A stretch of 64,000 nucleotides of DNA, from assembly GCF_900129215.1 (NCBI RefSeq), contig NZ_FQUQ01000007.1, positions 186,001 to 250,000 on the forward strand, given 5' to 3'. Below the pieces are notes generated by a model. The model saw only the letters and a program-made list of their open reading frames with translations, did not search any database and was not told where the DNA came from. This stretch comes from Pedobacter caeni. GTDB taxonomy: Bacteria; Bacteroidota; Bacteroidia; Sphingobacteriales; Sphingobacteriaceae. Shown here piece after piece: positions 1 through 64,000 of this stretch. Position 1 is the stretch's first letter. Each line of letters starts with the position of its first letter. Both the position numbers and the translations under genes were made by a program.

Positions 1-30
1 ATGATCGGGAGCCAAGGTAAAAAAAAGCGG

Positions 31-66
31 GTAAAAAAAGATGGCTTCGGGAACCACTCCGAAGCC
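31..66 (-). terminator. Rho-independent terminator of efp
   Basis: On the minus strand a perfect 8-bp stem (GGCTTCGG / CCGAAGCC, at 43-50 and 59-66) with an 8-nt loop is followed by ATC and seven T residues. It begins 38 bp beyond the efp stop codon and fits a single-gene efp transcript. Confidence 0.85.
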
Positions 67-104
67 ACAATCAACCTAAACCTAAAACTAAACTATGAAA
101 ATTC

Positions 105-665
105 TTATTTTACTCTTTCTATATAGTCACCTGTACGGGTATCAACCTTAACTTTATCGCCCTGGTTGATAAACATTGGGACTTTTATTTCTACTCCTGT
201 TTCCACAGTAGCGTATTTTAATGCGTTTGTAGAGGTATCGCCTTTAACAGCGGGCTCTGTATAAGTAATCTCCAATTCAACATGCGAAGGTATCTGTGCC
301 ATAATTGGCTCTTCACTTTCGAATGCGATGATTACATTCATTCCTTCTTTTAAGAATTTAACACTTTCGCCGAACAATGTTCTTGGAATGTTAAACTGTT
401 CAAAAGAAGTGATGTCCATTACTACCAAAAAATCGCCATCTTCGTATAAATACTGGTAATCATTGGTTTCAACACGACAAATTGTTACTTCTTCATCTGT
501 GCGAAATCTGTATTCAACCAGTTTCCCGGTTTTAACGTTTCGCATCTTTGCCTGATAAAAAGCCCTCAGGTTTCCTGGAGTCCGGTGTAGAAATTCTTCT
601 ACTTGAATTAGTTCTCCGTTAAACCGAAGGATATTCCCACTTTTTACGTCTGATGCTTTTGCCAT
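105..665 (-). CDS. efp: Translation elongation factor P
   Basis: EF-P enters ribosomes stalled on polyproline and promotes peptide bond formation. The 186-residue protein has the normal family length and all three beta-barrel domains, ending in the conserved GDYIERVK. I start it at the ATG at 665 (MAKASDVKSGN). An in-frame upstream start at 713 lies inside the promoter -7 box and would precede the transcript. Odd point: the domain I loop that normally carries the modified lysine (PGKG in many homologues) reads PGNLRAF, with Asn32 at the tip. The gene has its own promoter and terminator and is therefore separate from the lpx operon upstream. The family assignment is certain; the consequence of the changed tip is open. 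Confidence 0.97.
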   Translation of the reverse strand: MAKASDVKSGNILRFNGELIQVEEFLHRTPGNLRAFYQAKMRNVKTGKLVEYRFRTDEEVTICRVETNDYQYLYEDGDFLVVMDITSFEQFNIPRTLFGESVKFLKEGMNVIIAFESEEPIMAQIPSHVELEITYTEPAVKGDTSTNALKYATVETGVEIKVPMFINQGDKVKVDTRTGDYIERVK

Positions 666-710
666 TTCATTTGAAATTGTGTCCGACCGTTTGGACCCTT
701 TTTCGTGCCG

Positions 711-741
711 CAAAGGTAAAGACTATTTATGGATTCTACAA
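711..741 (-). promoter_or_regulatory. Bacteroidota-type promoter of efp
   Basis: On the minus strand a -33 TTG (741-739) is followed after exactly 20 bp by TACCTTTG (718-711), a full match to the Bacteroidota -7 consensus TAnnTTTG. Transcription should start near 705, giving a leader of about 40 nt. Confidence 0.75.
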
Positions 742-822
742 TAGTAATTTAAAAAAATATTTTATTTCTTGTTTTTCTTCGTTTAAACGCCATTCAGGGT
801 AGATGACAAATATAAAAAAACG

Positions 823-1437
823 TTATTTATAATCCGTGATCTGGATCAAATGCTGACAAAACGAATACTCAACTTCCTGATTTGACCCTAAGATGACTAA
901 TCTTTTCTCAGTAAAATTGTCAATCAGGTCCAAATACCAACGCACTCCCTGCTGGTCAAGATTGGAAGTTGGCTCATCTAATAAAAGGATTGGGGTGTCT
1001 GCACAGAAAGCAAGGGCCAGCTTGGTCCGCTGTTTCATACCTGAAGAGAAGTATTTTAAAGCCTTGTCCTGCGACTTTGCAAGCCCGAGCAGCTCCAACA
1101 CTGCATCTTTGCTCATATCGTTGTACAGCCCTTTAAATTTGAAATGGAAGTCTATGGTCTCTTCCAGTGTAAACTCTTCTATGAGGTCCAGGTATGGGGC
1201 AGCAAAACTCAGGTGTCTGTAAATGTCCTCAACGGGTACTGTTTTTTCTCCCTGATAGCTTATTGCTCCTTCCGAAGGGGATAAACTACCAAGGATTAAA
1301 CTCAATAAGGTCGATTTGCCTGAACCATTCGGGCCCAGGATGGCATATTTTCCGGGAGCCTGGAAATCATAATCGAAATTTCGAAAAATCCACTCCTGAT
1401 TAAACCTTCTCCCGGCCTTATTTAAGCTGATTTTCAT
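823..1437 (-). CDS. ABC-type ATP-binding protein
   Basis: A single 204-residue ABC ATPase domain. Walker A GPNGSGKST is at 35-43, the signature SSGMKQ at 131-136 and Walker B LLLDEP at 151-156, all intact. No permease gene is adjacent. It is the last gene of the minus-strand run lpxD - lpxC/fabZ - lpxA, 10 bp after lpxA, so it is probably co-transcribed with lipid A synthesis. That position suggests, but does not prove, a role in envelope transport. The substrate cannot be told from the sequence. Confidence 0.85.
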   Translation of the reverse strand: MKISLNKAGRRFNQEWIFRNFDYDFQAPGKYAILGPNGSGKSTLLSLILGSLSPSEGAISYQGEKTVPVEDIYRHLSFAAPYLDLIEEFTLEETIDFHFKFKGLYNDMSKDAVLELLGLAKSQDKALKYFSSGMKQRTKLALAFCADTPILLLDEPTSNLDQQGVRWYLDLIDNFTEKRLVILGSNQEVEYSFCQHLIQITDYK

Positions 1438-1447
1438 TCATTCTCAA

Positions 1448-2233
1448 TTAACTTCCTGAACCGAAGCCTTTCATCACACCACGGTTTGAGTTCCTGATGA
1501 AATCTACAATCTCATCACGGATTTCCGTTGGTGCAAATTCTGCTTCAATCATATCCAGGGCTTTAGTTACATTGTTATGCTTTACAAACAAAACCCTGTA
1601 AATCTCCTGAATTTCATTGATCTTCTCGGAAGAGAAACCTCTTCTTCTTAAGCCAACAGAATTGATTCCGGCATAAGAAAGTGGTTCACGGGCAGCTTTT
1701 ACATATGGAGGAACATCTTTTCTTACCAATGAACCACCGGTTACAAAGGCATGAGATCCAACTTTTACAAATTGGTGAATCGCTACCAGACCAGCCAGTA
1801 CGACATAGTTCCCAATAGTGATGTGTCCTGCAAGGGTGGTACTATTCGAAAAGATACAATGGTCACCCACTTCACAATCATGTGCAATATGTGAATAAGC
1901 CTGGATCAGGCAGTTACTGCCGATCACTGTCTTCCACTTATCTTTTGTACCCCTGTTTATGGTTACACATTCTCTGATCGTGGTATTGTCACCGATCTCT
2001 GCAGTAGTTACTTCCCCTGCAAATTTCAAATCCTGGGGAACACCTGAGATCACTGATCCGGGGAAAACCCGGCAGTTTTTACCGATCCTGGCACCATCCA
2101 TGATGACAACATTTGACCCGATCCAGGTCCCTTCCCCAATTTCCACATCCTTGTGTATCACTGCAAAAGGCTCAATTACTACATTATCGGCAATTTTTGC
2201 CTGCGGATGTATATACGCTAAGGGTTGTATCAT
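1448..2233 (-). CDS. lpxA: UDP-N-acetylglucosamine O-acyltransferase
   Basis: First step of lipid A synthesis: transfer of a 3-hydroxyacyl chain from acyl carrier protein to the 3-OH of UDP-GlcNAc in the cytosol. The 261-residue protein is a left-handed parallel beta helix of hexapeptide repeats (about 1-185) with a helical C-terminal domain. The catalytic base is expected at His118 in the motif SHIAHDC. The conserved IHQFVKVG and VPPYVKA segments follow. Its ATG overlaps the stop of lpxC/fabZ (ATGA), which supports translational coupling within the lpx operon. Confidence 0.97.
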   Translation of the reverse strand: MIQPLAYIHPQAKIADNVVIEPFAVIHKDVEIGEGTWIGSNVVIMDGARIGKNCRVFPGSVISGVPQDLKFAGEVTTAEIGDNTTIRECVTINRGTKDKWKTVIGSNCLIQAYSHIAHDCEVGDHCIFSNSTTLAGHITIGNYVVLAGLVAIHQFVKVGSHAFVTGGSLVRKDVPPYVKAAREPLSYAGINSVGLRRRGFSSEKINEIQEIYRVLFVKHNNVTKALDMIEAEFAPTEIRDEIVDFIRNSNRGVMKGFGSGS

Positions 2234-3642
2234 GATACGGTTTCGCTTTCTTTAACTTTTACAATTTGGGCCATCATTTCTGCTTCCACAACAACTTTTC
2301 CTCCCACCATTCCTACACCTTTCATTTGCGCAATGCCTCTTCTGATTGGCTCCATCAAGTCACATCTGAAAACGATGGTATCACCAGGTAATACCTGCGC
2401 CCTGAAGCGCACATTATCTATTTTCAAGAATAAAGTCAGGTAATTTCTTGGATCAGAAACCGTACTTAAAACTAAGATACCGCCTGTCTGAGCCATGGCT
2501 TCAATCTGAATCACTCCAGGAAAAACCGGGGCACCAGGAAAATGACCCTTGAAAAATTCTTCGTTCATGGTTACATTTTTAACGCCTACAACGTGTGTTT
2601 TAGACAGTTCTAAAATTTTATCAATGAACAAAAATGGTTGTCTGTGCGGCAGGATCTCCATAATCTGGACCACATCATAAAGTGGTTTTACAGATGGATC
2701 ATAAACATGCTGTACTTTTTTATTTTTTTCTTTTTTGATTGCTGCTTTGATCTTTTTAGCAAAGGCTACATTCGCAGCATGCCCCGGACGGGCAGCCATG
2801 ATATGTCCTTTTAAGTGAACTCCTACCAGGGCAAGGTCACCGATCATATCCAATAATTTATGTCTGGCAGGCTCATTTTGATACCGCAGCTCCATATTAT
2901 TCAAAATTCCCTGAGGAGCAACTTCCATTGCACTCCGGTTAAAGATTTTTGCCAGGTGATCCAGCTCTTCTTTCGTCACTTCTTTATCTACGATCACAAT
3001 GGCATTATTCAGATCCCCACCTTTAATCAGGTTGTTCTGAAGTTGATATTCCAGTTCATGAAGGAAGCAAAAAGTCCGGCAGGAAGCAATTTCTTTTTTA
3101 AACTCCGCAATGCTGGAAATACCGGCATGCTGACTTCCCAATACCGGAGAATTATAATCGATCATACAGGTAAACCTGTAATCATCTAAAGGCATTGCCA
3201 CAATTTCGACTTTCCGGTCAGGTTCAGTATAGGTAATGTTATGAGGGATTTGAAAATACTCCCTGTCTACCTCCTGTTGCTCCAGACCTGCACTTTCCAA
3301 TGCCTCCATAAATAAAACAGCACTACCATCCATAATAGGTGTTTCCGGCCCGTCAAGTTTCATCAACACGTTATCCAGGTCCATTCCGACCAATGAAGCC
3401 ATCACGTGTTCTACCGTGCTGATACTCGCTCCATTCTGAGTAATCGTTGTTCCTCTTGCAGTATCTGTAACATTGTCACAATCAGCATCAACAATCGGGC
3501 TTCCAGGCAAATCCGTCCTCTGAAATTTAAATCCGTGATTTTCTGGTGCCGGACAAAAAGTAAGCGTCACATTCGCCCCGGTATGAAGGCCTACACCCTG
3601 TACTGAAACTTCGCTCTTTATAGTTTTTTGCTTAACATTCAT
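2230..3642 (-). CDS. lpxC/fabZ: Bifunctional UDP-3-O-acyl-GlcNAc deacetylase / 3-hydroxyacyl-ACP dehydratase
   Basis: A 470-residue fusion. Residues 1 to about 310 are LpxC, the zinc amidase of the committed lipid A step. The zinc ligands are His79, His261 and Asp265 (in HKLLD), and His288 is the likely catalytic histidine. Residues about 322-470 are FabZ, a hot-dog-fold dehydratase with HRQPFLF and catalytic His367 (GHFPG) and Glu381. This fusion is known in Bacteroidota. It joins lipid A synthesis with fatty acid elongation, two routes that draw on the same 3-hydroxyacyl-ACP pool. The start codon shares one base with the lpxD stop (TAATG). Confidence 0.97.
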   Translation of the reverse strand: MNVKQKTIKSEVSVQGVGLHTGANVTLTFCPAPENHGFKFQRTDLPGSPIVDADCDNVTDTARGTTITQNGASISTVEHVMASLVGMDLDNVLMKLDGPETPIMDGSAVLFMEALESAGLEQQEVDREYFQIPHNITYTEPDRKVEIVAMPLDDYRFTCMIDYNSPVLGSQHAGISSIAEFKKEIASCRTFCFLHELEYQLQNNLIKGGDLNNAIVIVDKEVTKEELDHLAKIFNRSAMEVAPQGILNNMELRYQNEPARHKLLDMIGDLALVGVHLKGHIMAARPGHAANVAFAKKIKAAIKKEKNKKVQHVYDPSVKPLYDVVQIMEILPHRQPFLFIDKILELSKTHVVGVKNVTMNEEFFKGHFPGAPVFPGVIQIEAMAQTGGILVLSTVSDPRNYLTLFLKIDNVRFRAQVLPGDTIVFRCDLMEPIRRGIAQMKGVGMVGGKVVVEAEMMAQIVKVKESETVS

Positions 3643-4715
3643 TATTTTGCTATTGTACTGTTTTGTTCAATTATTGCTTTTAGTTCTGAGATTGTTTGCT
3701 CTAATGCCCCGATCCGCTTTTCAACGGCTGGCAATTGTTTAAATATCACTGAAGCCCGCATCCAGTCCCTTAAAGGCTGTGCAGGACTACCATGCCATTG
3801 CTTGTTTTCTTCAGATGTATTGAAGTTTATCCCTGCCTGAGCACCAATCTGGGTCCCTTTTGCCAGGCTAAGGTGACCTGCGATCCCTACCTGTCCGCCA
3901 ACCACAGAGTTCTCGCCAAGCCTTGTGCTTCCGGAGATTCCTGTCTGCGCAGCAACAACGGTATGCGCACCAACATCTACGTTATGTGCAATCTGAATCA
4001 GGTTGTCCAGTTTGACCCCTTTTCTGATAAAGGTAGAGCCCATAGTTGCTCTGTCAATCGTGGTATTCGCACCGATTTCCACATCATCTTCAATCACAAC
4101 GTTTCCGATCTGTGCGATTTTTGAATAGGTTCCATCTGGTTGTGGCGCAAAACCAAAACCATCACTGCCGATTACCGTATTGGAATGGATATTAATATTG
4201 TTCCCCATCACCGTCCTGTTATAAATCTTTACGCCAGGAAAAACCAGGCAGTTGTCTCCGATCTGACTGTCAGCACCCACAAACACCTGCGACTGAATTT
4301 TGGTTCCATCACCAATAACTACATTTTCACAGATATAGCTAAAGGCACCAATAAATACATTTTTGCCGATTTTTGCTGAAGGATGGATAAAACTGGGCTG
4401 TTCAATTCCAGACTGAACATTCATTTGGTTCACTACCTCATTGTACTTTTCCAATAAAACAGAAAAAGCGCTGTATGGATCCGCGACTTTAATCAGGGTG
4501 CTTTCAACAGCCTCAGCAGGAAAAAAATCGTTTCCTACAATAACAATTGAGGCTTTGGTGGAATATAAATAGCTTTCGTATTTTCGATTAGACAAAAAAC
4601 ATAAAGACCCAGCAGTACCATTTTCTATCTTAGAAAGTTCTGTTACTTTAGCGTTTTCATCGCCTTCAATGGTGCCATCTATAAATTCGCTTATCTGCTT
4701 GGCAGTAAATTGCAT
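3642..4715 (-). CDS. lpxD: UDP-3-O-acylglucosamine N-acyltransferase
   Basis: Third lipid A step: N-acylation of UDP-3-O-acylglucosamine. The 357-residue protein has the N-terminal uridine-binding domain (about 1-100), a long left-handed beta helix (about 105-315) with hexapeptide repeats, and a C-terminal helix. Catalytic His244 lies in QIAHNVDVG. It heads the operon lpxD - lpxC/fabZ - lpxA - ABC ATPase. The promoter -7 box ends only four bases before this ATG, so the mRNA is predicted to be leaderless or nearly so. Confidence 0.97.
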   Translation of the reverse strand: MQFTAKQISEFIDGTIEGDENAKVTELSKIENGTAGSLCFLSNRKYESYLYSTKASIVIVGNDFFPAEAVESTLIKVADPYSAFSVLLEKYNEVVNQMNVQSGIEQPSFIHPSAKIGKNVFIGAFSYICENVVIGDGTKIQSQVFVGADSQIGDNCLVFPGVKIYNRTVMGNNINIHSNTVIGSDGFGFAPQPDGTYSKIAQIGNVVIEDDVEIGANTTIDRATMGSTFIRKGVKLDNLIQIAHNVDVGAHTVVAAQTGISGSTRLGENSVVGGQVGIAGHLSLAKGTQIGAQAGINFNTSEENKQWHGSPAQPLRDWMRASVIFKQLPAVEKRIGALEQTISELKAIIEQNSTIAK

Positions 4716-4719
4716 CGTA

Positions 4720-4750
4720 CAAAGTTAAGTGTTAAATTGATATGAACAAA
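4720..4750 (-). promoter_or_regulatory. Promoter of the lpx operon, abutting the start codon
   Basis: On the minus strand TTTG (4750-4747), 19 bp, then TAACTTTG (4727-4720): both elements match the Bacteroidota consensus exactly. The -7 box ends four bases before the lpxD ATG at 4715, so transcription should begin at or within a base or two of the start codon. Confidence 0.75.
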
Positions 4751-4836
4751 TAAACCTATTTAGGTTATCATCCAATCATTAGATCAATGTAGAATCTAAA
4801 AACGGGATTAAAAGTTAATTATTTTGTTAAAAAATG

Positions 4837-6060
4837 CTAAATTATTCGGGGATAGCATAGTATGTGTTTGGTTACAGTCTTATCTAAGGATTCTAAGTTA
4901 GATAAATCTGATGCTTTTGCAATATCTATAATTGTGTTGTTTTTCAGTAAAATGTTGATATTCCCGCTTCCCGCGTTGTATGCACGGTTTTCGATCACAT
5001 CGGTAAAAACAAAATAAGACACTTCATTTACACTTAGCTTCATCAGATCAGCAGTATTTTCCCTGATCCTCTGCAATCTGCCCTCATCAGGTGCTTCTGA
5101 ACTGATCTCCACTTTATAAAGATTACGGCGGATAAACATCTGGCAAAGTTGAGCCAGGATGCGGTCCGGATGATCTGCCCAGACTTTTACTGAAGCAAAA
5201 ATGTCCTGATCATCCAGTTTGGAAAACTGGGCCAAATGAATATCCGAGCTGAAAAACTCGGCTTCTTTCACCTCATTTGTCAGAAAATGCTGCAGCGCCG
5301 GGGTTGCAAAAAGCACCTCTCCATGTCCGGAAAGCTCTTTTGCCCGCTCCAGAATTTTGACCAGCAGGTATTCCCCTGCAACAACAGTTTTATGCAGATA
5401 CACTTGCCAGTACATTAACCGTCTGGCAATCAGAAAATTTTCAATGGAATAAATCCCTTTTTCTTCAATCACCAGCTGATCATCCAGCACATTGAACATT
5501 TTTATAATCCGGTCAAAGCTAATGACACCCTCACTGACCCCGGTAAAGAAACTATCCCGGTTCAGGTAATCCATACGGTCCAGGTCCAGCTGCCCGGAAA
5601 CCAGTTGCGCAAGGAATTTTTTATGATAATCACCTTTAAAGATATTGATTGCAGCACTTAGCCTCCCTCCAAATTCAACATTTAGCTTCTCCATCATCAG
5701 CATGGAAATGTCTTCATGTTTAATCCCGTTAACCAGGGTATGCTCCAATGCATGAGAAAAAGGACCATGCCCGATATCATGCAAAAGAATGGCGATAGTG
5801 GCCGCCTCCTCTTCTTCTTTACTCACCGAATGGCCTTTACTTCTAAGGACTTCAATGGCCAGACTCATTAAATGCATCGCACCTAAGGCATGATGAAACC
5901 TGGTGTGCAAGGCTCCCGGGTATACCAGATGGGTCATACCTAACTGCTTTATATACCTTAACCGCTGAAAGTAGGGATGTGAAATCAGATCAAATACTAT
6001 TTCAGAGGGGATATTAATGAAGCCATATACGGGATCATTTATGATTTTCTTTTTGTTCAA
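4837..6060 (-). CDS. HD-domain phosphohydrolase (dNTPase-like)
   Basis: A 407-residue HD-superfamily metal phosphohydrolase related to deoxynucleoside triphosphate triphosphohydrolases and YdhJ-type proteins. The metal site is visible as HTRFHH (52-57), HD (94-95, in LLHDIGH) and the downstream Asp of LDRMDYLNRD (about 161-164). The only usable start is TTG at 6060: one codon upstream there is an in-frame TAA, and no other start codon lies nearby downstream. AAGGA sits directly before the TTG. It is divergent from porX. The substrate is not shown by the sequence. Confidence 0.88.
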   Translation of the reverse strand: MNKKKIINDPVYGFINIPSEIVFDLISHPYFQRLRYIKQLGMTHLVYPGALHTRFHHALGAMHLMSLAIEVLRSKGHSVSKEEEEAATIAILLHDIGHGPFSHALEHTLVNGIKHEDISMLMMEKLNVEFGGRLSAAINIFKGDYHKKFLAQLVSGQLDLDRMDYLNRDSFFTGVSEGVISFDRIIKMFNVLDDQLVIEEKGIYSIENFLIARRLMYWQVYLHKTVVAGEYLLVKILERAKELSGHGEVLFATPALQHFLTNEVKEAEFFSSDIHLAQFSKLDDQDIFASVKVWADHPDRILAQLCQMFIRRNLYKVEISSEAPDEGRLQRIRENTADLMKLSVNEVSYFVFTDVIENRAYNAGSGNINILLKNNTIIDIAKASDLSNLESLDKTVTKHILCYPRII

Positions 6061-6164
6061 TCCTTAAAAATAAATTATACGGTACAAAAATTGCTATTTT
6101 TATCCATACTAAGAAAGGTAACTTTCTTTTTTAAAAGATTAATTTACATTATACAAATACAATA

Positions 6165-7721
6165 ATGCAGGAAACCAAAATTTTATGGGCCGACGATGAG
6201 ATTAACTTATTAAAACCACATATACTACTACTGAATGAAAAAGGATACCATGTTACCACCTTCACAAATGGTAATGATGCCCTTGAAGCCTTTGGTAAAG
6301 AGCATTTTGACCTGGTATTCCTTGACGAGAATATGCCAGGCCTGACTGGTCTGGAAACCCTTACTGCGATCAAAAATATAAGGAACGATGTCCCTGTTGT
6401 CCTGATCACTAAAAGTGAAGAAGAGAATTTAATGGAGGATGCCATCGGATCTAAAATTGACGACTATCTGATCAAACCAGTGAACCCAAAACAGGTTTTA
6501 CTGACCATTAAAAAGATCATTGACAACAAACGTTTAGTCAGCGAAAAGACATCTATGGCTTATCAGCAGGATTTCCGACGCCTGGGAATGACACTCAACG
6601 ACAAGCTCAGCTACGAGGAATGGGTTGAGGTATATAAAAAGCTTGTTTTCTGGGAGTTAGAGCTTGAAAAGCTAGACGACCCCCAGATGCATGAAATTCT
6701 GACCATGCAAAAATCAGAGGCCAATGCACAGTTCTCGAAATTCATCGAAGACAACTACCTGAGCTGGGTAAATGGTAAAGGAAAAGCGCCTTTACTTTCG
6801 AATGAACTCCTTAAGAAAAAAGCATTTCCACTGATCAACGGAAATAATACCCCGGTATTTTTCATCCTCATTGACAATTTAAGGTATGACCAATGGCGGA
6901 TCATCAATCCCCTGATTACCGAGCATTTCCGGTTGGAAGAAGAAGACACCTATTCCAGTATTCTCCCTACCGCAACTCAATATGCGAGAAATGCGATCTT
7001 TTCCGGACTAATGCCTTTGGAAATGGAGAAACGATTCCCCGGACTATGGCAGAATGACGATGACGAGGGAGGTAAAAACATGCATGAGAGTGCCTTTTTG
7101 GCAGACCAGATCAAAAGAAGCTTACGTAAGGACTGTAAATTCAGTTACAATAAAATCCTGACCTATGATGATGGGAAGGCCCTGAATGACCAGATCAATA
7201 ACCTGCTTCAAAATGACTTTAATGCCATTGTATATAACTTCGTAGACATGCTTTCTCATGCCAGAACAGATATGCAGATGATCCGTGAGCTGGCCAATGA
7301 CGATGCCGCTTACCGTTCTTTAACCCTTTCCTGGTTTGAGCATTCTCCTTTAATGGAATTACTGAAAAAGATCGCTCAGAAAAAAGTGAAGCTGGTCATT
7401 ACCACCGACCATGGGACCATCAGGGTAAAACACCCAAGTAAAGTGATCGGCGACAGAAATACCAATACCAATCTGCGCTATAAACAAGGCAGAAATCTAA
7501 ACTACAATGCCAAAGAAGTGTTCTTAATTAAAAACCCTCATGAGGCACAGTTACCAAAGATCAATATCAGCTCGAATTATATCTTTGCAAAAGAAGACCG
7601 TTATTTTGTCTATCAGAACAACTATAATCAGTTTGTAAATTACTATAATGAGACTTTCCAGCATGGAGGGATCTCTCTGGAAGAAATGATCATTCCTGTG
7701 GCTACTTATAGCTCCAGGTAG
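6165..7721 (+). CDS. porX: Response regulator with PglZ domain, PorX
   Basis: A 518-residue protein. A CheY-like receiver (about 1-120) has phosphoacceptor Asp54 in VFLDENMPG and Lys104 in YLIKP. A PglZ domain of the alkaline-phosphatase superfamily (about 225-515) shows metal-ligand candidates Asp237 (LIDN), Asp361 and His365 (VDMLSHAR) and TDHG at 414-417. PorX is the PorY-linked regulator of the type IX secretion system. Published work describes its effector domain as a zinc phosphodiesterase acting on oligonucleotides. No porY kinase gene is in the window. The presence of porX implies that the organism has a T9SS. Confidence 0.93.
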   Translation: MQETKILWADDEINLLKPHILLLNEKGYHVTTFTNGNDALEAFGKEHFDLVFLDENMPGLTGLETLTAIKNIRNDVPVVLITKSEEENLMEDAIGSKIDDYLIKPVNPKQVLLTIKKIIDNKRLVSEKTSMAYQQDFRRLGMTLNDKLSYEEWVEVYKKLVFWELELEKLDDPQMHEILTMQKSEANAQFSKFIEDNYLSWVNGKGKAPLLSNELLKKKAFPLINGNNTPVFFILIDNLRYDQWRIINPLITEHFRLEEEDTYSSILPTATQYARNAIFSGLMPLEMEKRFPGLWQNDDDEGGKNMHESAFLADQIKRSLRKDCKFSYNKILTYDDGKALNDQINNLLQNDFNAIVYNFVDMLSHARTDMQMIRELANDDAAYRSLTLSWFEHSPLMELLKKIAQKKVKLVITTDHGTIRVKHPSKVIGDRNTNTNLRYKQGRNLNYNAKEVFLIKNPHEAQLPKINISSNYIFAKEDRYFVYQNNYNQFVNYYNETFQHGGISLEEMIIPVATYSSR

Positions 7722-7730
7722 AAAAAATTT

Positions 7731-7766
7731 ACCAGATGAGGCCATCAACAAGCTTCGTCTGGTTTT
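7731..7766 (+). terminator. Probable terminator after porX
   Basis: A 12-bp stem (7731-7742 with 7752-7763, two G-T pairs) is followed by TTTT. It lies directly after porX and would partly separate it from tsaE. The short T-run makes it a weaker candidate. Confidence 0.55.
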
Positions 7767-7798
7767 AGAAAATTATAAAATAACATATTACTCTTTTG

Positions 7799-8215
7799 AT
7801 GAACATTGAGGTTAATCACTTAGCAGACCTGGATCAGGCCGCTATCGATGTGCTGGCATTTGCTCCAGACGAACGCATCTTTATCTTTGAAGGTGAGATG
7901 GGTGCAGGAAAAACGACCTTTATAAAGGTTTTAGCCAAAGCCCTTGGGGTAACAGAAGTGGTATCCAGTCCTACATTTTCCATTGTGAACGAATATGAAG
8001 GAAAAGAAAGGAACATTTATCATTTTGACTTTTACAGAATCAAAAACCTGCAGGAAGCTTACGATATTGGCTATGAGGAATACTTCTGGTCGGACCATAT
8101 TTGTCTGATAGAATGGCCTGAAAAAGTACAGGAACTACTCCCCGACCATTATGTCAAAATTGAAATTACCACCATCGGAGAAAATGAAAGAGTTCTGTCA
8201 ATTTCCAAAATATAA
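7799..8215 (+). CDS. tsaE: tRNA threonylcarbamoyladenosine biosynthesis ATPase
   Basis: TsaE supports the TsaBD complex in making t6A37 on ANN-decoding tRNAs. The 138-residue protein has the P-loop GEMGAGKTT (32-40), the SSPTFSIVNEYEG segment and HFDFYRIKN, followed by the CLIEWPEK motif, all typical of the family. I prefer the ATG at 7799 over an adjacent in-frame TTG at 7796. It precedes the alanine dehydrogenase-like gene on the same strand. Confidence 0.95.
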   Translation: MNIEVNHLADLDQAAIDVLAFAPDERIFIFEGEMGAGKTTFIKVLAKALGVTEVVSSPTFSIVNEYEGKERNIYHFDFYRIKNLQEAYDIGYEEYFWSDHICLIEWPEKVQELLPDHYVKIEITTIGENERVLSISKI

Positions 8216-8277
8216 ATTCCAAATGTGCTTATTTTCAGGTATTTTGCTTAATTTCAATCCAAATATCAATAAATAAA

Positions 8278-9504
8278 ATGGCTACAGGATTACGTGAAGG
8301 AATGGCCTCTATCGCTCAAAAAGGGCTTATACAGCCAAAAGAGACCTTGTCAGAAACAAATAAAAAAAACAACAGTCTGTACATTGGCATTCCTAAAGAG
8401 ATTTCCTTTCAGGAGAATAGAATTGCATTAACCCCGCTGTCTGTGGCCTTGTTGATCAACAATGGTCATCGGGTAATTATTGAAAGCGGAGCAGGTGTCG
8501 GTGCTAATTTTTCCGACAACGACTATAGTGAACAGGGGGCAACCATTTCCTTTCATAAAAAAGAGGTATTTGAAGCAGACATCCTGGTAAAAATCGCTCC
8601 CCCTACTTTGGAGGAGATCGGGATGATGCACAAAGGACAGACCCTCATCTCAGCGCTTCAGATGGGAGGCCTTAAAGAAAATTACCTCAAAGCCTTACTG
8701 AATAAAAAAATCAATGCCCTGTGTTTTGAAAACCTTCGTGACGAAGGAGGTATTTTAAGCGTAGTCCGTGCGATGAGTGAAATTGTCGGCGCAACGTCAA
8801 TTTTTATTGCAGCAGAATATTTAAGTACAGCGACCGGAGGAAAAGGATTGATGCTTGGCGGCTTCACCGGAGTCCCACCAACCGAAATTGTCATTTTAGG
8901 GGCCGGAACGGTCGGAGAATACGCCGCGCGTACGGCATTATCTCTGGGTGCGGAAGTAAAAGTGTTCGATAGCTCTATCTATCGCCTTAGAAGGCTCCAA
9001 AATAACTTAGGGAGCAGGGTGTTCACTTCGGTGATGCAACCTATCGTTTTAGGCAAGGCAATTACCACTTGCGACGTGGTGATCGGAGCCATCCGTGCAA
9101 CACATGGCAGAAGTCCATGTATTGTCATGGAAGAAACAGTCGCCAGAATGAAACCCAACTCAGTGGTCATTGATGTGAGCATTGATCAGGGCGGATGTTT
9201 TGAAACTTCTGAAGTGACCAACCATAGTAACCCGGTTTTCCGAAAACATGAGGTGATCCACTATTGTGTTCCGAATATTGCTTCGAGAGTTCCTCGTACT
9301 GCTTCTTATGCACTGACCAATATTTTTGCACCCATCCTGCTGGACATCGGAGATATGGGTGGACTGATGGGGGTGGTCTGGAGCAAGCCCGGAATCCGGG
9401 AAGCATTGTACATCTATCAGGGACACCTTACGAATAAAGACCTGGCCAACATGTTTAACCTTCCATATAAGGACATTGAACTTCTGGTGGTTTCTAATCA
9501 ATAA
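8278..9504 (+). CDS. Alanine dehydrogenase-like NAD(P)-dependent oxidoreductase
   Basis: A 408-residue member of the alanine dehydrogenase / transhydrogenase alpha-subunit family. The N-terminal half carries IGIPKEI and NRIALTP. The Rossmann loop GAGTVGEYAA lies at about 208-217. Compared with typical Ald (about 370 residues) it has an N-terminal extension of some 35 residues. Family members reversibly deaminate L-alanine to pyruvate. This Bacteroidota variant is not identical to the well-studied Ald enzymes, so I leave the symbol empty. A D-Ala-D-Ala dipeptidase follows 6 bp later, which suggests alanine metabolism. Confidence 0.85.
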   Translation: MATGLREGMASIAQKGLIQPKETLSETNKKNNSLYIGIPKEISFQENRIALTPLSVALLINNGHRVIIESGAGVGANFSDNDYSEQGATISFHKKEVFEADILVKIAPPTLEEIGMMHKGQTLISALQMGGLKENYLKALLNKKINALCFENLRDEGGILSVVRAMSEIVGATSIFIAAEYLSTATGGKGLMLGGFTGVPPTEIVILGAGTVGEYAARTALSLGAEVKVFDSSIYRLRRLQNNLGSRVFTSVMQPIVLGKAITTCDVVIGAIRATHGRSPCIVMEETVARMKPNSVVIDVSIDQGGCFETSEVTNHSNPVFRKHEVIHYCVPNIASRVPRTASYALTNIFAPILLDIGDMGGLMGVVWSKPGIREALYIYQGHLTNKDLANMFNLPYKDIELLVVSNQ

Positions 9505-9510
9505 ATCACC

Positions 9511-10197
9511 ATGATCAAATCCCTTTTGTTGTTTTTACTCTGTTTCGGCTTTGTCTCTCTTTCTGCACAACATAAAAAAGTCCCGTCCGCCGCTATAAAA
9601 GTGATCCGTGACTATGATGTTTATCTGAAGAGCTGTGAGGAGAACCCGGGAAATGCGCTTCTGGAGCTTAAAAAAGAAATACCGGATCTCGTTTTAGATA
9701 TCCGGTATGCCACGACCAACAACTTCATGAAGCTTGCCGTGTATAAACAGGCCCGGGCTTTTGCAAGAAAACCGGTCACCAATCAGCTAAAGCGCATCCA
9801 GAAAGAATTACGCAAAAAGGGTTATGGTCTGAAGATTTACGATAGTTACCGTCCCTACACTGCAACAAAGACCTTGTACGTTAAAGCCTCTGACAAAAAT
9901 TTCGTCGCCAATCCGAAACAGGGATCAAGACATAACCGGGGCTGTGCAGTAGACCTGAGCCTGATTTACCTGAAAACAGGTAAAGATGTTCCTATGCCTA
10001 CGCCATACGACAGCTTCTCCGCAAAAGCTGCTGCAGCTTATCCAGATCTTCCTGAATCCATTAAGAAAAACAGGGATTTGCTGATCCGGGTGATGGAAAC
10101 GCATGGATTTAAAGTCCTCCACAATGAATGGTGGCACTTTGATTTTAAGGGTTGGAAGAACTACGACCTGATGGACATTCCCTTCGAAAAACTATAG
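9511..10197 (+). CDS. Secreted D-alanyl-D-alanine dipeptidase (VanX/DdpX-like, M15D)
   Basis: A 228-residue protein with an N-terminal signal peptide (about 1-20, ending SLSAQ). The M15 zinc site is complete: SRHNRGCAVDLS gives His141 and Asp148, and NEWWHFDF gives catalytic Glu206 and zinc ligand His209. Enzymes of this family cleave D-Ala-D-Ala. An exported copy next to an alanine dehydrogenase-like gene suggests nutrient recovery from peptidoglycan rather than vancomycin resistance, since vanH, vanA and vanRS are absent. Its 3' end overlaps the convergent phosphatase gene by 6 bp. Confidence 0.9.
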   Translation: MIKSLLLFLLCFGFVSLSAQHKKVPSAAIKVIRDYDVYLKSCEENPGNALLELKKEIPDLVLDIRYATTNNFMKLAVYKQARAFARKPVTNQLKRIQKELRKKGYGLKIYDSYRPYTATKTLYVKASDKNFVANPKQGSRHNRGCAVDLSLIYLKTGKDVPMPTPYDSFSAKAAAAYPDLPESIKKNRDLLIRVMETHGFKVLHNEWWHFDFKGWKNYDLMDIPFEKL

Positions 10198-10698
10198 CTT
10201 CCCGTAGTGCCTGTCTTTCACCACCACCTCGTTTCCTTTAATTTCCATAAGAAAAATATAGCTATACTCTTCTTCTGAAATCTCTTTTACGGATGATGAG
10301 CCTCCAAACGCAGCAATAATACCTAAAATCCGATTTGAATGCCCGCAAATCACCACGTTCTTTCCTTTATAATGGGTCAGGATGGTATCAGCCAAAGCCT
10401 TGTTGTTTTTTGAATCGTAAAGCTTTACCGGCAATTTCATTCGTGTCGCCAGCGGAGCCAGGGTCTCTTTAGTTCTTTTATAATCTGTGCTGAATAAGGC
10501 GCTGATCTTCTTTCCTTTCAGGTATTTCTCCAGAGCCACTGCTCTTTCCTTTCCGGCAACGGTTAGTTCAGGATCTTTCGCTGTTGGATCCTCCAGGTTC
10601 TTTTCGCCATGTCTGACGATCCAAATCCTGGTAGTTTCCTGTGCCCGCAGGCTTTGTACCGCACAAAAAATCAAAAAAACAAATAAAATACGCTTCAT
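10192..10698 (-). CDS. Exported histidine phosphatase family protein
   Basis: A 168-residue phosphoglycerate mutase-like (histidine phosphatase) domain behind a signal peptide (about 1-20). The catalytic RHGE is at 29-32, and the second histidine is in ICGHSNRI. Substrates of such small exported members vary (phosphosugars, phosphoproteins) and cannot be inferred. Its ATG overlaps the stop of the PLP-enzyme gene upstream (ATGA), placing it third in an operon headed by a PBP4-type carboxypeptidase. Confidence 0.85.
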   Translation of the reverse strand: MKRILFVFLIFCAVQSLRAQETTRIWIVRHGEKNLEDPTAKDPELTVAGKERAVALEKYLKGKKISALFSTDYKRTKETLAPLATRMKLPVKLYDSKNNKALADTILTHYKGKNVVICGHSNRILGIIAAFGGSSSVKEISEEEYSYIFLMEIKGNEVVVKDRHYGKL

Positions 10699-11726
10699 AT
10701 TGATGAGATTAACTGGTTAATGTTTTCTTTAGTGTGCCAACTGCTCAATACCACCCTATTGATCGCCTGGCTATTGGGATCCGGATAAGGAAAAGAAGAA
10801 ATCGAGATCTCTTTTTCCATCAGCCGGTCAAACATTTTCTCATCCGGATGGTGAAATACAGGAAATCCGGCTATATGTTTCCAATCCGAATTAATCTCCC
10901 TGGCAAAATAGCTGATTAATGCCATTAGTTTCTCCTGTTCTTCTTTATAAATATCTGCTGACTGCATAAAAGCAAATAGCCCTGCAGCAGCGGGTGGAGA
11001 AGCGCCCAGAAATTCATTACAGCTTTTTAGTGCTTTGATCACTTTTTCAGTCCCCAGGATAATCCCTGCATCCAGCCCCAACGCTTTGGCCATAGAAGCA
11101 ACCACTATCACCTCCACCTGATTTGTTTTGGGGATCAGGTTAAAAATGCCTCTTCCTCTATCCAAAATACCTATTCCATGAGAATCATCCACGATTAAAA
11201 CCACCTTTTTTCCAGGAAGGATTTCTTTGATAAAGGAAAAATCGTAGTGTTCAGGGAACAGATTGTTCAAAGAATTGCTGATCAATACCCAATCCTGCTG
11301 GTCACTATTGTTGATCCGGTTCAGGCTTTCTGTTGCCCACTGAGAGAAACTTCCCTTACTTGCCGGCTTCTGAGCTGTCCAAAGTGCCGGATGCGTTTCC
11401 GGCGCATATAACACCCGTTCAGGAGTAGAAAAAAAACGGACCGTCAGCTGAGCGGCAAGATAACCACTCGAACTGATGAGTGCTGCATCAGCTCCAAATT
11501 GCGCCGCAGCGTACTTTTCCGCTTCATCGTACAAGCCCAGTTGAATATTGTTATTTCGGCTGGTTCCGTTGTTCAGTCCAAATTTCCGGATCCCTTCAAG
11601 GTAGAACTTCAGAAAATCAGGATGTTGCGGGATTCCAAGATAAGCCGTCCCACCAAAATAGAGATATGGCTTTCCTTCCAATAAGATATTGGCGGAGAAA
11701 GGGCTATTCAGTTTAAAACTTTTCAT
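10695..11726 (-). CDS. PLP-dependent alpha-oxoamine synthase-like enzyme (AONS/KBL fold)
   Basis: A 343-residue fold-type I PLP enzyme resembling 8-amino-7-oxononanoate synthase and 2-amino-3-ketobutyrate CoA ligase. Visible are GGTAYLGI, the NNGTSRNN segment, the cofactor motif VDDSHGIG (Asp180/181, His183) and the Schiff-base lysine Lys214 in SMAKALGLDAG. At 343 residues it is shorter than typical AONS (about 385). No other biotin synthesis gene is nearby, so biotin synthesis is only one option. It overlaps the upstream carboxypeptidase gene by 14 bp. Confidence 0.78.
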   Translation of the reverse strand: MKSFKLNSPFSANILLEGKPYLYFGGTAYLGIPQHPDFLKFYLEGIRKFGLNNGTSRNNNIQLGLYDEAEKYAAAQFGADAALISSSGYLAAQLTVRFFSTPERVLYAPETHPALWTAQKPASKGSFSQWATESLNRINNSDQQDWVLISNSLNNLFPEHYDFSFIKEILPGKKVVLIVDDSHGIGILDRGRGIFNLIPKTNQVEVIVVASMAKALGLDAGIILGTEKVIKALKSCNEFLGASPPAAAGLFAFMQSADIYKEEQEKLMALISYFAREINSDWKHIAGFPVFHHPDEKMFDRLMEKEISISSFPYPDPNSQAINRVVLSSWHTKENINQLISSI

Positions 11727-13062
11727 GCACTCCCATTATAATCCTACCTATTTCGTTTCTGATTTTGCTTACCGGAGCGACAAAGTTGTTATTCATAAAG
11801 GAATAAATATATAGTTTTCCTTTTTTTGTCAGGATATATCCACTTTGGTTGTGAACATTCGATAAGGTCCCTGTTTTTCCAAAAACGAAGGGCGTATCTG
11901 TTTTTGGATAAGCATTTTTAAGGGTTCCCGATTTTCCCCCTGCGGGTAACAGATCAAAAAGTCGACCCCGGTCATTTACGTTTTTATAAATCAAGTCCAA
12001 AACCACCACCATATCTCTCGGTGTAAATAAGTTCATTCTTGATAAGCCAGAGCCGTCTACCCAGACTGCAGAATCCGGCAAATCCGACAAATAGGTCTTC
12101 AATACATATTGAATCGTCTTTTCTGTACTCAGTTCCTCTCCCAATTGATCCGAACAAACCAGTAAAAGCTGCTCTGCAATAAAGTTGTCACTGGGCTGCA
12201 GCATCGCCTTCAGCAAGGGATCCTTCGGCACATTATAAATCGTACGGGCATTTTCCGGCATTTTCATTTCAACTAAACCTACTGGTTTGTGCAGCGTATC
12301 AGAAAGTAATGTTAAAGTGGTAGAAAGGCTGAGTTTGTAAGGAATTTCCTGCGAGAATCCTTCCGGGATGCTTCCCTGAGGATAATGGAAGCTATTTTCC
12401 CCTGATTTTCTAAGGACATTAAAGGGTTTTTGAGTCCGGCCGCTGTCGACCACAAAACAGGCCTGAAAAGATTTAGGCAAGATTTGCAACTTCCCCTGCT
12501 TTGCCCTCACGCTGACCAGGTTATCCATCATGGGGAATTCATTGATTTCTGCCTGATAATAATCGTTATAATCGTCCCAGGACCATCCTTTACCATAAAA
12601 GGGCTCCTGATGTCTACCCGATGCAAGAAAAAGCTTCCGGTTCGTTGTTTTCAAAAATTGCCAGGCATTTCCCTGCTTCAATCTGCTTTGCAAAAAAGAA
12701 GGATCCCCGGTTCCCCAAAAGATCAAAGAATCATTCCTTTCTATATAACGAAGAGAAGGAATGGAGTCCCCGAGCATTTTTAAGGCTGCATAAAAAGTAA
12801 ACAGCTTTGTATTGGAGGCAGGAATAAAATATTGATCCCCGTTTTCTTCAAATACCGGGACACCTTTAACAGGATCGTATAAAACAAACCCGACATGATG
12901 ATCCTTTAAAATTTCCGACTGCTTAAAGTCGCGGTTAAGCTTTGTAGAAAGTCGTTTTTCAATGGAACAGGAACTGAATAAAAGGCCTCCCAGCACCAAA
13001 TAAATGACCATCCTGCCTTTATTAAAAATATAACTTTTGTTTTTATCCTTAACCATCTCCAT
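11713..13062 (-). CDS. D-alanyl-D-alanine carboxypeptidase/endopeptidase, PBP4 (S13) family
   Basis: Trims peptidoglycan stem peptides in the periplasm. The S13 active site is intact: SNTK (Ser83 in this numbering), SGLSRMN (the SxN box) and FGKTGTLSN (KTG box). A hydrophobic segment ending FSSC (Cys32) suggests a lipoprotein anchor. The longest frame starts with GTG at 13071; I prefer the ATG at 13062, with 13056 also possible. It heads a minus-strand operon with the PLP enzyme and phosphatase and is divergent from the aspartyl protease, with a 17-bp palindrome between them. Confidence 0.88.
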   Translation of the reverse strand: MEMVKDKNKSYIFNKGRMVIYLVLGGLLFSSCSIEKRLSTKLNRDFKQSEILKDHHVGFVLYDPVKGVPVFEENGDQYFIPASNTKLFTFYAALKMLGDSIPSLRYIERNDSLIFWGTGDPSFLQSRLKQGNAWQFLKTTNRKLFLASGRHQEPFYGKGWSWDDYNDYYQAEINEFPMMDNLVSVRAKQGKLQILPKSFQACFVVDSGRTQKPFNVLRKSGENSFHYPQGSIPEGFSQEIPYKLSLSTTLTLLSDTLHKPVGLVEMKMPENARTIYNVPKDPLLKAMLQPSDNFIAEQLLLVCSDQLGEELSTEKTIQYVLKTYLSDLPDSAVWVDGSGLSRMNLFTPRDMVVVLDLIYKNVNDRGRLFDLLPAGGKSGTLKNAYPKTDTPFVFGKTGTLSNVHNQSGYILTKKGKLYIYSFMNNNFVAPVSKIRNEIGRIIMGVHEKF

Positions 13063-13070
13063 ACTGAGCA

Positions 13071-13087
13071 CTAATTTATTAAATTAG
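13071..13087. repeat. Perfect 17-bp palindrome between divergent genes
   Basis: CTAATTTA-T-TAAATTAG, a perfect inverted repeat centred on 13079 in the very short space between the divergent carboxypeptidase and aspartyl protease genes. It ends 4 bp before the protease ATG. A dimeric repressor site is possible; AT-rich chance symmetry is the alternative. Confidence 0.4.
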
Positions 13088-13091
13088 TTCA

Positions 13092-14342
13092 ATGAAACCG
13101 TTGACGAGTGCTATAAAGTTGAGCTATTTAAAGACCTTTTTGATCTTTATGGCGTTTATGCTGATATTCCATACCGGGAATGCCCAGTCTTTCCAGTTCA
13201 GCGGCACACGACAAAAAGATGTGGTCAACTTTACATTGATTAAAAACCTGATCATTATTCCGGTATATATCAATGAAAAAGGCCCCTTTAATTTCATTCT
13301 GGATACCGGAGTCGGCCCGATGATCATTTCCGACCCCAGCCTTGCCGACAGCCTCAAGATCAAAGACCTGCGAACGATAAAAATCGCCGGCTTGGGAAAA
13401 GGCAATGAAATCGAGGCTTTTGTTTCCAGATCGATCTCCGCAACTGTGGGTAAATCCTTTATTGATCAGATCCCAACGGCAATCCTCAAAGAGGATCTTT
13501 TCAGGCTGTCAAGCTATGTAGGCATGCCCATTCATGGTCTGTTGGGCTATCACTTCTTTAAAAGCTTTATTGTAGAGATCAAATATTCTTCAAAAAGGAT
13601 GATATTTTTTGTCCCTGAGCTGAACAGAAAAATCAAAGGCGAGCGCGTTCCCCTGGAAATGATCAATGATAAACCTTATGCCTTGATCAATATTGAATCT
13701 TCCGAACTTGGTAAGCTTCCGCTCAAAGTATTGATAGACAATGGGGCCAGTCATGCGGTTTCCCTGGAAATTCTCAATGAAAAACCTTTTCCGGTACCGG
13801 GGGCTTCCATTCCTGCAAACCTGGGCATGGGGCTGGGTGGTCCCATCAGCGGAAATATCGGACGCATCCCTTCCTTAAAAATCGGAACATTTGAATTGAA
13901 AAAAGTCCTCACTTCCTTTCCAAAATACGATGAGGTTGCAGGTAAAATTTTATTGAAGGACCGGAACGGAAATCTTGGTGCCGACATACTCAGCAGGTTT
14001 GATATTGTGTTCGACTATGCAGACAATAGCATGTATCTGAGGCGAAACAGCAATTTTAAACGCCCTTTCGAGCACGATATGGCCGGGATGGAAGTTTATG
14101 CTGACGGACCTAACATTGACCATTATTTCATTAGCAGGATCGAGCCGGGCTCGCCGGCAGAAATTAGTGGCCTGGAGCCCGAAGATGAGATTGCTTACCT
14201 CAATTTTGTTCCGGTAACCACCTACACCCTTACCGAGATCAACCGAATTCTAAGGGCTGGAGATGGGAAAAGTGTCATTATCACCATATTGAGAAAGGGT
14301 CAGCTTCACATAAAACTGTTAAAACTTAAACAAAGAATATAA
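13092..14342 (+). CDS. Exported retropepsin-like aspartyl protease with PDZ domain
   Basis: A 416-residue protein with a signal peptide (about 1-32, ending GNAQ). Two pepsin-like lobes are recognisable by FILDTGVG (Asp71) and LIDNGASH (Asp216); the second motif is DNG instead of DTG/DSG. A C-terminal PDZ domain (about 330-416) carries RIEPGSPAEISGLEPED. Such aspartyl protease-PDZ proteins are frequent in Bacteroidota and presumed periplasmic. The natural substrate is unknown. Confidence 0.82.
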   Translation: MKPLTSAIKLSYLKTFLIFMAFMLIFHTGNAQSFQFSGTRQKDVVNFTLIKNLIIIPVYINEKGPFNFILDTGVGPMIISDPSLADSLKIKDLRTIKIAGLGKGNEIEAFVSRSISATVGKSFIDQIPTAILKEDLFRLSSYVGMPIHGLLGYHFFKSFIVEIKYSSKRMIFFVPELNRKIKGERVPLEMINDKPYALINIESSELGKLPLKVLIDNGASHAVSLEILNEKPFPVPGASIPANLGMGLGGPISGNIGRIPSLKIGTFELKKVLTSFPKYDEVAGKILLKDRNGNLGADILSRFDIVFDYADNSMYLRRNSNFKRPFEHDMAGMEVYADGPNIDHYFISRIEPGSPAEISGLEPEDEIAYLNFVPVTTYTLTEINRILRAGDGKSVIITILRKGQLHIKLLKLKQRI

Positions 14343-14404
14343 ACTCTCCCGATTCTTATACCTTTGTCTTTCAGTAGTTAATCCGATACCATTATTTTTT
14401 CTGC

Positions 14405-15343
14405 ATGCCTAAAAAGTTCATTTTTATCCTTGCAATTGCGTTCAGCTTTTGCCTTAGTTGTAATTCCGTATCCAGAGAGGAGCAAAGAAAAAGCACCCGA
14501 ACCTTATCCTTTGAATCCATTAAAGGCATCAAATATTACGAAGTCAAACGCCGGTTCAGCACTGGCCTGTCCTTTAACGAGATCGGCTTTCAGCAGGAAC
14601 CAAGCTGGATCATTCAATTTCATTCCAATGATTCCATTTTAGCTTATAGTCCTCAGAAACTGAAAATGCAGGGCTTTCACTTGCATTATGATCATGGAGA
14701 TGTCTATAATTTCGCAAAAGAATGGTTCAGAATCAAAAAAATCAGCAAAGACAGCGTATTGATGCAGCGCCTGCAGCTAACCGGAAGGGAAATTGCCAAA
14801 GACATTCGCTCTGATGTCAACATCACTTACTATTCGCAGGACTATATTGAAAAAACGTTAAAAACGACAGCAGAACAACTGCAAAGGCCAAGCCGGGCGG
14901 ACAGCCTTTATATCCGGCAACTTTCAGAACGGTCCAACCGGAACCCGCATAACCGGGACAGTGCTTTTGCGGGCCGTCAGCCTGTTTCTTTCCTTCCATT
15001 GAGTGATATGATCAGCGCAGAGAAAATAAACACGGTAGACAAGCTGATTGGGAAAACAGAAGCCTATGATTACCTCTTTCCAAGGTACAGGATCCACATC
15101 AGCCGGGCTTACGCCGATTTCGGATATGATTTTTCAGTGGTCGTGGATGCCAAAGGAAAAATACACCTGGGGACTTTCCGATCGGCCCTTCCGGAAAACT
15201 ACGAACCCCGTAAAAAAACACTCGAAGCCATCATCAACGTTTACCTGCAGAATCTTTTAAAAGTTACCCCGGGAAAGACACTTGGGATTCCTCATTCCAG
15301 TGAAATTAACCTTTCATTATCAGGCAGAAAGGGGACAAAATGA
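14405..15343 (+). CDS. Hypothetical lipoprotein
   Basis: A 312-residue protein with a lipoprotein signal: the hydrophobic stretch is followed by FCLSC near residue 19. No catalytic motif or known domain is recognised. The mature part is basic and hydrophilic. A TACCTTTG element (14359-14366) precedes it by about 40 bp, so it probably has its own promoter. Function unknown. Confidence 0.7.
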   Translation: MPKKFIFILAIAFSFCLSCNSVSREEQRKSTRTLSFESIKGIKYYEVKRRFSTGLSFNEIGFQQEPSWIIQFHSNDSILAYSPQKLKMQGFHLHYDHGDVYNFAKEWFRIKKISKDSVLMQRLQLTGREIAKDIRSDVNITYYSQDYIEKTLKTTAEQLQRPSRADSLYIRQLSERSNRNPHNRDSAFAGRQPVSFLPLSDMISAEKINTVDKLIGKTEAYDYLFPRYRIHISRAYADFGYDFSVVVDAKGKIHLGTFRSALPENYEPRKKTLEAIINVYLQNLLKVTPGKTLGIPHSSEINLSLSGRKGTK

Positions 15344-15379
15344 CCGCTTACAAATTTATATTTACCAAAAAATGAAGCA

Positions 15380-15411
15380 TTTGTATATTATTAAAAATAT
15401 TCCGTATCTTG
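15380..15411 (+). promoter_or_regulatory. Candidate promoter of the cold-shock gene
   Basis: TTTG (15380-15383), 21 bp, then TATCTTG (15405-15411), an imperfect match to TAnnTTTG. It leaves an AT-rich leader of about 25 nt before the cold-shock ATG. Confidence 0.35.
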
Positions 15412-15439
15412 CACACTTAATTTATTAATAAATAATACA

Positions 15440-15631
15440 ATGCAAGAAGGAACAGTAAAATTTTTTAATGTAACTAAAGGTTTCGGATTCATCATTCCAG
15501 CTAACGGAGATAGCGAAATTTTTGTACATTCAACAGGCCTTATCGATGAAATTCGTGAAAACGACAAAGTTGAATACGATGTTGAAAGCGGTAAAAAAGG
15601 GTTGAATGCGATTAATGTTAAAGTAATCTAG
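15440..15631 (+). CDS. Cold-shock domain protein (CspA family)
   Basis: A 63-residue single cold-shock domain, close to the usual 65-70. RNP1 KGFGFI (about 14-19) and RNP2 IFVHST are present. Such proteins bind single-stranded nucleic acids and melt RNA structure. The protein starts MQEGTVKFFN rather than the commoner MKxGTVKWFN. It is monocistronic, with a strong terminator 24 bp after its stop. Confidence 0.95.
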   Translation: MQEGTVKFFNVTKGFGFIIPANGDSEIFVHSTGLIDEIRENDKVEYDVESGKKGLNAINVKVI

Positions 15632-15654
15632 ATTATTAAAAACATAATTGTACA

Positions 15655-15682
15655 GCATCGCGGACAACCGCGATGCTTTTTT
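15655..15682 (+). terminator. Terminator of the cold-shock gene
   Basis: A perfect 9-bp stem (GCATCGCGG / CCGCGATGC) with loop ACAA is followed by TTTTTT. It lies between the cold-shock gene and the convergent phosphodiesterase gene. It is oriented for the plus strand only, as no T-run follows on the minus side. Confidence 0.9.
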
Positions 15683-15695
15683 GTTTAATAAGGAA

Positions 15696-16493
15696 TTATT
15701 TTCTGGACTTAATCGTCTCAAATAACAGCTCTGGCTCATTGGTGGTGATAAACTCCACCTCATTGTCCAAAAGCCAGTTCATCTCATCTACGGTGTTCAC
15801 CGTCCAGGCATTGAGTGTCAGCCCCAATTCTTTTGATTTTGCAAACCAATCCCCTTTTTTGTAAACTGAAAAGTGGTAATCTGCTCCGTAAAAGTGGTCT
15901 TCTTTCATTTTTTCCAGAGAAACATCCCCATTGAGATAAGCAACATTGGCCTTTGGCTGTAATACCAGGACCTCTTTAAGGATGTCATAACTAAAACTGA
16001 TGTAATCCACCCAATGTTCTGCCTTCAGCGCTTTTACCAGGTCTACACTTTTTTTGGTCATCTGTAAATCACGTGCTGTACTGATTTTTGAGGGCTTTAA
16101 CTCCAGAATCAACTTTGTTTTCTTTTGTTTCATCCCTTCTTTCAAATAGGCTTCTAAGGTAGGGATCTGCTCTCCGTTAGTCATCTTCTTTTCGAGCAAT
16201 TGGGAGTAGGTAGAACCGGGAATGGACATCCCCAAAAATTCCGGGTCATGATTAATGACCAGAACACTATCTGAAGTCATGTGAACATCAAATTCAGAAC
16301 CATAGCAGCCCAGCCTTACTGCTTCTTTCAACGATGCGATAGAATTCTCGGGCAGACCTTTCTTTTTCCAGGCCCCGCGGTGTGCGATTACCTTATTTTT
16401 ATTCCAGGAAGAGGTGCTTTCCATAGGCTCATTTTTTAATCCGCTGGTAGAAACGATAGCCATCATCGTAATGGCCAGAATGGAGTTAGTCAT
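15696..16493 (-). CDS. Glycerophosphodiester phosphodiesterase family protein
   Basis: GDPD-fold TIM barrel that hydrolyses glycerophosphodiesters to glycerol 3-phosphate and an alcohol. The motif HRGAWKKKGLPENS carries the catalytic His and Arg. It is followed by GSEFDVHMTSD (metal ligands) and VINHDPE (second catalytic His). C-terminal AWTVNT and FITTNEP are also typical. A weakly polar N-terminus (MTNSILAITMMAIV) suggests export. I start at the ATG at 16493; a longer frame would begin with TTG at 16520. 265 residues. Confidence 0.9.
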   Translation of the reverse strand: MTNSILAITMMAIVSTSGLKNEPMESTSSWNKNKVIAHRGAWKKKGLPENSIASLKEAVRLGCYGSEFDVHMTSDSVLVINHDPEFLGMSIPGSTYSQLLEKKMTNGEQIPTLEAYLKEGMKQKKTKLILELKPSKISTARDLQMTKKSVDLVKALKAEHWVDYISFSYDILKEVLVLQPKANVAYLNGDVSLEKMKEDHFYGADYHFSVYKKGDWFAKSKELGLTLNAWTVNTVDEMNWLLDNEVEFITTNEPELLFETIKSRK

Positions 16494-16616
16494 GGTCGTA
16501 ATTTTTAAGATTTCATACAAAAAACGCCATACCAGCGTTAATTTAATACTATTATATCGTTAATTTTATCAAAACCCATATTCATTCTTTACCTTTAAGA
16601 TTCAGCTGGCTTTTTA

Positions 16617-19600
16617 ATGAACGACAATTACGGGCTTTTAATTTCAAAAGTGAATGAATTTACGCAAAAGTTTTACCTCAATAAACTCTTGCGTGGAAGT
16701 ATTTATGCTGCCGCAGTATTGTTGGCATTGTACCTTTTTCTGTTTCTGTTTGTCTATTATGCCCATCCGGGAACTACAGTAAAAACGATCCTCTTTTTTG
16801 CCTCTCTTGCGGTTTCAGTTTTCATTATTGGAATCTGGATCATCATCCCGGCGCTCTCCTATTTCAAACTCAGTAAAAACCTCAGCATTGAACAAGCCGC
16901 CACACTGATCGGGGAGCATTTTTTCAATGTTAAAGATAAACTGTTGAATACCCTTCAGCTAAAGGCCCTTGCGGATAAAAATCCGGAAAGCAATATGCTG
17001 ATCATGGCTGGAATAGATCAGAAGATCCAGGAGTTAAAGCCGATTCCCTTTACCAGTGCCATTCAGCTCAATGAAAACAGAAAGTACCTGAAATATTTTC
17101 TGGCTCCCCTATCTGTTATCGTCCTGATCGCTGTTATTGCCCCTTCAATTTTAAAGGAAGGAACCAATAATTTTGTGCAGTACAACAAAGAAATTTTACC
17201 GAAAGCGCCATTTAACTTTGAACTGCTAAATCAGCGCTTATTGAGTTCTCAGGGCGATGACCTGACTTTAAAGCTAAAACTTACCGGAAATGAGATCCCT
17301 CAGGAAGTGTATATTTCTGATGGTCTGAACACTTACAAATTAGAAAAGGAAAACAACAGCCGCTTTCAATACACCTTCAAGAACCTTCAGAAAAACAAAG
17401 AAATCCGTTTTTCTGCCGGGGGATTCAGCTCTGTCCCTTACCTCATTGAAGTAAAGCCAAGGCCTTCTGTGATCGGGATGACTGCCCACCTGCGTTATCC
17501 GGCATACCTTGGCAAGAAAGAAGAAGTGATTTCCAATGCCGGCGACTTGCTTTTACCTCAGGGGACTGTGGTGACCTGGTCATTAAAAACAGAAAACAGT
17601 GACCAGCTCCTCTTCATGCTGGGACAGCAATCCCACCTGCTGTCTGCCCGGAATAATACTTTCGAATTCAGCAGCAGGATCCTGAAAAATACAGATTACC
17701 GGGTAAGCCCAAAAAACAAGTATATCAACAGCAAAGACTCTCTCGTTCACCAGATCGGTGTCATTGCGGATGAATATCCGAACATCTCTCTTACAGAGAC
17801 CGCTGATTCTTTAAGTAGTAAAGCCCTCTATTTCTCCGGAAACATTTCAGATGACCATGGCTTTAGCGCGTTGAAATTCACTTATACGGTCTCTGAGAAT
17901 GGCAAAATTAAAAGCAGGAGCAGTCAGTCTATTCCCGTAAAAAAGGCACAGCAGGAAAATGCATTCTTTCATTTCTGGAACCTCAGCCAGGCAGGAATTA
18001 AGCCCGGGCAACAGCTGGAGTATTATTTTGAAGTTTCAGACAATGATGGTGTAAATGGTCCCAAGACCACTAAATCTGCCATTAAAACATATGAGCTTCC
18101 TTCTCCGCAACAGGTGGCAGAGAAAATCAACCAGGGAAGTCAGGCCCTGAAGCAAAAGATGGAAAAAGCCATTAAGCTGGCCGGTACTGTTGAAAAGGAA
18201 AGTAAGAAGCTTGGAGAAACCCTCCTTGATAAAAAACAACTGAATTTCGACGATAAAAAACAAGTTCAGCAACTGCTGGACAAGCAAAAGCAGCTGGAAG
18301 AGGCCGTCAAAGAGATCAAAGAACTGAACGAAAAAAACAGTTTTGAAAAGGAAGAAAACAACGCATTAAAAGAAGAACTCATTGAAAAACAGAAAAAAAT
18401 AGATGAGCTGTTTAACCATGTTCTGGACGAAAAAACCAAAGCTTTACTGGAAAAACTGCAGAATTTAATGGACCAGAACAATAAGGATCAGACGCAAGAT
18501 GAGCTTTCCAAGATGCAGATGGATAATAAATCGCTGAAAAACGAACTCGACCGAATCCTGGAACTTTATAAACAACTGGAATTCGAGCAAAACCTTCAAA
18601 ACAACATCGATCGTTTAAATGAGCTTTCTAAGGATCAAAAAGAGCTTTCAAAGCAAAGTAAAGATAAGAACAGCTCCATAAACGAATTGAAAAAACAGCA
18701 GGAAGAGCAACGTTCTGCCTTTGAAGAAATCAGAAAAGAACTGGATAAAATAAAGGAAAAAAACGAAGCACTGGAAAGGCCTAATCCTTTTCAGAATCCG
18801 GAAAAAGACGCGAAAGATATCCAGCAGCAACAAAAGGACAGTAAAGACAATCTGGATAAAAACAACCGTCAGAAAGCTGCAGAAAACCAGCAAAAAGCAG
18901 CTGAGCAAATGGAAGAAATGGCTAAAAAGATGAGCGATATGCAGCAACAGTCGGAGGAAATGGAAAACAACCTCAATGTACAGGAGCTGCGCCAATTGCT
19001 GGAAAATCTCTTAAAAACCTCTTTTGATCAGGAAAAAGTAATGCTTGACCTGAGAAAAATCAGCAGTAATGATCCGCTTTATACTTCCAATGTACAGAAG
19101 CAAAGGAGCATAAAAGACAATATGAAAACCATTGCCGACAGCCTGTTTTCATTGAGCAAAAGAGTCCCGCAGATCGAAAGTACAGTAAGCGAGGAAGTAC
19201 AAAAGATCAATTTCAACATGGACAAAAGCCTGGAGAACCTTGGAGAACGGAATACCTCGGCTGCAAATAAGAACCAGCAATACACGATGACTTCCATCAA
19301 CAACCTGTCGCTGATGCTGAATGAAGCCCTGGAACAGCTGCAAAAGATGAATAAGAATTCGAGTGGGAGTGGTAAGGGAAAGAAACAAAGCATGAAACAG
19401 TTGCAGCAAATGCAGCAACAACTGAATAACAACATGCAAAAGGCCCGCGAACAAATGCAAAAAAATGGCAACAAAGGCAGTGTTCCCAAAGGGCAGATGA
19501 CGGAAGAATTTGCCAGGATGGCTCAGCAGCAGCAAATGATCAGAGAAGCATTGCAAAAGATCAACAGGGAAGACAATAAAGACGGAAAAGGTGGTCTGGG

Positions 19601-19928
19601 AAATCTGAATCAAATGATCAAAGACATGCAGTCGACAGAATCAGAACTGGTAAATAAGCGTCTGGAACAGGAAACGATGAACAGACAGAAAGATTTATTA
19701 ACCAAATTACTGGACGCAGATCAGGCACAAAGGGAACAGGATCAGGATTCAAAAAGAGAAAGCAAAGCCGGAAAAGACCTGGCGCCTTCCTATCAAAAAA
19801 TGCTGGATAAATTCAAGAAACTGCAACAAAACGAGACGGAATGGATTCAGAAATTACCTCCCAGCCTGAACTACTATTACAAAAATAAGATTGCAGAATA
19901 TTTTAAATTGCTAAATTCGGCCCGATAA
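16617..19928 (+). CDS. DUF4175-family membrane protein with giant coiled coil
   Basis: An 1103-residue protein with three hydrophobic segments near the N-terminus (about 28-48, 57-80 and 152-172). A beta-rich region follows (about 190-500). Then comes a very long Lys/Glu/Gln-rich region (about 500-1080) predicted to be coiled coil, with several glutamine-rich stretches. DUF4175 proteins are typical of Bacteroidota and have no established function. The layout suggests a membrane-anchored protein with a large elongated domain. It is followed 4 bp later by ybeY, so the two are probably co-transcribed. Confidence 0.8.
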   Translation: MNDNYGLLISKVNEFTQKFYLNKLLRGSIYAAAVLLALYLFLFLFVYYAHPGTTVKTILFFASLAVSVFIIGIWIIIPALSYFKLSKNLSIEQAATLIGEHFFNVKDKLLNTLQLKALADKNPESNMLIMAGIDQKIQELKPIPFTSAIQLNENRKYLKYFLAPLSVIVLIAVIAPSILKEGTNNFVQYNKEILPKAPFNFELLNQRLLSSQGDDLTLKLKLTGNEIPQEVYISDGLNTYKLEKENNSRFQYTFKNLQKNKEIRFSAGGFSSVPYLIEVKPRPSVIGMTAHLRYPAYLGKKEEVISNAGDLLLPQGTVVTWSLKTENSDQLLFMLGQQSHLLSARNNTFEFSSRILKNTDYRVSPKNKYINSKDSLVHQIGVIADEYPNISLTETADSLSSKALYFSGNISDDHGFSALKFTYTVSENGKIKSRSSQSIPVKKAQQENAFFHFWNLSQAGIKPGQQLEYYFEVSDNDGVNGPKTTKSAIKTYELPSPQQVAEKINQGSQALKQKMEKAIKLAGTVEKESKKLGETLLDKKQLNFDDKKQVQQLLDKQKQLEEAVKEIKELNEKNSFEKEENNALKEELIEKQKKIDELFNHVLDEKTKALLEKLQNLMDQNNKDQTQDELSKMQMDNKSLKNELDRILELYKQLEFEQNLQNNIDRLNELSKDQKELSKQSKDKNSSINELKKQQEEQRSAFEEIRKELDKIKEKNEALERPNPFQNPEKDAKDIQQQQKDSKDNLDKNNRQKAAENQQKAAEQMEEMAKKMSDMQQQSEEMENNLNVQELRQLLENLLKTSFDQEKVMLDLRKISSNDPLYTSNVQKQRSIKDNMKTIADSLFSLSKRVPQIESTVSEEVQKINFNMDKSLENLGERNTSAANKNQQYTMTSINNLSLMLNEALEQLQKMNKNSSGSGKGKKQSMKQLQQMQQQLNNNMQKAREQMQKNGNKGSVPKGQMTEEFARMAQQQQMIREALQKINREDNKDGKGGLGNLNQMIKDMQSTESELVNKRLEQETMNRQKDLLTKLLDADQAQREQDQDSKRESKAGKDLAPSYQKMLDKFKKLQQNETEWIQKLPPSLNYYYKNKIAEYFKLLNSAR

Positions 19929-19932
19929 TTCA

Positions 19933-20379
19933 ATGATCATGAGCAAACCTGCAATTCATTTTTTCACCGAAGACCTTAGTTATACCCTTAAAAAGAAGAC
20001 CATTCTTAAGGCCTGGATCAAGTCGGTCATAGAAAATGAGGGATATGCTTTACGGGAGCTGAACTTTATTCTATGCTCAGACGAATATTTACTGCGTATA
20101 AACCAACAATACCTGAATCATGACACGTATACCGACGTGATCACTTTTGATAACTCAGAAGAGCTTAAAATGATTGTTGGTGATATTTTTATCAGTCTGG
20201 AACGGATTCAGGAAAATGCAAAAGAATTTAAGCACACTGTTGCCGATGAATTATGCCGCGTAATGGCACATGGGACCTTACATCTGCTGGGTTATAAAGA
20301 TAAGGGTAAGGCAGCAAAAACCCTCATGACGGAAAAAGAAGATTATTATCTGGCCACTTTGAAAAGCCAACAGCAATAG
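19933..20379 (+). CDS. ybeY: Endoribonuclease YbeY (rRNA maturation factor)
   Basis: Zinc-dependent RNase needed for 16S rRNA 3' end maturation and ribosome quality control. The 148-residue protein shows NHDTYTDVITF and GDIFISLER and the metal motif HGTLHLLGYKD. His113 and His117 are kept; the third ligand position has Asp123 instead of the usual His, as in other Bacteroidota copies to my knowledge. The start may be the ATG at 19933 or 19939. It follows the DUF4175 gene by 4 bp. Confidence 0.93.
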   Translation: MIMSKPAIHFFTEDLSYTLKKKTILKAWIKSVIENEGYALRELNFILCSDEYLLRINQQYLNHDTYTDVITFDNSEELKMIVGDIFISLERIQENAKEFKHTVADELCRVMAHGTLHLLGYKDKGKAAKTLMTEKEDYYLATLKSQQQ

Positions 20380-20561
20380 GTCCTTCGTCAGGTTTCATCT
20401 TATTTCTCTGATCATACAATCCCACTTCATGGCTGTTGATAGGAGTATACCGCCTGTTCGTCGAAGTTAATGCCATGATGGTCTAATGAATAACACTTCA
20501 TTGAAACGTTTTCCATAAAACAGCGTCTTATGATCAAACCAATTCACCAAAACCGGATATC

Positions 20562-20681
20562 ATGAAAACGACAATAAAAAAAATTATGATGGGCACTGTA
20601 GCAGTAGTCATCCTTACAGGAACAAAATTCGGAACAAAATCTGCAGAAAGAACCGCTCCTGTAATGCATGCGGTCAAGTAA
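20562..20681 (+). CDS. Possible 39-residue exported peptide (orphan or remnant)
   Basis: ATG at 20562 opens a 39-codon frame whose first 20 residues look like a signal peptide: a basic start MKTTIKK followed by a hydrophobic stretch. The remaining 19 residues are polar. Many Sphingobacteriaceae proteins begin in this way, so it may be a genuine small secreted peptide or the surviving 5' end of a lost gene. No recognisable ribosome binding site precedes it and nothing homologous is adjacent. Confidence 0.35.
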   Translation: MKTTIKKIMMGTVAVVILTGTKFGTKSAERTAPVMHAVK

Positions 20682-21078
20682 GCTGACTTATTAATTCCCC
20701 TTACCTTAATCCCCCTACCCATTTCTTTTCATTTCAATTTGGCTAAAGAACACTAAACTAAAACCTTAGTTTAATACATCCCTGATTCTCTTTCACCTCA
20801 ATTGCCCGCTTTGATCTGAATGCCCGTTTATATTCTACCTCAGCCTACATCCTGGCGACTGCAACTCTTAACTGACCTCTTCAGGAAACAACCCGGAGTG
20901 CTGCCGGCAATCACAAATCATAGGCTAAGCCCTCTCCGGTATCTCCCAAAAAAGTTCGGGAATGTCCAGCTTAACTGCCCTGATCAGATAAGGACCGGAG
21001 GAAGAACCAACATGGTCATGATTTGATAAAATACTTACATGTTCAATAGGCTCAACTATATACCAAAGAATTATTGCT
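20682..21078. other. Non-coding stretch before the ABC-F gene
   Basis: About 400 bp without a credible gene. It contains an 8-bp inverted repeat with a 4-nt loop (20754-20773, TAAACTAA / TTAGTTTA). A 68-codon frame inside (20820-21026) has no recognisable features and is probably chance. Nothing else was identified. Confidence 0.5.
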
Positions 21079-21086
21079 TACTTTTG
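21079..21086 (+). promoter_or_regulatory. Candidate -7 box of the ABC-F gene
   Basis: TACTTTTG matches TAnnTTTG exactly, 38 bp before the TTG start. No TTTG/TTG is present at the right distance upstream, so this is a partial promoter match. Confidence 0.4.
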
Positions 21087-21124
21087 TAATAATTTCTTAT
21101 CTAAAATATCGTTAAAAACAGACT

Positions 21125-22984
21125 TTGAGCACACTAATTGCAGCCGAAAACTTAGGCCATGCTTACCATGATGAATGGCTATTTAAAAATTTAACCCTGG
21201 GGATTCAGCCCGGACAGCGCGTAGCGTTGGTTGGTATAAATGGTGCAGGAAAAAGCACCTTATTGAAATTACTTGCCGAAAGGTTTTCTCCATTGGAAGG
21301 CAAAATTGTAAAGAACAAATCCGTTAAAATCGGATTCCTGGATCAGGAACCTTCCTTCCCTGACGGCTACTCAATAAGCGACTTTATCTTCTCTCTCGAA
21401 AACAAACAGCAACAGCTGATCAAAGAGTATGAAGAACTGATTGAAGATCCGAACCCGGATGAGAAAACATTAAACCGTTTGTATGAAGAACTCAGCGAGC
21501 ATAACGCCTGGGAATATGAACACGAAATAAAAACGATTTTAAGCCGCATGGGAATCAATCATCTTCAACAGAAGATATCTACCCTATCCGGCGGGCAGAA
21601 GAAGCGTCTGGCGCTTGCTAAATTGCTGATAGAGGATCCTGAAATCTATGTATTGGATGAGCCAACGAATCACCTGGACATTGATACCATCGAATGGTTA
21701 GAAAAATTGCTGACTTCCGGCAACAAAACTATATTGTTAGTTACACACGACAGGTACTTCCTGGACAATGTATGTAATACCATCGTAGAGCTGGACAGGG
21801 GTAAAATCTACAATTATAATGGCAATTATGCCTACTTCCTGGAGAAGAAATCAGAGCGCGAGGCCGCAGACGAAAGCACCTTTCAAAAAAATAAGAATCT
21901 CCTGAAAAAGGAATTGGAGTGGATGAGAAGAATGCCTGCAGCACGTACAACTAAATCTCAGTCAAGAATTGATGCTTTTTATGATTTAGAGAGTAAAACA
22001 AAGCAAAGGTCTGATAATCAAAGTGTTACTTTAAATGTAAAGATGGCACGTCAGGGAAATAAGATCCTGGAACTAGACCATATCGGCCAGTCCTTTGATG
22101 AGAAAAATATCATTAATGATTTCTCCTACACTTTTAAGCGTGCCGACAGAATTGGTTTAGCCGGTAAAAATGGAACTGGAAAATCAACGCTATTGAATAT
22201 CATCACGGGCTTCTTAACTCCTGAAAAGGGAAAAGTGAGTACTGGTGAAACTACCGTTTACGGATATTATAAACAAGGCGGTCTTGCTTTCAATGAAAAA
22301 GAAAGAGTAATTGATATTGTGAAATCTGATGCCGAATATATAAAAATGGCAGATGGTCAGACGATATCCGCATCGCAATTATTAACTCTGTTCCTCTTCC
22401 CTCCCAAGAAGCAACATGGCATGGTAGAGAAATTAAGTGGCGGAGAAAAAAAGCGGCTACACCTGATGAAGGTCTTAATGCAAAACCCGAATTTCCTAAT
22501 TCTGGATGAGCCTACAAACGACCTTGACATTGATACATTAAATGTTCTTGAAGAATTCCTTGAGAATTTCCCTGGTGTATTAATTCTCGTTTCTCACGAC
22601 AGGTACTTACTCGATAAAATGAGTGAGCAATTATTTATTATGGAAGGCAATGGAGAGGTGGCCATTTATAATGGTAACTATTCCGAATACAGGATTAGTT
22701 TAGAAACACAAAAGGATAAAGTTCCTGTAAAAGCTAAAGAAGCTCCTGTACAAACGACTCAGAGCAGCACCAAAAAATTAACATTTAAAGAGCAAAAAGA
22801 ACTGGAAGATTCAGAAACAAAAATTGCTGAACTGGAAACAAAAATCCAGGAACTATCCAATGCCCTTTTAACAATTGATAGTGCAAACTATTTAGCCATT
22901 CAGGACACCTCAAAAAATATTGAAAAACTAAATGAAGAACTGGAACAGGTAACTGAACGCTGGTTGGAATTATCCGAAAAATAA
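21125..22984 (+). CDS. ABC-F family ATPase (Uup-like)
   Basis: A 619-residue soluble protein with two ABC domains and no membrane segment. First Walker A GINGAGKST (37-45), signature LSGGQKKRLALAK and D-loop LDEPTNHLD. Second Walker A GKNGTGKST, signature LSGGEKKRL and LDEPTNDLD. The linker has basic residues (WMRRMPAART), and the C-terminus (about 550-619) is a coiled coil as in Uup. ABC-F proteins act on the ribosome; Uup-like members are linked to ribosome function and DNA transactions. The start is TTG at 21125, since the protein begins at its conserved N-terminus and no ATG is near. Confidence 0.93.
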   Translation: MSTLIAAENLGHAYHDEWLFKNLTLGIQPGQRVALVGINGAGKSTLLKLLAERFSPLEGKIVKNKSVKIGFLDQEPSFPDGYSISDFIFSLENKQQQLIKEYEELIEDPNPDEKTLNRLYEELSEHNAWEYEHEIKTILSRMGINHLQQKISTLSGGQKKRLALAKLLIEDPEIYVLDEPTNHLDIDTIEWLEKLLTSGNKTILLVTHDRYFLDNVCNTIVELDRGKIYNYNGNYAYFLEKKSEREAADESTFQKNKNLLKKELEWMRRMPAARTTKSQSRIDAFYDLESKTKQRSDNQSVTLNVKMARQGNKILELDHIGQSFDEKNIINDFSYTFKRADRIGLAGKNGTGKSTLLNIITGFLTPEKGKVSTGETTVYGYYKQGGLAFNEKERVIDIVKSDAEYIKMADGQTISASQLLTLFLFPPKKQHGMVEKLSGGEKKRLHLMKVLMQNPNFLILDEPTNDLDIDTLNVLEEFLENFPGVLILVSHDRYLLDKMSEQLFIMEGNGEVAIYNGNYSEYRISLETQKDKVPVKAKEAPVQTTQSSTKKLTFKEQKELEDSETKIAELETKIQELSNALLTIDSANYLAIQDTSKNIEKLNEELEQVTERWLELSEK

Positions 22985-22995
22985 ATTCATCGTCT

Positions 22996-23036
22996 AAACC
23001 GTCCTTGGGTTTTTAGCTAAACCTTCAGGACGGTTT
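22996..23036. repeat. Two-tier hairpin after the ABC-F gene
   Basis: A perfect outer stem of 10 bp (AAACCGTCCT, 22996-23005, with 23027-23036) encloses a second 5-bp stem (GGTTT / AAACC). It starts 12 bp after the ABC-F stop. There is no T-run after it on either strand, so it may end or protect the transcript but is not a textbook terminator. Confidence 0.5.
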
Positions 23037-23178
23037 AAATAATCAGCCGCCTGCCAGCTTTCCAGCATTGATTCATCTCCGGCTTCTCCGAAAAAACATT
23101 TCAAACAAGAAATACGTTTAAATCGTCTCCGGATTAAAATCTAAATTATGATACTGGTGGATGAAGGGAAAATTTTAA

Positions 23179-23439
23179 ACTGAATTTTCTTCGTTATCAA
23201 AAAAGAAAATCAAGGTATCCCCTACCCCAGCAGACAATTCAGGCGATCAAATAAAATCTCTTTTTTCAAAGATTCGCCAGAGCAAAAGAAATGGATTAAA
23301 AGCCTTTTACAAAAAGATGGGCTTTGCAAACAAAGCGACTGGAGTTTACTCCTCTCAACATAAAAAGATCAATTTTGATCTGATGACTGAAAAGCTAAAT
23401 ATTAAAGCGATCGTAAAAACAAATGCTTTTTTAGATTAG
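23179..23439 (+). pseudogene. Start-less open frame, possible gene remnant
   Basis: An 86-codon open frame closed by TAG at 23437-23439 but with no ATG, GTG or TTG in its first half. The first ATG (23317) would leave 40 codons. It encodes a lysine-rich polypeptide with the stretches SLFSKIRQSKRNGLKAFYKK and INFDLMTEKLNIK. In AT-rich DNA a frame of this length is unlikely by chance but possible. I recognise no family. It may be the 3' part of a decayed gene. Confidence 0.25.
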
Positions 23440-23582
23440 TAAAAACTTCATTTTTTTAAAGCAATTTTTAAAATCAGCCAGAACGGTCCATTTGGAAATT
23501 GCGATGTTCTTTTAATTATTGAAAATCAATTCCTTTTTTTAGGGCTGCTAGGTTTAGGAGATCAGTTAAAAGATTTCAACTC

Positions 23583-24000
23583 ATGAAACCGTCATAAACA
23601 TCCCGCTTACAAAAAGCACTGCTGATGAATTCATAATCGAGATGCCGGGTTAACGAGTTCCGGCTATGCTCAGGGAATTAAGATAAAGTCTGATAAAAAT
23701 AATTGTATTCCAATGAAGCGATCATCAGCAGATCTTTTTACAAATAATGAATCCGGATCATGAATACCATAAAAAACAATAAATGTATCCTGATGAAACC
23801 AACATCACCAAACAATGCAAACAATAATGAACCAGGGCTTGAGTTCATTAAATACCCTTAGAAAAAATAAATATGTACTGATGAAACCATCATGATCTTA
23901 CCGATCACACAACGAAATGAATACAAGATCATGATAGCTTCATAGCCGTTGAAAAACAAATGTATTCCAATGAAATAACAGAACGAATATTTAATCGTTC
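23583..24000. repeat. Degenerate tandem array of about 80-90 bp units
   Basis: The block (A)AATGTATyC-n-ATGAAACCATCA recurs with ATGs at 23713, 23793, 23881 and 23970, spaced 80, 88 and 89 bp; a weaker unit begins at 23583. Between the blocks, AAYAATGAA and GATCATGA motifs also recur. Units diverge strongly from one another. Two units happen to read as short open frames of 16 and 22 codons, but the others hit stops at once, so I treat the array as non-coding. It lies between the ABC-F gene and the parS pair. Confidence 0.55.
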
Positions 24001-24062
24001 AATTGATACAAAACAACAAATTAAAAGAGCTCAAAATTAGCGCGTCTCCTCTAATAATTGAC

Positions 24063-24070
24063 TAAATTTG
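24063..24070 (+). promoter_or_regulatory. Candidate -7 box before mnmG
   Basis: TAAATTTG matches TAnnTTTG exactly but no -33 element is found at the right spacing. If used, the mnmG transcript would start close to the first parS-like site and carry both sites in its leader. Confidence 0.3.
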
Positions 24071-24075
24071 ACCAT

Positions 24076-24091
24076 TGTTCCACGTGAAACA
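24076..24091. other. parS: parS-like centromere site 1
   Basis: TGTTCCACGTGAAACA is identical to the well-known Bacillus subtilis parS 16-mer bound by the chromosome partition protein ParB (Spo0J). It is in the intergenic region 73 bp before mnmG, a gene that is origin-proximal in many bacteria. No parA or parB gene lies in this window. Confidence 0.88.
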
Positions 24092-24118
24092 ATTGGATTT
24101 AACAGAGCGCATGTAAAG

Positions 24119-24134
24119 CGTTCCACGTGGAACA
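24119..24134. other. parS: parS-like centromere site 2
   Basis: CGTTCCACGTGGAACA holds a perfect 14-bp palindrome (24120-24133) and matches the parS consensus core. It lies 43 bp, start to start, from the first site, about four helical turns. A close pair like this supports a real ParB loading site. Confidence 0.85.
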
Positions 24135-24164
24135 TAGATATAATGAGATATAAAAACACAGGTA

Positions 24165-26027
24165 ATGTTTAAAGAATATGATGTTATAGTTGTAGGTGCC
24201 GGGCACGCTGGATGTGAAGCTGCCGCTGCCGCTGCCAATCTGGGATCTTCGGTATTGCTGATCACCATGAATATGGAAACCATCGCACAGATGAGTTGCA
24301 ACCCTGCAATGGGCGGTGTTGCGAAAGGTCAGATTGTGAGAGAAATTGATGCAATGGGTGGGTACTCCGGAATCATCAGCGACAAGACTACACTACAATT
24401 TAGAATGCTTAACCTATCCAAAGGTCCGGCGATGTGGAGCCCAAGAGCTCAGAATGATCGCAAAAGATTTGCTGAAGAATGGAGACTTGCTTTGGAGCGC
24501 ACACCCAATGTAGACTTCTGGCAAGACATGGTGAGTAGTTTAGTGATTAAAAACAACACGGTAATTGGAGTAAAAACTTCCCTGGGTATCGAGATCAAAG
24601 GCAAATCTGTTGTCCTTACAAATGGTACTTTCCTCAATGGCCTAATCCATATCGGAGAGAAAAAATTTGGAGGAGGCAGAACTGCGGAAAGAGCCGCAAC
24701 AGGAATTACCGAGCAGTTGACAGAACTCGGTTTTGAAGCCGGCAGAATGAAGACAGGTACCCCACCCCGAGTTGACGGAAGGTCTCTGAATTATTCTTTA
24801 ATGGAAGAACAATGGGGCGATGAAAATCCAGGACGATTCTCCTATACCAATGTAGAGCGTCCAACGGAACAGCGCTGCTGCTGGATCACCTATACCAATT
24901 CTGAAGTACACGAAACACTGAAAGAAGGTTTTGAAAAATCCCCAATGTTTACCGGCAGGATCAAAGGTCTCGGTCCGAGATATTGTCCTTCAATTGAAGA
25001 CAAAATCAATCGCTTCGCAGAACGCGAAAGACACCAGATCTTTGTAGAACCTGAAGGATGGAATACCTGCGAAATCTATGTAAATGGATTCTCCACTTCC
25101 TTACCGGAAGACGTACAATACAGGGCACTCACACAAATTCCAGGCTTCGAGAATGCGAAGATGTTCCGTCCGGGTTATGCCATAGAGTATGACTATTTTC
25201 CACCTACCCAACTTGGTCTGACCCTGGAAACCAAATTAATCAGCAATTTGTTTTTTGCGGGCCAGATTAATGGCACAACAGGATACGAAGAGGCTGCTAG
25301 TCAAGGCTTTATCGCTGGAATAAATGCACACCAGAAAGTTAATGATCTCCATGAGCTAATCATGAAACGTTCTGAATCCTATATAGGGGTATTGATCGAT
25401 GACCTGGTTACCAAAGGTACTGAAGAACCTTACCGCATGTTTACCTCAAGGGCTGAACATCGTTTATTGCTTCGTCAGGACAATGCAGATATCAGACTCT
25501 CCCCTATTGGCCATGAGCTGGGACTGATCAGTGATGAACGCCTGGATATTGTCAAACAAAAAGTAGCCAACTCAGATGCCATCGTTGCCTTTGCAAAAAA
25601 ACAGGGTATAGAAATGACCGAAGCAAACGAAAAACTGGAAGCGCTTGGAACGAGCACACTGAATCAGAATGTAAAGATATTCAGCTTGCTTAGTCGTCCG
25701 CAGGTAGGCATAGAGGACATCAGAGAAATCAGCAAAAGCTTTAGAGACTATATCAGCACTTACGATAAAGAAACTGTAGAACAGGCAGAGATCAAAATTA
25801 AGTACGAGAGCTATTTTGAAAAAGAACAGGAGATTGTAAATAAAATGCAAAAGATGGAAGATAAAGACATCAATCCAAATTTTGATTATTCTCAATTGGT
25901 ATCTTTATCCAAAGAAGCCAGAGAGAAGTTATTGAAGATCAAGCCAAGAACTTTGGGCCAGGCATCAAGAATTTCGGGAGTTTCGCCTTCTGATATATCA
26001 GTTTTAATGGTTCATATCAGTAAGTAA
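24165..26027 (+). CDS. mnmG: tRNA uridine-5-carboxymethylaminomethyl modification enzyme, FAD subunit
   Basis: Partner of MnmE in forming cmnm5U34 on certain tRNAs. The 620-residue protein has the FAD-binding [10 protein letters not shown] (11-20), the CNPAMGG segment, the family motif [10 protein letters not shown] and the C-terminal helical MnmE-binding domain (about 555-620) ending LMVHISK. Length is typical. The parS pair lies directly upstream. mnmE is not in the window. mnmG (gidA) is often near the replication origin, which agrees with those sites. Confidence 0.98.
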
Positions 26028-26170
26028 AATATAATAACTTGATAATGAATTAGTTAGAAACAAAATATTACACTTTTTAACTGACTCATTTAAAAGAGAT
26101 ATAAGAGAGTTTTAATTTTTTTTAATGCTATCTATCAAAAACAGTAATAAATTAAACACAGCGCATATAA

Positions 26171-27799
26171 ATGGCCAAAAATAGCATTGTTTCGAACTTC
26201 CGGCTTTTTGCATCCCTCCTACTGCTAACTTCTTTGATTTATAGCTGTGCGAGCTTCCAGCAACCTCAGGGCGGACCCCGTGATACGACTCCACCCAAGG
26301 TTTTAAAAATGGAACCTAAAAATTTAACAACAAATTTTAAGGCAAAAAAAATCACAATAGAATTCGACGAATATTTTAAGCTTCAGAGTGAGTTCAAAGA
26401 ATTTTCGATTTCTCCGGAACTGAAAATAGCACCATCTTTAAAAACAAAAGGAAAAGTTCTGGAGATATCTTTTACAGACAGTCTTGAAAAAAACACCACT
26501 TACACTTTAAATTTTGGTAAAGCCATTGCCGACATTAATGAGAGTAATGTACTCAAAAATTTTTCCTATGTTTTTTCTACAGGTCCAAAACTGGATTCCC
26601 TTAGCATCAAAGGAAAGATCACCAATTCAACTACAGGTGAACCCGAAATCGAAGCTGTTGCTTTTATTGTACCTATAGAAAGAGATACCATTGTTGGAAA
26701 ATCCAGACCTTCCATCTATACCCTTACAGACAGTAGTGGTAATTATAGCCTGAACAATTTAAGGGAAGGCACCTATAAACTATATGCACTAAAAGAAAAA
26801 GGTGGTGATAAAATCTATCAGCAAAGCACAGATGAAATTGGCTTTTTAAAGGATTCGATTGTTCTGAAGCAAAATCTGGACACGATGAACATGAGTGTTT
26901 TCAAGGAGGATGCGACTGCATTCCGGATTCTTGACCGACGGATAAATGCAGACGGAAGCATTAGTTTTGCACTCAATCAAAAACTGAAAAAGCCTGAAGT
27001 TACCATCATGGAACCAGCTGCACTGGATGCAACAAAGTATACTAAATTTAGTAAAAACAACGACTCACTGAAGATGTGGCTAACAGATATGTCATTTGAT
27101 TCAACTAAAGTAAGTCTGAAAGAACAGGGAAAATTACTGCAGTCCAGCACCCTCACCAGGGGTAAAAAAGAAACTTATAACCGGGTATTATCTGCTGCAG
27201 ACAACCTCGAGGACCGTACTTTAAATCCTAACAAATCTTTAAAACTCACTTTCAATTTTCCGATCACCAGCGCCGATGCCAGTAAAATAACATTGCTGGA
27301 AGACTCGGTGGACAGAAAGAATTTTACCCTTGAAAAAGACAGTTCAGACTTTCTATCTTACTATATAAAGTATCCATGGCGTGTCAAGAAACCTTACCAG
27401 CTTAAGTTTGGAGCCGGTACGTTCACCGCCATATTTAATACGAAAAATAAAGAGTTTTTAAAGGATTTTAAACTTGGAAGTAAGGATGATTACGGGAGTT
27501 TAATTGTGAAGATTGTCCCTCCTGAAAAGAACAAAAGTTATATTGTTGAAATCATTGACGCCAACAAAAATGCGGTCAATACCATGGTCATTACCCAGGA
27601 TACCACGGCAAGATTTGCAAATTATAAGGCCGGCAAATACTTCATAAGAATCATTTATGACAACAACAAAAACGGAAGATGGGATACCGGAAGTGTGGCG
27701 GAAAAGCGCCAACCGGAAAAAATCTGGAATGAACCAAAGGAACTCTCGATAAGAGCCCTTTGGGAAAGAAACGAAACCATTACGATTCCTAAAGAATAG
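26171..27799 (+). CDS. Lipoprotein with SbsA Ig-like domain
   Basis: A 542-residue exported lipoprotein (lipobox LIYSC, Cys near residue 26), followed by the signature QGGPRDTTPPKV and a bacterial Ig-like domain (about 38-140). A carboxypeptidase-regulatory/prealbumin-like fold follows (about 145-235), recognisable by SGNYSLNNLREGTYKLYALK. The C-terminus holds calcium-binding-like DNNKNGRWDTG. The family is common in Bacteroidota envelopes; its function is not established. Its 3' end nearly touches the convergent gene, and its terminator lies inside that gene. Confidence 0.82.
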   Translation: MAKNSIVSNFRLFASLLLLTSLIYSCASFQQPQGGPRDTTPPKVLKMEPKNLTTNFKAKKITIEFDEYFKLQSEFKEFSISPELKIAPSLKTKGKVLEISFTDSLEKNTTYTLNFGKAIADINESNVLKNFSYVFSTGPKLDSLSIKGKITNSTTGEPEIEAVAFIVPIERDTIVGKSRPSIYTLTDSSGNYSLNNLREGTYKLYALKEKGGDKIYQQSTDEIGFLKDSIVLKQNLDTMNMSVFKEDATAFRILDRRINADGSISFALNQKLKKPEVTIMEPAALDATKYTKFSKNNDSLKMWLTDMSFDSTKVSLKEQGKLLQSSTLTRGKKETYNRVLSAADNLEDRTLNPNKSLKLTFNFPITSADASKITLLEDSVDRKNFTLEKDSSDFLSYYIKYPWRVKKPYQLKFGAGTFTAIFNTKNKEFLKDFKLGSKDDYGSLIVKIVPPEKNKSYIVEIIDANKNAVNTMVITQDTTARFANYKAGKYFIRIIYDNNKNGRWDTGSVAEKRQPEKIWNEPKELSIRALWERNETITIPKE

Positions 27800-27802
27800 G
27801 TA

Positions 27803-28312
27803 TTACCTGAACCAGTCGGAATACATGATATAATTATCTGGTAATTTATTTAATAAAGCCCGTTGCTCTTCAGTAATGGGCTTTATTTTTTTTGCGGGAG
27901 TTCCGGCATAAATGTAACCTGTTTCGCAATGCGTATTTTCTAAAACAACAGCTCCTGCAGCAATGATACAATAGGGTTCCACTACCGCATTGTCCATAAT
28001 AATTGCGCCCATACCCACCAAAATATGGTCTTTGAGGATACAACCATGAACGATCGCATTATGCCCTACAGAGACCCTGTTTCCGATCACAGTGGCAGCT
28101 TTCAGATAGGTTGCATGGATCACTGCCCCATCCTGTATATTACTATCATCACCGATCGTAATGCTGTTTACATCACCCCTGATCACCGCATTAAACCATA
28201 CGGAGCAATTTTTACCCATTACAACGTCACCCACAATGGTGGCATTTGGGGCAATAAAACAATTCTCATCCCATTTAGGATGTTTATCTTTAACTGGTAA
28301 TATAACTGGCAT
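27803..28312 (-). CDS. Gamma-carbonic anhydrase / hexapeptide transferase family protein
   Basis: A 169-residue left-handed beta helix of the gamma-CA (YrdA/PaaY-like) family, usually a trimer with metal between subunits. The three histidine ligands are visible in VIHAT and VGHNAIVHGC. Many family members have weak or no carbonic anhydrase activity, so the reaction is uncertain. It starts 3 bp after nadB and is probably co-transcribed. Its last codons also form the terminator of the convergent lipoprotein gene. Confidence 0.9.
   Translation of the reverse strand: MPVILPVKDKHPKWDENCFIAPNATIVGDVVMGKNCSVWFNAVIRGDVNSITIGDDSNIQDGAVIHATYLKAATVIGNRVSVGHNAIVHGCILKDHILVGMGAIIMDNAVVEPYCIIAAGAVVLENTHCETGYIYAGTPAKKIKPITEEQRALLNKLPDNYIMYSDWFR
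27852..27893 (+). terminator. Plus-strand terminator inside a convergent coding sequence
   Basis: A perfect 10-bp stem (AATAAAGCCC, 27852-27861, with 27878-27887) is followed by eight T residues (27886-27893). It sits about 50 bp after the Ig-like lipoprotein stop but within the C-terminal codons of the minus-strand hexapeptide protein, where it encodes the KKIKPITEEQRALLNK region. Confidence 0.85.
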
Positions 28313-28315
28313 GAT

Positions 28316-29902
28316 CTAAAAAATTGTATCTGTTAATTGTTCTGAATGGTTAGGATAATCGGTAGTAAAATGCAAACCTCTGCTTTCTTTTCTCGCCTTG
28401 GCAGACTTGATTACGATATATGCTACCTGGATGACGTTGCGCAACTCACAAAGTTTTACCGAAACTTTATTCGCTTTATAAAAATCTTCTGTCTCTTCAT
28501 GAAGTAAAAACAGACGTCTCATCGCCCGGTCTAATCTAAAATCTGAGCGTACAATTCCTACATAATCACTCATTAATTTCTGAGTTTCCCTCAGGTTATG
28601 GGTCACTAAAATATCCTCATCTGTCTGGGTAACCCCATTGGCATCCCATTCCGGAATGTCATCTGGAATGACACTATTTTTAAAAACATTTACGGCATCC
28701 TGATAAATGCGGTGTGCAAAAACGGGTGCTTCCAATAGAGAATTTGAAGCCAAACGGTTTGCACCATGAAGCCCTGTGGAAGAACATTCCCCGCAAGCAT
28801 ATAAATTTTTGATCGAAGATCTGCCGTATTCATCTACCAAAATTCCGCCACACATATAATGAGCTGCTGGTGTAACCGGTATTAAATCCTTAGTCATGTC
28901 TATACCTATAGATAGACACTTGGCATAAATGTTCGGGAAATGAGCTAAAATATCGCTCTTTTTGCGATTGGTAATGTCCAGATAAACGAAGTCTTCTCCC
29001 GATTTTTTCATCTCAGAATCGATCGCTCTGGCCACAATATCTCTTGGTGCAAGGGAACCACGCTTGTCATATTCATACATAAATTCATCCCCGTTTTTCC
29101 TCCTCAACACTCCTCCGAAACCACGTACAGCTTCCGAAATCAGAAAGGCAGGATACTCTCCTGGATTGTATAAAGCAGTCGGGTGAAACTGAATAAATTC
29201 CATATTCCTTACTTTTCCTTTTGCACGGTACACCATCGCCATTCCATCTCCTGTAGCAATTACAGGGTTTGTCGTGCTGCTATACACATGTCCCGCTCCA
29301 CCGGAAGCCATGATAGTCACATTAGCTAAGATCTTTTCCACATCGTTAAGCTCTGTGTTAAAGGCATATATACCGTAACAGTGGATATCTTCAGAACTCT
29401 TATCCACATGATGCCCCAAATGGTGCTGAGTAATTAACTCTAAACAGAAGTAATGTGTTAATATCTCTATGTTTTTGTTCTCATGAATCTGTTTTAATAA
29501 CACACTCTCAATCTCGTAACCTGTGACATCTTTATAGTGCAAAACGCGGTGTTCTGAGTGTCCTCCTTCTTTTGCCAGGTCATAAACTCCCGTCTGATCT
29601 TTATCGAAATTTATCCCATAATCGATGATTTCCTGAATTCTTTGGGGCCCCTCTTTCACCACAATTTCCACTATCTCTCTGTCACACAGCCCATCTCCCG
29701 CAATTAACGTATCTTCGATATGTTTTTCAAACGAATCATCTTTATCCACAACAACAGCTACACCGCCCTGGGCATATTTTGTATTTGACTCATCCTCGTT
29801 TGATTTTGTAACGATTAATACCTTACCATGCTGAGCTGCTTTTAATGCAAAGCTTAAACCCGCAATACCCGACCCTATTACTAAAAAATCTACTTTTCTC
29901 AT
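28316..29902 (-). CDS. nadB: L-aspartate oxidase
   Basis: First step of NAD synthesis from aspartate: FAD-dependent oxidation to iminoaspartate, which NadA uses. The 528-residue protein has the dinucleotide motif VIGSGIAGLSFAL (8-20), the YAQGGVAVV segment, and the FQFHPTAL and GLHGANRLASNSLLE motifs. nadA lies divergently 400 bp away across an AT-rich gap. The gamma-CA gene follows within 3 bp. The closely related succinate dehydrogenase flavoprotein is excluded by the nadA neighbour and the gene's motifs. Confidence 0.97.
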   Translation of the reverse strand: MRKVDFLVIGSGIAGLSFALKAAQHGKVLIVTKSNEDESNTKYAQGGVAVVVDKDDSFEKHIEDTLIAGDGLCDREIVEIVVKEGPQRIQEIIDYGINFDKDQTGVYDLAKEGGHSEHRVLHYKDVTGYEIESVLLKQIHENKNIEILTHYFCLELITQHHLGHHVDKSSEDIHCYGIYAFNTELNDVEKILANVTIMASGGAGHVYSSTTNPVIATGDGMAMVYRAKGKVRNMEFIQFHPTALYNPGEYPAFLISEAVRGFGGVLRRKNGDEFMYEYDKRGSLAPRDIVARAIDSEMKKSGEDFVYLDITNRKKSDILAHFPNIYAKCLSIGIDMTKDLIPVTPAAHYMCGGILVDEYGRSSIKNLYACGECSSTGLHGANRLASNSLLEAPVFAHRIYQDAVNVFKNSVIPDDIPEWDANGVTQTDEDILVTHNLRETQKLMSDYVGIVRSDFRLDRAMRRLFLLHEETEDFYKANKVSVKLCELRNVIQVAYIVIKSAKARKESRGLHFTTDYPNHSEQLTDTIF

Positions 29903-30302
29903 TGAATTAAAGCTATTTCCGTTACTTTGTTAACAACGTTGATATAATTGTTAATTTCTTGTCTAAACATTTAGAACAAATAATTTTGAATGTTTAAATC
30001 TAAGCTAAAAAGGCAATTTGCCACAATATTTTAAGTTATTTTTGAGCAACTTTGCATAGTTTATTAACTTTTTACACACACATTAAGAATAAACATATTT
30101 GTATGGATAAGTTTTGGAGGGAAAAAATATAATGCTGTAAATCAGGCAGTATTTATCATAAAAAAGTCACATAAATGTGGATAACTTATTAATAACTCAA
30201 ATAATCGACTAAAAAAAAGTTTTTTACAAACGTTATTAACACACTAATAAACAATAGAAATCTATTTATATTAAATAATTATAATTTATTGAACTGTTGA
30301 AA
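29903..30302. other. oriC: Candidate replication origin between nadB and nadA
   Basis: A very AT-rich, gene-free 400 bp. It contains one perfect DnaA box (TGTGGATAA, 30176-30184, the complement of TTATCCACA). Three boxes have one mismatch to TTATNCACA: 30070-30078, 30102-30110 (complementary strand) and 30233-30241. Four boxes within 172 bp beside A/T-only tracts resemble a bacterial origin, and the parS pair is only 6 kb away. A DnaA-regulated promoter region for nadA/nadB is the alternative. Confidence 0.45.
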
Positions 30303-31295
30303 ATGGATACCTTAGAGGAATTAAATAGAAAAGGTTTTGTTGATGAAAAGATCGATCCGACACTTGATCTTTTTCTGGAAATCGAAAAATTAAAAAAAGA
30401 GAAAAACGCAATTGTACTCGCACACTACTACCAAGACCCTGATATTCAGGATATTGCAGATTACATTGGGGATAGTTTAGGCCTTTCGCAAGAAGCTGCA
30501 AGAACTGATGCCGAGGTGATTGTGTTTGCTGGAGTACATTTTATGGCGGAGACGGCGAAGATTCTTTCTCCTGACAAAAAAGTGTTGCTTCCGGACTTCA
30601 AAGCCGGCTGCTCTCTGGCTGATAGTTGTCCGCCACATTTGTTCAGGAAGTTTAAAGAAAAATATCCTGATCATGTAGTGATCACTTATGTGAATTGTAC
30701 TGCTGAGCTGAAGGCTTTGAGCGATATTGTTTGTACCTCTACCAATGCGGTACAGATTGTAGAAAGTCTTCCGAAGGATACAAAGATCATTTTTGGTCCT
30801 GATAAAAATTTAGGTGCCTGGGTGGCTAAAAAAACAGGCCGCGATTTAGTCCTTTGGAACGGAGCCTGTATGGTGCACGAAATATTTTCAAGAGAGAAGA
30901 TCACGAAATTGAAAGAACGTCATCCAAATGCCAAATTTATTGCCCATCCGGAATGTGAGGAAGCAGTATTACAAATGGCCGATTATATTGGATCGACCAC
31001 AGGATTACTGAAATACAGCATCAATAGTGATGCACAGGAATTTATTGTGGCCACGGAAAGTGGGATCATTCACCAGATGGAGAAGGCAAACCCAACGAAA
31101 ACCTTTATTCCTGCGCCACCAAATAATAGTTGTGCTTGTAATGAATGTCCGTATATGAAAAGAAATACCCTGGAGAAGTTGTATTTATGCTTAAAAAATG
31201 GCTCTCCTGAAGTAACTGTACCAGCGGATATCATTGTTAAAGCAAGAAAACCGATTGAAAGAATGCTGGAAATTTCCGCAGCATTGGGTTTATAA
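30303..31295 (+). CDS. nadA: Quinolinate synthase
   Basis: Condenses iminoaspartate with dihydroxyacetone phosphate to quinolinate using a [4Fe-4S] cluster. 330 residues. The likely cluster ligands are Cys103 (in [11 protein letters not shown]), Cys189 (WNGACMVHE) and Cys282 (NECPYM). [20 protein letters not shown] is also diagnostic. I use the ATG at 30303; a TTG two codons upstream is less likely. nadC is not in the window. Confidence 0.97.
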
Positions 31296-31362
31296 AAATT
31301 CTGCAGGATACAAATACCCCTGGGTATTGTAAAATGAGAAGAAAAATTAAGAAGATAAAAAT

Positions 31363-32403
31363 ATGTTTGAGAATAAAGAGCGTACCGATATTGCAGAACT
31401 TGGAGAATTTGGTCTGATTAAACACCTGACCGAAAATTTCAAGATCAGACATGAAAGCAGTATAAAAGGAGTTGGTGATGATGCTGCAGTATTGAGTTTT
31501 AAGGATAAAGAAGTGTTGATTTCTACAGATTTATTGCTGGAAGGCATCCATTTTGACCTGGCTTATGTACCCTTAATGCATTTAGGTTTTAAAGCTGTGC
31601 AGGTAAATTTGAGTGACATCTATGCCATGAATGGTATTGCTACTCAAATTACCGTTTCTATAGGGATTTCAAGTAAATTTCCCCTGGAAGCTGTGGAAGA
31701 AATCTATAAAGGAATAGACCTTGCCTGCAATAAATTCAATATAGATTTGATTGGCGGAGATACCTCCACCAGCAAACAAGGCTTAGTAATCAGTGTAACC
31801 AGTATTGGTTATGCAGAAAAGAAAGACATCGTCTATAGAAACGGTGCACAGGAAGGTGATCTTTTATGTGTTTCCGGTGATTTGGGAGGTGCTTATGTGG
31901 GATTACAGATTCTGGAAAGAGAAAAACAAATTTTTCTGGAAAACCCTAATATTCAGCCTGATCTGGAAGGAAAAGACTATATCATTGAACGTCAGCTGAA
32001 GCCTGAAGGACGAAGAGATATAGTAGATTTGCTTGCTCAAATGGAAATTATTCCTACTGCGATGATTGATGTTTCGGATGGTTTGGCCTCTGAAATCATG
32101 CACATTTGCCAGCAATCAGAAAAGGGATGTACCATTTATGAAGAGAAAATTCCAATTGATCCCATGACTTATGAAACTGCACGTGAGCTGGGATTAGATC
32201 CAACTGTTTGTGCGCTGAATGGTGGGGAAGATTATGAATTGCTGTTTACCATTAAGCAGGATGATTATGCCAAGTTAAAAAATGACCTGGACATCAGTAT
32301 CATCGGACACATCACAGATAAAAATTCAGGTTGTAAAATGATTTCCAAATCCAGTGTTGTTCATGAATTGAAAGCACAGGGATGGAACGCATTTAAACTA
32401 TAG
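31363..32403 (+). CDS. thiL: Thiamine-monophosphate kinase
   Basis: Phosphorylates thiamine monophosphate to the diphosphate cofactor. The 346-residue protein of the PurM/ThiL fold has GVGDDAAVL near the N-terminus, STDLLLEGIHFD, IGGDTSTS, VSGDLGGAYVGL and the C-terminal MIDVSDGLASE and NGGEDYELLFT motifs. No thi operon or TPP riboswitch is adjacent. Its 3' end overlaps the convergent rmuC by 6 bp. Confidence 0.96.
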   Translation: MFENKERTDIAELGEFGLIKHLTENFKIRHESSIKGVGDDAAVLSFKDKEVLISTDLLLEGIHFDLAYVPLMHLGFKAVQVNLSDIYAMNGIATQITVSIGISSKFPLEAVEEIYKGIDLACNKFNIDLIGGDTSTSKQGLVISVTSIGYAEKKDIVYRNGAQEGDLLCVSGDLGGAYVGLQILEREKQIFLENPNIQPDLEGKDYIIERQLKPEGRRDIVDLLAQMEIIPTAMIDVSDGLASEIMHICQQSEKGCTIYEEKIPIDPMTYETARELGLDPTVCALNGGEDYELLFTIKQDDYAKLKNDLDISIIGHITDKNSGCKMISKSSVVHELKAQGWNAFKL

Positions 32404-33720
32404 GCCATCCTCTTCGGCCAGTAAAGGATCTAAAAATTTGGTGTCAATCTGCTTTGTAGCTTTGGCACCTAATTTTTTGATCTTTTCAGAAGTACTGGAA
32501 AGATTTCCAGTCCCGGTTGAAAGCTTATTCAAGGCTTTATCGTACGCATCCTGACTTTGTCTGATGTTGCGTCCAATACTTTCCATATCTGTTAAGAAAC
32601 CTACAAATTTATCGTACATACTCCCGCTTAAACGTGCAATTTCCAGCACATTTCTGTTTTGTCTTTCCTGTTTCCAGATGCTGGCGATGGTGCGTAAGGT
32701 GGCCAGCAGCGTAGATGGGCTAACGATCACTACTTTTCTGTCCCATGCATAATTGAAGAGTTCTGCATCCTGTTGAACTGCAATGCCAAAAGAAGATTCA
32801 ATAGGGATAAAAAGCAATACAAAATCCGGAGAGTTAATCTCATAAAGATCATGATAGTTTTTTCCGGAAAGGCCCTGAATATGGCTTTTTATGGAAATAA
32901 TATGTTGCTTTAGATAAGTATCCCGGTCCTCATCATGCTCTGCCGTAACCAAACGTTCGTAAGCAACCAGGGAGACCTTAGAATCGACGATCACATGTTT
33001 ATCATCCGGAAGGTCAATGATCACATCCGGTTGCATCCTGCTACCCTCTGAAGAGCTCATGCTGGTTTGTATCCGGTATTCCCTATCCTTAATTAAACCA
33101 GAGCGTTCCAGTACACGTTCAAGGATCACTTCGCCCCAGTTCCCCTGTTTTTTTGAATCTCCTTTAAGCGCTTTGGTCAGGTTATTTGCATCTTCCTGAA
33201 TCTGCTTGCTTTGATCCATCAATTGGGAAATTACGCCTTTCAGGATGTTGCGTTCATCAGATTCTGACTTGTAAACTTTGTCTACCTTTTCTTCAAAAGC
33301 TTTGATGTTTTCTTTTAATGGATTTAAGATGATATCCAGATTGGTTCTGTTCTGCTCTGTAAATTTAGCTGTCTTCTCGTCCAGGACTTTATTGGCAATG
33401 TTTTCAAATTCCAGTTTGAAGCGTTGCTGCAGTTCAGTAATATATTGCTCCTGCTCTGCTTGTTTTTCTCTTTGAGCATTGACGGTTTCTTCAGCTTTGA
33501 TGACCCTGCTGCGTTCGAAAAGAAAATTACTGCGAAGGTCATTCAACTCATCTTCCAGGCGCAATTTTTCTTCTTTCAGCCAGTTTACAGATTTTTGATG
33601 TTCCGCTTCCTTTAAATCCAACAGTGCAATGTGGTTATTATCTGCTGCCGGCTTTTTTAAATATAAGACAATTAGTGTTACTAATATTATGATCAATAAA
33701 ATGATTATTGCTGTTTCCAT
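32398..33720 (-). CDS. rmuC: DNA recombination protein RmuC homologue
   Basis: A 440-residue RmuC-family protein: an N-terminal membrane anchor (about 3-22), a coiled coil (about 40-200), then the conserved nuclease-like domain with NWGEVILERVLE, QPDVIIDLPD, VIVDSKVSL and VVIVSPSTLLATLRTI. RmuC limits certain rearrangements and has a restriction-endonuclease-like core. I start at the ATG at 33720 so the anchor begins METAIIILL; a longer frame from 33765 adds 15 unlikely residues. It follows the flavoprotein gene on the same strand. Confidence 0.93.
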   Translation of the reverse strand: METAIIILLIIILVTLIVLYLKKPAADNNHIALLDLKEAEHQKSVNWLKEEKLRLEDELNDLRSNFLFERSRVIKAEETVNAQREKQAEQEQYITELQQRFKLEFENIANKVLDEKTAKFTEQNRTNLDIILNPLKENIKAFEEKVDKVYKSESDERNILKGVISQLMDQSKQIQEDANNLTKALKGDSKKQGNWGEVILERVLERSGLIKDREYRIQTSMSSSEGSRMQPDVIIDLPDDKHVIVDSKVSLVAYERLVTAEHDEDRDTYLKQHIISIKSHIQGLSGKNYHDLYEINSPDFVLLFIPIESSFGIAVQQDAELFNYAWDRKVVIVSPSTLLATLRTIASIWKQERQNRNVLEIARLSGSMYDKFVGFLTDMESIGRNIRQSQDAYDKALNKLSTGTGNLSSTSEKIKKLGAKATKQIDTKFLDPLLAEEDGL

Positions 33721-33781
33721 GCTAATATTTTTATCAAAAGTCGAAAAATAAAAATGATCCTGCAAGTAGATTTAGCAAAAA

Positions 33782-34921
33782 TTATAAGAAAGGCAAAATC
33801 AGATTTGCAGCATCTTCGCCAGTCTGACTCCCCATAGCAATCCCCATCCCATTGCACCTTACCGCACAAAAAACACCAGGCCGGATAGCTTTAACAATAG
33901 GATAAATATCATGACCAAAAGCCATGATGCCGCTCCAGCTCTGTTCAATTTTAAATGGGGTATGTGGTAGGATAACTTCTTTTAACAAAGTTTTAAGGGC
34001 ATCCTGGATGAGTGTTGTACTTCCAAAGAGAGTGGTTTCTTCGCCCTTAAAATTCAGATTACGCCCACCACCAAGCAGTATCCTGTTGTCTATATTTCTA
34101 AAATAATAATAGCCTTTATCGTAATGGAAAGTACCTTTTATCTTTAAGTTTGGGATCGTGTTTGTAAGGATCACCTGACCCCGGCCGGGAACCACATCCA
34201 GGTCCGGAATCAGGTGTTTTACAAAAGCATTGGTACTCAGGAGTACGTGTTTGGCTTTAAAGTTTCCATGATTGCTAACCAGTACCTGATTATTTTCTTC
34301 TTCCCGAAGGTCATTAACTTCGCAATTGTTGTAAACCATCACACCGGAACCTGCTGCTTTTTGGATCAATGCTTTCATCATTTTTCCCGTATTTATCTGT
34401 GCTTCCAGCTGATTTTCTATTAAAACTTCTGTATCGGCCAATCCAAAAGAGCTGATTTTTGAATTGGCTGTTCTAAAGGTGTTTTCCTGGCCAACGATGT
34501 CTTTAATCAATTCATTAAAGTGGCTGATTTTGGATACACATAGCTCAGTCAATTGCTGATCTGTCTTTTTAAATAATTCATAACCACCATAATTATGATA
34601 AGAAAGTGAATCATCTCCTAATAGTTTACGTAGTTTCAACAGCCCTTTCCATCTCCTTTCTATCAGTTCATAAAGTAAGGCTGTACCGCTGTTTTTCTCT
34701 TGTTCTATCAATTCAGAAATACTCCCAAAACAAGCAAATCCGGCATTTTTTGTACTGGCACCAGAAGGTAAGAACCCCCTTTCAAGTATAGCTACACTTG
34801 CTTTTGGATTTTTAGATTTTATAGTGACTGCCGCATTCAGGCCCACAATTCCGCTACCTATGATGATCACATCATAAGTGAAGAAATGTTGCTTTTCCCA
34901 GTAAGATATGGAGGTTTTCAT
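33782..34921 (-). CDS. FAD-dependent amino acid oxidase-like protein (DAO family)
   Basis: A 379-residue flavoprotein of the D-amino acid oxidase/glycine oxidase fold. FAD motif IIGSGIVGLNAA is near residue 20 and LERGFLPSGASTKNAG follows, as in DadA- and PuuB-type enzymes. VPGRGQVILTN and the C-terminal CNGMGIAMGSQTG are further family landmarks. Substrate not deducible. It is upstream of rmuC by about 60 bp. Confidence 0.85.
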   Translation of the reverse strand: MKTSISYWEKQHFFTYDVIIIGSGIVGLNAAVTIKSKNPKASVAILERGFLPSGASTKNAGFACFGSISELIEQEKNSGTALLYELIERRWKGLLKLRKLLGDDSLSYHNYGGYELFKKTDQQLTELCVSKISHFNELIKDIVGQENTFRTANSKISSFGLADTEVLIENQLEAQINTGKMMKALIQKAAGSGVMVYNNCEVNDLREEENNQVLVSNHGNFKAKHVLLSTNAFVKHLIPDLDVVPGRGQVILTNTIPNLKIKGTFHYDKGYYYFRNIDNRILLGGGRNLNFKGEETTLFGSTTLIQDALKTLLKEVILPHTPFKIEQSWSGIMAFGHDIYPIVKAIRPGVFCAVRCNGMGIAMGSQTGEDAANLILPFL

Positions 34922-35007
34922 AACTTAAATTTATCATTATTTTTTAGGAGAGGATAAATTAGGCGCGCTTTTTGATTTGAATATTTTGAAAAACATACAC
35001 TACGGAA

Positions 35008-35703
35008 ATGGGAACTTATTTATTTTTAATAGTCCCGATATTACTTATTAGCATGTTCGTGCAATGGAAGTTTAGAAATAAGTTTTCAAAGTATACTGAA
35101 ATGCACTTGAGTTCGGGATTTTCAGGAAAAGAAGTGGCAGAAAAGATGTTGCACGACAACGGCATCTACGATGTGAGGGTGATGAGCACTGATGGTCAGC
35201 TCTCCGATCATTATAATCCGGAAGATAAAACAGTCAATTTAAGTACAGATGTTTACCATGGAAGAAGTGTAGCAGCAGCGGCTGTGGCTGCTCACGAATG
35301 TGGACACGCCGTACAACAATCCAAATCCTACCATTGGTTACAACTGAGGACTAATATGGTTCCTGTGGTGAGTATATCGTCTACTTTATTGCAGTGGGTA
35401 TTAATTGTTGGTGTATTGCTCATTGGATTCACCGGTAATCCTGTCGTATTGAGTATAGGAGTGGCAGGGCTGGCCTTACTTACCTTATTTAGTGTGATTG
35501 CCTTACCCGTTGAGTTTGATGCCAGCAGAAGGGCGCTGATCTGGTTAAAGAATAACAACGGGGTAATGCATACCGTAGAAGAAAACAAACAGGCCAAGGA
35601 TGCACTTTGGTGGGCAGCCATGACCTATGTCGTTGCAGCTTTAGGCTCATTGGCCAATCTGATCTATTATGCCTCTATGTTATTTGGAAGAAATAAATAT
35701 TAA
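35008..35703 (+). CDS. Membrane zinc metallopeptidase (YugP family)
   Basis: A 231-residue membrane protein of the YugP-type neutral zinc peptidase family. It has an N-terminal membrane segment (about 3-19), the zincin motif HECGH (96-100), and further hydrophobic segments (about 115-160 and 200-225). GMSTD-like regions and EFDASRRA after the second membrane segment are conserved. Physiological role unknown. It overlaps apaG by 4 bp at the 3' end (convergent). Confidence 0.87.
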   Translation: MGTYLFLIVPILLISMFVQWKFRNKFSKYTEMHLSSGFSGKEVAEKMLHDNGIYDVRVMSTDGQLSDHYNPEDKTVNLSTDVYHGRSVAAAAVAAHECGHAVQQSKSYHWLQLRTNMVPVVSISSTLLQWVLIVGVLLIGFTGNPVVLSIGVAGLALLTLFSVIALPVEFDASRRALIWLKNNNGVMHTVEENKQAKDALWWAAMTYVVAALGSLANLIYYASMLFGRNKY

Positions 35704-36086
35704 TTAAGCCTGTAAGGTACAATCAGGTTAAACTCAGGAATATCTACCGTAAAATCAGTATCATCCATCATACGGTGCATGAGGTAATTACCGCTCATGG
35801 CTCCCATATCTGTACTTAAATGACATCCTGATACATAAGTATGACTTTCACCAGGCTCCATTACGGGCTGAAGACCTACTACACCCTCTCCTTCTACTTC
35901 TCTCTCTGTGCCATTGGAATCAAAAATAAACCATTGACGTCTCATCAGTTGTATAGAATAATCTGATAAATTTTCAATAGTAATGCGGTAAGCAAACATA
36001 AAATGCTCATTGCCAGGATTTGAATATTCATCCTGATACATGGTTTCTACCGATATTTTGATCCCCTGTGTGATTGCTGTAACCAT
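35700..36086 (-). CDS. apaG: ApaG (DUF525) domain protein
   Basis: A 128-residue ApaG protein, a fibronectin-III-like single domain. RITIENLSDYSIQLMRRQW, GVVGLQPVMEPGESHTYVSG and the C-terminal FTVDIPEFNLIVPY are the family signature. Role in bacteria unclear; linked to magnesium and cobalt phenotypes in enterobacteria. It follows dusB by 34 bp on the same strand. Confidence 0.95.
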   Translation of the reverse strand: MVTAITQGIKISVETMYQDEYSNPGNEHFMFAYRITIENLSDYSIQLMRRQWFIFDSNGTEREVEGEGVVGLQPVMEPGESHTYVSGCHLSTDMGAMSGNYLMHRMMDDTDFTVDIPEFNLIVPYRLN

Positions 36087-36120
36087 TTTTAACTTTTATT
36101 TAGGAAATGTTTTTCAAAAA

Positions 36121-37128
36121 TCAAGCCATTTCACCATCGGGGTAAATATGCTGATATTTGTCTGCCACTTCGTCTAATATACTATGAATAATTTCAATGT
36201 TATCTTCTTTGACTAATAACATTCTATAGGGTTTAAAATCAGGAAGACCTTTAAAGTAATTGGAATAATGTCTTCTCATTTCAAACACTCCTACTTTGGG
36301 GCCTTTCCAGGCAATTGATTTCTCAAAATGCGTCCTGCATACATTTACACGCTCTTCTACAGTTGGGCCAGGCAGGATTTCACCAGTATTGAAAAAATGT
36401 CTGATCTCACGGAATATCCATGGATAGCCAATTGCAGCCCTTCCAATCATAATTCCATCTACTTCGTACTCCAACCGCCAATCTGCTGCTTTTTGAATGC
36501 TATCTACATCCCCATTACCGAAAATAGGAATTTTTATTCTTGGATTTCTTTTGATTTCGCGAATTAAGGTCCAGTCGGCGGCCCCTTTATACAATTGTGC
36601 CCTGGTTCTGCCATGAATGGTCAGTGCCTGGATACCAATGTCCTGCAGCCGTTCTGCCACTTCCTCTACATTTTTAGTGGTATCATCCCAGCCTAAACGG
36701 GTTTTGACGGTGACTGGTAAATGAGTTGCTTTTACGACTGCTTCAGTCATCTTTACCATTTTGTCTATGTCCTGAAGTAAAGCAGATCCCGCCCCGCGAC
36801 AAGCCACATTTTTAACCGGGCAACCATAATTGATGTCCATCAGATCCGGACCAGCCATCGTTGCAATTTCTGTAGCTTCACGCATGTGGTCTATTTCGCT
36901 TCCAAAAATCTGGATGCCAATAGGACGCTCATATTCGAAAATATCCAGTTTCGCCCTGCTTTTTGCAGCATCCCTGATCAAGCCCTCAGAAGAGATAAAC
37001 TCCGTATACATCATGTCCACCCCGCTTTGTTTACAAACAAAACGAAACGGCGGATCACTTACATCTTCCATCGGTGCAAGCAATAAAGGGAACGCTCCCA
37101 GATCAATATTTCCTATCTTTACAGACAT
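36121..37128 (-). CDS. dusB: tRNA dihydrouridine synthase
   Basis: FMN enzyme that reduces specific uridines in tRNA. The 335-residue protein starts with the TIM-barrel strand PLLLAPMEDVSD. It has the catalytic Cys103 in DINYGCPVKNVACRGAG, the TRLGWDD and IHGRTRAQLY motifs and a helical C-terminal domain. A TACCTTTG promoter box (37166-37159) lies 30 bp upstream; a longer frame from 37161 would start inside that box, so I use the ATG at 37128. apaG follows. Confidence 0.95.
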   Translation of the reverse strand: MSVKIGNIDLGAFPLLLAPMEDVSDPPFRFVCKQSGVDMMYTEFISSEGLIRDAAKSRAKLDIFEYERPIGIQIFGSEIDHMREATEIATMAGPDLMDINYGCPVKNVACRGAGSALLQDIDKMVKMTEAVVKATHLPVTVKTRLGWDDTTKNVEEVAERLQDIGIQALTIHGRTRAQLYKGAADWTLIREIKRNPRIKIPIFGNGDVDSIQKAADWRLEYEVDGIMIGRAAIGYPWIFREIRHFFNTGEILPGPTVEERVNVCRTHFEKSIAWKGPKVGVFEMRRHYSNYFKGLPDFKPYRMLLVKEDNIEIIHSILDEVADKYQHIYPDGEMA

Positions 37129-37158
37129 TTTTCTATCTTCAAACCAAAATTCTAGGGA

Positions 37159-37166
37159 CAAAGGTA
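37159..37166 (-). promoter_or_regulatory. -7 box of dusB
   Basis: TACCTTTG on the minus strand, an exact TAnnTTTG. The implied start of transcription near 37154 gives a leader of about 25 nt. No clear -33 element is seen. Confidence 0.5.
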
Positions 37167-37181
37167 CAAATATTACAAATA

Positions 37182-38117
37182 ATGAATTTGACAGAAAGCG
37201 AAAGACCTGAAAAAAGTCCTTACCTACAATTACTTAGCCTTGGTTTGTATGCCATAGCAGGTGTATTTGTAAGTTCAATCCTTGCCCTTGTGGTTTTATA
37301 TTTTATGTACGGCGAGTTTATGAATTCGGATTGGCTGCTGACTACTGATCCAAAATTCGTATCGGTTAACCGGGTAATGATTTCTTTACAACAGATCGGA
37401 TTATTTCTGGCCCCGGCCTTATTCCTCGCATTGGGGGAAGGAAAAAGAACAACTGTTTTTTATGGATTTAAACCACCAAAAACAACAATGGTCTTATTGG
37501 TCATTGGCATTATGGCTGTTTCTATGCCTATTCTGGAATTCAGTATGCAGCTCAATCAGAAAATGGTCTTGCCAGGGTTTTTGAAACCTCTGGAACATTG
37601 GATGAAAACTCAGGAAGATGCGGCAATGGCAACTACTGAAGCACTCTTAAAAATGGATCATATCGGCACTTACCTGCTTAATATTGCATTGATAGCAGTA
37701 TTGCCAGCGGTGTCTGAAGAGTTAATGTTCAGAGGAGCAATCCAAAGATCATTGGGAAGAATGTTCAACAACCCTCATCTGGCAATCTGGGTGGCAGCTT
37801 TTGTATTTAGTGCCATTCATATCCAGTTTTATGGATTTTTACCGCGCTTTTTATTGGGAGCAGGTTTTGGCTATATTTATTTCTGGACGAAGAGCTTATG
37901 GTATTCCATCTTTGCCCATTTTTTAAATAATGCTTATGCAGTTACCGCAGCATGGTATATGCAAAAAAACAATATACCTTTGTCTGAATCAGATAAAACA
38001 ACCTATTTTCAATGGTATGGTTATATCATCAGTGTGGTTTTAACCTTTCTGATATTTAAATATTTTAAAAATAAAGCATCAAAAGATGATGGAGAACAAC
38101 TGGATAAAAGTTTTTAG
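37182..38117 (+). CDS. CPBP-family intramembrane glutamic endopeptidase
   Basis: A 311-residue multi-pass membrane protein (about seven hydrophobic segments) of the CPBP/Abi family, related to Rce1. Catalytic motif EELMFRGA (Glu179, Glu180, Arg184), then FSAIHIQF and FAHFLNNA supply the conserved histidines. Start chosen at the ATG at 37182 (MNLTESERPEK); the frame extends upstream to 37074 but that part overlaps the divergent dusB. Substrate unknown. The next gene overlaps its 3' end by 32 bp. Confidence 0.9.
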   Translation: MNLTESERPEKSPYLQLLSLGLYAIAGVFVSSILALVVLYFMYGEFMNSDWLLTTDPKFVSVNRVMISLQQIGLFLAPALFLALGEGKRTTVFYGFKPPKTTMVLLVIGIMAVSMPILEFSMQLNQKMVLPGFLKPLEHWMKTQEDAAMATTEALLKMDHIGTYLLNIALIAVLPAVSEELMFRGAIQRSLGRMFNNPHLAIWVAAFVFSAIHIQFYGFLPRFLLGAGFGYIYFWTKSLWYSIFAHFLNNAYAVTAAWYMQKNNIPLSESDKTTYFQWYGYIISVVLTFLIFKYFKNKASKDDGEQLDKSF

Positions 38118-38298
38118 TACTGAAGATGTTTTAGCTGCTGAAATTCTAAAACAAGGATTACTTGAGAGTGATATTGCTGCGGTGGTGATGAACCAAAGGG
38201 ACTCTTCCTATCAAACCTTTGGAATGATCCATATTTTAGTACATCCCGATAATTTTGATAAAGCAGCCGCTTATATCAAAGAAAATAATATTGTTTAA
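38086..38298 (+). CDS. DUF2007 domain protein
   Basis: A 70-residue protein of the DUF2007 (putative signal transducing, PII-like fold) family: WIKVFSTEDVLAAEILKQGL and VHPDNFDKAAAYIKEN are typical. Function unknown. It starts inside the end of the CPBP gene (ATG at 38086 or 38089) and precedes cdsA by 14 bp, so the three are likely one transcript. Confidence 0.87.
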   Translation: MMENNWIKVFSTEDVLAAEILKQGLLESDIAAVVMNQRDSSYQTFGMIHILVHPDNFDKAAAYIKENNIV

Positions 38299-38312
38299 AA
38301 TACGCTATCAAC

Positions 38313-39122
38313 ATGAAGACCAGAGCAATTACCGCTTTCTTTTTTACCATTGTGATGTTAGGTTCCATGTTTCTGGGCCCTTATGTCTTTTCTGTATTTT
38401 ACTTGTTGCTCAGTCTCGGCGCCTTGCTTGAATTCTTTAAACTGATTAAAACAGCAGGGATACGGCCACACCGTAATATTGCGTTAATTGCCGCAACACT
38501 GATCTTCCTGATGACTGCAGGTTATCATGTCTTAAAATTTGAAACTAAATTCTTACTCCTTTTAGTACCGCTGATCTTCTCTGTATTTATCAGTGAACTG
38601 TATAAAAAAGAAAAAATTCCCTTTGCCAACATCTCCTATACTTTTGTAGGATTTATGTATGTGACCGTACCTTTTTGTTTCTTTTATTCCCTTGGGTTTA
38701 TTGGTCATGCTACGGAATATAGCTTCCATTTGCCATTGGCTTTCATGCTGATGCTTTGGGCAAATGATACCGGAGCCTATCTTTTCGGTTCTAAATTCGG
38801 AAAAACAAGGTTATTTGAACGCCATTCACCTAAGAAATCATGGGAAGGTTTTTTTGGAGGGATTTTTACGAGTCTTGTGGTTGCTTATGTCCTTTCTATT
38901 TTCTTCACAGAGTTGCCCATATGGGCATGGGGAGGAATGGCTATTCTGATTTCCAGCTTTGGAACCCTGGGGGATTTGGTCGAATCAATGCTTAAAAGAA
39001 GCCTTAATGCCAAAGATTCAGGAAACATCCTGCCAGGACATGGAGGTTTTCTTGACCGTTTTGATGGACTTTTGATTGCGGCCCCTGTCGTATATGCCTA
39101 TTTATATCTTATTTTGTACTGA
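38313..39122 (+). CDS. cdsA: Phosphatidate cytidylyltransferase
   Basis: Makes CDP-diacylglycerol from phosphatidate and CTP at the inner membrane. The 269-residue protein has about seven to eight membrane segments, WANDTGAYLFG, the SPKKSWEGFFGG motif and the C-terminal CDP-alcohol signature GDLVESMLKR...KDSGNILPGHGG.LDR.D. Length and motif order are normal. Confidence 0.96.
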   Translation: MKTRAITAFFFTIVMLGSMFLGPYVFSVFYLLLSLGALLEFFKLIKTAGIRPHRNIALIAATLIFLMTAGYHVLKFETKFLLLLVPLIFSVFISELYKKEKIPFANISYTFVGFMYVTVPFCFFYSLGFIGHATEYSFHLPLAFMLMLWANDTGAYLFGSKFGKTRLFERHSPKKSWEGFFGGIFTSLVVAYVLSIFFTELPIWAWGGMAILISSFGTLGDLVESMLKRSLNAKDSGNILPGHGGFLDRFDGLLIAAPVVYAYLYLILY

Positions 39123-39161
39123 GCACTCAGGTAGAAAAGCTAAACTGAATTTAACCTTTGG

Positions 39162-39181
39162 TTAACCCTGGTTCGGGTTAA
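39162..39181. repeat. Inverted repeat after cdsA
   Basis: TTAACCC / GGGTTAA, 7-bp stem with a 6-nt loop, 40 bp after the cdsA stop. It is not followed by a T-run on either strand. It begins the 319-bp gene-free stretch that also holds the 11-bp tandem repeats. Confidence 0.5.
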
Positions 39182-39215
39182 GTTAGGGTATGGTCCGGAC
39201 TGAATCCAGAGCTAC

Positions 39216-39302
39216 TCCATACCAGGTCCATACTGTGTCCGGCTTTTACCGTAAAAACGTGGACTTGACGTGGACTCACTGTGGACTTACCGTGGACTCA
39301 GT
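39216..39302. repeat. 11-bp tandem repeats in the cdsA - DUF3820 gap
   Basis: Four exact-period 11-bp units begin GTGGACT (39259, 39270, 39281, 39292). Before them, two 11-bp units begin TCCATAC (39216, 39227), followed by a third that begins TCC (39238). The first TCCATAC unit also pairs with GGTATGG at 39187-39193. An 11-bp period is not a multiple of three, so the array does not encode a repeated peptide. It is more GC-rich than the flanking intergenic DNA. Confidence 0.75.
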
Positions 39303-39441
39303 ACAAGTCAATATCGGGCCAGGTACGGAGGATAATTCAACTTGGAAAAGGAAATGGTTAAGGCTTTTATTAATGAGGAATAGCAGGTGCTACGAGTAAG
39401 TGAATGTACGTGTTTGGAATAATATTTTCTTAATATAATTT

Positions 39442-39657
39442 TTACTTTCTTCTTAAGGGTTGTAATAAGTATTCCAGTCCATTTAACTTGATCTCGTATA
39501 AAGTACCCAGCATTTCTCCAAGCTTGCCCGGAGGGAATCCCTTGGTATGAAACCAGATCAGATACGATTCAGGAAGGTCACAGATGATCCTTCCTTTGTA
39601 TTTACCAAAAGGCATCTGCATGGTCACCAGGTCATTTAATATTTGAGGATTCATCAT
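39442..39657 (-). CDS. DUF3820 family protein
   Basis: A 71-residue protein with the DUF3820 hallmark MPFGKYKGRIICDLPESYL and a downstream WFHTKGFP. The motif resembles a small nucleic-acid-associated fold, but function is not established. The start may be either of two adjacent ATGs. It begins 9 bp after mfd on the same strand and is probably co-transcribed. Confidence 0.87.
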   Translation of the reverse strand: MMNPQILNDLVTMQMPFGKYKGRIICDLPESYLIWFHTKGFPPGKLGEMLGTLYEIKLNGLEYLLQPLRRK

Positions 39658-39666
39658 CTTTATCGT

Positions 39667-42600
39667 TTATTTGGCAACCATACCCAGCATCTCTACTGCC
39701 TCATCCACTGTATTCAGGTTTTCAAAAGCAATGCGCAAAGAGTTTTTCACCTCTTTTAAGTTGCAGATCCGGGGGTGCATTTGTGCAAAGTGCAAAATTT
39801 GATTGAACATCGTGGAATCAAAAAAAGCAGATTGCTTATCTGCAATAAAATAGCCCCTTAATACCCCTTTTTTGAAGCTCAGTTTTTCGAAAGCCAGTTT
39901 TCTTGCCACCCATTGCAGACGCAATACGTTCAGCATGGTCTTTACAGGCTTTGGAACGGGTCCGAAACGGTCCTTTAGCGCACTTTCAAAGGTTTTTAGC
40001 TGTTCTTCGTTCTCCAGTTTGGAGAGTTCTGTATAAAGGTTATATCTTTCTGTAATATTGGTCACATAGTCATCAGGGATGAACAGTTCAAGATCAGTAT
40101 CCACCTGTGTGAAGGTCACAAAAGGACGGGTAGGTTCATTTTTGAACAAATCCTTGAATTCATCTTCTTTCAGTTCCTGAATGGCTTCGTCCAGAATTTT
40201 GTGATACATCTCGAAACCTATCTCAGCAATGAAGCCACTTTGCTCCGCTCCTAAGAGATTTCCGCTACCCCGGATGTCTAAATCCCTCATCGCGATATTA
40301 AAGCCGCTTCCAAGGTCTGAAAACTCTTCTATTGCACTCAGCCTTTTTCTGGCTTCAGAGGTCAGGGTAGATAAAGGAGGACTCAGCAGGTAACAGAATG
40401 CTTTTTTATTGGATCGTCCTACCCTGCCCCGCATCTGGTGCAGATCACTCAGACCGAACATATGGGCATGGTTGATGATAATGGTATTGGCATTTGGAAT
40501 GTCCAGTCCGGCTTCAATAATGGTTGTTGCAACGAGCACATCTTTCTCCCCGTTAATGAAATCCAACATGACATCTTCAAGTGCATCTCCATCCAGCTGA
40601 CCGTGAGCAATACCTATCCGCGCTTTGGGAACCAGCCGCTGAATTAATCCTCCCAGCTGTGGCAGATCGTTTACCCGGTTATGGATAAAAAATACCTGTC
40701 CGCCCCGGTCCAGCTCAAATTGTACGGCTTCCTGAATCAGTTTGTCATTAAATACATGAAGTTCTGTATTCACGGCCTGTCTGTTAGGTGGTGGCGTACT
40801 CATGATGGAAAGGTCCCTGGCTCCCATCAGAGAGAAATGCAAGGTCCTTGGGATGGGGGTTGCCGTTAAGGTTAAGGTATCCACGTTTGCCCTCAGTACC
40901 CTCAGTTTTTCTTTTGAGGTTACCCCGAATTTTTGTTCCTCATCAATGATCATGATGCCCAGGTCTTTGAATTTTACATCTTTACTCAACAGGCGGTGCG
41001 TGCCAATGATGATGTCGACCTTTCCTTCTGCCAGTAAGGCAAGGGTATCCTTGATCTGTTTATTCGTTTTAAAACGGTTGATATAATCGACATTACATGG
41101 AAACTCTTTTAAACGGCCTGAAAAGGTCTTAAAATGCTGTAAAGCAAGGATGGTGGTTGGCACCAATACTGCCGCTTGTTTTCCATTGGCAACCGCTTTA
41201 AAGGCCGCTCTGATGGCAATTTCTGTTTTTCCGAAACCAACATCTCCACAAACGAGTCTGTCCATTGGATGAGGTGCTTCCATGTCTCTTTTCACGTCCA
41301 TGGTTGCTTTTTCCTGATCAGGAGTATCCTCATAAATAAATGAAGCCTCCAGTTCAGTTTCCAGATAACCATCCGGATCAAAGGCGGTACCTACCTGGGT
41401 TTTCCGTAAAGCATAGAGCTTAATCAGGTCCCTGGCGATGTCTTTAACTTTTTTTTTAGTAGTTTTTTTGAGCTTGTCCCAGGCCTCGGTCCCCAGTTTA
41501 TTCATTTTGGGTGGGGTTCCCTCCTTACCGCTATATTTTGCAATGCGGTTCAGGGAGTTGATGTTGACATATAAAAGGTCATTGTCTGCATACACCAGAC
41601 GGATCATTTCCTGGGTTTTGCCATTTACTTCTACTTTTTCCAGACCGGCATATTTACCAATCCCATGGTCAATATGTGTGACAAAATCGCCAGGCTTAAG
41701 GTCTCTTAATTCCTTTAAGGTAATGGCCTGACTGCGCTGATATCCTCTTTTTAACTTGTATTTGTAGAAACGGTCAAAGATCTGGTGATCGGTATAAAAT
41801 GCAACCTGTTGCTCTGCATCTAGAAAACCTTCTCTAAGCGGAATGTTGACCGGAGTAAACTTTGCGGTCTTATCTATGTCGTCCAGAATGGCATATAAAC
41901 GTTCTGTCTGTTTTGGAGAAGAACTAAAAATATAATTGTGGACCCCTTGTTTCTCATTCTCTTTTAAGTTGTGAATGAGCAGGTTGAAATCTTTGTTGAA
42001 GGATGGTTGCGGCTTGGTATCAAAAGAGAAAACATGGTCTGTTTTATAGAAAAACTGTTTTCCAAATTCCACAAGAGCGAAATCATGGACCATATCTGCG
42101 AGCATTTTTTCATCTGTAAAGGCGAATTTGGGATCTATCCAATCCTGATTTTCCTGTTTTTCTTTTGCCGGAAGTGCTCTCCAGAGCTCTACGGCTTTTT
42201 TATAACCGCCTTTGACGATGTCAAAACTAAATTCTACATCTTTAAACCAAAGCTGTGTATCTTTTTCTATATAATCTAACAGGCTGATATTGCTTTCTGT
42301 CAGGTATTTTGATTGTACATTAGGAATGATGGTCAGATTTTTTACATCCTCTACAGAAAGCTGACTTTCGATTTCGAAGGTGCGGATGCTTTCTACAATA
42401 TCCCCGAAAAATTCTATCCGGTACGGGAGATCATGGGAGAAAGAAAAGATATCGACAATTCCTCCCCTGATAGAGAATTGGCCGGGTTCGTACACAAATT
42501 CTGTACGTTCGAAGGCATAATCAATGAGAAATTCATTGATAAAATCAATTCCAAGCTTTGCATTCAGACCAATTTCCAGGGTGTTTTTCTCTAAGACAGT

Positions 42601-43008
42601 CCTGTTGATGACCTTCTCCGCCAAAGCTTCAGGATAGGTTACAACGATTTTTCCATACTCTGAGTTGTGATTGAGTTCATTGAGTACCTCTGCCCTGGCA
42701 AGGACATTGGCCGTATCTACCTGCGTAAATTCAAAAGCTTTACGGAAGGAGGATGGGAAAAGCAGGACCTCTTTGTCGAGGATACTTTCCAGATCGGCCA
42801 TAAAATAAGAAGCTTCTTCCCGATCCGGGAGAATAAATAAAAGGGGCTTGTGTAACAGGAAATAAGTAGCTATTGCAATTGTTGCATCAGCAGAACCAAC
42901 TAAACCTTTTAGCTGAAGTTTGTTACCTTTGCCCGCGTTGAGGGCTTTTGCCAATGCTACAATGCGCTCATCTGTTTTGTATCTATTAATCAGGTCGCGG
43001 ATGTTCAC
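39667..43008 (-). CDS. mfd: Transcription-repair coupling factor
   Basis: Removes RNA polymerase stalled at DNA lesions and recruits UvrA. The 1113-residue protein has the UvrB-homology region (about 1-320), the RNA polymerase-interacting domain with FVTHIDHGIGKYAGLE, and the RecG-like motor. The motor has Walker A DVGFGKTEIA, IIDEEQKFG, TATPIPRTL and QMRGRVGRSNKKA. The TRCF C-terminal domain follows. The start is GTG at 43008, matching the conserved N-terminus. A -7 box ends just four bases before it. Confidence 0.98.
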   Translation of the reverse strand: MNIRDLINRYKTDERIVALAKALNAGKGNKLQLKGLVGSADATIAIATYFLLHKPLLFILPDREEASYFMADLESILDKEVLLFPSSFRKAFEFTQVDTANVLARAEVLNELNHNSEYGKIVVTYPEALAEKVINRTVLEKNTLEIGLNAKLGIDFINEFLIDYAFERTEFVYEPGQFSIRGGIVDIFSFSHDLPYRIEFFGDIVESIRTFEIESQLSVEDVKNLTIIPNVQSKYLTESNISLLDYIEKDTQLWFKDVEFSFDIVKGGYKKAVELWRALPAKEKQENQDWIDPKFAFTDEKMLADMVHDFALVEFGKQFFYKTDHVFSFDTKPQPSFNKDFNLLIHNLKENEKQGVHNYIFSSSPKQTERLYAILDDIDKTAKFTPVNIPLREGFLDAEQQVAFYTDHQIFDRFYKYKLKRGYQRSQAITLKELRDLKPGDFVTHIDHGIGKYAGLEKVEVNGKTQEMIRLVYADNDLLYVNINSLNRIAKYSGKEGTPPKMNKLGTEAWDKLKKTTKKKVKDIARDLIKLYALRKTQVGTAFDPDGYLETELEASFIYEDTPDQEKATMDVKRDMEAPHPMDRLVCGDVGFGKTEIAIRAAFKAVANGKQAAVLVPTTILALQHFKTFSGRLKEFPCNVDYINRFKTNKQIKDTLALLAEGKVDIIIGTHRLLSKDVKFKDLGIMIIDEEQKFGVTSKEKLRVLRANVDTLTLTATPIPRTLHFSLMGARDLSIMSTPPPNRQAVNTELHVFNDKLIQEAVQFELDRGGQVFFIHNRVNDLPQLGGLIQRLVPKARIGIAHGQLDGDALEDVMLDFINGEKDVLVATTIIEAGLDIPNANTIIINHAHMFGLSDLHQMRGRVGRSNKKAFCYLLSPPLSTLTSEARKRLSAIEEFSDLGSGFNIAMRDLDIRGSGNLLGAEQSGFIAEIGFEMYHKILDEAIQELKEDEFKDLFKNEPTRPFVTFTQVDTDLELFIPDDYVTNITERYNLYTELSKLENEEQLKTFESALKDRFGPVPKPVKTMLNVLRLQWVARKLAFEKLSFKKGVLRGYFIADKQSAFFDSTMFNQILHFAQMHPRICNLKEVKNSLRIAFENLNTVDEAVEMLGMVAK

Positions 43009-43012
43009 TATG

Positions 43013-43020
43013 CAAAGGTA
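43013..43020 (-). promoter_or_regulatory. -7 box abutting the mfd start codon
   Basis: TACCTTTG on the minus strand ends four bases before the GTG. This is the same spacing as at lpxD, and it predicts an mRNA starting at or next to the start codon. The -33 element is not evident at 19-21 bp; a TTTG lies 25 bp away. Confidence 0.5.
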
Positions 43021-43121
43021 AGATTTATGATGAGCATAAATGTAACAAAGTACCTATTAATCAATCTAAAATAAAAAAGGATCGTGGAACCGGATGGTTC
43101 AGTATAAAAGAAAGCCTATAG

Positions 43122-43448
43122 ATGAAAATGATACACCGCATACCTGTTGAACTGATCTTTTGGATCACGGCTTTGGTATTGCTGGCAACAGCAGAACCGG
43201 TACAACATGGGCATGTTCATCATTTTACACTTTGCCCATTGGCAAATATGGGTTTTGACTGGTGTCCGGGATGCGGAATTGGAAGAGCAATCACCCATCT
43301 TTTCCATGGAAATGTAAGGGAGAGCCTGGAACAGCACTGGTTTGGAATTCCGGCACTGATGATCATTTTTCATAGAATAGTAGAGTTGGTTAACAGAAGA
43401 ATAATTAATAACAGAAAATTAAAATATAAGGAGGAAAGATATGTTTGA
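43122..43448 (+). CDS. DUF2752 membrane protein
   Basis: A 108-residue protein with two hydrophobic segments and the DUF2752 signature FDWCPGCGIGRAITHLFHGN. It also has histidines before the motif (HGHVHH). Function unknown; the CPxCG pair could bind metal. It overlaps the TM2-like gene by 8 bp and the two probably form one operon. Start at 43122 or the second ATG two codons later. Confidence 0.85.
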   Translation: MKMIHRIPVELIFWITALVLLATAEPVQHGHVHHFTLCPLANMGFDWCPGCGIGRAITHLFHGNVRESLEQHWFGIPALMIIFHRIVELVNRRIINNRKLKYKEERYV

Positions 43449-43800
43449 TTCACCATTTATGTCATTGCCGGGTATCACACCCCAGGAATATTCGTACTTG
43501 CAGACTGCAACTACAGGATTTAGTGAACAACAATTGAGGGGATTTTTAATGATCTACGGAAGTAAAAGAAGAAATCCGGATGATATGGTACTTTATTGTA
43601 TCCTGGGATTTTTTGTTCCCGGATTGCCCCGTTTCCTTGTCAACCAGATTGGAATGGGAGTTTTGTACTTCTTTACTGTGGGTTTATGTTTTATAGGAAC
43701 GATCATCGACCTTGTAAATCACAAAAACCTGGCTTTTGAGTACAACCAGCGTATGGTTTTCGAGAGCCTGCAAATGGTGAAAATGGGAAATCTTCAATAA
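43441..43800 (+). CDS. TM2-domain-like membrane protein
   Basis: A 119-residue protein with a soluble N-terminus (about 1-50) and two membrane segments (about 52-70 and 73-93) separated by PRFLVNQIGMGVLYF, in the style of TM2 domains. Function unknown. It is paired with the DUF2752 gene, a linkage I have seen in other Bacteroidota, and is followed by a strong terminator. Confidence 0.8.
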   Translation: MFDSPFMSLPGITPQEYSYLQTATTGFSEQQLRGFLMIYGSKRRNPDDMVLYCILGFFVPGLPRFLVNQIGMGVLYFFTVGLCFIGTIIDLVNHKNLAFEYNQRMVFESLQMVKMGNLQ

Positions 43801-43818
43801 GCATATTTTTTAAGAATG

Positions 43819-43847
43819 GCCGGTGCAGGAATTGTACCGGCTTTTTT
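43819..43847 (+). terminator. Terminator after the DUF2752/TM2 pair
   Basis: A 9-bp stem (43819-43827 with 43833-43841, one G-T pair) and 5-nt loop are followed by six T residues. The T-run continues into the -33 element of the next promoter. Confidence 0.85.
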
Positions 43848-43876
43848 GTGAATAGGGATTTCAAATTGTAAATTTA
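43845..43876 (+). promoter_or_regulatory. Promoter of the Nif3-like gene
   Basis: TTTG (43845-43848), 20 bp, then TAAATTTA (43869-43876), one mismatch to TAnnTTTG. The ATG at 43883 is only six bases further, so the mRNA should have almost no leader. Confidence 0.55.
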
Positions 43877-43882
43877 CCCCTT

Positions 43883-44980
43883 ATGAGGTTATCCATTTTA
43901 ATAAAACATCTGGAAGAGTTTGCTCCGCTGAACTATCAGGAAGATTATGACAATTCAGGTTTACTGATCGGTCAGCCTGAAATGGAAATCCATGCTGCAC
44001 TGGTGGCATTAGACTGCACTGAGGCCATTGTGGATGAAGCCATTGAACAGAACTGCAATCTGATCATTACCCATCACCCCATTGTATTTAAGGGACTTAA
44101 AAAAATTACCGGAAAGACTTATGTAGAAAGGGTAGTTCTTAAAGCCATTAAAAACAACATCGCATTATATGCGATTCATACCAATCTGGACCATGTTAAG
44201 CATGGGGTAAATGGAGTGATTGCGAAAAGACTTGGCCTGAAAAACGCCAAAATCCTTAGCCCGAAACGATCTCTGTTGAAGAAACTGGTGACTTTTTGTC
44301 CCGTTACCCATGCGGAAGAACTAAGAAATGCTTTATTTGCTGCGGGAGCAGGGCATATTGGAAATTATAGTGAATGTAGCTTTAATGCCAACGGAACCGG
44401 GACTTTTAATGGAAATGAAGATACCGACCCTTATGTAGGAGAACAGGGCCTTCGTCACCATGAGCAGGAAATCAGGATTGAAACCGTATTTACGGTACAG
44501 GATGAAAGGAAAATTTTACTGGCTTTATTAGAAAATCATCCTTACGAGGAAGTGGCTTACGATATTTATCCCCTGGAAAATAAGCTGGATACAGTTGGTG
44601 CAGGAATGATTGGCTGGCTGGAAGAAGGCCTGGAAGGGCGCGCATTTCTTAACTTGCTGAAAGACAAGATGGATGCTGTAGTGATTCGGCATACCCGATT
44701 GTTGCCAAAAAGGATCCGGAAGGTCGCGGTTTGCGGGGGATCAGGAAGCTTTTTGCTAAAAGAAGCGATTGCTGCCGGAGCGGATGCATTTGTGACTGCT
44801 GATTTTAAATACCATGAGTTTTTTGATGCAGATGAAAAATTAGTCATTGCAGATATCGGACACTTTGAAAGTGAACAATTTACATCTGATTTGTTGATAG
44901 ATATTATTCAAGAAAAATTTCCTAACTTTGCAATCCGTTTAACGGAGCATAACACAAACCCCATAAATTATTTCATTTAA
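43883..44980 (+). CDS. Nif3-like dinuclear metal centre protein
   Basis: A 365-residue NIF3/YbgI (DUF34) family protein with the PII-like insert domain (about 130-235) found in longer members. Metal-ligand motifs: ITHHPIVFKG, AIHTNLDHVKHGVN and the C-terminal DIGHFESEQF. It forms hexameric toroids in relatives. The role is unsettled; a GTP cyclohydrolase-like activity has been proposed for some homologues. Its stop overlaps the next ATG (TAATG). Confidence 0.93.
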   Translation: MRLSILIKHLEEFAPLNYQEDYDNSGLLIGQPEMEIHAALVALDCTEAIVDEAIEQNCNLIITHHPIVFKGLKKITGKTYVERVVLKAIKNNIALYAIHTNLDHVKHGVNGVIAKRLGLKNAKILSPKRSLLKKLVTFCPVTHAEELRNALFAAGAGHIGNYSECSFNANGTGTFNGNEDTDPYVGEQGLRHHEQEIRIETVFTVQDERKILLALLENHPYEEVAYDIYPLENKLDTVGAGMIGWLEEGLEGRAFLNLLKDKMDAVVIRHTRLLPKRIRKVAVCGGSGSFLLKEAIAAGADAFVTADFKYHEFFDADEKLVIADIGHFESEQFTSDLLIDIIQEKFPNFAIRLTEHNTNPINYFI

Positions 44981-45723
44981 TGGAACAAACTGTAGAGCAA
45001 AAGCTAAAAGCTTTATACGAATTACAAACCCTGCATACTAAGATCGATAAAATACGTCAAATCCGCGGTGAATTACCAATGGAAGTGGCAGATTTAGAGG
45101 ACGAAGTTGCTGGCCTGGAAACACGTATACAAAAATTCAAAGGCGAATTGGATGATACTGAAGATGCCATTGTAACACGTAAAAATATGATCAAAGAAGC
45201 TCAAAACTTGATCAAAAAATATGAGACCCAGTTAAAAGATGTTAAAAACAACCGTGAGTACGATGCCTTAACTAAAGAGGTAGAAATACAAACGCTTGAG
45301 ATCCAGGTTTGCGAGAAGAAAATCAGAGAGTTTGGTTTTGATATTGCAACCAAAAATGAGGTTTATGAGAAAGCACTAGCTGATTTAGAGTCAAGAAGAA
45401 AAGATCTTGATATCAAAAAAGGAGAGTTGCAGACCATTACTTCTGAAACGGAAAAAGAAGAGCAGGCATTGGCTAAAAAATCTGAAAAAGCAGAAACTCA
45501 AATCGAAGAAAGGCTTTTAACAGCTTACAACAGATTAAGAGGAAATGCAAATAACGGATTGGCTGTAGTAACGATTGACCGTGATTCATGTTCTGGATGT
45601 TTTAACCAGATCCCACCTCAACGTCAGCTTGATATTCGTCAACGTAAAAAAATCATTGTTTGTGAGCACTGTGGAAGAATCCTTGTTGATGAGGCACTTA
45701 CACTGGAAGTTGTTCCTGCATAA
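44980..45723 (+). CDS. Coiled-coil protein with C-terminal zinc ribbon (CT398 family)
   Basis: A 247-residue protein. Residues about 5-185 form a long helical hairpin coiled coil. The C-terminus holds a C4 zinc ribbon (CSGC and CEHCGR). Homologues such as Chlamydia CT398 and Helicobacter HP0958 link to sigma-54 or flagellar export, but neither applies clearly here. It is translationally coupled to the Nif3-like gene (one-base overlap), a conserved pairing in many bacteria. Confidence 0.92.
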   Translation: MEQTVEQKLKALYELQTLHTKIDKIRQIRGELPMEVADLEDEVAGLETRIQKFKGELDDTEDAIVTRKNMIKEAQNLIKKYETQLKDVKNNREYDALTKEVEIQTLEIQVCEKKIREFGFDIATKNEVYEKALADLESRRKDLDIKKGELQTITSETEKEEQALAKKSEKAETQIEERLLTAYNRLRGNANNGLAVVTIDRDSCSGCFNQIPPQRQLDIRQRKKIIVCEHCGRILVDEALTLEVVPA

Positions 45724-45745
45724 CAATAGACGATCGCATAGAAAG

Positions 45746-45774
45746 AAGGCTGGATGAAAATTCCGGCCTTTTTT
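45746..45774 (+). terminator. Terminator of the Nif3/zinc-ribbon operon
   Basis: An 8-bp stem with one G-T pair (45746-45753 with 45763-45770) is followed by a T-run to 45774. Confidence 0.8.
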
Positions 45775-45863
45775 ATGCCTTGATTTTTTCCATCTTTTTA
45801 AAACATAGTTAAGTAACTTGCGTTATGTTTTTTTAATCTTTTAACAGACCGATTTGATCCCAT

Positions 45864-47360
45864 ATGCCTAAAAGAAACCTTTCTTTCTCTAAATATATAC
45901 TGCTTGCGCTCTTCCTGATCTGTCCTTTTTCTCTTTTTGCCAATTTTGATTTCAATGCCAACTGCCTGAGGGCTTATCAGAATATTTTCGAGCTGAAACT
46001 AACTACAGCGAAGGCGCTGATTGCAAATGAAAAGAAAACAAATCCCAATAATGCGATTATTCCTTTACTGGAGAATTATATTGATTATTTTCATTTGCTC
46101 ACCACGGAAAGTAAGGCTGATTTTGATAAACTAAAAGATAATAAATCAAAAAGACTGGATCAGATCGAAGGAGATGATAAAACATCCCCTTACTATTTGT
46201 ATGCCCAGGCAGAAATCAATTTGCAATGGGCGTTAATCAGAGGGCGTTATGGAGAATATTTTACCGCAGCAAGAGAGATAAAAAAGGCAAATGGCCTGTT
46301 ACAGGACAATACTAAAAAGTTTCCGGGTTTTCATTTGAACGCTAAAGGGCTCGGGGTGATCAATGCCTTTCTGGGTAACTTGCCGGATGGAATGCTGAAA
46401 AGCACGCTGGCTACGTTTGGAATCCGCGGCAACCTGCAAACAGGGATGAATATGCTGGATAACCTGGCAGAAAATCTTCCTAAATCAACTTATGAGCCAT
46501 TTTATGAAGAAGTCATCTTTTACTATGTGTTTGTGTTAAATGACATTGCACACAGCCCCAATGCCTATCCGAAAACCATGAAATATACGGCACGTATTGC
46601 AGATAGCAGCTTGCTGAAAGCATATTTGCAGGCTTCGGTCTGTGCCAAAACGGGGCATAATGCGGAAGCCATACAGATTTTATTAAACAGGCCATCGGGA
46701 AATTATTATGAATCCTTCCCCTATCTGGACCTTTTATTGGGGACAGCAATGCTCAATAAACTGGATTACTCCGCTACCACTTACTTTAACCGGTTTTTAC
46801 AACATAATAAGGGCGTAAATTACATTAAAGACGCGAACCTGCACTTGGCTTGGTCTGCATTGTTAAAAGGCGACACGGGCGCTTATTCTGCGTTTATAGC
46901 CAAAGTGAAGAGCGGCGGGTATACTTATCAGGAAAAAGATAAGCAGGCTTTGAATGAGGCGAACTCTCCCACTCCTGATGTGACACTGTTAAAAGCAAGA
47001 CTATTCTTTGATGGCGGATATTATAGCAAAGGTCTTGAGGTGCTGTCAGATAAGAAAGAAGAAGATTATGCGGCAGGAAGAGATCGTGCAGAGTATCATT
47101 ACCGACTGGGCAGGCTAAATGATGAACTGGGCAAAGAAGAAGCTGCATTGGCCAATTACCAGCAGGCGATTAATTCGGGGAAACAGCTTAAGTATTATTT
47201 CGCAGCCAACTCTGCCCTGCAAATGGGAAAGATCTATGAGAAGCAGAAGAATTATGCAAAAGCAAGACTGAGTTTCAACACAGCGATTCAAATGAAAAAT
47301 CATGAATATGAAAGCAGTATTGAAACTCAGGCAAAAGCAGGGTTAAATCGTATAAAATAG
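45864..47360 (+). CDS. Exported tetratricopeptide-repeat protein
   Basis: A 498-residue protein with a signal peptide (about 1-26, ending LFA). The middle has helical repeats. Clear TPR units lie at the C-terminus (about 405-495), with YHYRLGRLNDELGKEEAALA and AANSALQMGKIYEKQKNYAK. TPRs mediate protein-protein contacts; the partner is unknown. It is convergent with the following lipoprotein gene (1 bp between stops). Confidence 0.82.
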   Translation: MPKRNLSFSKYILLALFLICPFSLFANFDFNANCLRAYQNIFELKLTTAKALIANEKKTNPNNAIIPLLENYIDYFHLLTTESKADFDKLKDNKSKRLDQIEGDDKTSPYYLYAQAEINLQWALIRGRYGEYFTAAREIKKANGLLQDNTKKFPGFHLNAKGLGVINAFLGNLPDGMLKSTLATFGIRGNLQTGMNMLDNLAENLPKSTYEPFYEEVIFYYVFVLNDIAHSPNAYPKTMKYTARIADSSLLKAYLQASVCAKTGHNAEAIQILLNRPSGNYYESFPYLDLLLGTAMLNKLDYSATTYFNRFLQHNKGVNYIKDANLHLAWSALLKGDTGAYSAFIAKVKSGGYTYQEKDKQALNEANSPTPDVTLLKARLFFDGGYYSKGLEVLSDKKEEDYAAGRDRAEYHYRLGRLNDELGKEEAALANYQQAINSGKQLKYYFAANSALQMGKIYEKQKNYAKARLSFNTAIQMKNHEYESSIETQAKAGLNRIK

Positions 47361-47361
47361 C

Positions 47362-48198
47362 TTAATTGGTTTTTTTATCCTTCTTATTTGTACTTGAATC
47401 CAGGGCTGCAGCGCCGACAATAAGTGCCGCAATACCAACGCCACCCATTGTTTTTCCATAACCCGTGCTTTCTGAATAATAGAAAATATTACCAGGATTG
47501 CCTTCCATTATATACATATGTTTTGGGTTGACACCCATTTTAACCAGATTGGAGATATAGAAATCCTGGCCTAAGGAAAAATTCTGTTGTTCGTTCCCTT
47601 TCAGGGTATAAAAGCTGAGGTAGCTCTTAAAGTTCAAAGGACTGTTTTGTAAATTAAAGGAGGCTTGTTTTGCCCAGATTCCCTCCCGGTTGTTAAGGTC
47701 AATATAAGTCTTTTGGTATAAGGTGTCAGCAATTGATTTATAATTGATTTGTGCCAGTTTTAGCGGAATTTTGGTGATACGGGATCTTGGAGGGATAAAG
47801 CTGATTTCTTCGGGCAAGGTGGCCGTTCCGTAAATCGTAGCATCATAACTCGATGTTTCCAGATTGCCCTGAGGAAATACATTTACAGAACTTCCGGATA
47901 AATTAGCCTTAAATGGGATCTGTTTTCCTAAATAACTGGTTGCCCTGTCTCCTTCTATCAAGGCAGATTTTTGCCAGTTCACATAGAGCGGTTCATTAAG
48001 TTTGTTGTAAAATTCAATGCTGATAGGGGCATTAACTCCATGAAAATTATAAGTAATGCTGAGCGTATCATTTTCAAACAGAAACTCTCCCGTGGCTTCC
48101 TTTTTTTTCGTATTGGAGCTTTCCAGGGTACTTACATAATATCTGGAGCAAGAGCTCAGCAGTGCTATTGCGCCAAAAAGAACGATTAATTTTTTCAT
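47362..48198 (-). CDS. Hypothetical lipoprotein with C-terminal hydrophobic segment
   Basis: A 278-residue lipoprotein (MKKLIVLFGAIALLSSC, Cys17). The mature part is beta-rich and polar. A short glycine/alanine-rich hydrophobic stretch (about 251-266) precedes the lysine-rich tail. No catalytic motif or recognised domain. Monocistronic on the minus strand. Function unknown. Confidence 0.72.
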   Translation of the reverse strand: MKKLIVLFGAIALLSSCSRYYVSTLESSNTKKKEATGEFLFENDTLSITYNFHGVNAPISIEFYNKLNEPLYVNWQKSALIEGDRATSYLGKQIPFKANLSGSSVNVFPQGNLETSSYDATIYGTATLPEEISFIPPRSRITKIPLKLAQINYKSIADTLYQKTYIDLNNREGIWAKQASFNLQNSPLNFKSYLSFYTLKGNEQQNFSLGQDFYISNLVKMGVNPKHMYIMEGNPGNIFYYSESTGYGKTMGGVGIAALIVGAAALDSSTNKKDKKTN

Positions 48199-48282
48199 AA
48201 TTTCATTGGTTTGACTTATGGGTTAATCAAATTTAATGAAAAAACACTATAATTTTAATCGTTCACAGATAATTTTTTCAGA

Positions 48283-49365
48283 CTAAAACCGATAGACAAA
48301 AGCATTGATGTGCATTCCTGCTCCTACAGAAGCAAATACCGCATAATCTCCTTTATTGATCTGATAACCATTTACATTTCCTTTCCAAACCAGGTCAAGT
48401 AAAGTTGGAACCGTGGCTACAGAACTGTTCCCAAGCCAGCAGATGGACATCGGAACCAGGTTGTCCGGAACTGAATCTATATTATAGAGTTTGAAAAGGC
48501 GCTTCATAATGGCATGGTCCATCTTGCCGTTTGCCTGATGAATAAAGACAATTTTGATGTCTTTGATGTCTATTTCTGCTTTATCAATTGCTTTTTTTAC
48601 CACTTGAGGGACATTGGTCACTGCAAATTCATACAGCTTGCGGCCATTCATCTTTAAATAGGCATTGCCATTCGTTTCTGCAGGATTGTTACTTCTCCCC
48701 ATGGTGAGTAAAGACCCGAAATTAACGGCATAAGTTTGCGTTTTATGGGCAATGATTCCCAAGTCTTCTGCTGAGCTCTGGGCTTCAAATATGACGGCTG
48801 CGGCTCCATCAGAAAAAATCATGGTATCTCTGTCGTGCGGATCTGTAATCCTCGAAAGGGTTTCCGCTCCGATCACCATTACCCTCGAGGCGTCTCCGCT
48901 CTGCAAAAGATAATTGGCCTGAATGGCTCCCTGTACCCAGCCAGGACAACCAAAAATCAGATCGTATGCCACACAGTCCGGGTTTTCAATCTGAAGCATC
49001 TGCTTGATCTTAGCGGCAAGTGAAGGCAAAATATCCATCCTGTTGCTCCCTAGCTTCACATCACCAAAATTGTGGCAAAAGATGATATGATCAATACTTT
49101 CCTTATCTATTTGTGCATGATCAATGGCACGTTGCGCAGCGATTGCTGCAATGTCACTATTGGTTAAATGATCATCGATGTATCTTCTTTCCTTGATTTC
49201 GGTGATCTCGGTAAATTTATTCACGATCTCATGAATATCCTTGTCAAGGATTACTCCGTTATCATAAAATGTAGAATTCAAAAAGGCGTCACCTGAGATG
49301 ATATTTTCTGGAATATAACTGCCAGTACCTATAATAACTGAATGTAAGTTTCTTTTTTCGCCCAT
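48283..49365 (-). CDS. 3-oxoacyl-ACP synthase III-like enzyme (FabH family)
   Basis: A 360-residue thiolase-fold condensing enzyme with the FabH catalytic triad: Cys140 (IFGCPGW), His276 (IHQAN) and Asn313 (LGNSSVAT). It is longer than the usual FabH (about 317-330). It also stands apart from a fab gene cluster, so it may use a different starter or serve another pathway. It lies downstream of the LutC-like gene on the same strand. Confidence 0.88.
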   Translation of the reverse strand: MGEKRNLHSVIIGTGSYIPENIISGDAFLNSTFYDNGVILDKDIHEIVNKFTEITEIKERRYIDDHLTNSDIAAIAAQRAIDHAQIDKESIDHIIFCHNFGDVKLGSNRMDILPSLAAKIKQMLQIENPDCVAYDLIFGCPGWVQGAIQANYLLQSGDASRVMVIGAETLSRITDPHDRDTMIFSDGAAAVIFEAQSSAEDLGIIAHKTQTYAVNFGSLLTMGRSNNPAETNGNAYLKMNGRKLYEFAVTNVPQVVKKAIDKAEIDIKDIKIVFIHQANGKMDHAIMKRLFKLYNIDSVPDNLVPMSICWLGNSSVATVPTLLDLVWKGNVNGYQINKGDYAVFASVGAGMHINAFVYRF

Positions 49366-49431
49366 TTTGAACCGTATACTGATTTGGTGTACAGTATAAA
49401 ATTAGGATTAATTAATTGAAAAATAAAACGA

Positions 49432-50076
49432 TTAAGAAAAATCGTCGATTAAAAATACAAATAATTCCTTAGGTCCGTGTGCACCAAGCACCAGTGTTTT
49501 TTCAATATCAGCGGTTCGGCTGGGTCCTGTGATTGTACTGATCATGGAAGGGAGCTGATCTGCATATTTGTTTTTGATGAGCTTAAAAGCATCCTTTAGA
49601 TCCAGGACGAGCTGTCCGGTTCTTGCAATGACAATATGGTGGTGAGGAAAGATGCTTAACCTTCTTCCGGCTGCATTTTCATTAGAGACCATTACAGAGC
49701 CATTACGTGCAATTAAAGCTTCGCATAGTGTTATTCCTACCTCTGCTAGTTCAAAGTCTTTGTCGGTCTGGTAAAAAGGGAATTCGTACTCAGATAAGAG
49801 TTGTTGCAATTCAGGTTCCCAGCAATAGATTTTTCTCCAGTTGAATTTATCGGCGAGCTGCAGGATGTTTTCAATGAAATCCATTCCATTTTCGCAATAA
49901 ATGAAATTCCCTGAAACGTTTGTCAGCTCTTCAGCAAACAGGATTTCGAGCAGTTCATCGTTCTTGGGATAGAGTGGGGTATCTTCCAGATTGGGATAAG
50001 GATTGTCGCGCTTTTCTAAAAGGGCTTTCCTTATCTTTTTTAGCATTAGTTCCTTAGAAGATCTGTTTTCTTGCAT
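49432..50076 (-). CDS. LutC/YkgG (LUD) domain protein
   Basis: A 214-residue LUD-domain protein like LutC of the lactate oxidation complex. Motifs: GITLCEALIARNGSVMVSNE and the C-terminal STITGPSRTADIEKTLVLGAHGP. lutA and lutB are absent here; a solitary LUD protein near ftsH is common in Bacteroidota and need not act in lactate use. The start is the ATG at 50076: an upstream in-frame start at 50124 would run through the ftsH terminator. The ATG follows that terminator's T-run directly. Confidence 0.87.
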   Translation of the reverse strand: MQENRSSKELMLKKIRKALLEKRDNPYPNLEDTPLYPKNDELLEILFAEELTNVSGNFIYCENGMDFIENILQLADKFNWRKIYCWEPELQQLLSEYEFPFYQTDKDFELAEVGITLCEALIARNGSVMVSNENAAGRRLSIFPHHHIVIARTGQLVLDLKDAFKLIKNKYADQLPSMISTITGPSRTADIEKTLVLGAHGPKELFVFLIDDFS

Positions 50077-50122
50077 AAAAAAAAGGATTGGCCGGTTATT
50101 CCTAAAGAATAACCGGCCAATC
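50077..50122 (-). terminator. Strong terminator after ftsH
   Basis: A perfect 16-bp stem (50086-50101 with 50107-50122), 5-nt loop, followed on the minus strand by CC and eight T residues. It ends one base before the next gene's ATG. Confidence 0.92.
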
Positions 50123-50132
50123 AAAAATGGGT

Positions 50133-52223
50133 TTAAGATTCTGTTTGAGCAGGGCTGGTAGGGGCAGCAATGTCGGTTGCTTCGCCAATACCATTGTGTA
50201 ATAACCCTTCGGCAGCAGGTTTCTGATCACCTGTTCCATTTACAAACTCGTCGTAAGTGGTACGGTTATCAAAAGGACGTTTGCCTAAAATCTCTTCCAG
50301 ATCAGCCTGGAATAAGATCTCTTTTTCCAATAGCTTCTGAGCTAATTTCTCTAAGCCATCTCTTTTATCTGTTAAGAGTTGTTTCGTTCTGATGTAGACT
50401 TCTTCTACCAGTTTACGAACTTCGATGTCAATCAGTTCTGATGTTTTTTCTGAGTAAGGCTTATTGAAGTTGTATTCATTCTGAGGATCATGGAAAGAGA
50501 CGTTACCGATGGTACTGTTCATTCCATAAATGGTCACCATGGCGTAAGACAACTTCGTGATGCGTTCCAGATCGTTCTGTGCACCGGTTGAAATCTTACC
50601 AAACACGATGTCTTCAGCAACTCTTCCGCCCATGGTCATACACATGCCATCTGTTAACTGCTCTGTAGTATACAGGAACTGTTCTTTCGGAAGGTACTGT
50701 GCATATCCCAATGCAGCAACACCACGAGGTACAATTGATACTTTTACCAAAGGATCTGCATGTTCAAGGAACCATCCTGCAATCGCATGGCCGGCTTCGT
50801 GATAAGCTACTATTCGTTTCTCTTCAGGAGAGATGATCTTATTTTTCTTTTCTAATCCACCAATTACGCGGTCAATTGCGTCCTGGAAATCCTGCATGTC
50901 TACAGATTCTTTGTTACGTCTGGCCGCAATTAAGGCTGCTTCGTTACACACATTGGCAATCTCAGCACCAGCAAAACCCGGAGTTTGTGCGGATAGTTTC
51001 TTGGCATCCACCACTTCGTCTGTCTTGATGGGTTTCAAATGCACTTTAAAGATCTGCTCACGACCTACTAAATCCGGTTTGTCAATAGAGATCTGTCTGT
51101 CAAAACGGCCTGGTCTTAGTAAAGCCGAGTCTAATACATCCGGACGGTTGGTTGCCGCAAGAATGATAATTCCTGAATCAGTACCAAATCCATCCATCTC
51201 TACCAATAACTGGTTCAGTGTGTTTTCGCGTTCATCGTTTCCACCCATCATGCTGTTTTTACCTCTGGCACGGCCAATGGCATCAACCTCATCAATAAAG
51301 ATGATACATGGGGCTTTATCTTTCGCTTGTTTGAATAAATCACGTACACGTGATGCACCTACCCCAACAAACATCTCTACAAAGTCTGAACCCGATAAAG
51401 AGAAGAAAGGAACCTGAGCTTCACCAGCAACGGCTTTGGCCAACAAGGTTTTACCTGTACCCGGGGAACCCACCAATAGTGCTCCTTTAGGAATTTTTCC
51501 TCCCAGGTTGGTGTATTTTTTAGGGTTTTTAAGGAAATCGACAATTTCCATTACCTCTTGTTTTGCTTCTTCCAGTCCGGCAACATCATTGAAGGTAACG
51601 TTTACCTGGCTTTCTTTATCAAAAAGGGTTGCTTTAGATTTTCCGATATTGAAGATCTGTCCGCCACCACCACCAGCGCCACCACCCATGCGGCGCATAA
51701 TGAAGATCCAGAATCCGATAAATAAGAGTACCGGAATAATTACGGTAAAGAACCAGGAGTTAAATGTACTTTGTCTGGTTTCTTTTTCTGCAAGGATCTG
51801 CTGATCCGGAGGCAGGTTTTTCTGTGATTCCCTTAATTGAGTATCTAAGGCATCCATGGAACCCGAAGTGAAATATACGGCAGGTCCGTTAGCAGTGCCA
51901 AAATTGTTTTTACTGATGTATTTTTTGTACTTCTCTGTGTTGAGCCTGTCTTTCTTAATGTAGACCTCCACTTTTACCAGATCTTCATGTTTATAGGCAA
52001 CCAGTTTTTCAACGTCACCAGGTAAAAGCATCTGAGTTTCGAAAGTACGGTAAGTAACGTCTTTAGTTGTATCGGCGCTAAATAAGAATTGCAGTAAGAT
52101 CAGACCTAAAATAATAGCCGCATAAACCCAGAAGATATTGAATTTAGAGCCTTTTTGAGGCTTCTTCGGGATATTCGGGATTCTCTTAATTAATTTAGGT
52201 TTTGTATTTGGGTTCTCTTTCAT
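50133..52223 (-). CDS. ftsH: ATP-dependent zinc metalloprotease FtsH
   Basis: Membrane AAA+ protease that degrades membrane and regulatory proteins, in E. coli including LpxC. The 696-residue protein has two membrane segments (about 31-49 and 158-175) around a periplasmic domain. Walker A GSPGTGKT is at 252-259, Walker [10 protein letters not shown], the arginine-finger region RPGRFDRQI, and the zinc motif HEAGH at 475-479. A glycine-rich stretch follows the second membrane segment. It is 29 bp downstream of rsfS. Confidence 0.98.
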
Positions 52224-52252
52224 CTTGAGTCAAAAATGTTTTGTGTAAATGA

Positions 52253-52627
52253 TTAGGCGCTTTGATAGCTTGTAGACTGGGCATCACCCCATAAGTCTTC
52301 AATTCCATAAAAGTCTCGCTTTTCAGTTTTAAATATGTGAACTACAATATCGAAATAATCCAGGATGATCCATTCTGCACTATCGAGGCCTTCTTTTCTC
52401 CATGGATTGGTTTGGGTGCTTTTATAGATTTCATCTTCTACGCTATCGGCAATAGCCTTTACCTGTGTGGTCGAATCTGCGTTGCAGATGATAAAGAAAT
52501 CAGAAACAGAACTGTTAAGTTCCCTTAGGTCTAAACGCACAATATCATTCCCTTTTTTTTCCTGTATGCCATGAACGGCTATCTCTGAGAGGTATGTAGA
52601 AAGGTTTACAATTTTCTTTTTTACCAT
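52253..52627 (-). CDS. rsfS: Ribosomal silencing factor RsfS
   Basis: Binds uL14 and blocks subunit joining when nutrients are scarce. The 124-residue protein has the family motifs DFFIICNADSTTQVKAIAD, EWIILDYFDIVVHIF and FYGIEDLWGDA. It heads an rsfS-ftsH operon and is divergent from birA. A TATATTTG box on the minus strand (52658-52651) lies 23 bp upstream. Confidence 0.96.
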   Translation of the reverse strand: MVKKKIVNLSTYLSEIAVHGIQEKKGNDIVRLDLRELNSSVSDFFIICNADSTTQVKAIADSVEDEIYKSTQTNPWRKEGLDSAEWIILDYFDIVVHIFKTEKRDFYGIEDLWGDAQSTSYQSA

Positions 52628-52637
52628 TAAAATGTTT

Positions 52638-52658
52638 TAGTTTTGATAAACAAATATA
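52638..52658. promoter_or_regulatory. Back-to-back -7 boxes of birA and rsfS
   Basis: TAGTTTTG (52638-52645, plus strand, toward birA) and TATATTTG (52658-52651, minus strand, toward rsfS) both match TAnnTTTG exactly and are only 5 bp apart in the 41-bp intergenic space. Each transcript would begin over or beyond the other's -7 box. Clear -33 elements are not visible. Confidence 0.45.
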
Positions 52659-52668
52659 CAATCAACAC

Positions 52669-53448
52669 TTGCAAAATAACACTTTTTCAACATTATTTGT
52701 TGGTCAAAATCTTATCAAATTATTAGAGGTTGATTCTACCAATAACTTTTTAAAAGTGTTGGTGTCAAATTCCGAGCCATTAACAGAAGGAACTGTTATT
52801 ATGGCAGATAAACAATTTGCAGGCAGGGGTCAGCAGGACAATGTCTGGCATGCTGAGCCAGGATTGAACCTCACTTTCAGTCTTTTTCTAAAGCCTTCAT
52901 TTTTGCCGGTAGGGAAGCAATTCCTGCTTAACATGGCCGTAAGCATTGGTATTCGGAATGCTTTACAATCTTTTGTAAAGGAAGGAATCAGGATTAAATG
53001 GCCCAATGACATTTACTTTGGAGATCAAAAGATGGGTGGGGTGCTCATTGAAAATATCCTGTCCGGATCGACCTATAAAGCGGGTATTGTCGGGATTGGC
53101 ATCAATGTTAACCAGGATCGTTTTGATCCGTCCAAGCTTAAAAGCGCGACTTCCCTGAAGGAAATTTTACAACAGGATGTTAATTTAATTGAGCTATTAG
53201 CAGAAATTTGCAGTCATATTGAAAAGCAATACCTCCAATTGAAGGCTGGAAGTTACCAGCAACTGATGGATGACTATGTCAGCGGGTTGTATAAATTTAA
53301 TGAACCTGCAGCTTACCGCCAAAATGGCGAGGTTATTGAAGGTAGGATCATTGAAGTTACAGAATCCGGCTTACTTGGAATCCTGACAAATGGAGAATTG
53401 AAGCATTATAATTTTAAAGAAGTAGAATTTTTAAACTATACACCATGA
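52669..53448 (+). CDS. birA: Biotin-[acetyl-CoA-carboxylase] ligase
   Basis: Attaches biotin to the carboxyl carrier protein. The 259-residue protein has the catalytic region only, with no N-terminal DNA-binding domain, so it is a monofunctional ligase rather than a repressor. Motifs: DSTNNFLK, ADKQFAGRGQQ (adenylate loop), KWPND and KMGGVLIEN. The start is TTG at 52669, in accord with the family N-terminus. The next gene overlaps it (ATGA). Confidence 0.94.
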   Translation: MQNNTFSTLFVGQNLIKLLEVDSTNNFLKVLVSNSEPLTEGTVIMADKQFAGRGQQDNVWHAEPGLNLTFSLFLKPSFLPVGKQFLLNMAVSIGIRNALQSFVKEGIRIKWPNDIYFGDQKMGGVLIENILSGSTYKAGIVGIGINVNQDRFDPSKLKSATSLKEILQQDVNLIELLAEICSHIEKQYLQLKAGSYQQLMDDYVSGLYKFNEPAAYRQNGEVIEGRIIEVTESGLLGILTNGELKHYNFKEVEFLNYTP

Positions 53449-53894
53449 AAAAAATCAGTCTGATATTGGCATTTGTACTATTTACGGTAATCGGAGCGAC
53501 TGCTCAGATTCAGAAACCGGTAACCTGGTCTTATGCGGCAAAGAAAATAAGTAAAACAGAAGCAGTGGTTTACCTGAAAGCAAATATGGAAGAAGGATGG
53601 CACATCTATTCTCAGAACCTGAAGCCCGGAGGTCCAAGTAAAACTGTTTTTTCTTTTGCTTCCTCTAAGGATTATAGTCCGGTAGGAAAAACAACAGAAC
53701 CGAAGGCAACGACTTATTTTGATGAAAACTTTAAAATGAATGTGAGTTATTTCGGTAATCAGGTGGTTTTTCAGCAAAAAGTGAAACTGAATAATGCCAC
53801 GGCTACTGTGAAAGGAACAGTGGAGTTTATGGTATGTAATGATAAACAATGTTTGCCTCCTGATGAGGTTAGTTTTAACATTCCTGTAAAGTAG
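53445..53894 (+). CDS. Stand-alone DsbD N-terminal-like domain protein
   Basis: A 149-residue exported protein (signal peptide about 1-20) corresponding to the N-terminal, immunoglobulin-like domain of DsbD. The cysteine pair in MVCNDKQCLPP is kept, as in the reductant-delivering nDsbD. The adjacent membrane DsbD lacks this domain. It overlaps birA by 4 bp and is closed by a terminator, so it is expressed with birA and not with dsbD. Confidence 0.85.
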   Translation: MKKISLILAFVLFTVIGATAQIQKPVTWSYAAKKISKTEAVVYLKANMEEGWHIYSQNLKPGGPSKTVFSFASSKDYSPVGKTTEPKATTYFDENFKMNVSYFGNQVVFQQKVKLNNATATVKGTVEFMVCNDKQCLPPDEVSFNIPVK

Positions 53895-53916
53895 CACACA
53901 GGCATTTAGCCTTAAA

Positions 53917-53950
53917 AAGAGCGACGGGAAATCCCTGCCGCTCTTTTTTT
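53917..53950 (+). terminator. Terminator after the nDsbD-like gene
   Basis: A 7-bp stem AAGAGCG / CGCTCTT (53917-53923, 53939-53945) with an inner GGG/CCC pairing is followed by a T-run to 53950. Confidence 0.8.
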
Positions 53951-54125
53951 GTGGGGAATAATTTAGAAGAGTTATCGGCCCAGCGTAAAAATATAGGGTT
54001 AAGGCCCATATTGACAGCTTTAAATAAAAAATAATACCTAATTTCACGCCCTTATCATAAAAGCGATGGAGATCGTGGATCATCATCAATTTATAATGAG
54101 CACATTAGAAAATAACATGACACGA

Positions 54126-55847
54126 ATGAAAAAAGGACTTTTAATGTTGGGATTTTTGATGCTTTTCATGGCAACTTTTTTCTCAAACAGCTTTGCCTTG
54201 GTACAAAAACCGGATTCGGCAGCAACTGAGGAAGAACTCGTTTTTACAGAAGTAGGTTCAGCTCAGGACAGTGCGGCAAACAATATTGTAAAGGACACGA
54301 CAAAAAAAGAAACTGTAGTTGATCAGGCCGCAGAAAAACAGCAGGCGGCAGCAGTTTCGACCACCTCATCTGCCACCTCTGAAAAAGATAAAACGCTTTG
54401 GGAAACATTCATTGCCGGTATTTTAGGGGGATTTATTGCCTTTTTGATGCCATGTATCTTTCCTATGGTGCCTTTAACTGTAAGCTATTTCACGAAAAGA
54501 GCGGGTAGCAGGCAAAAAGGAATTGGACAGGCATTGATCTATGGGGTTTCCATTATCGTGATCTATGTGGCTTTAGGTCTGTTGATCACCCTTCTTTTTG
54601 GTTCTGCCAAGTTAAATGAGCTCAGCTCCAGTGGCTGGTTTAATTTCTTCTTTTTCATTTTACTGGTTGTTTTCGCCATTTCATTCTTTGGTGCTTTTGA
54701 AATCACTTTACCAAGCTCATTGGTGAATAAGATCGATCAGAAAGCGGATGATAGTAAAGGACTGGGCGGAATATTTTTTATGGCTGCTTCCCTGGCTTTA
54801 GTTTCCTTCTCCTGTACGGGACCAATCATTGGAACATTACTGGTTCAGGCGAGTTCTAAAGGCGAAATCCTTGCCCCGGCAATCGGGATGTTCGGATTTG
54901 CGTTGGCACTGGCCCTTCCTTTTACCTTGTCAGCAATATTTCCCGGATTTTTAAGTGCAATGCCTAAATCTGGCGGATGGCTAAATAGTGTAAAGGTTTG
55001 TCTGGGCTTCCTGGAGCTTGCACTGGCTTTAAAATTTCTTTCCGCAGCAGACCTGGTATGGCATTGGGAGTGGTTTGACCGGGAGATCTTCCTGTCGTTA
55101 TGGATCATTATTTTTATCCTGATGGGGATTTATATTCTCGGTAAGATCAAGTTCTCTCATGATAGTGATGTTCCTTATGTCTCTGTTCCAAGGCTGTTTT
55201 TTGCCATTTGTTCCTTGTCATTTGCCGTTTATCTCATCCCGGGATTGTGGGGTGCACCAGTAAATATCCTTAGCGGAATTGCTCCGCCAATGAATACCCA
55301 GGATTTTATTTTAAATGGAAACGGCGCTTCTGCTTCTGCCAGTCCTTCCGGATTTCCTGCCACAGTAAAATATAGTGAAACCCTGAAACCACCAGTGGGA
55401 TTCAATTCTTTCTTCGACCTTGATGAAGGTTTGGCCTATGCTAAAAGTGTAGGTAAGCCTGTACTGATCGATTTTACAGGACATGCCTGCGTCAATTGCC
55501 GCAAAATGGAAGATAAGGTCTGGATTGATAAAGAAGTAGGAAGACTGATCAAAGAAGAATATGTGTTGATCCAGCTTTATGTGGATGAACGGAATATAAA
55601 AATGCCGAAAGAGAAAGTTCATTATTCTGAAGTACTGCGGACAACCACAGACGACCTTGGGAGATGGAATGGTGATTTTCAGGCCACAAAATATGTATCA
55701 AATTCTCAACCGTTTTATGTATTGGCAGGGTATGACCTGAATCCGCTTGTGAAACCACAAGGTGCTATTTTTGATGCAAAGGAATATGCTGCATATTTAC
55801 AGAGTGGTTTAGATAAATTTAAAAATGCTGGAAAACCAAATGAATAA
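54126..55847 (+). CDS. dsbD: Thiol:disulfide interchange protein DsbD (membrane and C-terminal domains)
   Basis: Carries electrons from cytosolic thioredoxin across the membrane. From the ATG at 54126 (573 residues) there is a signal peptide and a low-complexity Ala/Thr/Ser/Glu linker (to about 85). Then comes the eight-segment membrane domain with Cys110 (FLMPCIFP) and Cys230 (FSCTGP), and a thioredoxin-like domain with HACVNCRKME (Cys455, Cys458). The usual N-terminal domain is missing and sits in the gene upstream. Earlier starts at 54066, 54096 and 54117 are possible. It overlaps pfkA by 8 bp. Confidence 0.93.
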   Translation: MKKGLLMLGFLMLFMATFFSNSFALVQKPDSAATEEELVFTEVGSAQDSAANNIVKDTTKKETVVDQAAEKQQAAAVSTTSSATSEKDKTLWETFIAGILGGFIAFLMPCIFPMVPLTVSYFTKRAGSRQKGIGQALIYGVSIIVIYVALGLLITLLFGSAKLNELSSSGWFNFFFFILLVVFAISFFGAFEITLPSSLVNKIDQKADDSKGLGGIFFMAASLALVSFSCTGPIIGTLLVQASSKGEILAPAIGMFGFALALALPFTLSAIFPGFLSAMPKSGGWLNSVKVCLGFLELALALKFLSAADLVWHWEWFDREIFLSLWIIIFILMGIYILGKIKFSHDSDVPYVSVPRLFFAICSLSFAVYLIPGLWGAPVNILSGIAPPMNTQDFILNGNGASASASPSGFPATVKYSETLKPPVGFNSFFDLDEGLAYAKSVGKPVLIDFTGHACVNCRKMEDKVWIDKEVGRLIKEEYVLIQLYVDERNIKMPKEKVHYSEVLRTTTDDLGRWNGDFQATKYVSNSQPFYVLAGYDLNPLVKPQGAIFDAKEYAAYLQSGLDKFKNAGKPNE

Positions 55848-56823
55848 GATTAAAAATATAGGAGTATTAACTTCCGGTGGTGATGCCCCGGGGATGAATG
55901 CTGCCATTAGGGCAGTGGTTAGAGCGGCAATCTATTATGATTTGAAAGTTACCGGCATATTGAGAGGATATGAAGGCTTGATTCATGGTGATTTCATTGA
56001 AATGGACCGGAAATCTGTGGCCAATATCATCCAGCGTGGTGGTACCATTTTAAAAACAGCCAGAAGTGATGCCTTCCGTACCAAAGAAGGACGTGAAGAA
56101 GCACACCGTCAGCTGCTGAAACAGGGAATTGATGCCCTGATTGTAATTGGTGGCGATGGTACTTTTACCGGAGCTCATTTATTGACTACTGAATTTAACT
56201 TCCCGGTGGTTGGTTTACCAGGAACGATTGACAATGACCTGGAGGGAACAGACTTCACCATTGGATATGATACGGCCATCAATACGGTAATTAATGCAGT
56301 TGATAAGATCCGCGATACTGCGGAATCTCATGACCGCTTGTTTATTGTAGAAGTAATGGGACGTGATTCCGGGCTGATTGCTTTAAGAAGCGGAATTGGC
56401 GTTGGTGCAGAAGCGATTATGATCCCTGAAGCGAATATGGGGGTTGAAGGCCTGGTTACCAGACTGGAGACCGGACGTAAGGATAAGGCTTCAAAAATTA
56501 TCATTGTAGCAGAAGGAGATGAAATCGGAGGCGCATTTAATGTAGGAGAGGTGCTGAAAGAGAAATTTCCGCATTATGACATCCGGGTATCTGTATTAGG
56601 ACATATACAACGTGGAGGAAAACCGAGTTGTATGGACCGCGTGCTGGCCAGCCGTTTAGGTGTTACCGCGGTTGAAGGCATTATTGCCGGTCAGTCGGGG
56701 GTAATGGTTGGACAGAAAAACCGTGAAATACTTTTCACTCCTTTTGACCATGCAATTAAACATATTGATGCGAAAGAGATTACCCCGGCCTGGTTGAAGC
56801 TGGTGGAAATACTTTCCTTATAA
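55840..56823 (+). CDS. pfkA: 6-phosphofructokinase
   Basis: Phosphorylates fructose 6-phosphate in glycolysis. 327 residues, near the usual 320. GVLTSGGDAPGMNAAIRAVV (ATP site), GGDGTFTGA, the catalytic PGTIDNDLEGTD and the HIQRGG motif are present. The Gly of GGDG followed by Thr is as in ATP-dependent enzymes. The ATG at 55840 overlaps the dsbD stop; an earlier in-frame ATG at 55825 is less likely. Confidence 0.97.
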   Translation: MNKIKNIGVLTSGGDAPGMNAAIRAVVRAAIYYDLKVTGILRGYEGLIHGDFIEMDRKSVANIIQRGGTILKTARSDAFRTKEGREEAHRQLLKQGIDALIVIGGDGTFTGAHLLTTEFNFPVVGLPGTIDNDLEGTDFTIGYDTAINTVINAVDKIRDTAESHDRLFIVEVMGRDSGLIALRSGIGVGAEAIMIPEANMGVEGLVTRLETGRKDKASKIIIVAEGDEIGGAFNVGEVLKEKFPHYDIRVSVLGHIQRGGKPSCMDRVLASRLGVTAVEGIIAGQSGVMVGQKNREILFTPFDHAIKHIDAKEITPAWLKLVEILSL

Positions 56824-56825
56824 AC

Positions 56826-56867
56826 CTAAAAAGAAAGGGACCTGCAAATCAGGTCCCTTTCTTTTTT
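56826..56867. terminator. Bidirectional terminator between pfkA and the UPF0145 gene
   Basis: A perfect 14-bp stem (56831-56844 with 56850-56863), 5-nt loop, with six T residues on the plus side and A-runs that give T-runs on the minus side. It serves both convergent genes. Confidence 0.9.
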
Positions 56868-56885
56868 ATTTAATGATAACGGCTT

Positions 56886-57206
56886 TTATTCAATGATGAC
56901 CGCAGTTCCTGTTGCTGCAACCATAAGCATGCTGCCGCCGCTCCCTACGGTTTCGTAGTCCAGGTCTACTCCAATGATCGCATTTGCGCCCATTGCTGCT
57001 GCATATTGCTGCATCTCGTTGATTGCTGTATTTTTTCCTTCTCTTAATACCTCTTCGTAAGAACCGGATCTACCCCCAACGATATCTCTGATACCAGCAA
57101 AAAGATCTTTAAAAATATTGGCGCCAATTATGGTTTCGCCGCTTACAAGGCCAATGTATTTGACTACTTTTTTGCCTTCTATAGAGTTTGTTGTTGTAAT
57201 TAGCAT
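56886..57206 (-). CDS. UPF0145 (YbjQ-family) heavy-metal-binding-domain protein
   Basis: A 106-residue YbjQ/UPF0145 protein: [34 protein letters not shown] and [15 protein letters not shown] are diagnostic. It forms pentamers in relatives. Function unknown. It is convergent with pfkA and shares its terminator. Confidence 0.94.
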
Positions 57207-57262
57207 GTCGTTTTATTTTAAGATTTGATGCTCTTTACCCGTAAATGTTACAGTTCCGGGCA

Positions 57263-57796
57263 CTAATTTGCTTCGGGACCTACTAATTTGTCAAGGACCT
57301 GTTGCCAGTTGTCTACGCGTTCGTAATCGGTTAGTAATAAGTTGTGCGGGGAACTGAATAGTAATTTACGGCCTTTAAAGCCGATGAAGTTCTTTGCCCT
57401 GTCGTCTATCATGACATCCACATCTACGATCTTATTGCCGCAAAACATAATGTTCTGCCAGGTGATAAAAGGGAAGTGTTCTGCCAGCCAGTCCATTTTA
57501 TCTTCGAGAGAGTTGCGGAATTCGGTTGCTGCAGAAACAATATATACCTCGTGGTGCTGTTGTAATTTCTGTACGGCTTCCACACTTCCGGGAATGAGGG
57601 GAAGGTCGCGGAAAAAGCCCTTTTCATTGATATAATCGAACCATTTGTGATTGGCATGCTCAGGGACATGATGATAAATTTCGTTTCCAGGTTCAGGAAT
57701 AAGGTCTAATGGGACTCCGTAGTCCCGGTGGTATAGTTTGATAAATTTGCTTAAAGGATCAGCTAATACTTCATCCATGTCTATTGCTATTCTCAT
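57263..57796 (-). CDS. 5'(3')-deoxyribonucleotidase-like HAD phosphatase
   Basis: A 177-residue HAD-superfamily phosphatase of the NT5C type. Nucleophile motif IAIDMDEVLADP (Asp6 and Asp8), then IVSAATEFRNS (motif II) and DVMIDDRAKN (motif IV). Related enzymes dephosphorylate deoxyribonucleoside monophosphates. I start at the ATG at 57796 (MRIAIDMDE); a longer frame adds seven residues. It is followed by the UPF0145 gene on the same strand. Confidence 0.88.
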   Translation of the reverse strand: MRIAIDMDEVLADPLSKFIKLYHRDYGVPLDLIPEPGNEIYHHVPEHANHKWFDYINEKGFFRDLPLIPGSVEAVQKLQQHHEVYIVSAATEFRNSLEDKMDWLAEHFPFITWQNIMFCGNKIVDVDVMIDDRAKNFIGFKGRKLLFSSPHNLLLTDYERVDNWQQVLDKLVGPEAN

Positions 57797-57870
57797 AATG
57801 GTATCGGTTTTAGCCAAATATCTTTAATTCGGCCTGGACTTATGTTAACTGAATTTAAAATTATTGCATC

Positions 57871-57901
57871 TTGCTAATCATTAGTATTTTACTTACTTTT
57901 G
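57871..57901 (+). promoter_or_regulatory. Promoter of the rpsP operon
   Basis: TTG (57871-57873), exactly 20 bp, then TACTTTTG (57894-57901), a full match to the Bacteroidota consensus. It leaves a leader of about 52 nt before rpsP. Confidence 0.75.
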
Positions 57902-57959
57902 CAACCCCGCAAGCATGAAGCTCCGGGAACTATGTTGAATACATAAACTATAAAAAGAA

Positions 57960-58547
57960 ATGGCAACTAAAATCAGATTGCAAAGATTCGGTAAAAAAGG
58001 AAAACCTTTTTTCCACGTAGTGGTAGCGGATTCCCGTTCACCAAGAGATGGTAAATTCATTGAGCGTTTAGGTTCATATAACCCAAACACCAATCCTGCA
58101 ACCATCGAAATCAATTTCGAAAAAACATTAGACTGGGTTAACAAAGGTGCTGAGCCTACGGATACTTGTCGTGCTATCCTTTCTTACAAAGGTGTTTTAT
58201 ACAAAAAACACTTAGAAGGTGGTGTTAAAAAAGGTGCTTTAACAGCAGAACAGGCAGATGCTAAATTTGCAGAGTGGTTAAGTGCTAAAGATGGTCAGAT
58301 CGAAGGTAAAAAAGACAATTTAACTAAGTCTAAAGACGAAGTTAGAAAGGCTGCATTAGCTGCTGAAGCTAAGAAAAATGCAGACCGTGCAGCAGCTTTA
58401 GCAATCAAAAATGCTCCTGTAGCAGAAGAAGTTGTTGAAGAAGAAGTAGTAGCGGAAGAAGCAACAGAGGAAACTCCGGTAGCTGAAGCAGCTCCTGCAA
58501 CTGAAGAAGCTCCTGCAGCTGAAGAGAACAAAGAAGAGCAAGCATAA
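57960..58547 (+). CDS. rpsP: 30S ribosomal protein bS16 with acidic C-terminal extension
   Basis: The ribosomal core (about 1-82, MATKIRLQRFGKKGKPFF and DSRSPRDGKFIE) matches bS16. The 195-residue protein is more than twice the E. coli length (82). After the core comes a charged helical segment (about 85-145) and a Glu/Ala/Val/Pro-rich acidic tail (about 150-195). Extensions of this kind occur in Bacteroidota. It heads rpsP-rimM-trmD. Confidence 0.97.
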   Translation: MATKIRLQRFGKKGKPFFHVVVADSRSPRDGKFIERLGSYNPNTNPATIEINFEKTLDWVNKGAEPTDTCRAILSYKGVLYKKHLEGGVKKGALTAEQADAKFAEWLSAKDGQIEGKKDNLTKSKDEVRKAALAAEAKKNADRAAALAIKNAPVAEEVVEEEVVAEEATEETPVAEAAPATEEAPAAEENKEEQA

Positions 58548-58566
58548 TATTTTTGTTATTCTGAAT

Positions 58567-58612
58567 AATAGCGAAGAATCTTTCCTGGGAATGTATTCTT
58601 CGCTATTTTCAT
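58567..58612 (+). terminator. Hairpin between rpsP and rimM, possible attenuator
   Basis: A perfect 13-bp stem (58567-58579 with 58595-58607), 15-nt loop, followed by a short T-run (TTTTCATTT). The weak T-run suggests partial termination, which would make more bS16 than RimM and TrmD. Confidence 0.6.
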
Positions 58613-58660
58613 TTAATAACAAATTGCTTTTATACGTGTGAGATATTAAGGAATACAATT

Positions 58661-59188
58661 ATGAAGATTGAAGAGGCATTTTATATTGGTTATATCACCA
58701 AGACAAAAGGATTAAAAGGAGAGGTTCAGTTATTTTTTGAATACGATGAGCCTGAATTGCTGGAACTGGATGTCGTTTTTGCTGATTTTAATGGGAAAAT
58801 GGTTCCTTATTTCGTTTCTACTTATAAACTACATACCAATAACACCGGAAACTTCTATTTTGATGATGTAGATCATATAGATAAGGCTCAGCCCTTACTC
58901 AGAAAAAAAATCTATTTGCCATTGACAAAGATGCCGGACCGTTCCAATGATGAATTTCATTATGAGGACCTTAAGGGCTACCTTGTTTCTGATGAAGTTC
59001 ACGGGGAGCTTGGAGAGATCCTGGAAGTGAATGAATACCCTCAGCAATTCGTAGCAACGGTATCTTACCGTGAAAAGGAAATCATGTTTCCGCTGAATGA
59101 CGACATGATTGTGGAGATTGATGAGGAAGAAAGCATTCTGAGAGTTCATCTTCCTGATGGTTTGATCGATCTTTACCTCGAAAATTAA
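58661..59188 (+). CDS. rimM: 16S rRNA processing protein RimM
   Basis: Assists maturation of the 30S head. The 175-residue protein has the N-terminal RimM barrel ([20 protein letters not shown]) and the PRC-barrel-like C-terminus ([29 protein letters not shown]). It follows rpsP after a hairpin and precedes trmD by 14 bp. Confidence 0.96.
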
Positions 59189-59202
59189 ATTATCTTTGCC
59201 AC

Positions 59203-59880
59203 ATGCGTTTTGACATCATATCTGTTCTACCTGATTTACTGGAAAGTCCATTTGCCCATTCTATATTGCAGCGTGCGCAAAAAAAAGGAATTGCAGAAAT
59301 CGTTGTGCACAACCTGAGGGATTACTCGACAAATAAACAAAAAAGCGTTGATGATTATCCCTATGGCGGGGGAAGTGGGATGGTGATGTCTATTCCTCCT
59401 TTTGCCAGGTGTATTGAACAGTTAAAAGGCGAGCGTGAATATGACGAAGTCATTTTCATGAGCCCTGATGGGGTCACTTTTAACCAGACCATTGCCAATG
59501 AATTGTCGGGGAAAGGGAATGTGATCATTTTGTGTGGACACTACAAGGGGATAGACCAGCGTATAAGGGATTTGTTTGTGACCAGAGAGATTTCCATCGG
59601 AGATTACGTTTTGTCTGGTGGAGAGCTTCCTGCGGCTGTTCTTGTAGATGCGATTGTGCGGTTGATTCCGGGAGTTTTGAACGATGAAACATCAGCGTTG
59701 TCTGACAGCTTTCAGGGAGAGTTGCTGGATGCTCCTGTGTATACCCGTCCGGCTGACTGGAACGGACATAAAGTTCCTGATGTGCTGTTGAGTGGGCATG
59801 AGTTGAAAATAAACGAATGGCGACATGAGCAGGCCTTGCTGAGGACACAGCAGCGCAGGCCCGATTTGCTGGAAGATTAG
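59203..59880 (+). CDS. trmD: tRNA (guanine-N1)-methyltransferase
   Basis: SPOUT methyltransferase making m1G37, which prevents frameshifting. The 225-residue protein has [12 protein letters not shown], the knot motifs [12 protein letters not shown] and [15 protein letters not shown], and a C-terminal helix bundle. Its stop overlaps the convergent HTH gene by 4 bp. In the usual order rplS would come next, but three small genes intervene. Confidence 0.97.
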
Positions 59881-60233
59881 CCCTTCTTCAGCAAAGCAAT
59901 AATAACTTCCTTATCTTTTATCTGCTCTTTCAGTGCGGCAGACATTTCTTTGCAGTTTTTCAGGCTGTTCTTTAAACTGCTGTATTCATTTTTTGATTCT
60001 GCGGTCAGATTTGAACTCTCCTCTGTTTTGTAGGGCTTGTCCCCGGCATCAAAGAAGGTGTAGGGAGATACTTCTAAAAATCCAGCTACCCTGTTAATGT
60101 CTCTGTATTTGATAGATTCATTTTTAAGGGCGAGTTTCAATCCATCTGAAGTCATGTCCATTTGACGAACAAGCCAGGTGAATGGCCTTTTCTTTTCCTT
60201 AAGGATTGCTTTAACAACGGCGTATATATCCAT
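59877..60233 (-). CDS. Small HTH-like protein with C-terminal coiled coil
   Basis: A 118-residue protein. Residues about 1-65 resemble a Xre-type helix-turn-helix ([20 protein letters not shown], then [14 protein letters not shown]). Residues about 75-118 are a Lys/Glu-rich coiled coil, likely for dimerisation. It is divergent from the next HTH-like gene across a 123-bp intergenic region that carries the repeated motif. A regulator is plausible; target unknown. Confidence 0.65.
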
Positions 60234-60298
60234 AAAAAATTAGGTGTATTTTATATATTCGATAAAATAATCAGTATATTAGTCATAAAAAATTGTGC

Positions 60299-60309
60299 AT
60301 TATTTGTCA
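60299..60309. promoter_or_regulatory. Shared motif copy 1 (ATTATTTGTCA)
   Basis: This 11-mer lies 58 bp before the ATG of the 101-residue HTH-like gene and is identical to the core of the two copies before its paralogue at 60852. A related degenerate copy (TATATTAGTCATAA, from about 60274) lies 24 bp upstream. Confidence 0.45.
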
Positions 60310-60356
60310 TGATTTTGATAAACATACACATTTAATAATATTTTTCATAAAAAGTT

Positions 60357-60662
60357 ATGACTGAAAGCTCTAAGAAGTACAAAATCAATGATTATTTGAA
60401 TCGGCTCAACATTAAAGAGTACCGGTTGGCTGTACAAATTATTCCCAAAATTTTAGGCGTTTCCCTAAATACTTTTCATAATTATCGGAATATTTTATGG
60501 AATAGCACGCAAGATATTCCTTATGAAAAAGTCGTGATGTTTGAGCAGCTTTTTGACATGAGGCCGGGAGAGTTGTTTAATCAGACGATATCGGTAAAAA
60601 GACTCAGAGATTTGTTCGAATCCGAGGTTTCATCGAAGACTGAGCAGATGGAGGGCCGCTGA
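60357..60662 (+). CDS. Small HTH-like protein, paralogue A
   Basis: A 101-residue protein with KYKINDYLNRLNIKEYRLA, then IPKILGVSLNTFHNYRN (a helix-turn-helix-like segment at about 29-45) and PYEKVVMFEQLFDMRPGEL. It is clearly a paralogue of the next gene: both share KYKI-x-N-LN-K-Y-IPK-NTFHNYR and the distal F-pattern. No known domain is named with confidence; a DNA-binding role is inferred from the pattern. Confidence 0.65.
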   Translation: MTESSKKYKINDYLNRLNIKEYRLAVQIIPKILGVSLNTFHNYRNILWNSTQDIPYEKVVMFEQLFDMRPGELFNQTISVKRLRDLFESEVSSKTEQMEGR

Positions 60663-60795
60663 CCGGGGTTTATTTCTATTGTTCAATAATGTTCTCAGAA
60701 GTGCGTAAATTGTGTTAATTGGAAAATTATTATGTATAATCGATGCTTATACATATAATTGTATTGTGAATATTATTTTGTAAGAAATATTATAT

Positions 60796-60826
60796 ATTAT
60801 TTGTCAACAAAAGATTATTTGTCAAC
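60796..60826. promoter_or_regulatory. Shared motif copies 2 and 3, 13-bp direct repeat
   Basis: ATTATTTGTCAAC occurs at 60796-60808 and 60814-60826, 18 bp start to start. It shares its first 11 bases with the copy at 60299. The first copy is 56 bp before the ATG of paralogue B, nearly the same distance as copy 1 from paralogue A. Confidence 0.55.
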
Positions 60827-60851
60827 GAAAATTGCAAAACCAGTTAAAATT

Positions 60852-61154
60852 ATGGAAGAACCAAGGAAGTACAAGATTGAAGAAGAGATGAATAAACTGA
60901 ATCTTAAAAATTATAAAGCAGCCAGCAGGGTGATCCCGAAACACCTCAAGATTGCTTTTAACACCTTTCACAATTATCGCAAGCTGCCTGTTAGCGGAAA
61001 GGCGGATATTCCATATGCGACGGTAAGGTTGCTGGAGGGTGTCTTTGGGTTAAAAGATGGAGAACTGGCGAATTACCCTATAGAAATGAAAACGCTCGAT
61101 ACTTTAATCAGGGAAGAGGCCCGCTGTCAGGGAGAAGATGAAAAAAAGATTTGA
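60852..61154 (+). CDS. Small HTH-like protein, paralogue B
   Basis: A 100-residue protein with KYKIEEEMNKLNLKNYKAA, IPKHLKIAFNTFHNYRK and PYATVRLLEGVFGLKDGEL, homologous along its length to the gene before it. I start at the ATG at 60852, where the homology begins. A frame extending to 60759 would run through the direct repeats and gives an unlikely aromatic-rich N-terminus. Function unknown; probably a DNA-binding protein. Confidence 0.65.
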   Translation: MEEPRKYKIEEEMNKLNLKNYKAASRVIPKHLKIAFNTFHNYRKLPVSGKADIPYATVRLLEGVFGLKDGELANYPIEMKTLDTLIREEARCQGEDEKKI

Positions 61155-61297
61155 AATGATCTGGCCTTAAATACAAAGTTCAAAATAAATTTTGGGCAGA
61201 AAAGGCCGTTTCCGGGGATCTGATTGTGGAAATGTCAAAGAATGTGGAAAAAAATAAAAAACGCTTTTATTTCTAAAATAATTTTCCTAATATTGCA

Positions 61298-61326
61298 GTC
61301 CGATTTTAAACAACAAAAAGTCGGCT
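61298..61326 (+). promoter_or_regulatory. Hairpin in the rplS leader
   Basis: CCGATTTT pairs with AAAAGTCGG with one bulged G, about 16-45 bases before the rplS ATG. A TAATATTG element (one mismatch to TAnnTTTG) precedes it. A regulatory leader is possible; the stem is short and AT-rich. Confidence 0.3.
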
Positions 61327-61341
61327 TAATAGCTTAAAATC

Positions 61342-61689
61342 ATGGATTTAGTAAAATTTGTTGAAGAGCAGGTAATCGCAAAAAATGAGTTTCCTGCATT
61401 CAAATCAGGAGATACAGTGAGTGTTCACTATAAAATTCGCGAAGGTAATAAAGAACGTATTCAAATTTACCAAGGTGTAGTATTACAACGTAATAGTGTA
61501 GGTGCTAATGAAACGTTTACTGTTCGTAAAATGTCTAATGGTGTTGGTGTGGAACGTATCTTCCCTATCAATTCGCCTAATATCGCTAAAATAGAGGTTA
61601 ATAGCCACGGTAAAGTTCGCAGAGCGAAACTATTCTACCTACGTGAATTAACTGGTAAAGCAGCTCGTATCAAATCTAAAAGAGTTTAA
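61342..61689 (+). CDS. rplS: 50S ribosomal protein bL19
   Basis: A 115-residue bL19, normal length, lying at the subunit interface. [47 protein letters not shown] and [15 protein letters not shown] are diagnostic. It is usually directly after trmD; here it is separated by 1.46 kb with three small genes and has a terminator of its own. Confidence 0.98.
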
Positions 61690-61712
61690 TCTCTTTAGAA
61701 AAAGCATAATGG

Positions 61713-61742
61713 CCTTCCCGATCATATCGGGGAGGTTTTTTT
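61713..61742 (+). terminator. Terminator of rplS
   Basis: A 10-bp stem (61713-61722 with 61726-61735, one G-T pair) and a 3-nt loop followed by seven T residues. Confidence 0.88.
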
Positions 61743-61836
61743 GTTGGTATTTTCTATGATAAATATTTGGTGTCTTTTTGGATTAAGGGGATAAAAAATG
61801 TCGTTATGGCCGATGTTAAATGTAGTCAGGCTTGAG

Positions 61837-61844
61837 TACCTTTG
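61837..61844 (+). promoter_or_regulatory. -7 box of the dehydrogenase gene
   Basis: TACCTTTG, an exact TAnnTTTG, 29 bp before the ATG at 61874. It rules out the earlier TTG start at 61832. A -33 element is not clear. Confidence 0.5.
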
Positions 61845-61873
61845 AATCTGTAAGAACTAAAACCATATATTCA

Positions 61874-63100
61874 ATGAAAGACCTGTTAAAAAAATTCGAA
61901 GAGAAAAGACCTGAAATTGTTTTTGAGTGGAAAGATAAAGAATCTGAAGCCGAAGGCTGGGTGGTGATCAACTCTCTGCGTGGCGGAGCAGCAGGCGGGG
62001 GTACCCGTATGCGTAAAGGCCTGGATAAAAGAGAAGTGGAATCCCTTGCAAAAACAATGGAAGTGAAGTTTACTGTTTCCGGCCCCCCGATAGGAGGTGC
62101 TAAATCCGGAATCAACTTCGACCCTGCAGATCCGAGAAAAAAGGAAGTTCTGGACAGGTGGTATAAAGCGGTGATGCCTTTGTTGAAAAGTTATTATGGT
62201 ACCGGAGGAGATCTGAATATCGACGAGATCCATGAAGTGATCCCGATCACTGAAAATTACGGACTATGGCACCCTCAGGAAGGGGTCATCAATGGGCATT
62301 ATCAGGCCAGAGAGAACGAACGGATCCATCAGATTGGCCAATTGCGCTATGGGGTTTCCAAGGTCCTGGAAGATCTCAATTACACTCCTGACATCAAAAG
62401 AAAATATAAGGTTGCTGATATGATCACCGGATATGGTGTGGCAGAGTCCATCAGACATTTTTATTACATCTGGGGTGGTAAAATTGCCGGAAAAAAGGTC
62501 ATTATTCAGGGCTGGGGCAACGTTGCTGCAGCTGCGGGTTATTACCTTGCCCAGCATGGGGTGAAGGTTGTTGGCATTATTGACCGCGTTGGCGGGCTGA
62601 TCAACAAGGAAGGGTTCTCACTGGAAGAGATCATTGATCTGTTTAATAAAAGAGAAGGAAATACCCTGGTATCTCCAAATCTGATTCCTTTTGAACAGGC
62701 AAGTAAAGAGATCTGGAACATTGGTGCGGAAATATTTGTTCCTGCGGCGGCTTCCCGATTGGTTCAGCAAGCAGAAGTAGATCAAATGATATCTGCAGGG
62801 CTGGAGGTCATCGCTTGTGGTGCAAACGTTCCTTTTGCAGATAAAGAAATCTTTTTTGGAAGCATTATGGAGCATGCCGATAGCCATGTTGCCGTCATTC
62901 CTGATTTCATTTCCAACTGTGGAATGGCAAGGGTTTTTGCTTATCTGATGCAGCGAAATGTGGAGATGAGTGATGATGCGATTTTTACTGATGCTTCCAA
63001 TATCATTTACAATGCTATGGTGAACATCCACAAACAATCTTCAGCTAAGAAAGAATTGTCCAAAACCGCATTTGAAATTGCATTAAAACAATTAATATAA
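61874..63100 (+). CDS. Glu/Leu/Phe/Val-type amino acid dehydrogenase
   Basis: A 408-residue NAD(P)-dependent amino acid dehydrogenase. The substrate domain has PPIGGAKSGINFDP with catalytic Lys77 and GTGGDLNIDE with catalytic Asp113. The Rossmann domain has GWGNVAAAAG (213-222), and VIACGANVPF follows. Glutamate dehydrogenases usually read GGAKGGI; the GGAKSGI form and the extra glycine-rich stretch (RGGAAGGGTRMRKG) leave the true substrate open. The start is the ATG at 61874. A channel gene follows 9 bp later. Confidence 0.9.
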   Translation: MKDLLKKFEEKRPEIVFEWKDKESEAEGWVVINSLRGGAAGGGTRMRKGLDKREVESLAKTMEVKFTVSGPPIGGAKSGINFDPADPRKKEVLDRWYKAVMPLLKSYYGTGGDLNIDEIHEVIPITENYGLWHPQEGVINGHYQARENERIHQIGQLRYGVSKVLEDLNYTPDIKRKYKVADMITGYGVAESIRHFYYIWGGKIAGKKVIIQGWGNVAAAAGYYLAQHGVKVVGIIDRVGGLINKEGFSLEEIIDLFNKREGNTLVSPNLIPFEQASKEIWNIGAEIFVPAAASRLVQQAEVDQMISAGLEVIACGANVPFADKEIFFGSIMEHADSHVAVIPDFISNCGMARVFAYLMQRNVEMSDDAIFTDASNIIYNAMVNIHKQSSAKKELSKTAFEIALKQLI

Positions 63101-63109
63101 TAATATAAG

Positions 63110-64000
63110 ATGGACAGTCCGTTTTTTGAGCAAATATTCTGGGGAAACAGCATTAAAGATTACTGTGTTTTTGCAGGAATTTTACTATTTGGGGTGCTAT
63201 TCAAGAAAATCATATCCCGCTTACTGAGCCTCTTGTTGTTTCGCTTGTTTAAAAAATTCGCCTCTGCAGTCAAGGACGATACTTTCGTTTCATTACTGTT
63301 GCAGCCGATTGCCTTTTTCATCAGTCTCTGTTCTTATTATCTGGCGATTAACCAATTAAAACACCCTTTAAATGTGGTGCTATTTGGCTATGCCAAGCAA
63401 ATTGAAAAGACAAAAGAAACGGTACATGTTACACTCGGACAAGCAATAGATAAAGTCTTTCTCTTTCTCATTATACTCTCCGTTTTTTGGATCATATTGA
63501 GAATCATTGACTTTATTGCTCATGTATTGAAGTTTAAGGCCTCTCTTACCGCGGATCGTGCAGACGACCAGCTGGTTCCTTTTTTAAAGGAGCTCACCAA
63601 GACCATCATCTGTTTCTTTGGCTTTTTTGTGCTCCTTGGTTATGTTTTCGAAATCAATGTCCTCACGCTCATCACCGGCTTAGGAATTGGAGGTATAGCC
63701 ATTGCCCTGGCGGCAAAGGAAAGCCTGGAGAACCTGATTGGTTCATTTACGATCTTCCTTGACAAACCATTTACAGTTGGAGATGTGGTGAAGGTTGATG
63801 GAGTCGAGGGAACGATCGATAAAGTAGGTTTTAGAAGCACCAGGCTGATTAGTCCGGATAAAACGACCATTGTCATTCCCAACAGGGCAATGATTGATGG
63901 TGTACTGGAAAATGTAACGAGAAGAGAGTTCCGCAGGGTAAATTTCTTCATTGGTATCACTTATGAAACGCCTGCTGCGAGCATAAAGGAGATTTTGGCT
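63110..64000 (+). CDS. Mechanosensitive ion channel (MscS family), cut by window end
   Basis: The ATG at 63110 opens a frame that runs to the window edge (297 codons seen). There are several membrane segments (about 20-40, 65-85, 125-150, 165-185). The pore helix and beta domain follow: LITGLGIGGIAIALAAKES, then GSFTIFLDKPFTVGDVVKV and VIPNRAMIDGVLENVTRR. MscS channels open under membrane tension during osmotic downshock. It is 9 bp after the dehydrogenase gene, probably one transcript. The C-terminal end is not visible. Confidence 0.9.
   Translation, partial: MDSPFFEQIFWGNSIKDYCVFAGILLFGVLFKKIISRLLSLLLFRLFKKFASAVKDDTFVSLLLQPIAFFISLCSYYLAINQLKHPLNVVLFGYAKQIEKTKETVHVTLGQAIDKVFLFLIILSVFWIILRIIDFIAHVLKFKASLTADRADDQLVPFLKELTKTIICFFGFFVLLGYVFEINVLTLITGLGIGGIAIALAAKESLENLIGSFTIFLDKPFTVGDVVKVDGVEGTIDKVGFRSTRLISPDKTTIVIPNRAMIDGVLENVTRREFRRVNFFIGITYETPAASIKEILA

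Follow-up and report, generated by a model that had tools for sequence, protein, structure and literature searches.

The 400-bp gap between the divergent genes nadB and nadA is very probably the chromosomal origin of replication (oriC) of this Pedobacter, a soil bacterium, and from the sequence comparisons presented here we put the probability of this reading at about 0.93. An origin at this site had been proposed in the initial annotation, and the proposal gained support because contig skew, parS, the position of dnaA and the one-contig relatives all agree. The window, i.e. the whole stretch of 64,000 nucleotides that was analysed, corresponds to G000:C16:186001-250000 in a genome of 7.83 Mb and 22 contigs. 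Its relevant features are the following (window coordinates):

24077..24090, no strand: parS-like site GTTCCACGTGAAAC, matching the pattern GTTYCACGTGRAAC
24120..24133, no strand: parS-like site GTTCCACGTGGAAC, matching the same pattern
24165..26027, plus strand: mnmG (gidA), PF01134; known oriC neighbour in other bacteria
28316..29902, minus strand: nadB-like flavoprotein on the left flank, L-aspartate oxidase by domains and neighbourhood
29903..30302, no strand: proposed oriC, AT-rich gap separating divergent nadB and nadA
30070..30080, plus strand: overlapping box-like pair TTTTACACA / TTACACACA, from the TTATNCACA scan
30102..30110, minus strand: DnaA-box-like TTATCCATA, one mismatch, same scan
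30176..30184, minus strand: perfect DnaA box TTATCCACA, one of 91 in the 7.83-Mb genome
30233..30241, plus strand: box-like TTATTAACA, same scan
30263..30290, no strand: A/T-only run of 28 nt beside the boxes, read from the sequence
30303..31295, plus strand: nadA (quinolinate synthase) on the right flank, PF02445

The nadB-nadA gap and its DnaA boxes

On the left the gap ends at the start of nadB (29902, minus strand), on the right at the ATG of nadA (30303, plus strand). It had been described as AT-rich, free of genes and placed between divergent genes, and both the coordinates and a contig-wide GC scan agreed with this description: the lowest GC content over 400 bp on the contig (22.25%; 368,698 bp scanned) was found at a stretch starting at 29891, which overlaps the gap. 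The gap thus has the AT-richness expected of a bacterial chromosomal oriC. The A/T-only tracts reported beside the boxes were recovered as the 28-nt run listed above, a candidate part of an unwinding element. No RNA genes were detected in the window (ARAGORN 0; Rfam 0 at gathering scores).

Box sites were defined as matches to TTATNCACA with at most one mismatch. The initial annotation had described a cluster including one perfect DnaA box within 172 bp, and a rescan bore this out by returning five sites in the gap, at 30070 and 30072 (plus strand, an overlapping pair), 30102 (minus), 30176 (minus, perfect) and 30233 (plus), which together extend over 30070-30241. When a C was required at the fifth base, two of these were left, the perfect site at 30176 and the one-mismatch site at 30102. 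Dinucleotide shuffles of the gap (n = 2000) gave a mean of 1.08 sites against the five observed (p = 0.003), and p = 0.0045 for the perfect box alone. Among the 67 contig gaps of at least 150 bp, a crude, ORF-based set, the nadB-nadA gap ranked first with five sites and the runner-up held two. The cluster beyond chance that is expected of an oriC is therefore present in the gap. Over the whole 64-kb window there was no excess (77 boxes vs. 72 expected); it is the local clustering that carries the signal. Genome-wide, TTATCCACA occurred 91 times vs. 59 times for the reversed control. A DnaA-trio scan returned runs of at most four trinucleotides whose central base is A (or T), close to the perfect box; AT-rich DNA readily yields such runs.

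Two more perfect boxes lie inside nadB, at 29400 and 29742. Both fall on Val-Asp-Lys codons. They are weak evidence and were rejected as support for an origin; the box at 29742 recurs in many relatives, yet it was left out because of its overlap with these codons.

An alternative explanation is that the gap is a divergent nad promoter only, with boxes that regulate nadA and nadB, and that the origin lies within ~10-15 kb, for example beside mnmG. We consider this very improbable. AT-richness is usual in divergent promoters; promoter-like matches in the gap, however, showed no excess over shuffled sequences (3 vs. 3.0). As to mnmG, its 3' end in the window (25835-26160) has a less dense group of four sites, each with one mismatch, and the gene is the neighbour of the predicted oriC in two Flavobacteriaceae, as given in the accessible parts of the papers: Mariniflexile litorale, where the site is explicitly away from dnaA and the labels of the figure legend are swapped (PMC11278836), and Algorimicrobium (PMC12843772). 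The gap before mnmG, however, contains none of the box sites returned by the scan.

Strand composition, parS and dnaA

The distant GC-skew minimum that the initial annotation had named as counter-evidence was absent from the whole 369-kb contig, and both the minimum and the strand-corrected break fell within the window. Cumulative GC skew on contig C16 formed a clean V, descending from ~34 kb, bottoming out at 216-228 kb and rising thereafter (contig coordinates). The lowest points were at window positions 37239 (-4547), 30081 (-4544) and 41755 (-4541); since these differ by at most 6 counts, raw skew is unable to choose among 37, 30 and 42 kb. To locate the break, third-codon-position skew was modelled by weighted regression with gene strand and a step as predictors, using the ORFs at 80-345 kb of the contig. 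The best step was located at window position 30,000 (1-kb grid), with a step of +0.236 and a strand coefficient of -0.0006. The bootstrap interval was 14,000-40,000 (300 bootstraps, 2-kb grid); mnmG also lies inside it, in favour of an origin beside that gene, and the densest box cluster within it is the nadB-nadA gap (5 in 400 bp). Beyond C16, skew was sampled on contig C15 and in one stretch of C22.

A pair of parS sites had been placed ~6 kb from the gap, and the sites at 24077 and 24120, just before mnmG, proved to be the sole matches to the relaxed pattern GTTYCACGTGRAAC in 7.83 Mb; a reversed control pattern had zero matches in the genome. In all seven relatives compared (7/7), every pattern site lay within 10 kb of nadA, and the same was found in a second set of genomes (5/5). 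The gap thus lies in a parS-bearing domain, as expected of an oriC.

The initial annotation had noted that Bacteroidota origins often lie away from dnaA; here the two dnaA genes are on contigs C18 and C22. The gap lacks the adjacency to dnaA that marks dnaA-linked origins. For those of the B. subtilis type the same initiation chemistry is expected; they differ from the Pedobacter gap in that neither dnaA is on its contig. If the nadB-nadA gap is the origin, DnaA encoded elsewhere in the genome would bind the box cluster at ~30070-30241 and drive melting of the neighbouring A/T-only DNA, the replicative helicase would then be loaded to give two divergent forks, and ParB at the two parS sites 6 kb off would help to separate the new origin copies.

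The dnaA pair itself consists of full-length genes (L002, G000:C18:258333-261818; L003, G000:C22:6848-10333) whose proteins are 85% identical; a single perfect DnaA box lies upstream of each gene. In 12 relatives a single strong DnaA match per genome was found. The second dnaA of this assembly may be a paralog or the trace of a second strain.

Two box-rich sites on contig C15 were also considered. The first (L022:9753-10540; G000:C15:645753-646540), a stretch of ~0.7 kb following nrdA, consists of head-to-tail degenerate boxes in ~11-nt steps, with four TTATCCACA and one TTATTCACA. The second (L021:9246-10770; G000:C15:393246-394770) has six perfect TTATCCACA in a mirror layout that places two closely spaced boxes on either side. 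It is extremely unlikely that the true origin is either the array at C15:645.8-646.5 kb or the stretch of six boxes at C15:393 kb. The array is far richer than the nadA gap, with 20 boxes of no more than one mismatch each in the 1.5 kb that follow nrdA (15 of them within 500 bp), and the boxes at 393 kb are all perfect. However, skew was positive in all 11 sampled 20-kb stretches (300-820 kb of 1,119 kb), C15 has zero sites of the parS pattern, the array is missing from all 29 further nrdA loci that were compared (two of these being only distant matches), and the 393-kb boxes sit within a 2121-aa ORF, which presumably encodes a protein resembling alpha-2-macroglobulin. Both clusters were rejected as the origin for want of a skew switch in the 11 stretches and of parS. 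The array after nrdA is possibly a DnaA titration site. A further pair of perfect boxes, with starts 12 bp apart, is found near a contig end (L023:8302-8322; G000:C22:316302-316322).

The nadA locus in related genomes

Within the family, nadA was present in 59 of 61 genomes; loci were built for 30 of these, and one more brought the set to 31, including the locus studied here. A divergent NadB motif was found in 31/31 of the Sphingobacteriaceae loci examined and in 0/26 of the scored loci of other families in the class (58 loci were taken, and L085, in which no NadA motif was found, was left out). The 31 family gaps contained 18 exact boxes vs. 1.2 expected from shuffles, and 112 boxes with at most one mismatch vs. 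31 expected; the loci are related, so these are not 31 independent tests. Some Pedobacter gaps were poor in boxes at the one-mismatch level, with none in L037 and L099 and one each in L091, L092 and L095.

The nearest named relatives were ten Pedobacter loci with 89-92% NadA identity. Alignment of their gaps with that of the window revealed conserved blocks along the length, within which the box letters drift. The perfect box at 30176 is perfect in one of the ten (P. helvus), and at the site of 30102 all ten other rows read TATTGATAA, with two mismatches. The position and the presence of sites are conserved as expected of an oriC, and the individual sites drift. The boxes of the gap are weak, few and drifting.

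In 16 Sphingobacteriaceae loci, 47 boxes were counted in the 450 bp before nadA vs. 10 at the mnmG 3' end, which was box-free in 11 of the 16; the 3'-end sites that favoured mnmG in the window are thus not kept. Box density was 10.4/kb before nadA vs. 1.9/kb in other gaps of 27 loci with long flanks (out of 80), a comparison valid for Sphingobacteriaceae and Chitinophagaceae only, since the loci were hand-chosen from these two families and by flank. A box-rich gap is still found at nadA in Chitinophaga L109, where a SurA/PpiD-like gene takes the place of nadB on the left, which argues against a role confined to a divergent nad promoter. Gynurincola L152 points the same way by resemblance, with a left neighbour like that of L109 and mnmG near on the opposite side.

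A wider tabulation took in 57 of 80 named loci. Nine loci of Saprospiraceae/Lewinella type had 0-1 boxes in the kilobase preceding nadA, and the pattern thus ends short of them. In two loci from another family of the class, the 0.5 kb upstream of the NadA motif contains 10 (L073) and 12 (L077) exact boxes and is a very strong candidate for an origin. In L123, from a Chitinophaga metagenome-assembled genome, extra box-rich gaps lie within 10 kb of the nadA gap, with 11 exact boxes outside it.

Skew changed sign at nadA in three one-contig relatives (G026, G054 and G048). In G026 (4.40 Mb; nadA at 317.6 kb) four sampled stretches to the left were clearly negative and the stretch ending at nadA had a skew of -0.03. 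Between nadA and 2.1 Mb, nine stretches were positive or ~0, and the sign flipped again at ~2.5 Mb, opposite nadA. In G026 the local skew minimum coincided with the first base of the NadA match; in G054 it preceded the match by 13 bp and in G048 by 44 bp. These matches start 4-8 residues into the query. Far from nadA the skew of G048 was irregular. The strand-composition switch expected of an oriC is thus found at the gap, and it is weak in two genomes: G007, with weak and noisy skew, switched at ~0.88-1.10 Mb (nadA at 0.955 Mb, local minimum 15 kb off), and Chitinophaga sp. E66, weak and noisy overall, had a local switch near nadA. The distance between dnaA and nadA was 0.7 Mb in G026 and G054 and 1.5 Mb in G048; in two genomes of genus g14 it was only ~10 and ~40 kb.

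Pooled third-position skew adjoining the gap was negative on the left in 20/20 loci and on the right in 0/20, a contrast confounded with gene strand because nadB and nadA are read in opposite directions. Further out on the left, negative skew was found at 14/20 loci (-6.4 to -2.1 kb) and 12/20 (-10 to -6.4 kb), with mixed signs in the bins beyond -10 kb (4 loci each); on the right it was found at 2/20 (+1.2 to +5 kb), 3/20 (+5 to +10 kb) and 5/11 (+10 to +15 kb). For plus-strand genes the pooled value was -0.049 at -6.4 to -2.1 kb, on the mnmG side, vs. +0.138 at +1.2 to +5 kb; for minus-strand genes the same bins gave -0.042 vs. +0.016. The plus-strand contrast places the switch to the right of mnmG. 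An origin beside mnmG was rejected, the DNA before the gene being box-free, the 3'-end sites unconserved and the skew of the wrong sign.

A broader scenario is that a nadA-linked, dnaA-unlinked origin with weak, fast-drifting boxes is older than the split between Sphingobacteriaceae and Chitinophagaceae, and that in this strain a doubling of dnaA is accompanied by a private, dense box array after nrdA that soaks up the extra DnaA, datA-like and arisen from scratch. We regard this combination as rather unlikely.

Comparison with known origins and significance

The accessible parts of the literature allow some comparisons. E. coli oriC, between gidA/mnmG and mioC, has DnaA boxes, AT-rich DNA, a skew minimum and a nearby mnmG in common with the Pedobacter gap, which differs in lying between nadB and nadA, ~4 kb from mnmG, and in having fewer and more degenerate boxes (PMC10225481). 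The predicted Flavobacteriaceae origins share with it the phylum Bacteroidota, the mnmG neighbourhood and the agreement with skew; these papers name mnmG, whereas the dense conserved boxes of Pedobacter are at nadA (PMC11278836, PMC12843772). In Elizabethkingia meningoseptica, also of the Bacteroidota, the predicted oriC combines three boxes, none of them more than one mismatch off, with AT-rich elements, and dnaA is ~1.9 Mb away by coordinates; it resembles the Pedobacter gap in its few boxes, AT-richness and distance from dnaA, and the text consulted names no flanking genes and states no link to nadA (PMC8994065). DoriC may contain automated predictions for the Sphingobacteriaceae; some of its entries are wrong according to the available part of a 2026 paper (PMC13342612). 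A literature search, mostly judged without full text, found no publication placing an origin at nadA or nadB, and none on oriC with Sphingobacteriaceae and DnaA or on oriC with Pedobacter and GC skew.

Four of six one-contig family genomes are numbered from within ~1.5 kb of dnaA, and in two of these four a distance of 0.7-1.5 Mb separates dnaA from nadA, where the skew turns. A landmark for the origin made up of the nadA gap and parS ~6 kb off would correct coverage-based growth-rate estimates and likewise analyses of gene dosage and strand bias. The gap would also be a defined fragment for replicating vectors in Pedobacter and its kin, and its weak, drifting boxes at a fixed site would make it a good test of the minimal origin sequence. 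What is new in the proposed reading is a further origin of the known DnaA type, one that would be located at nadA and unlinked to dnaA.
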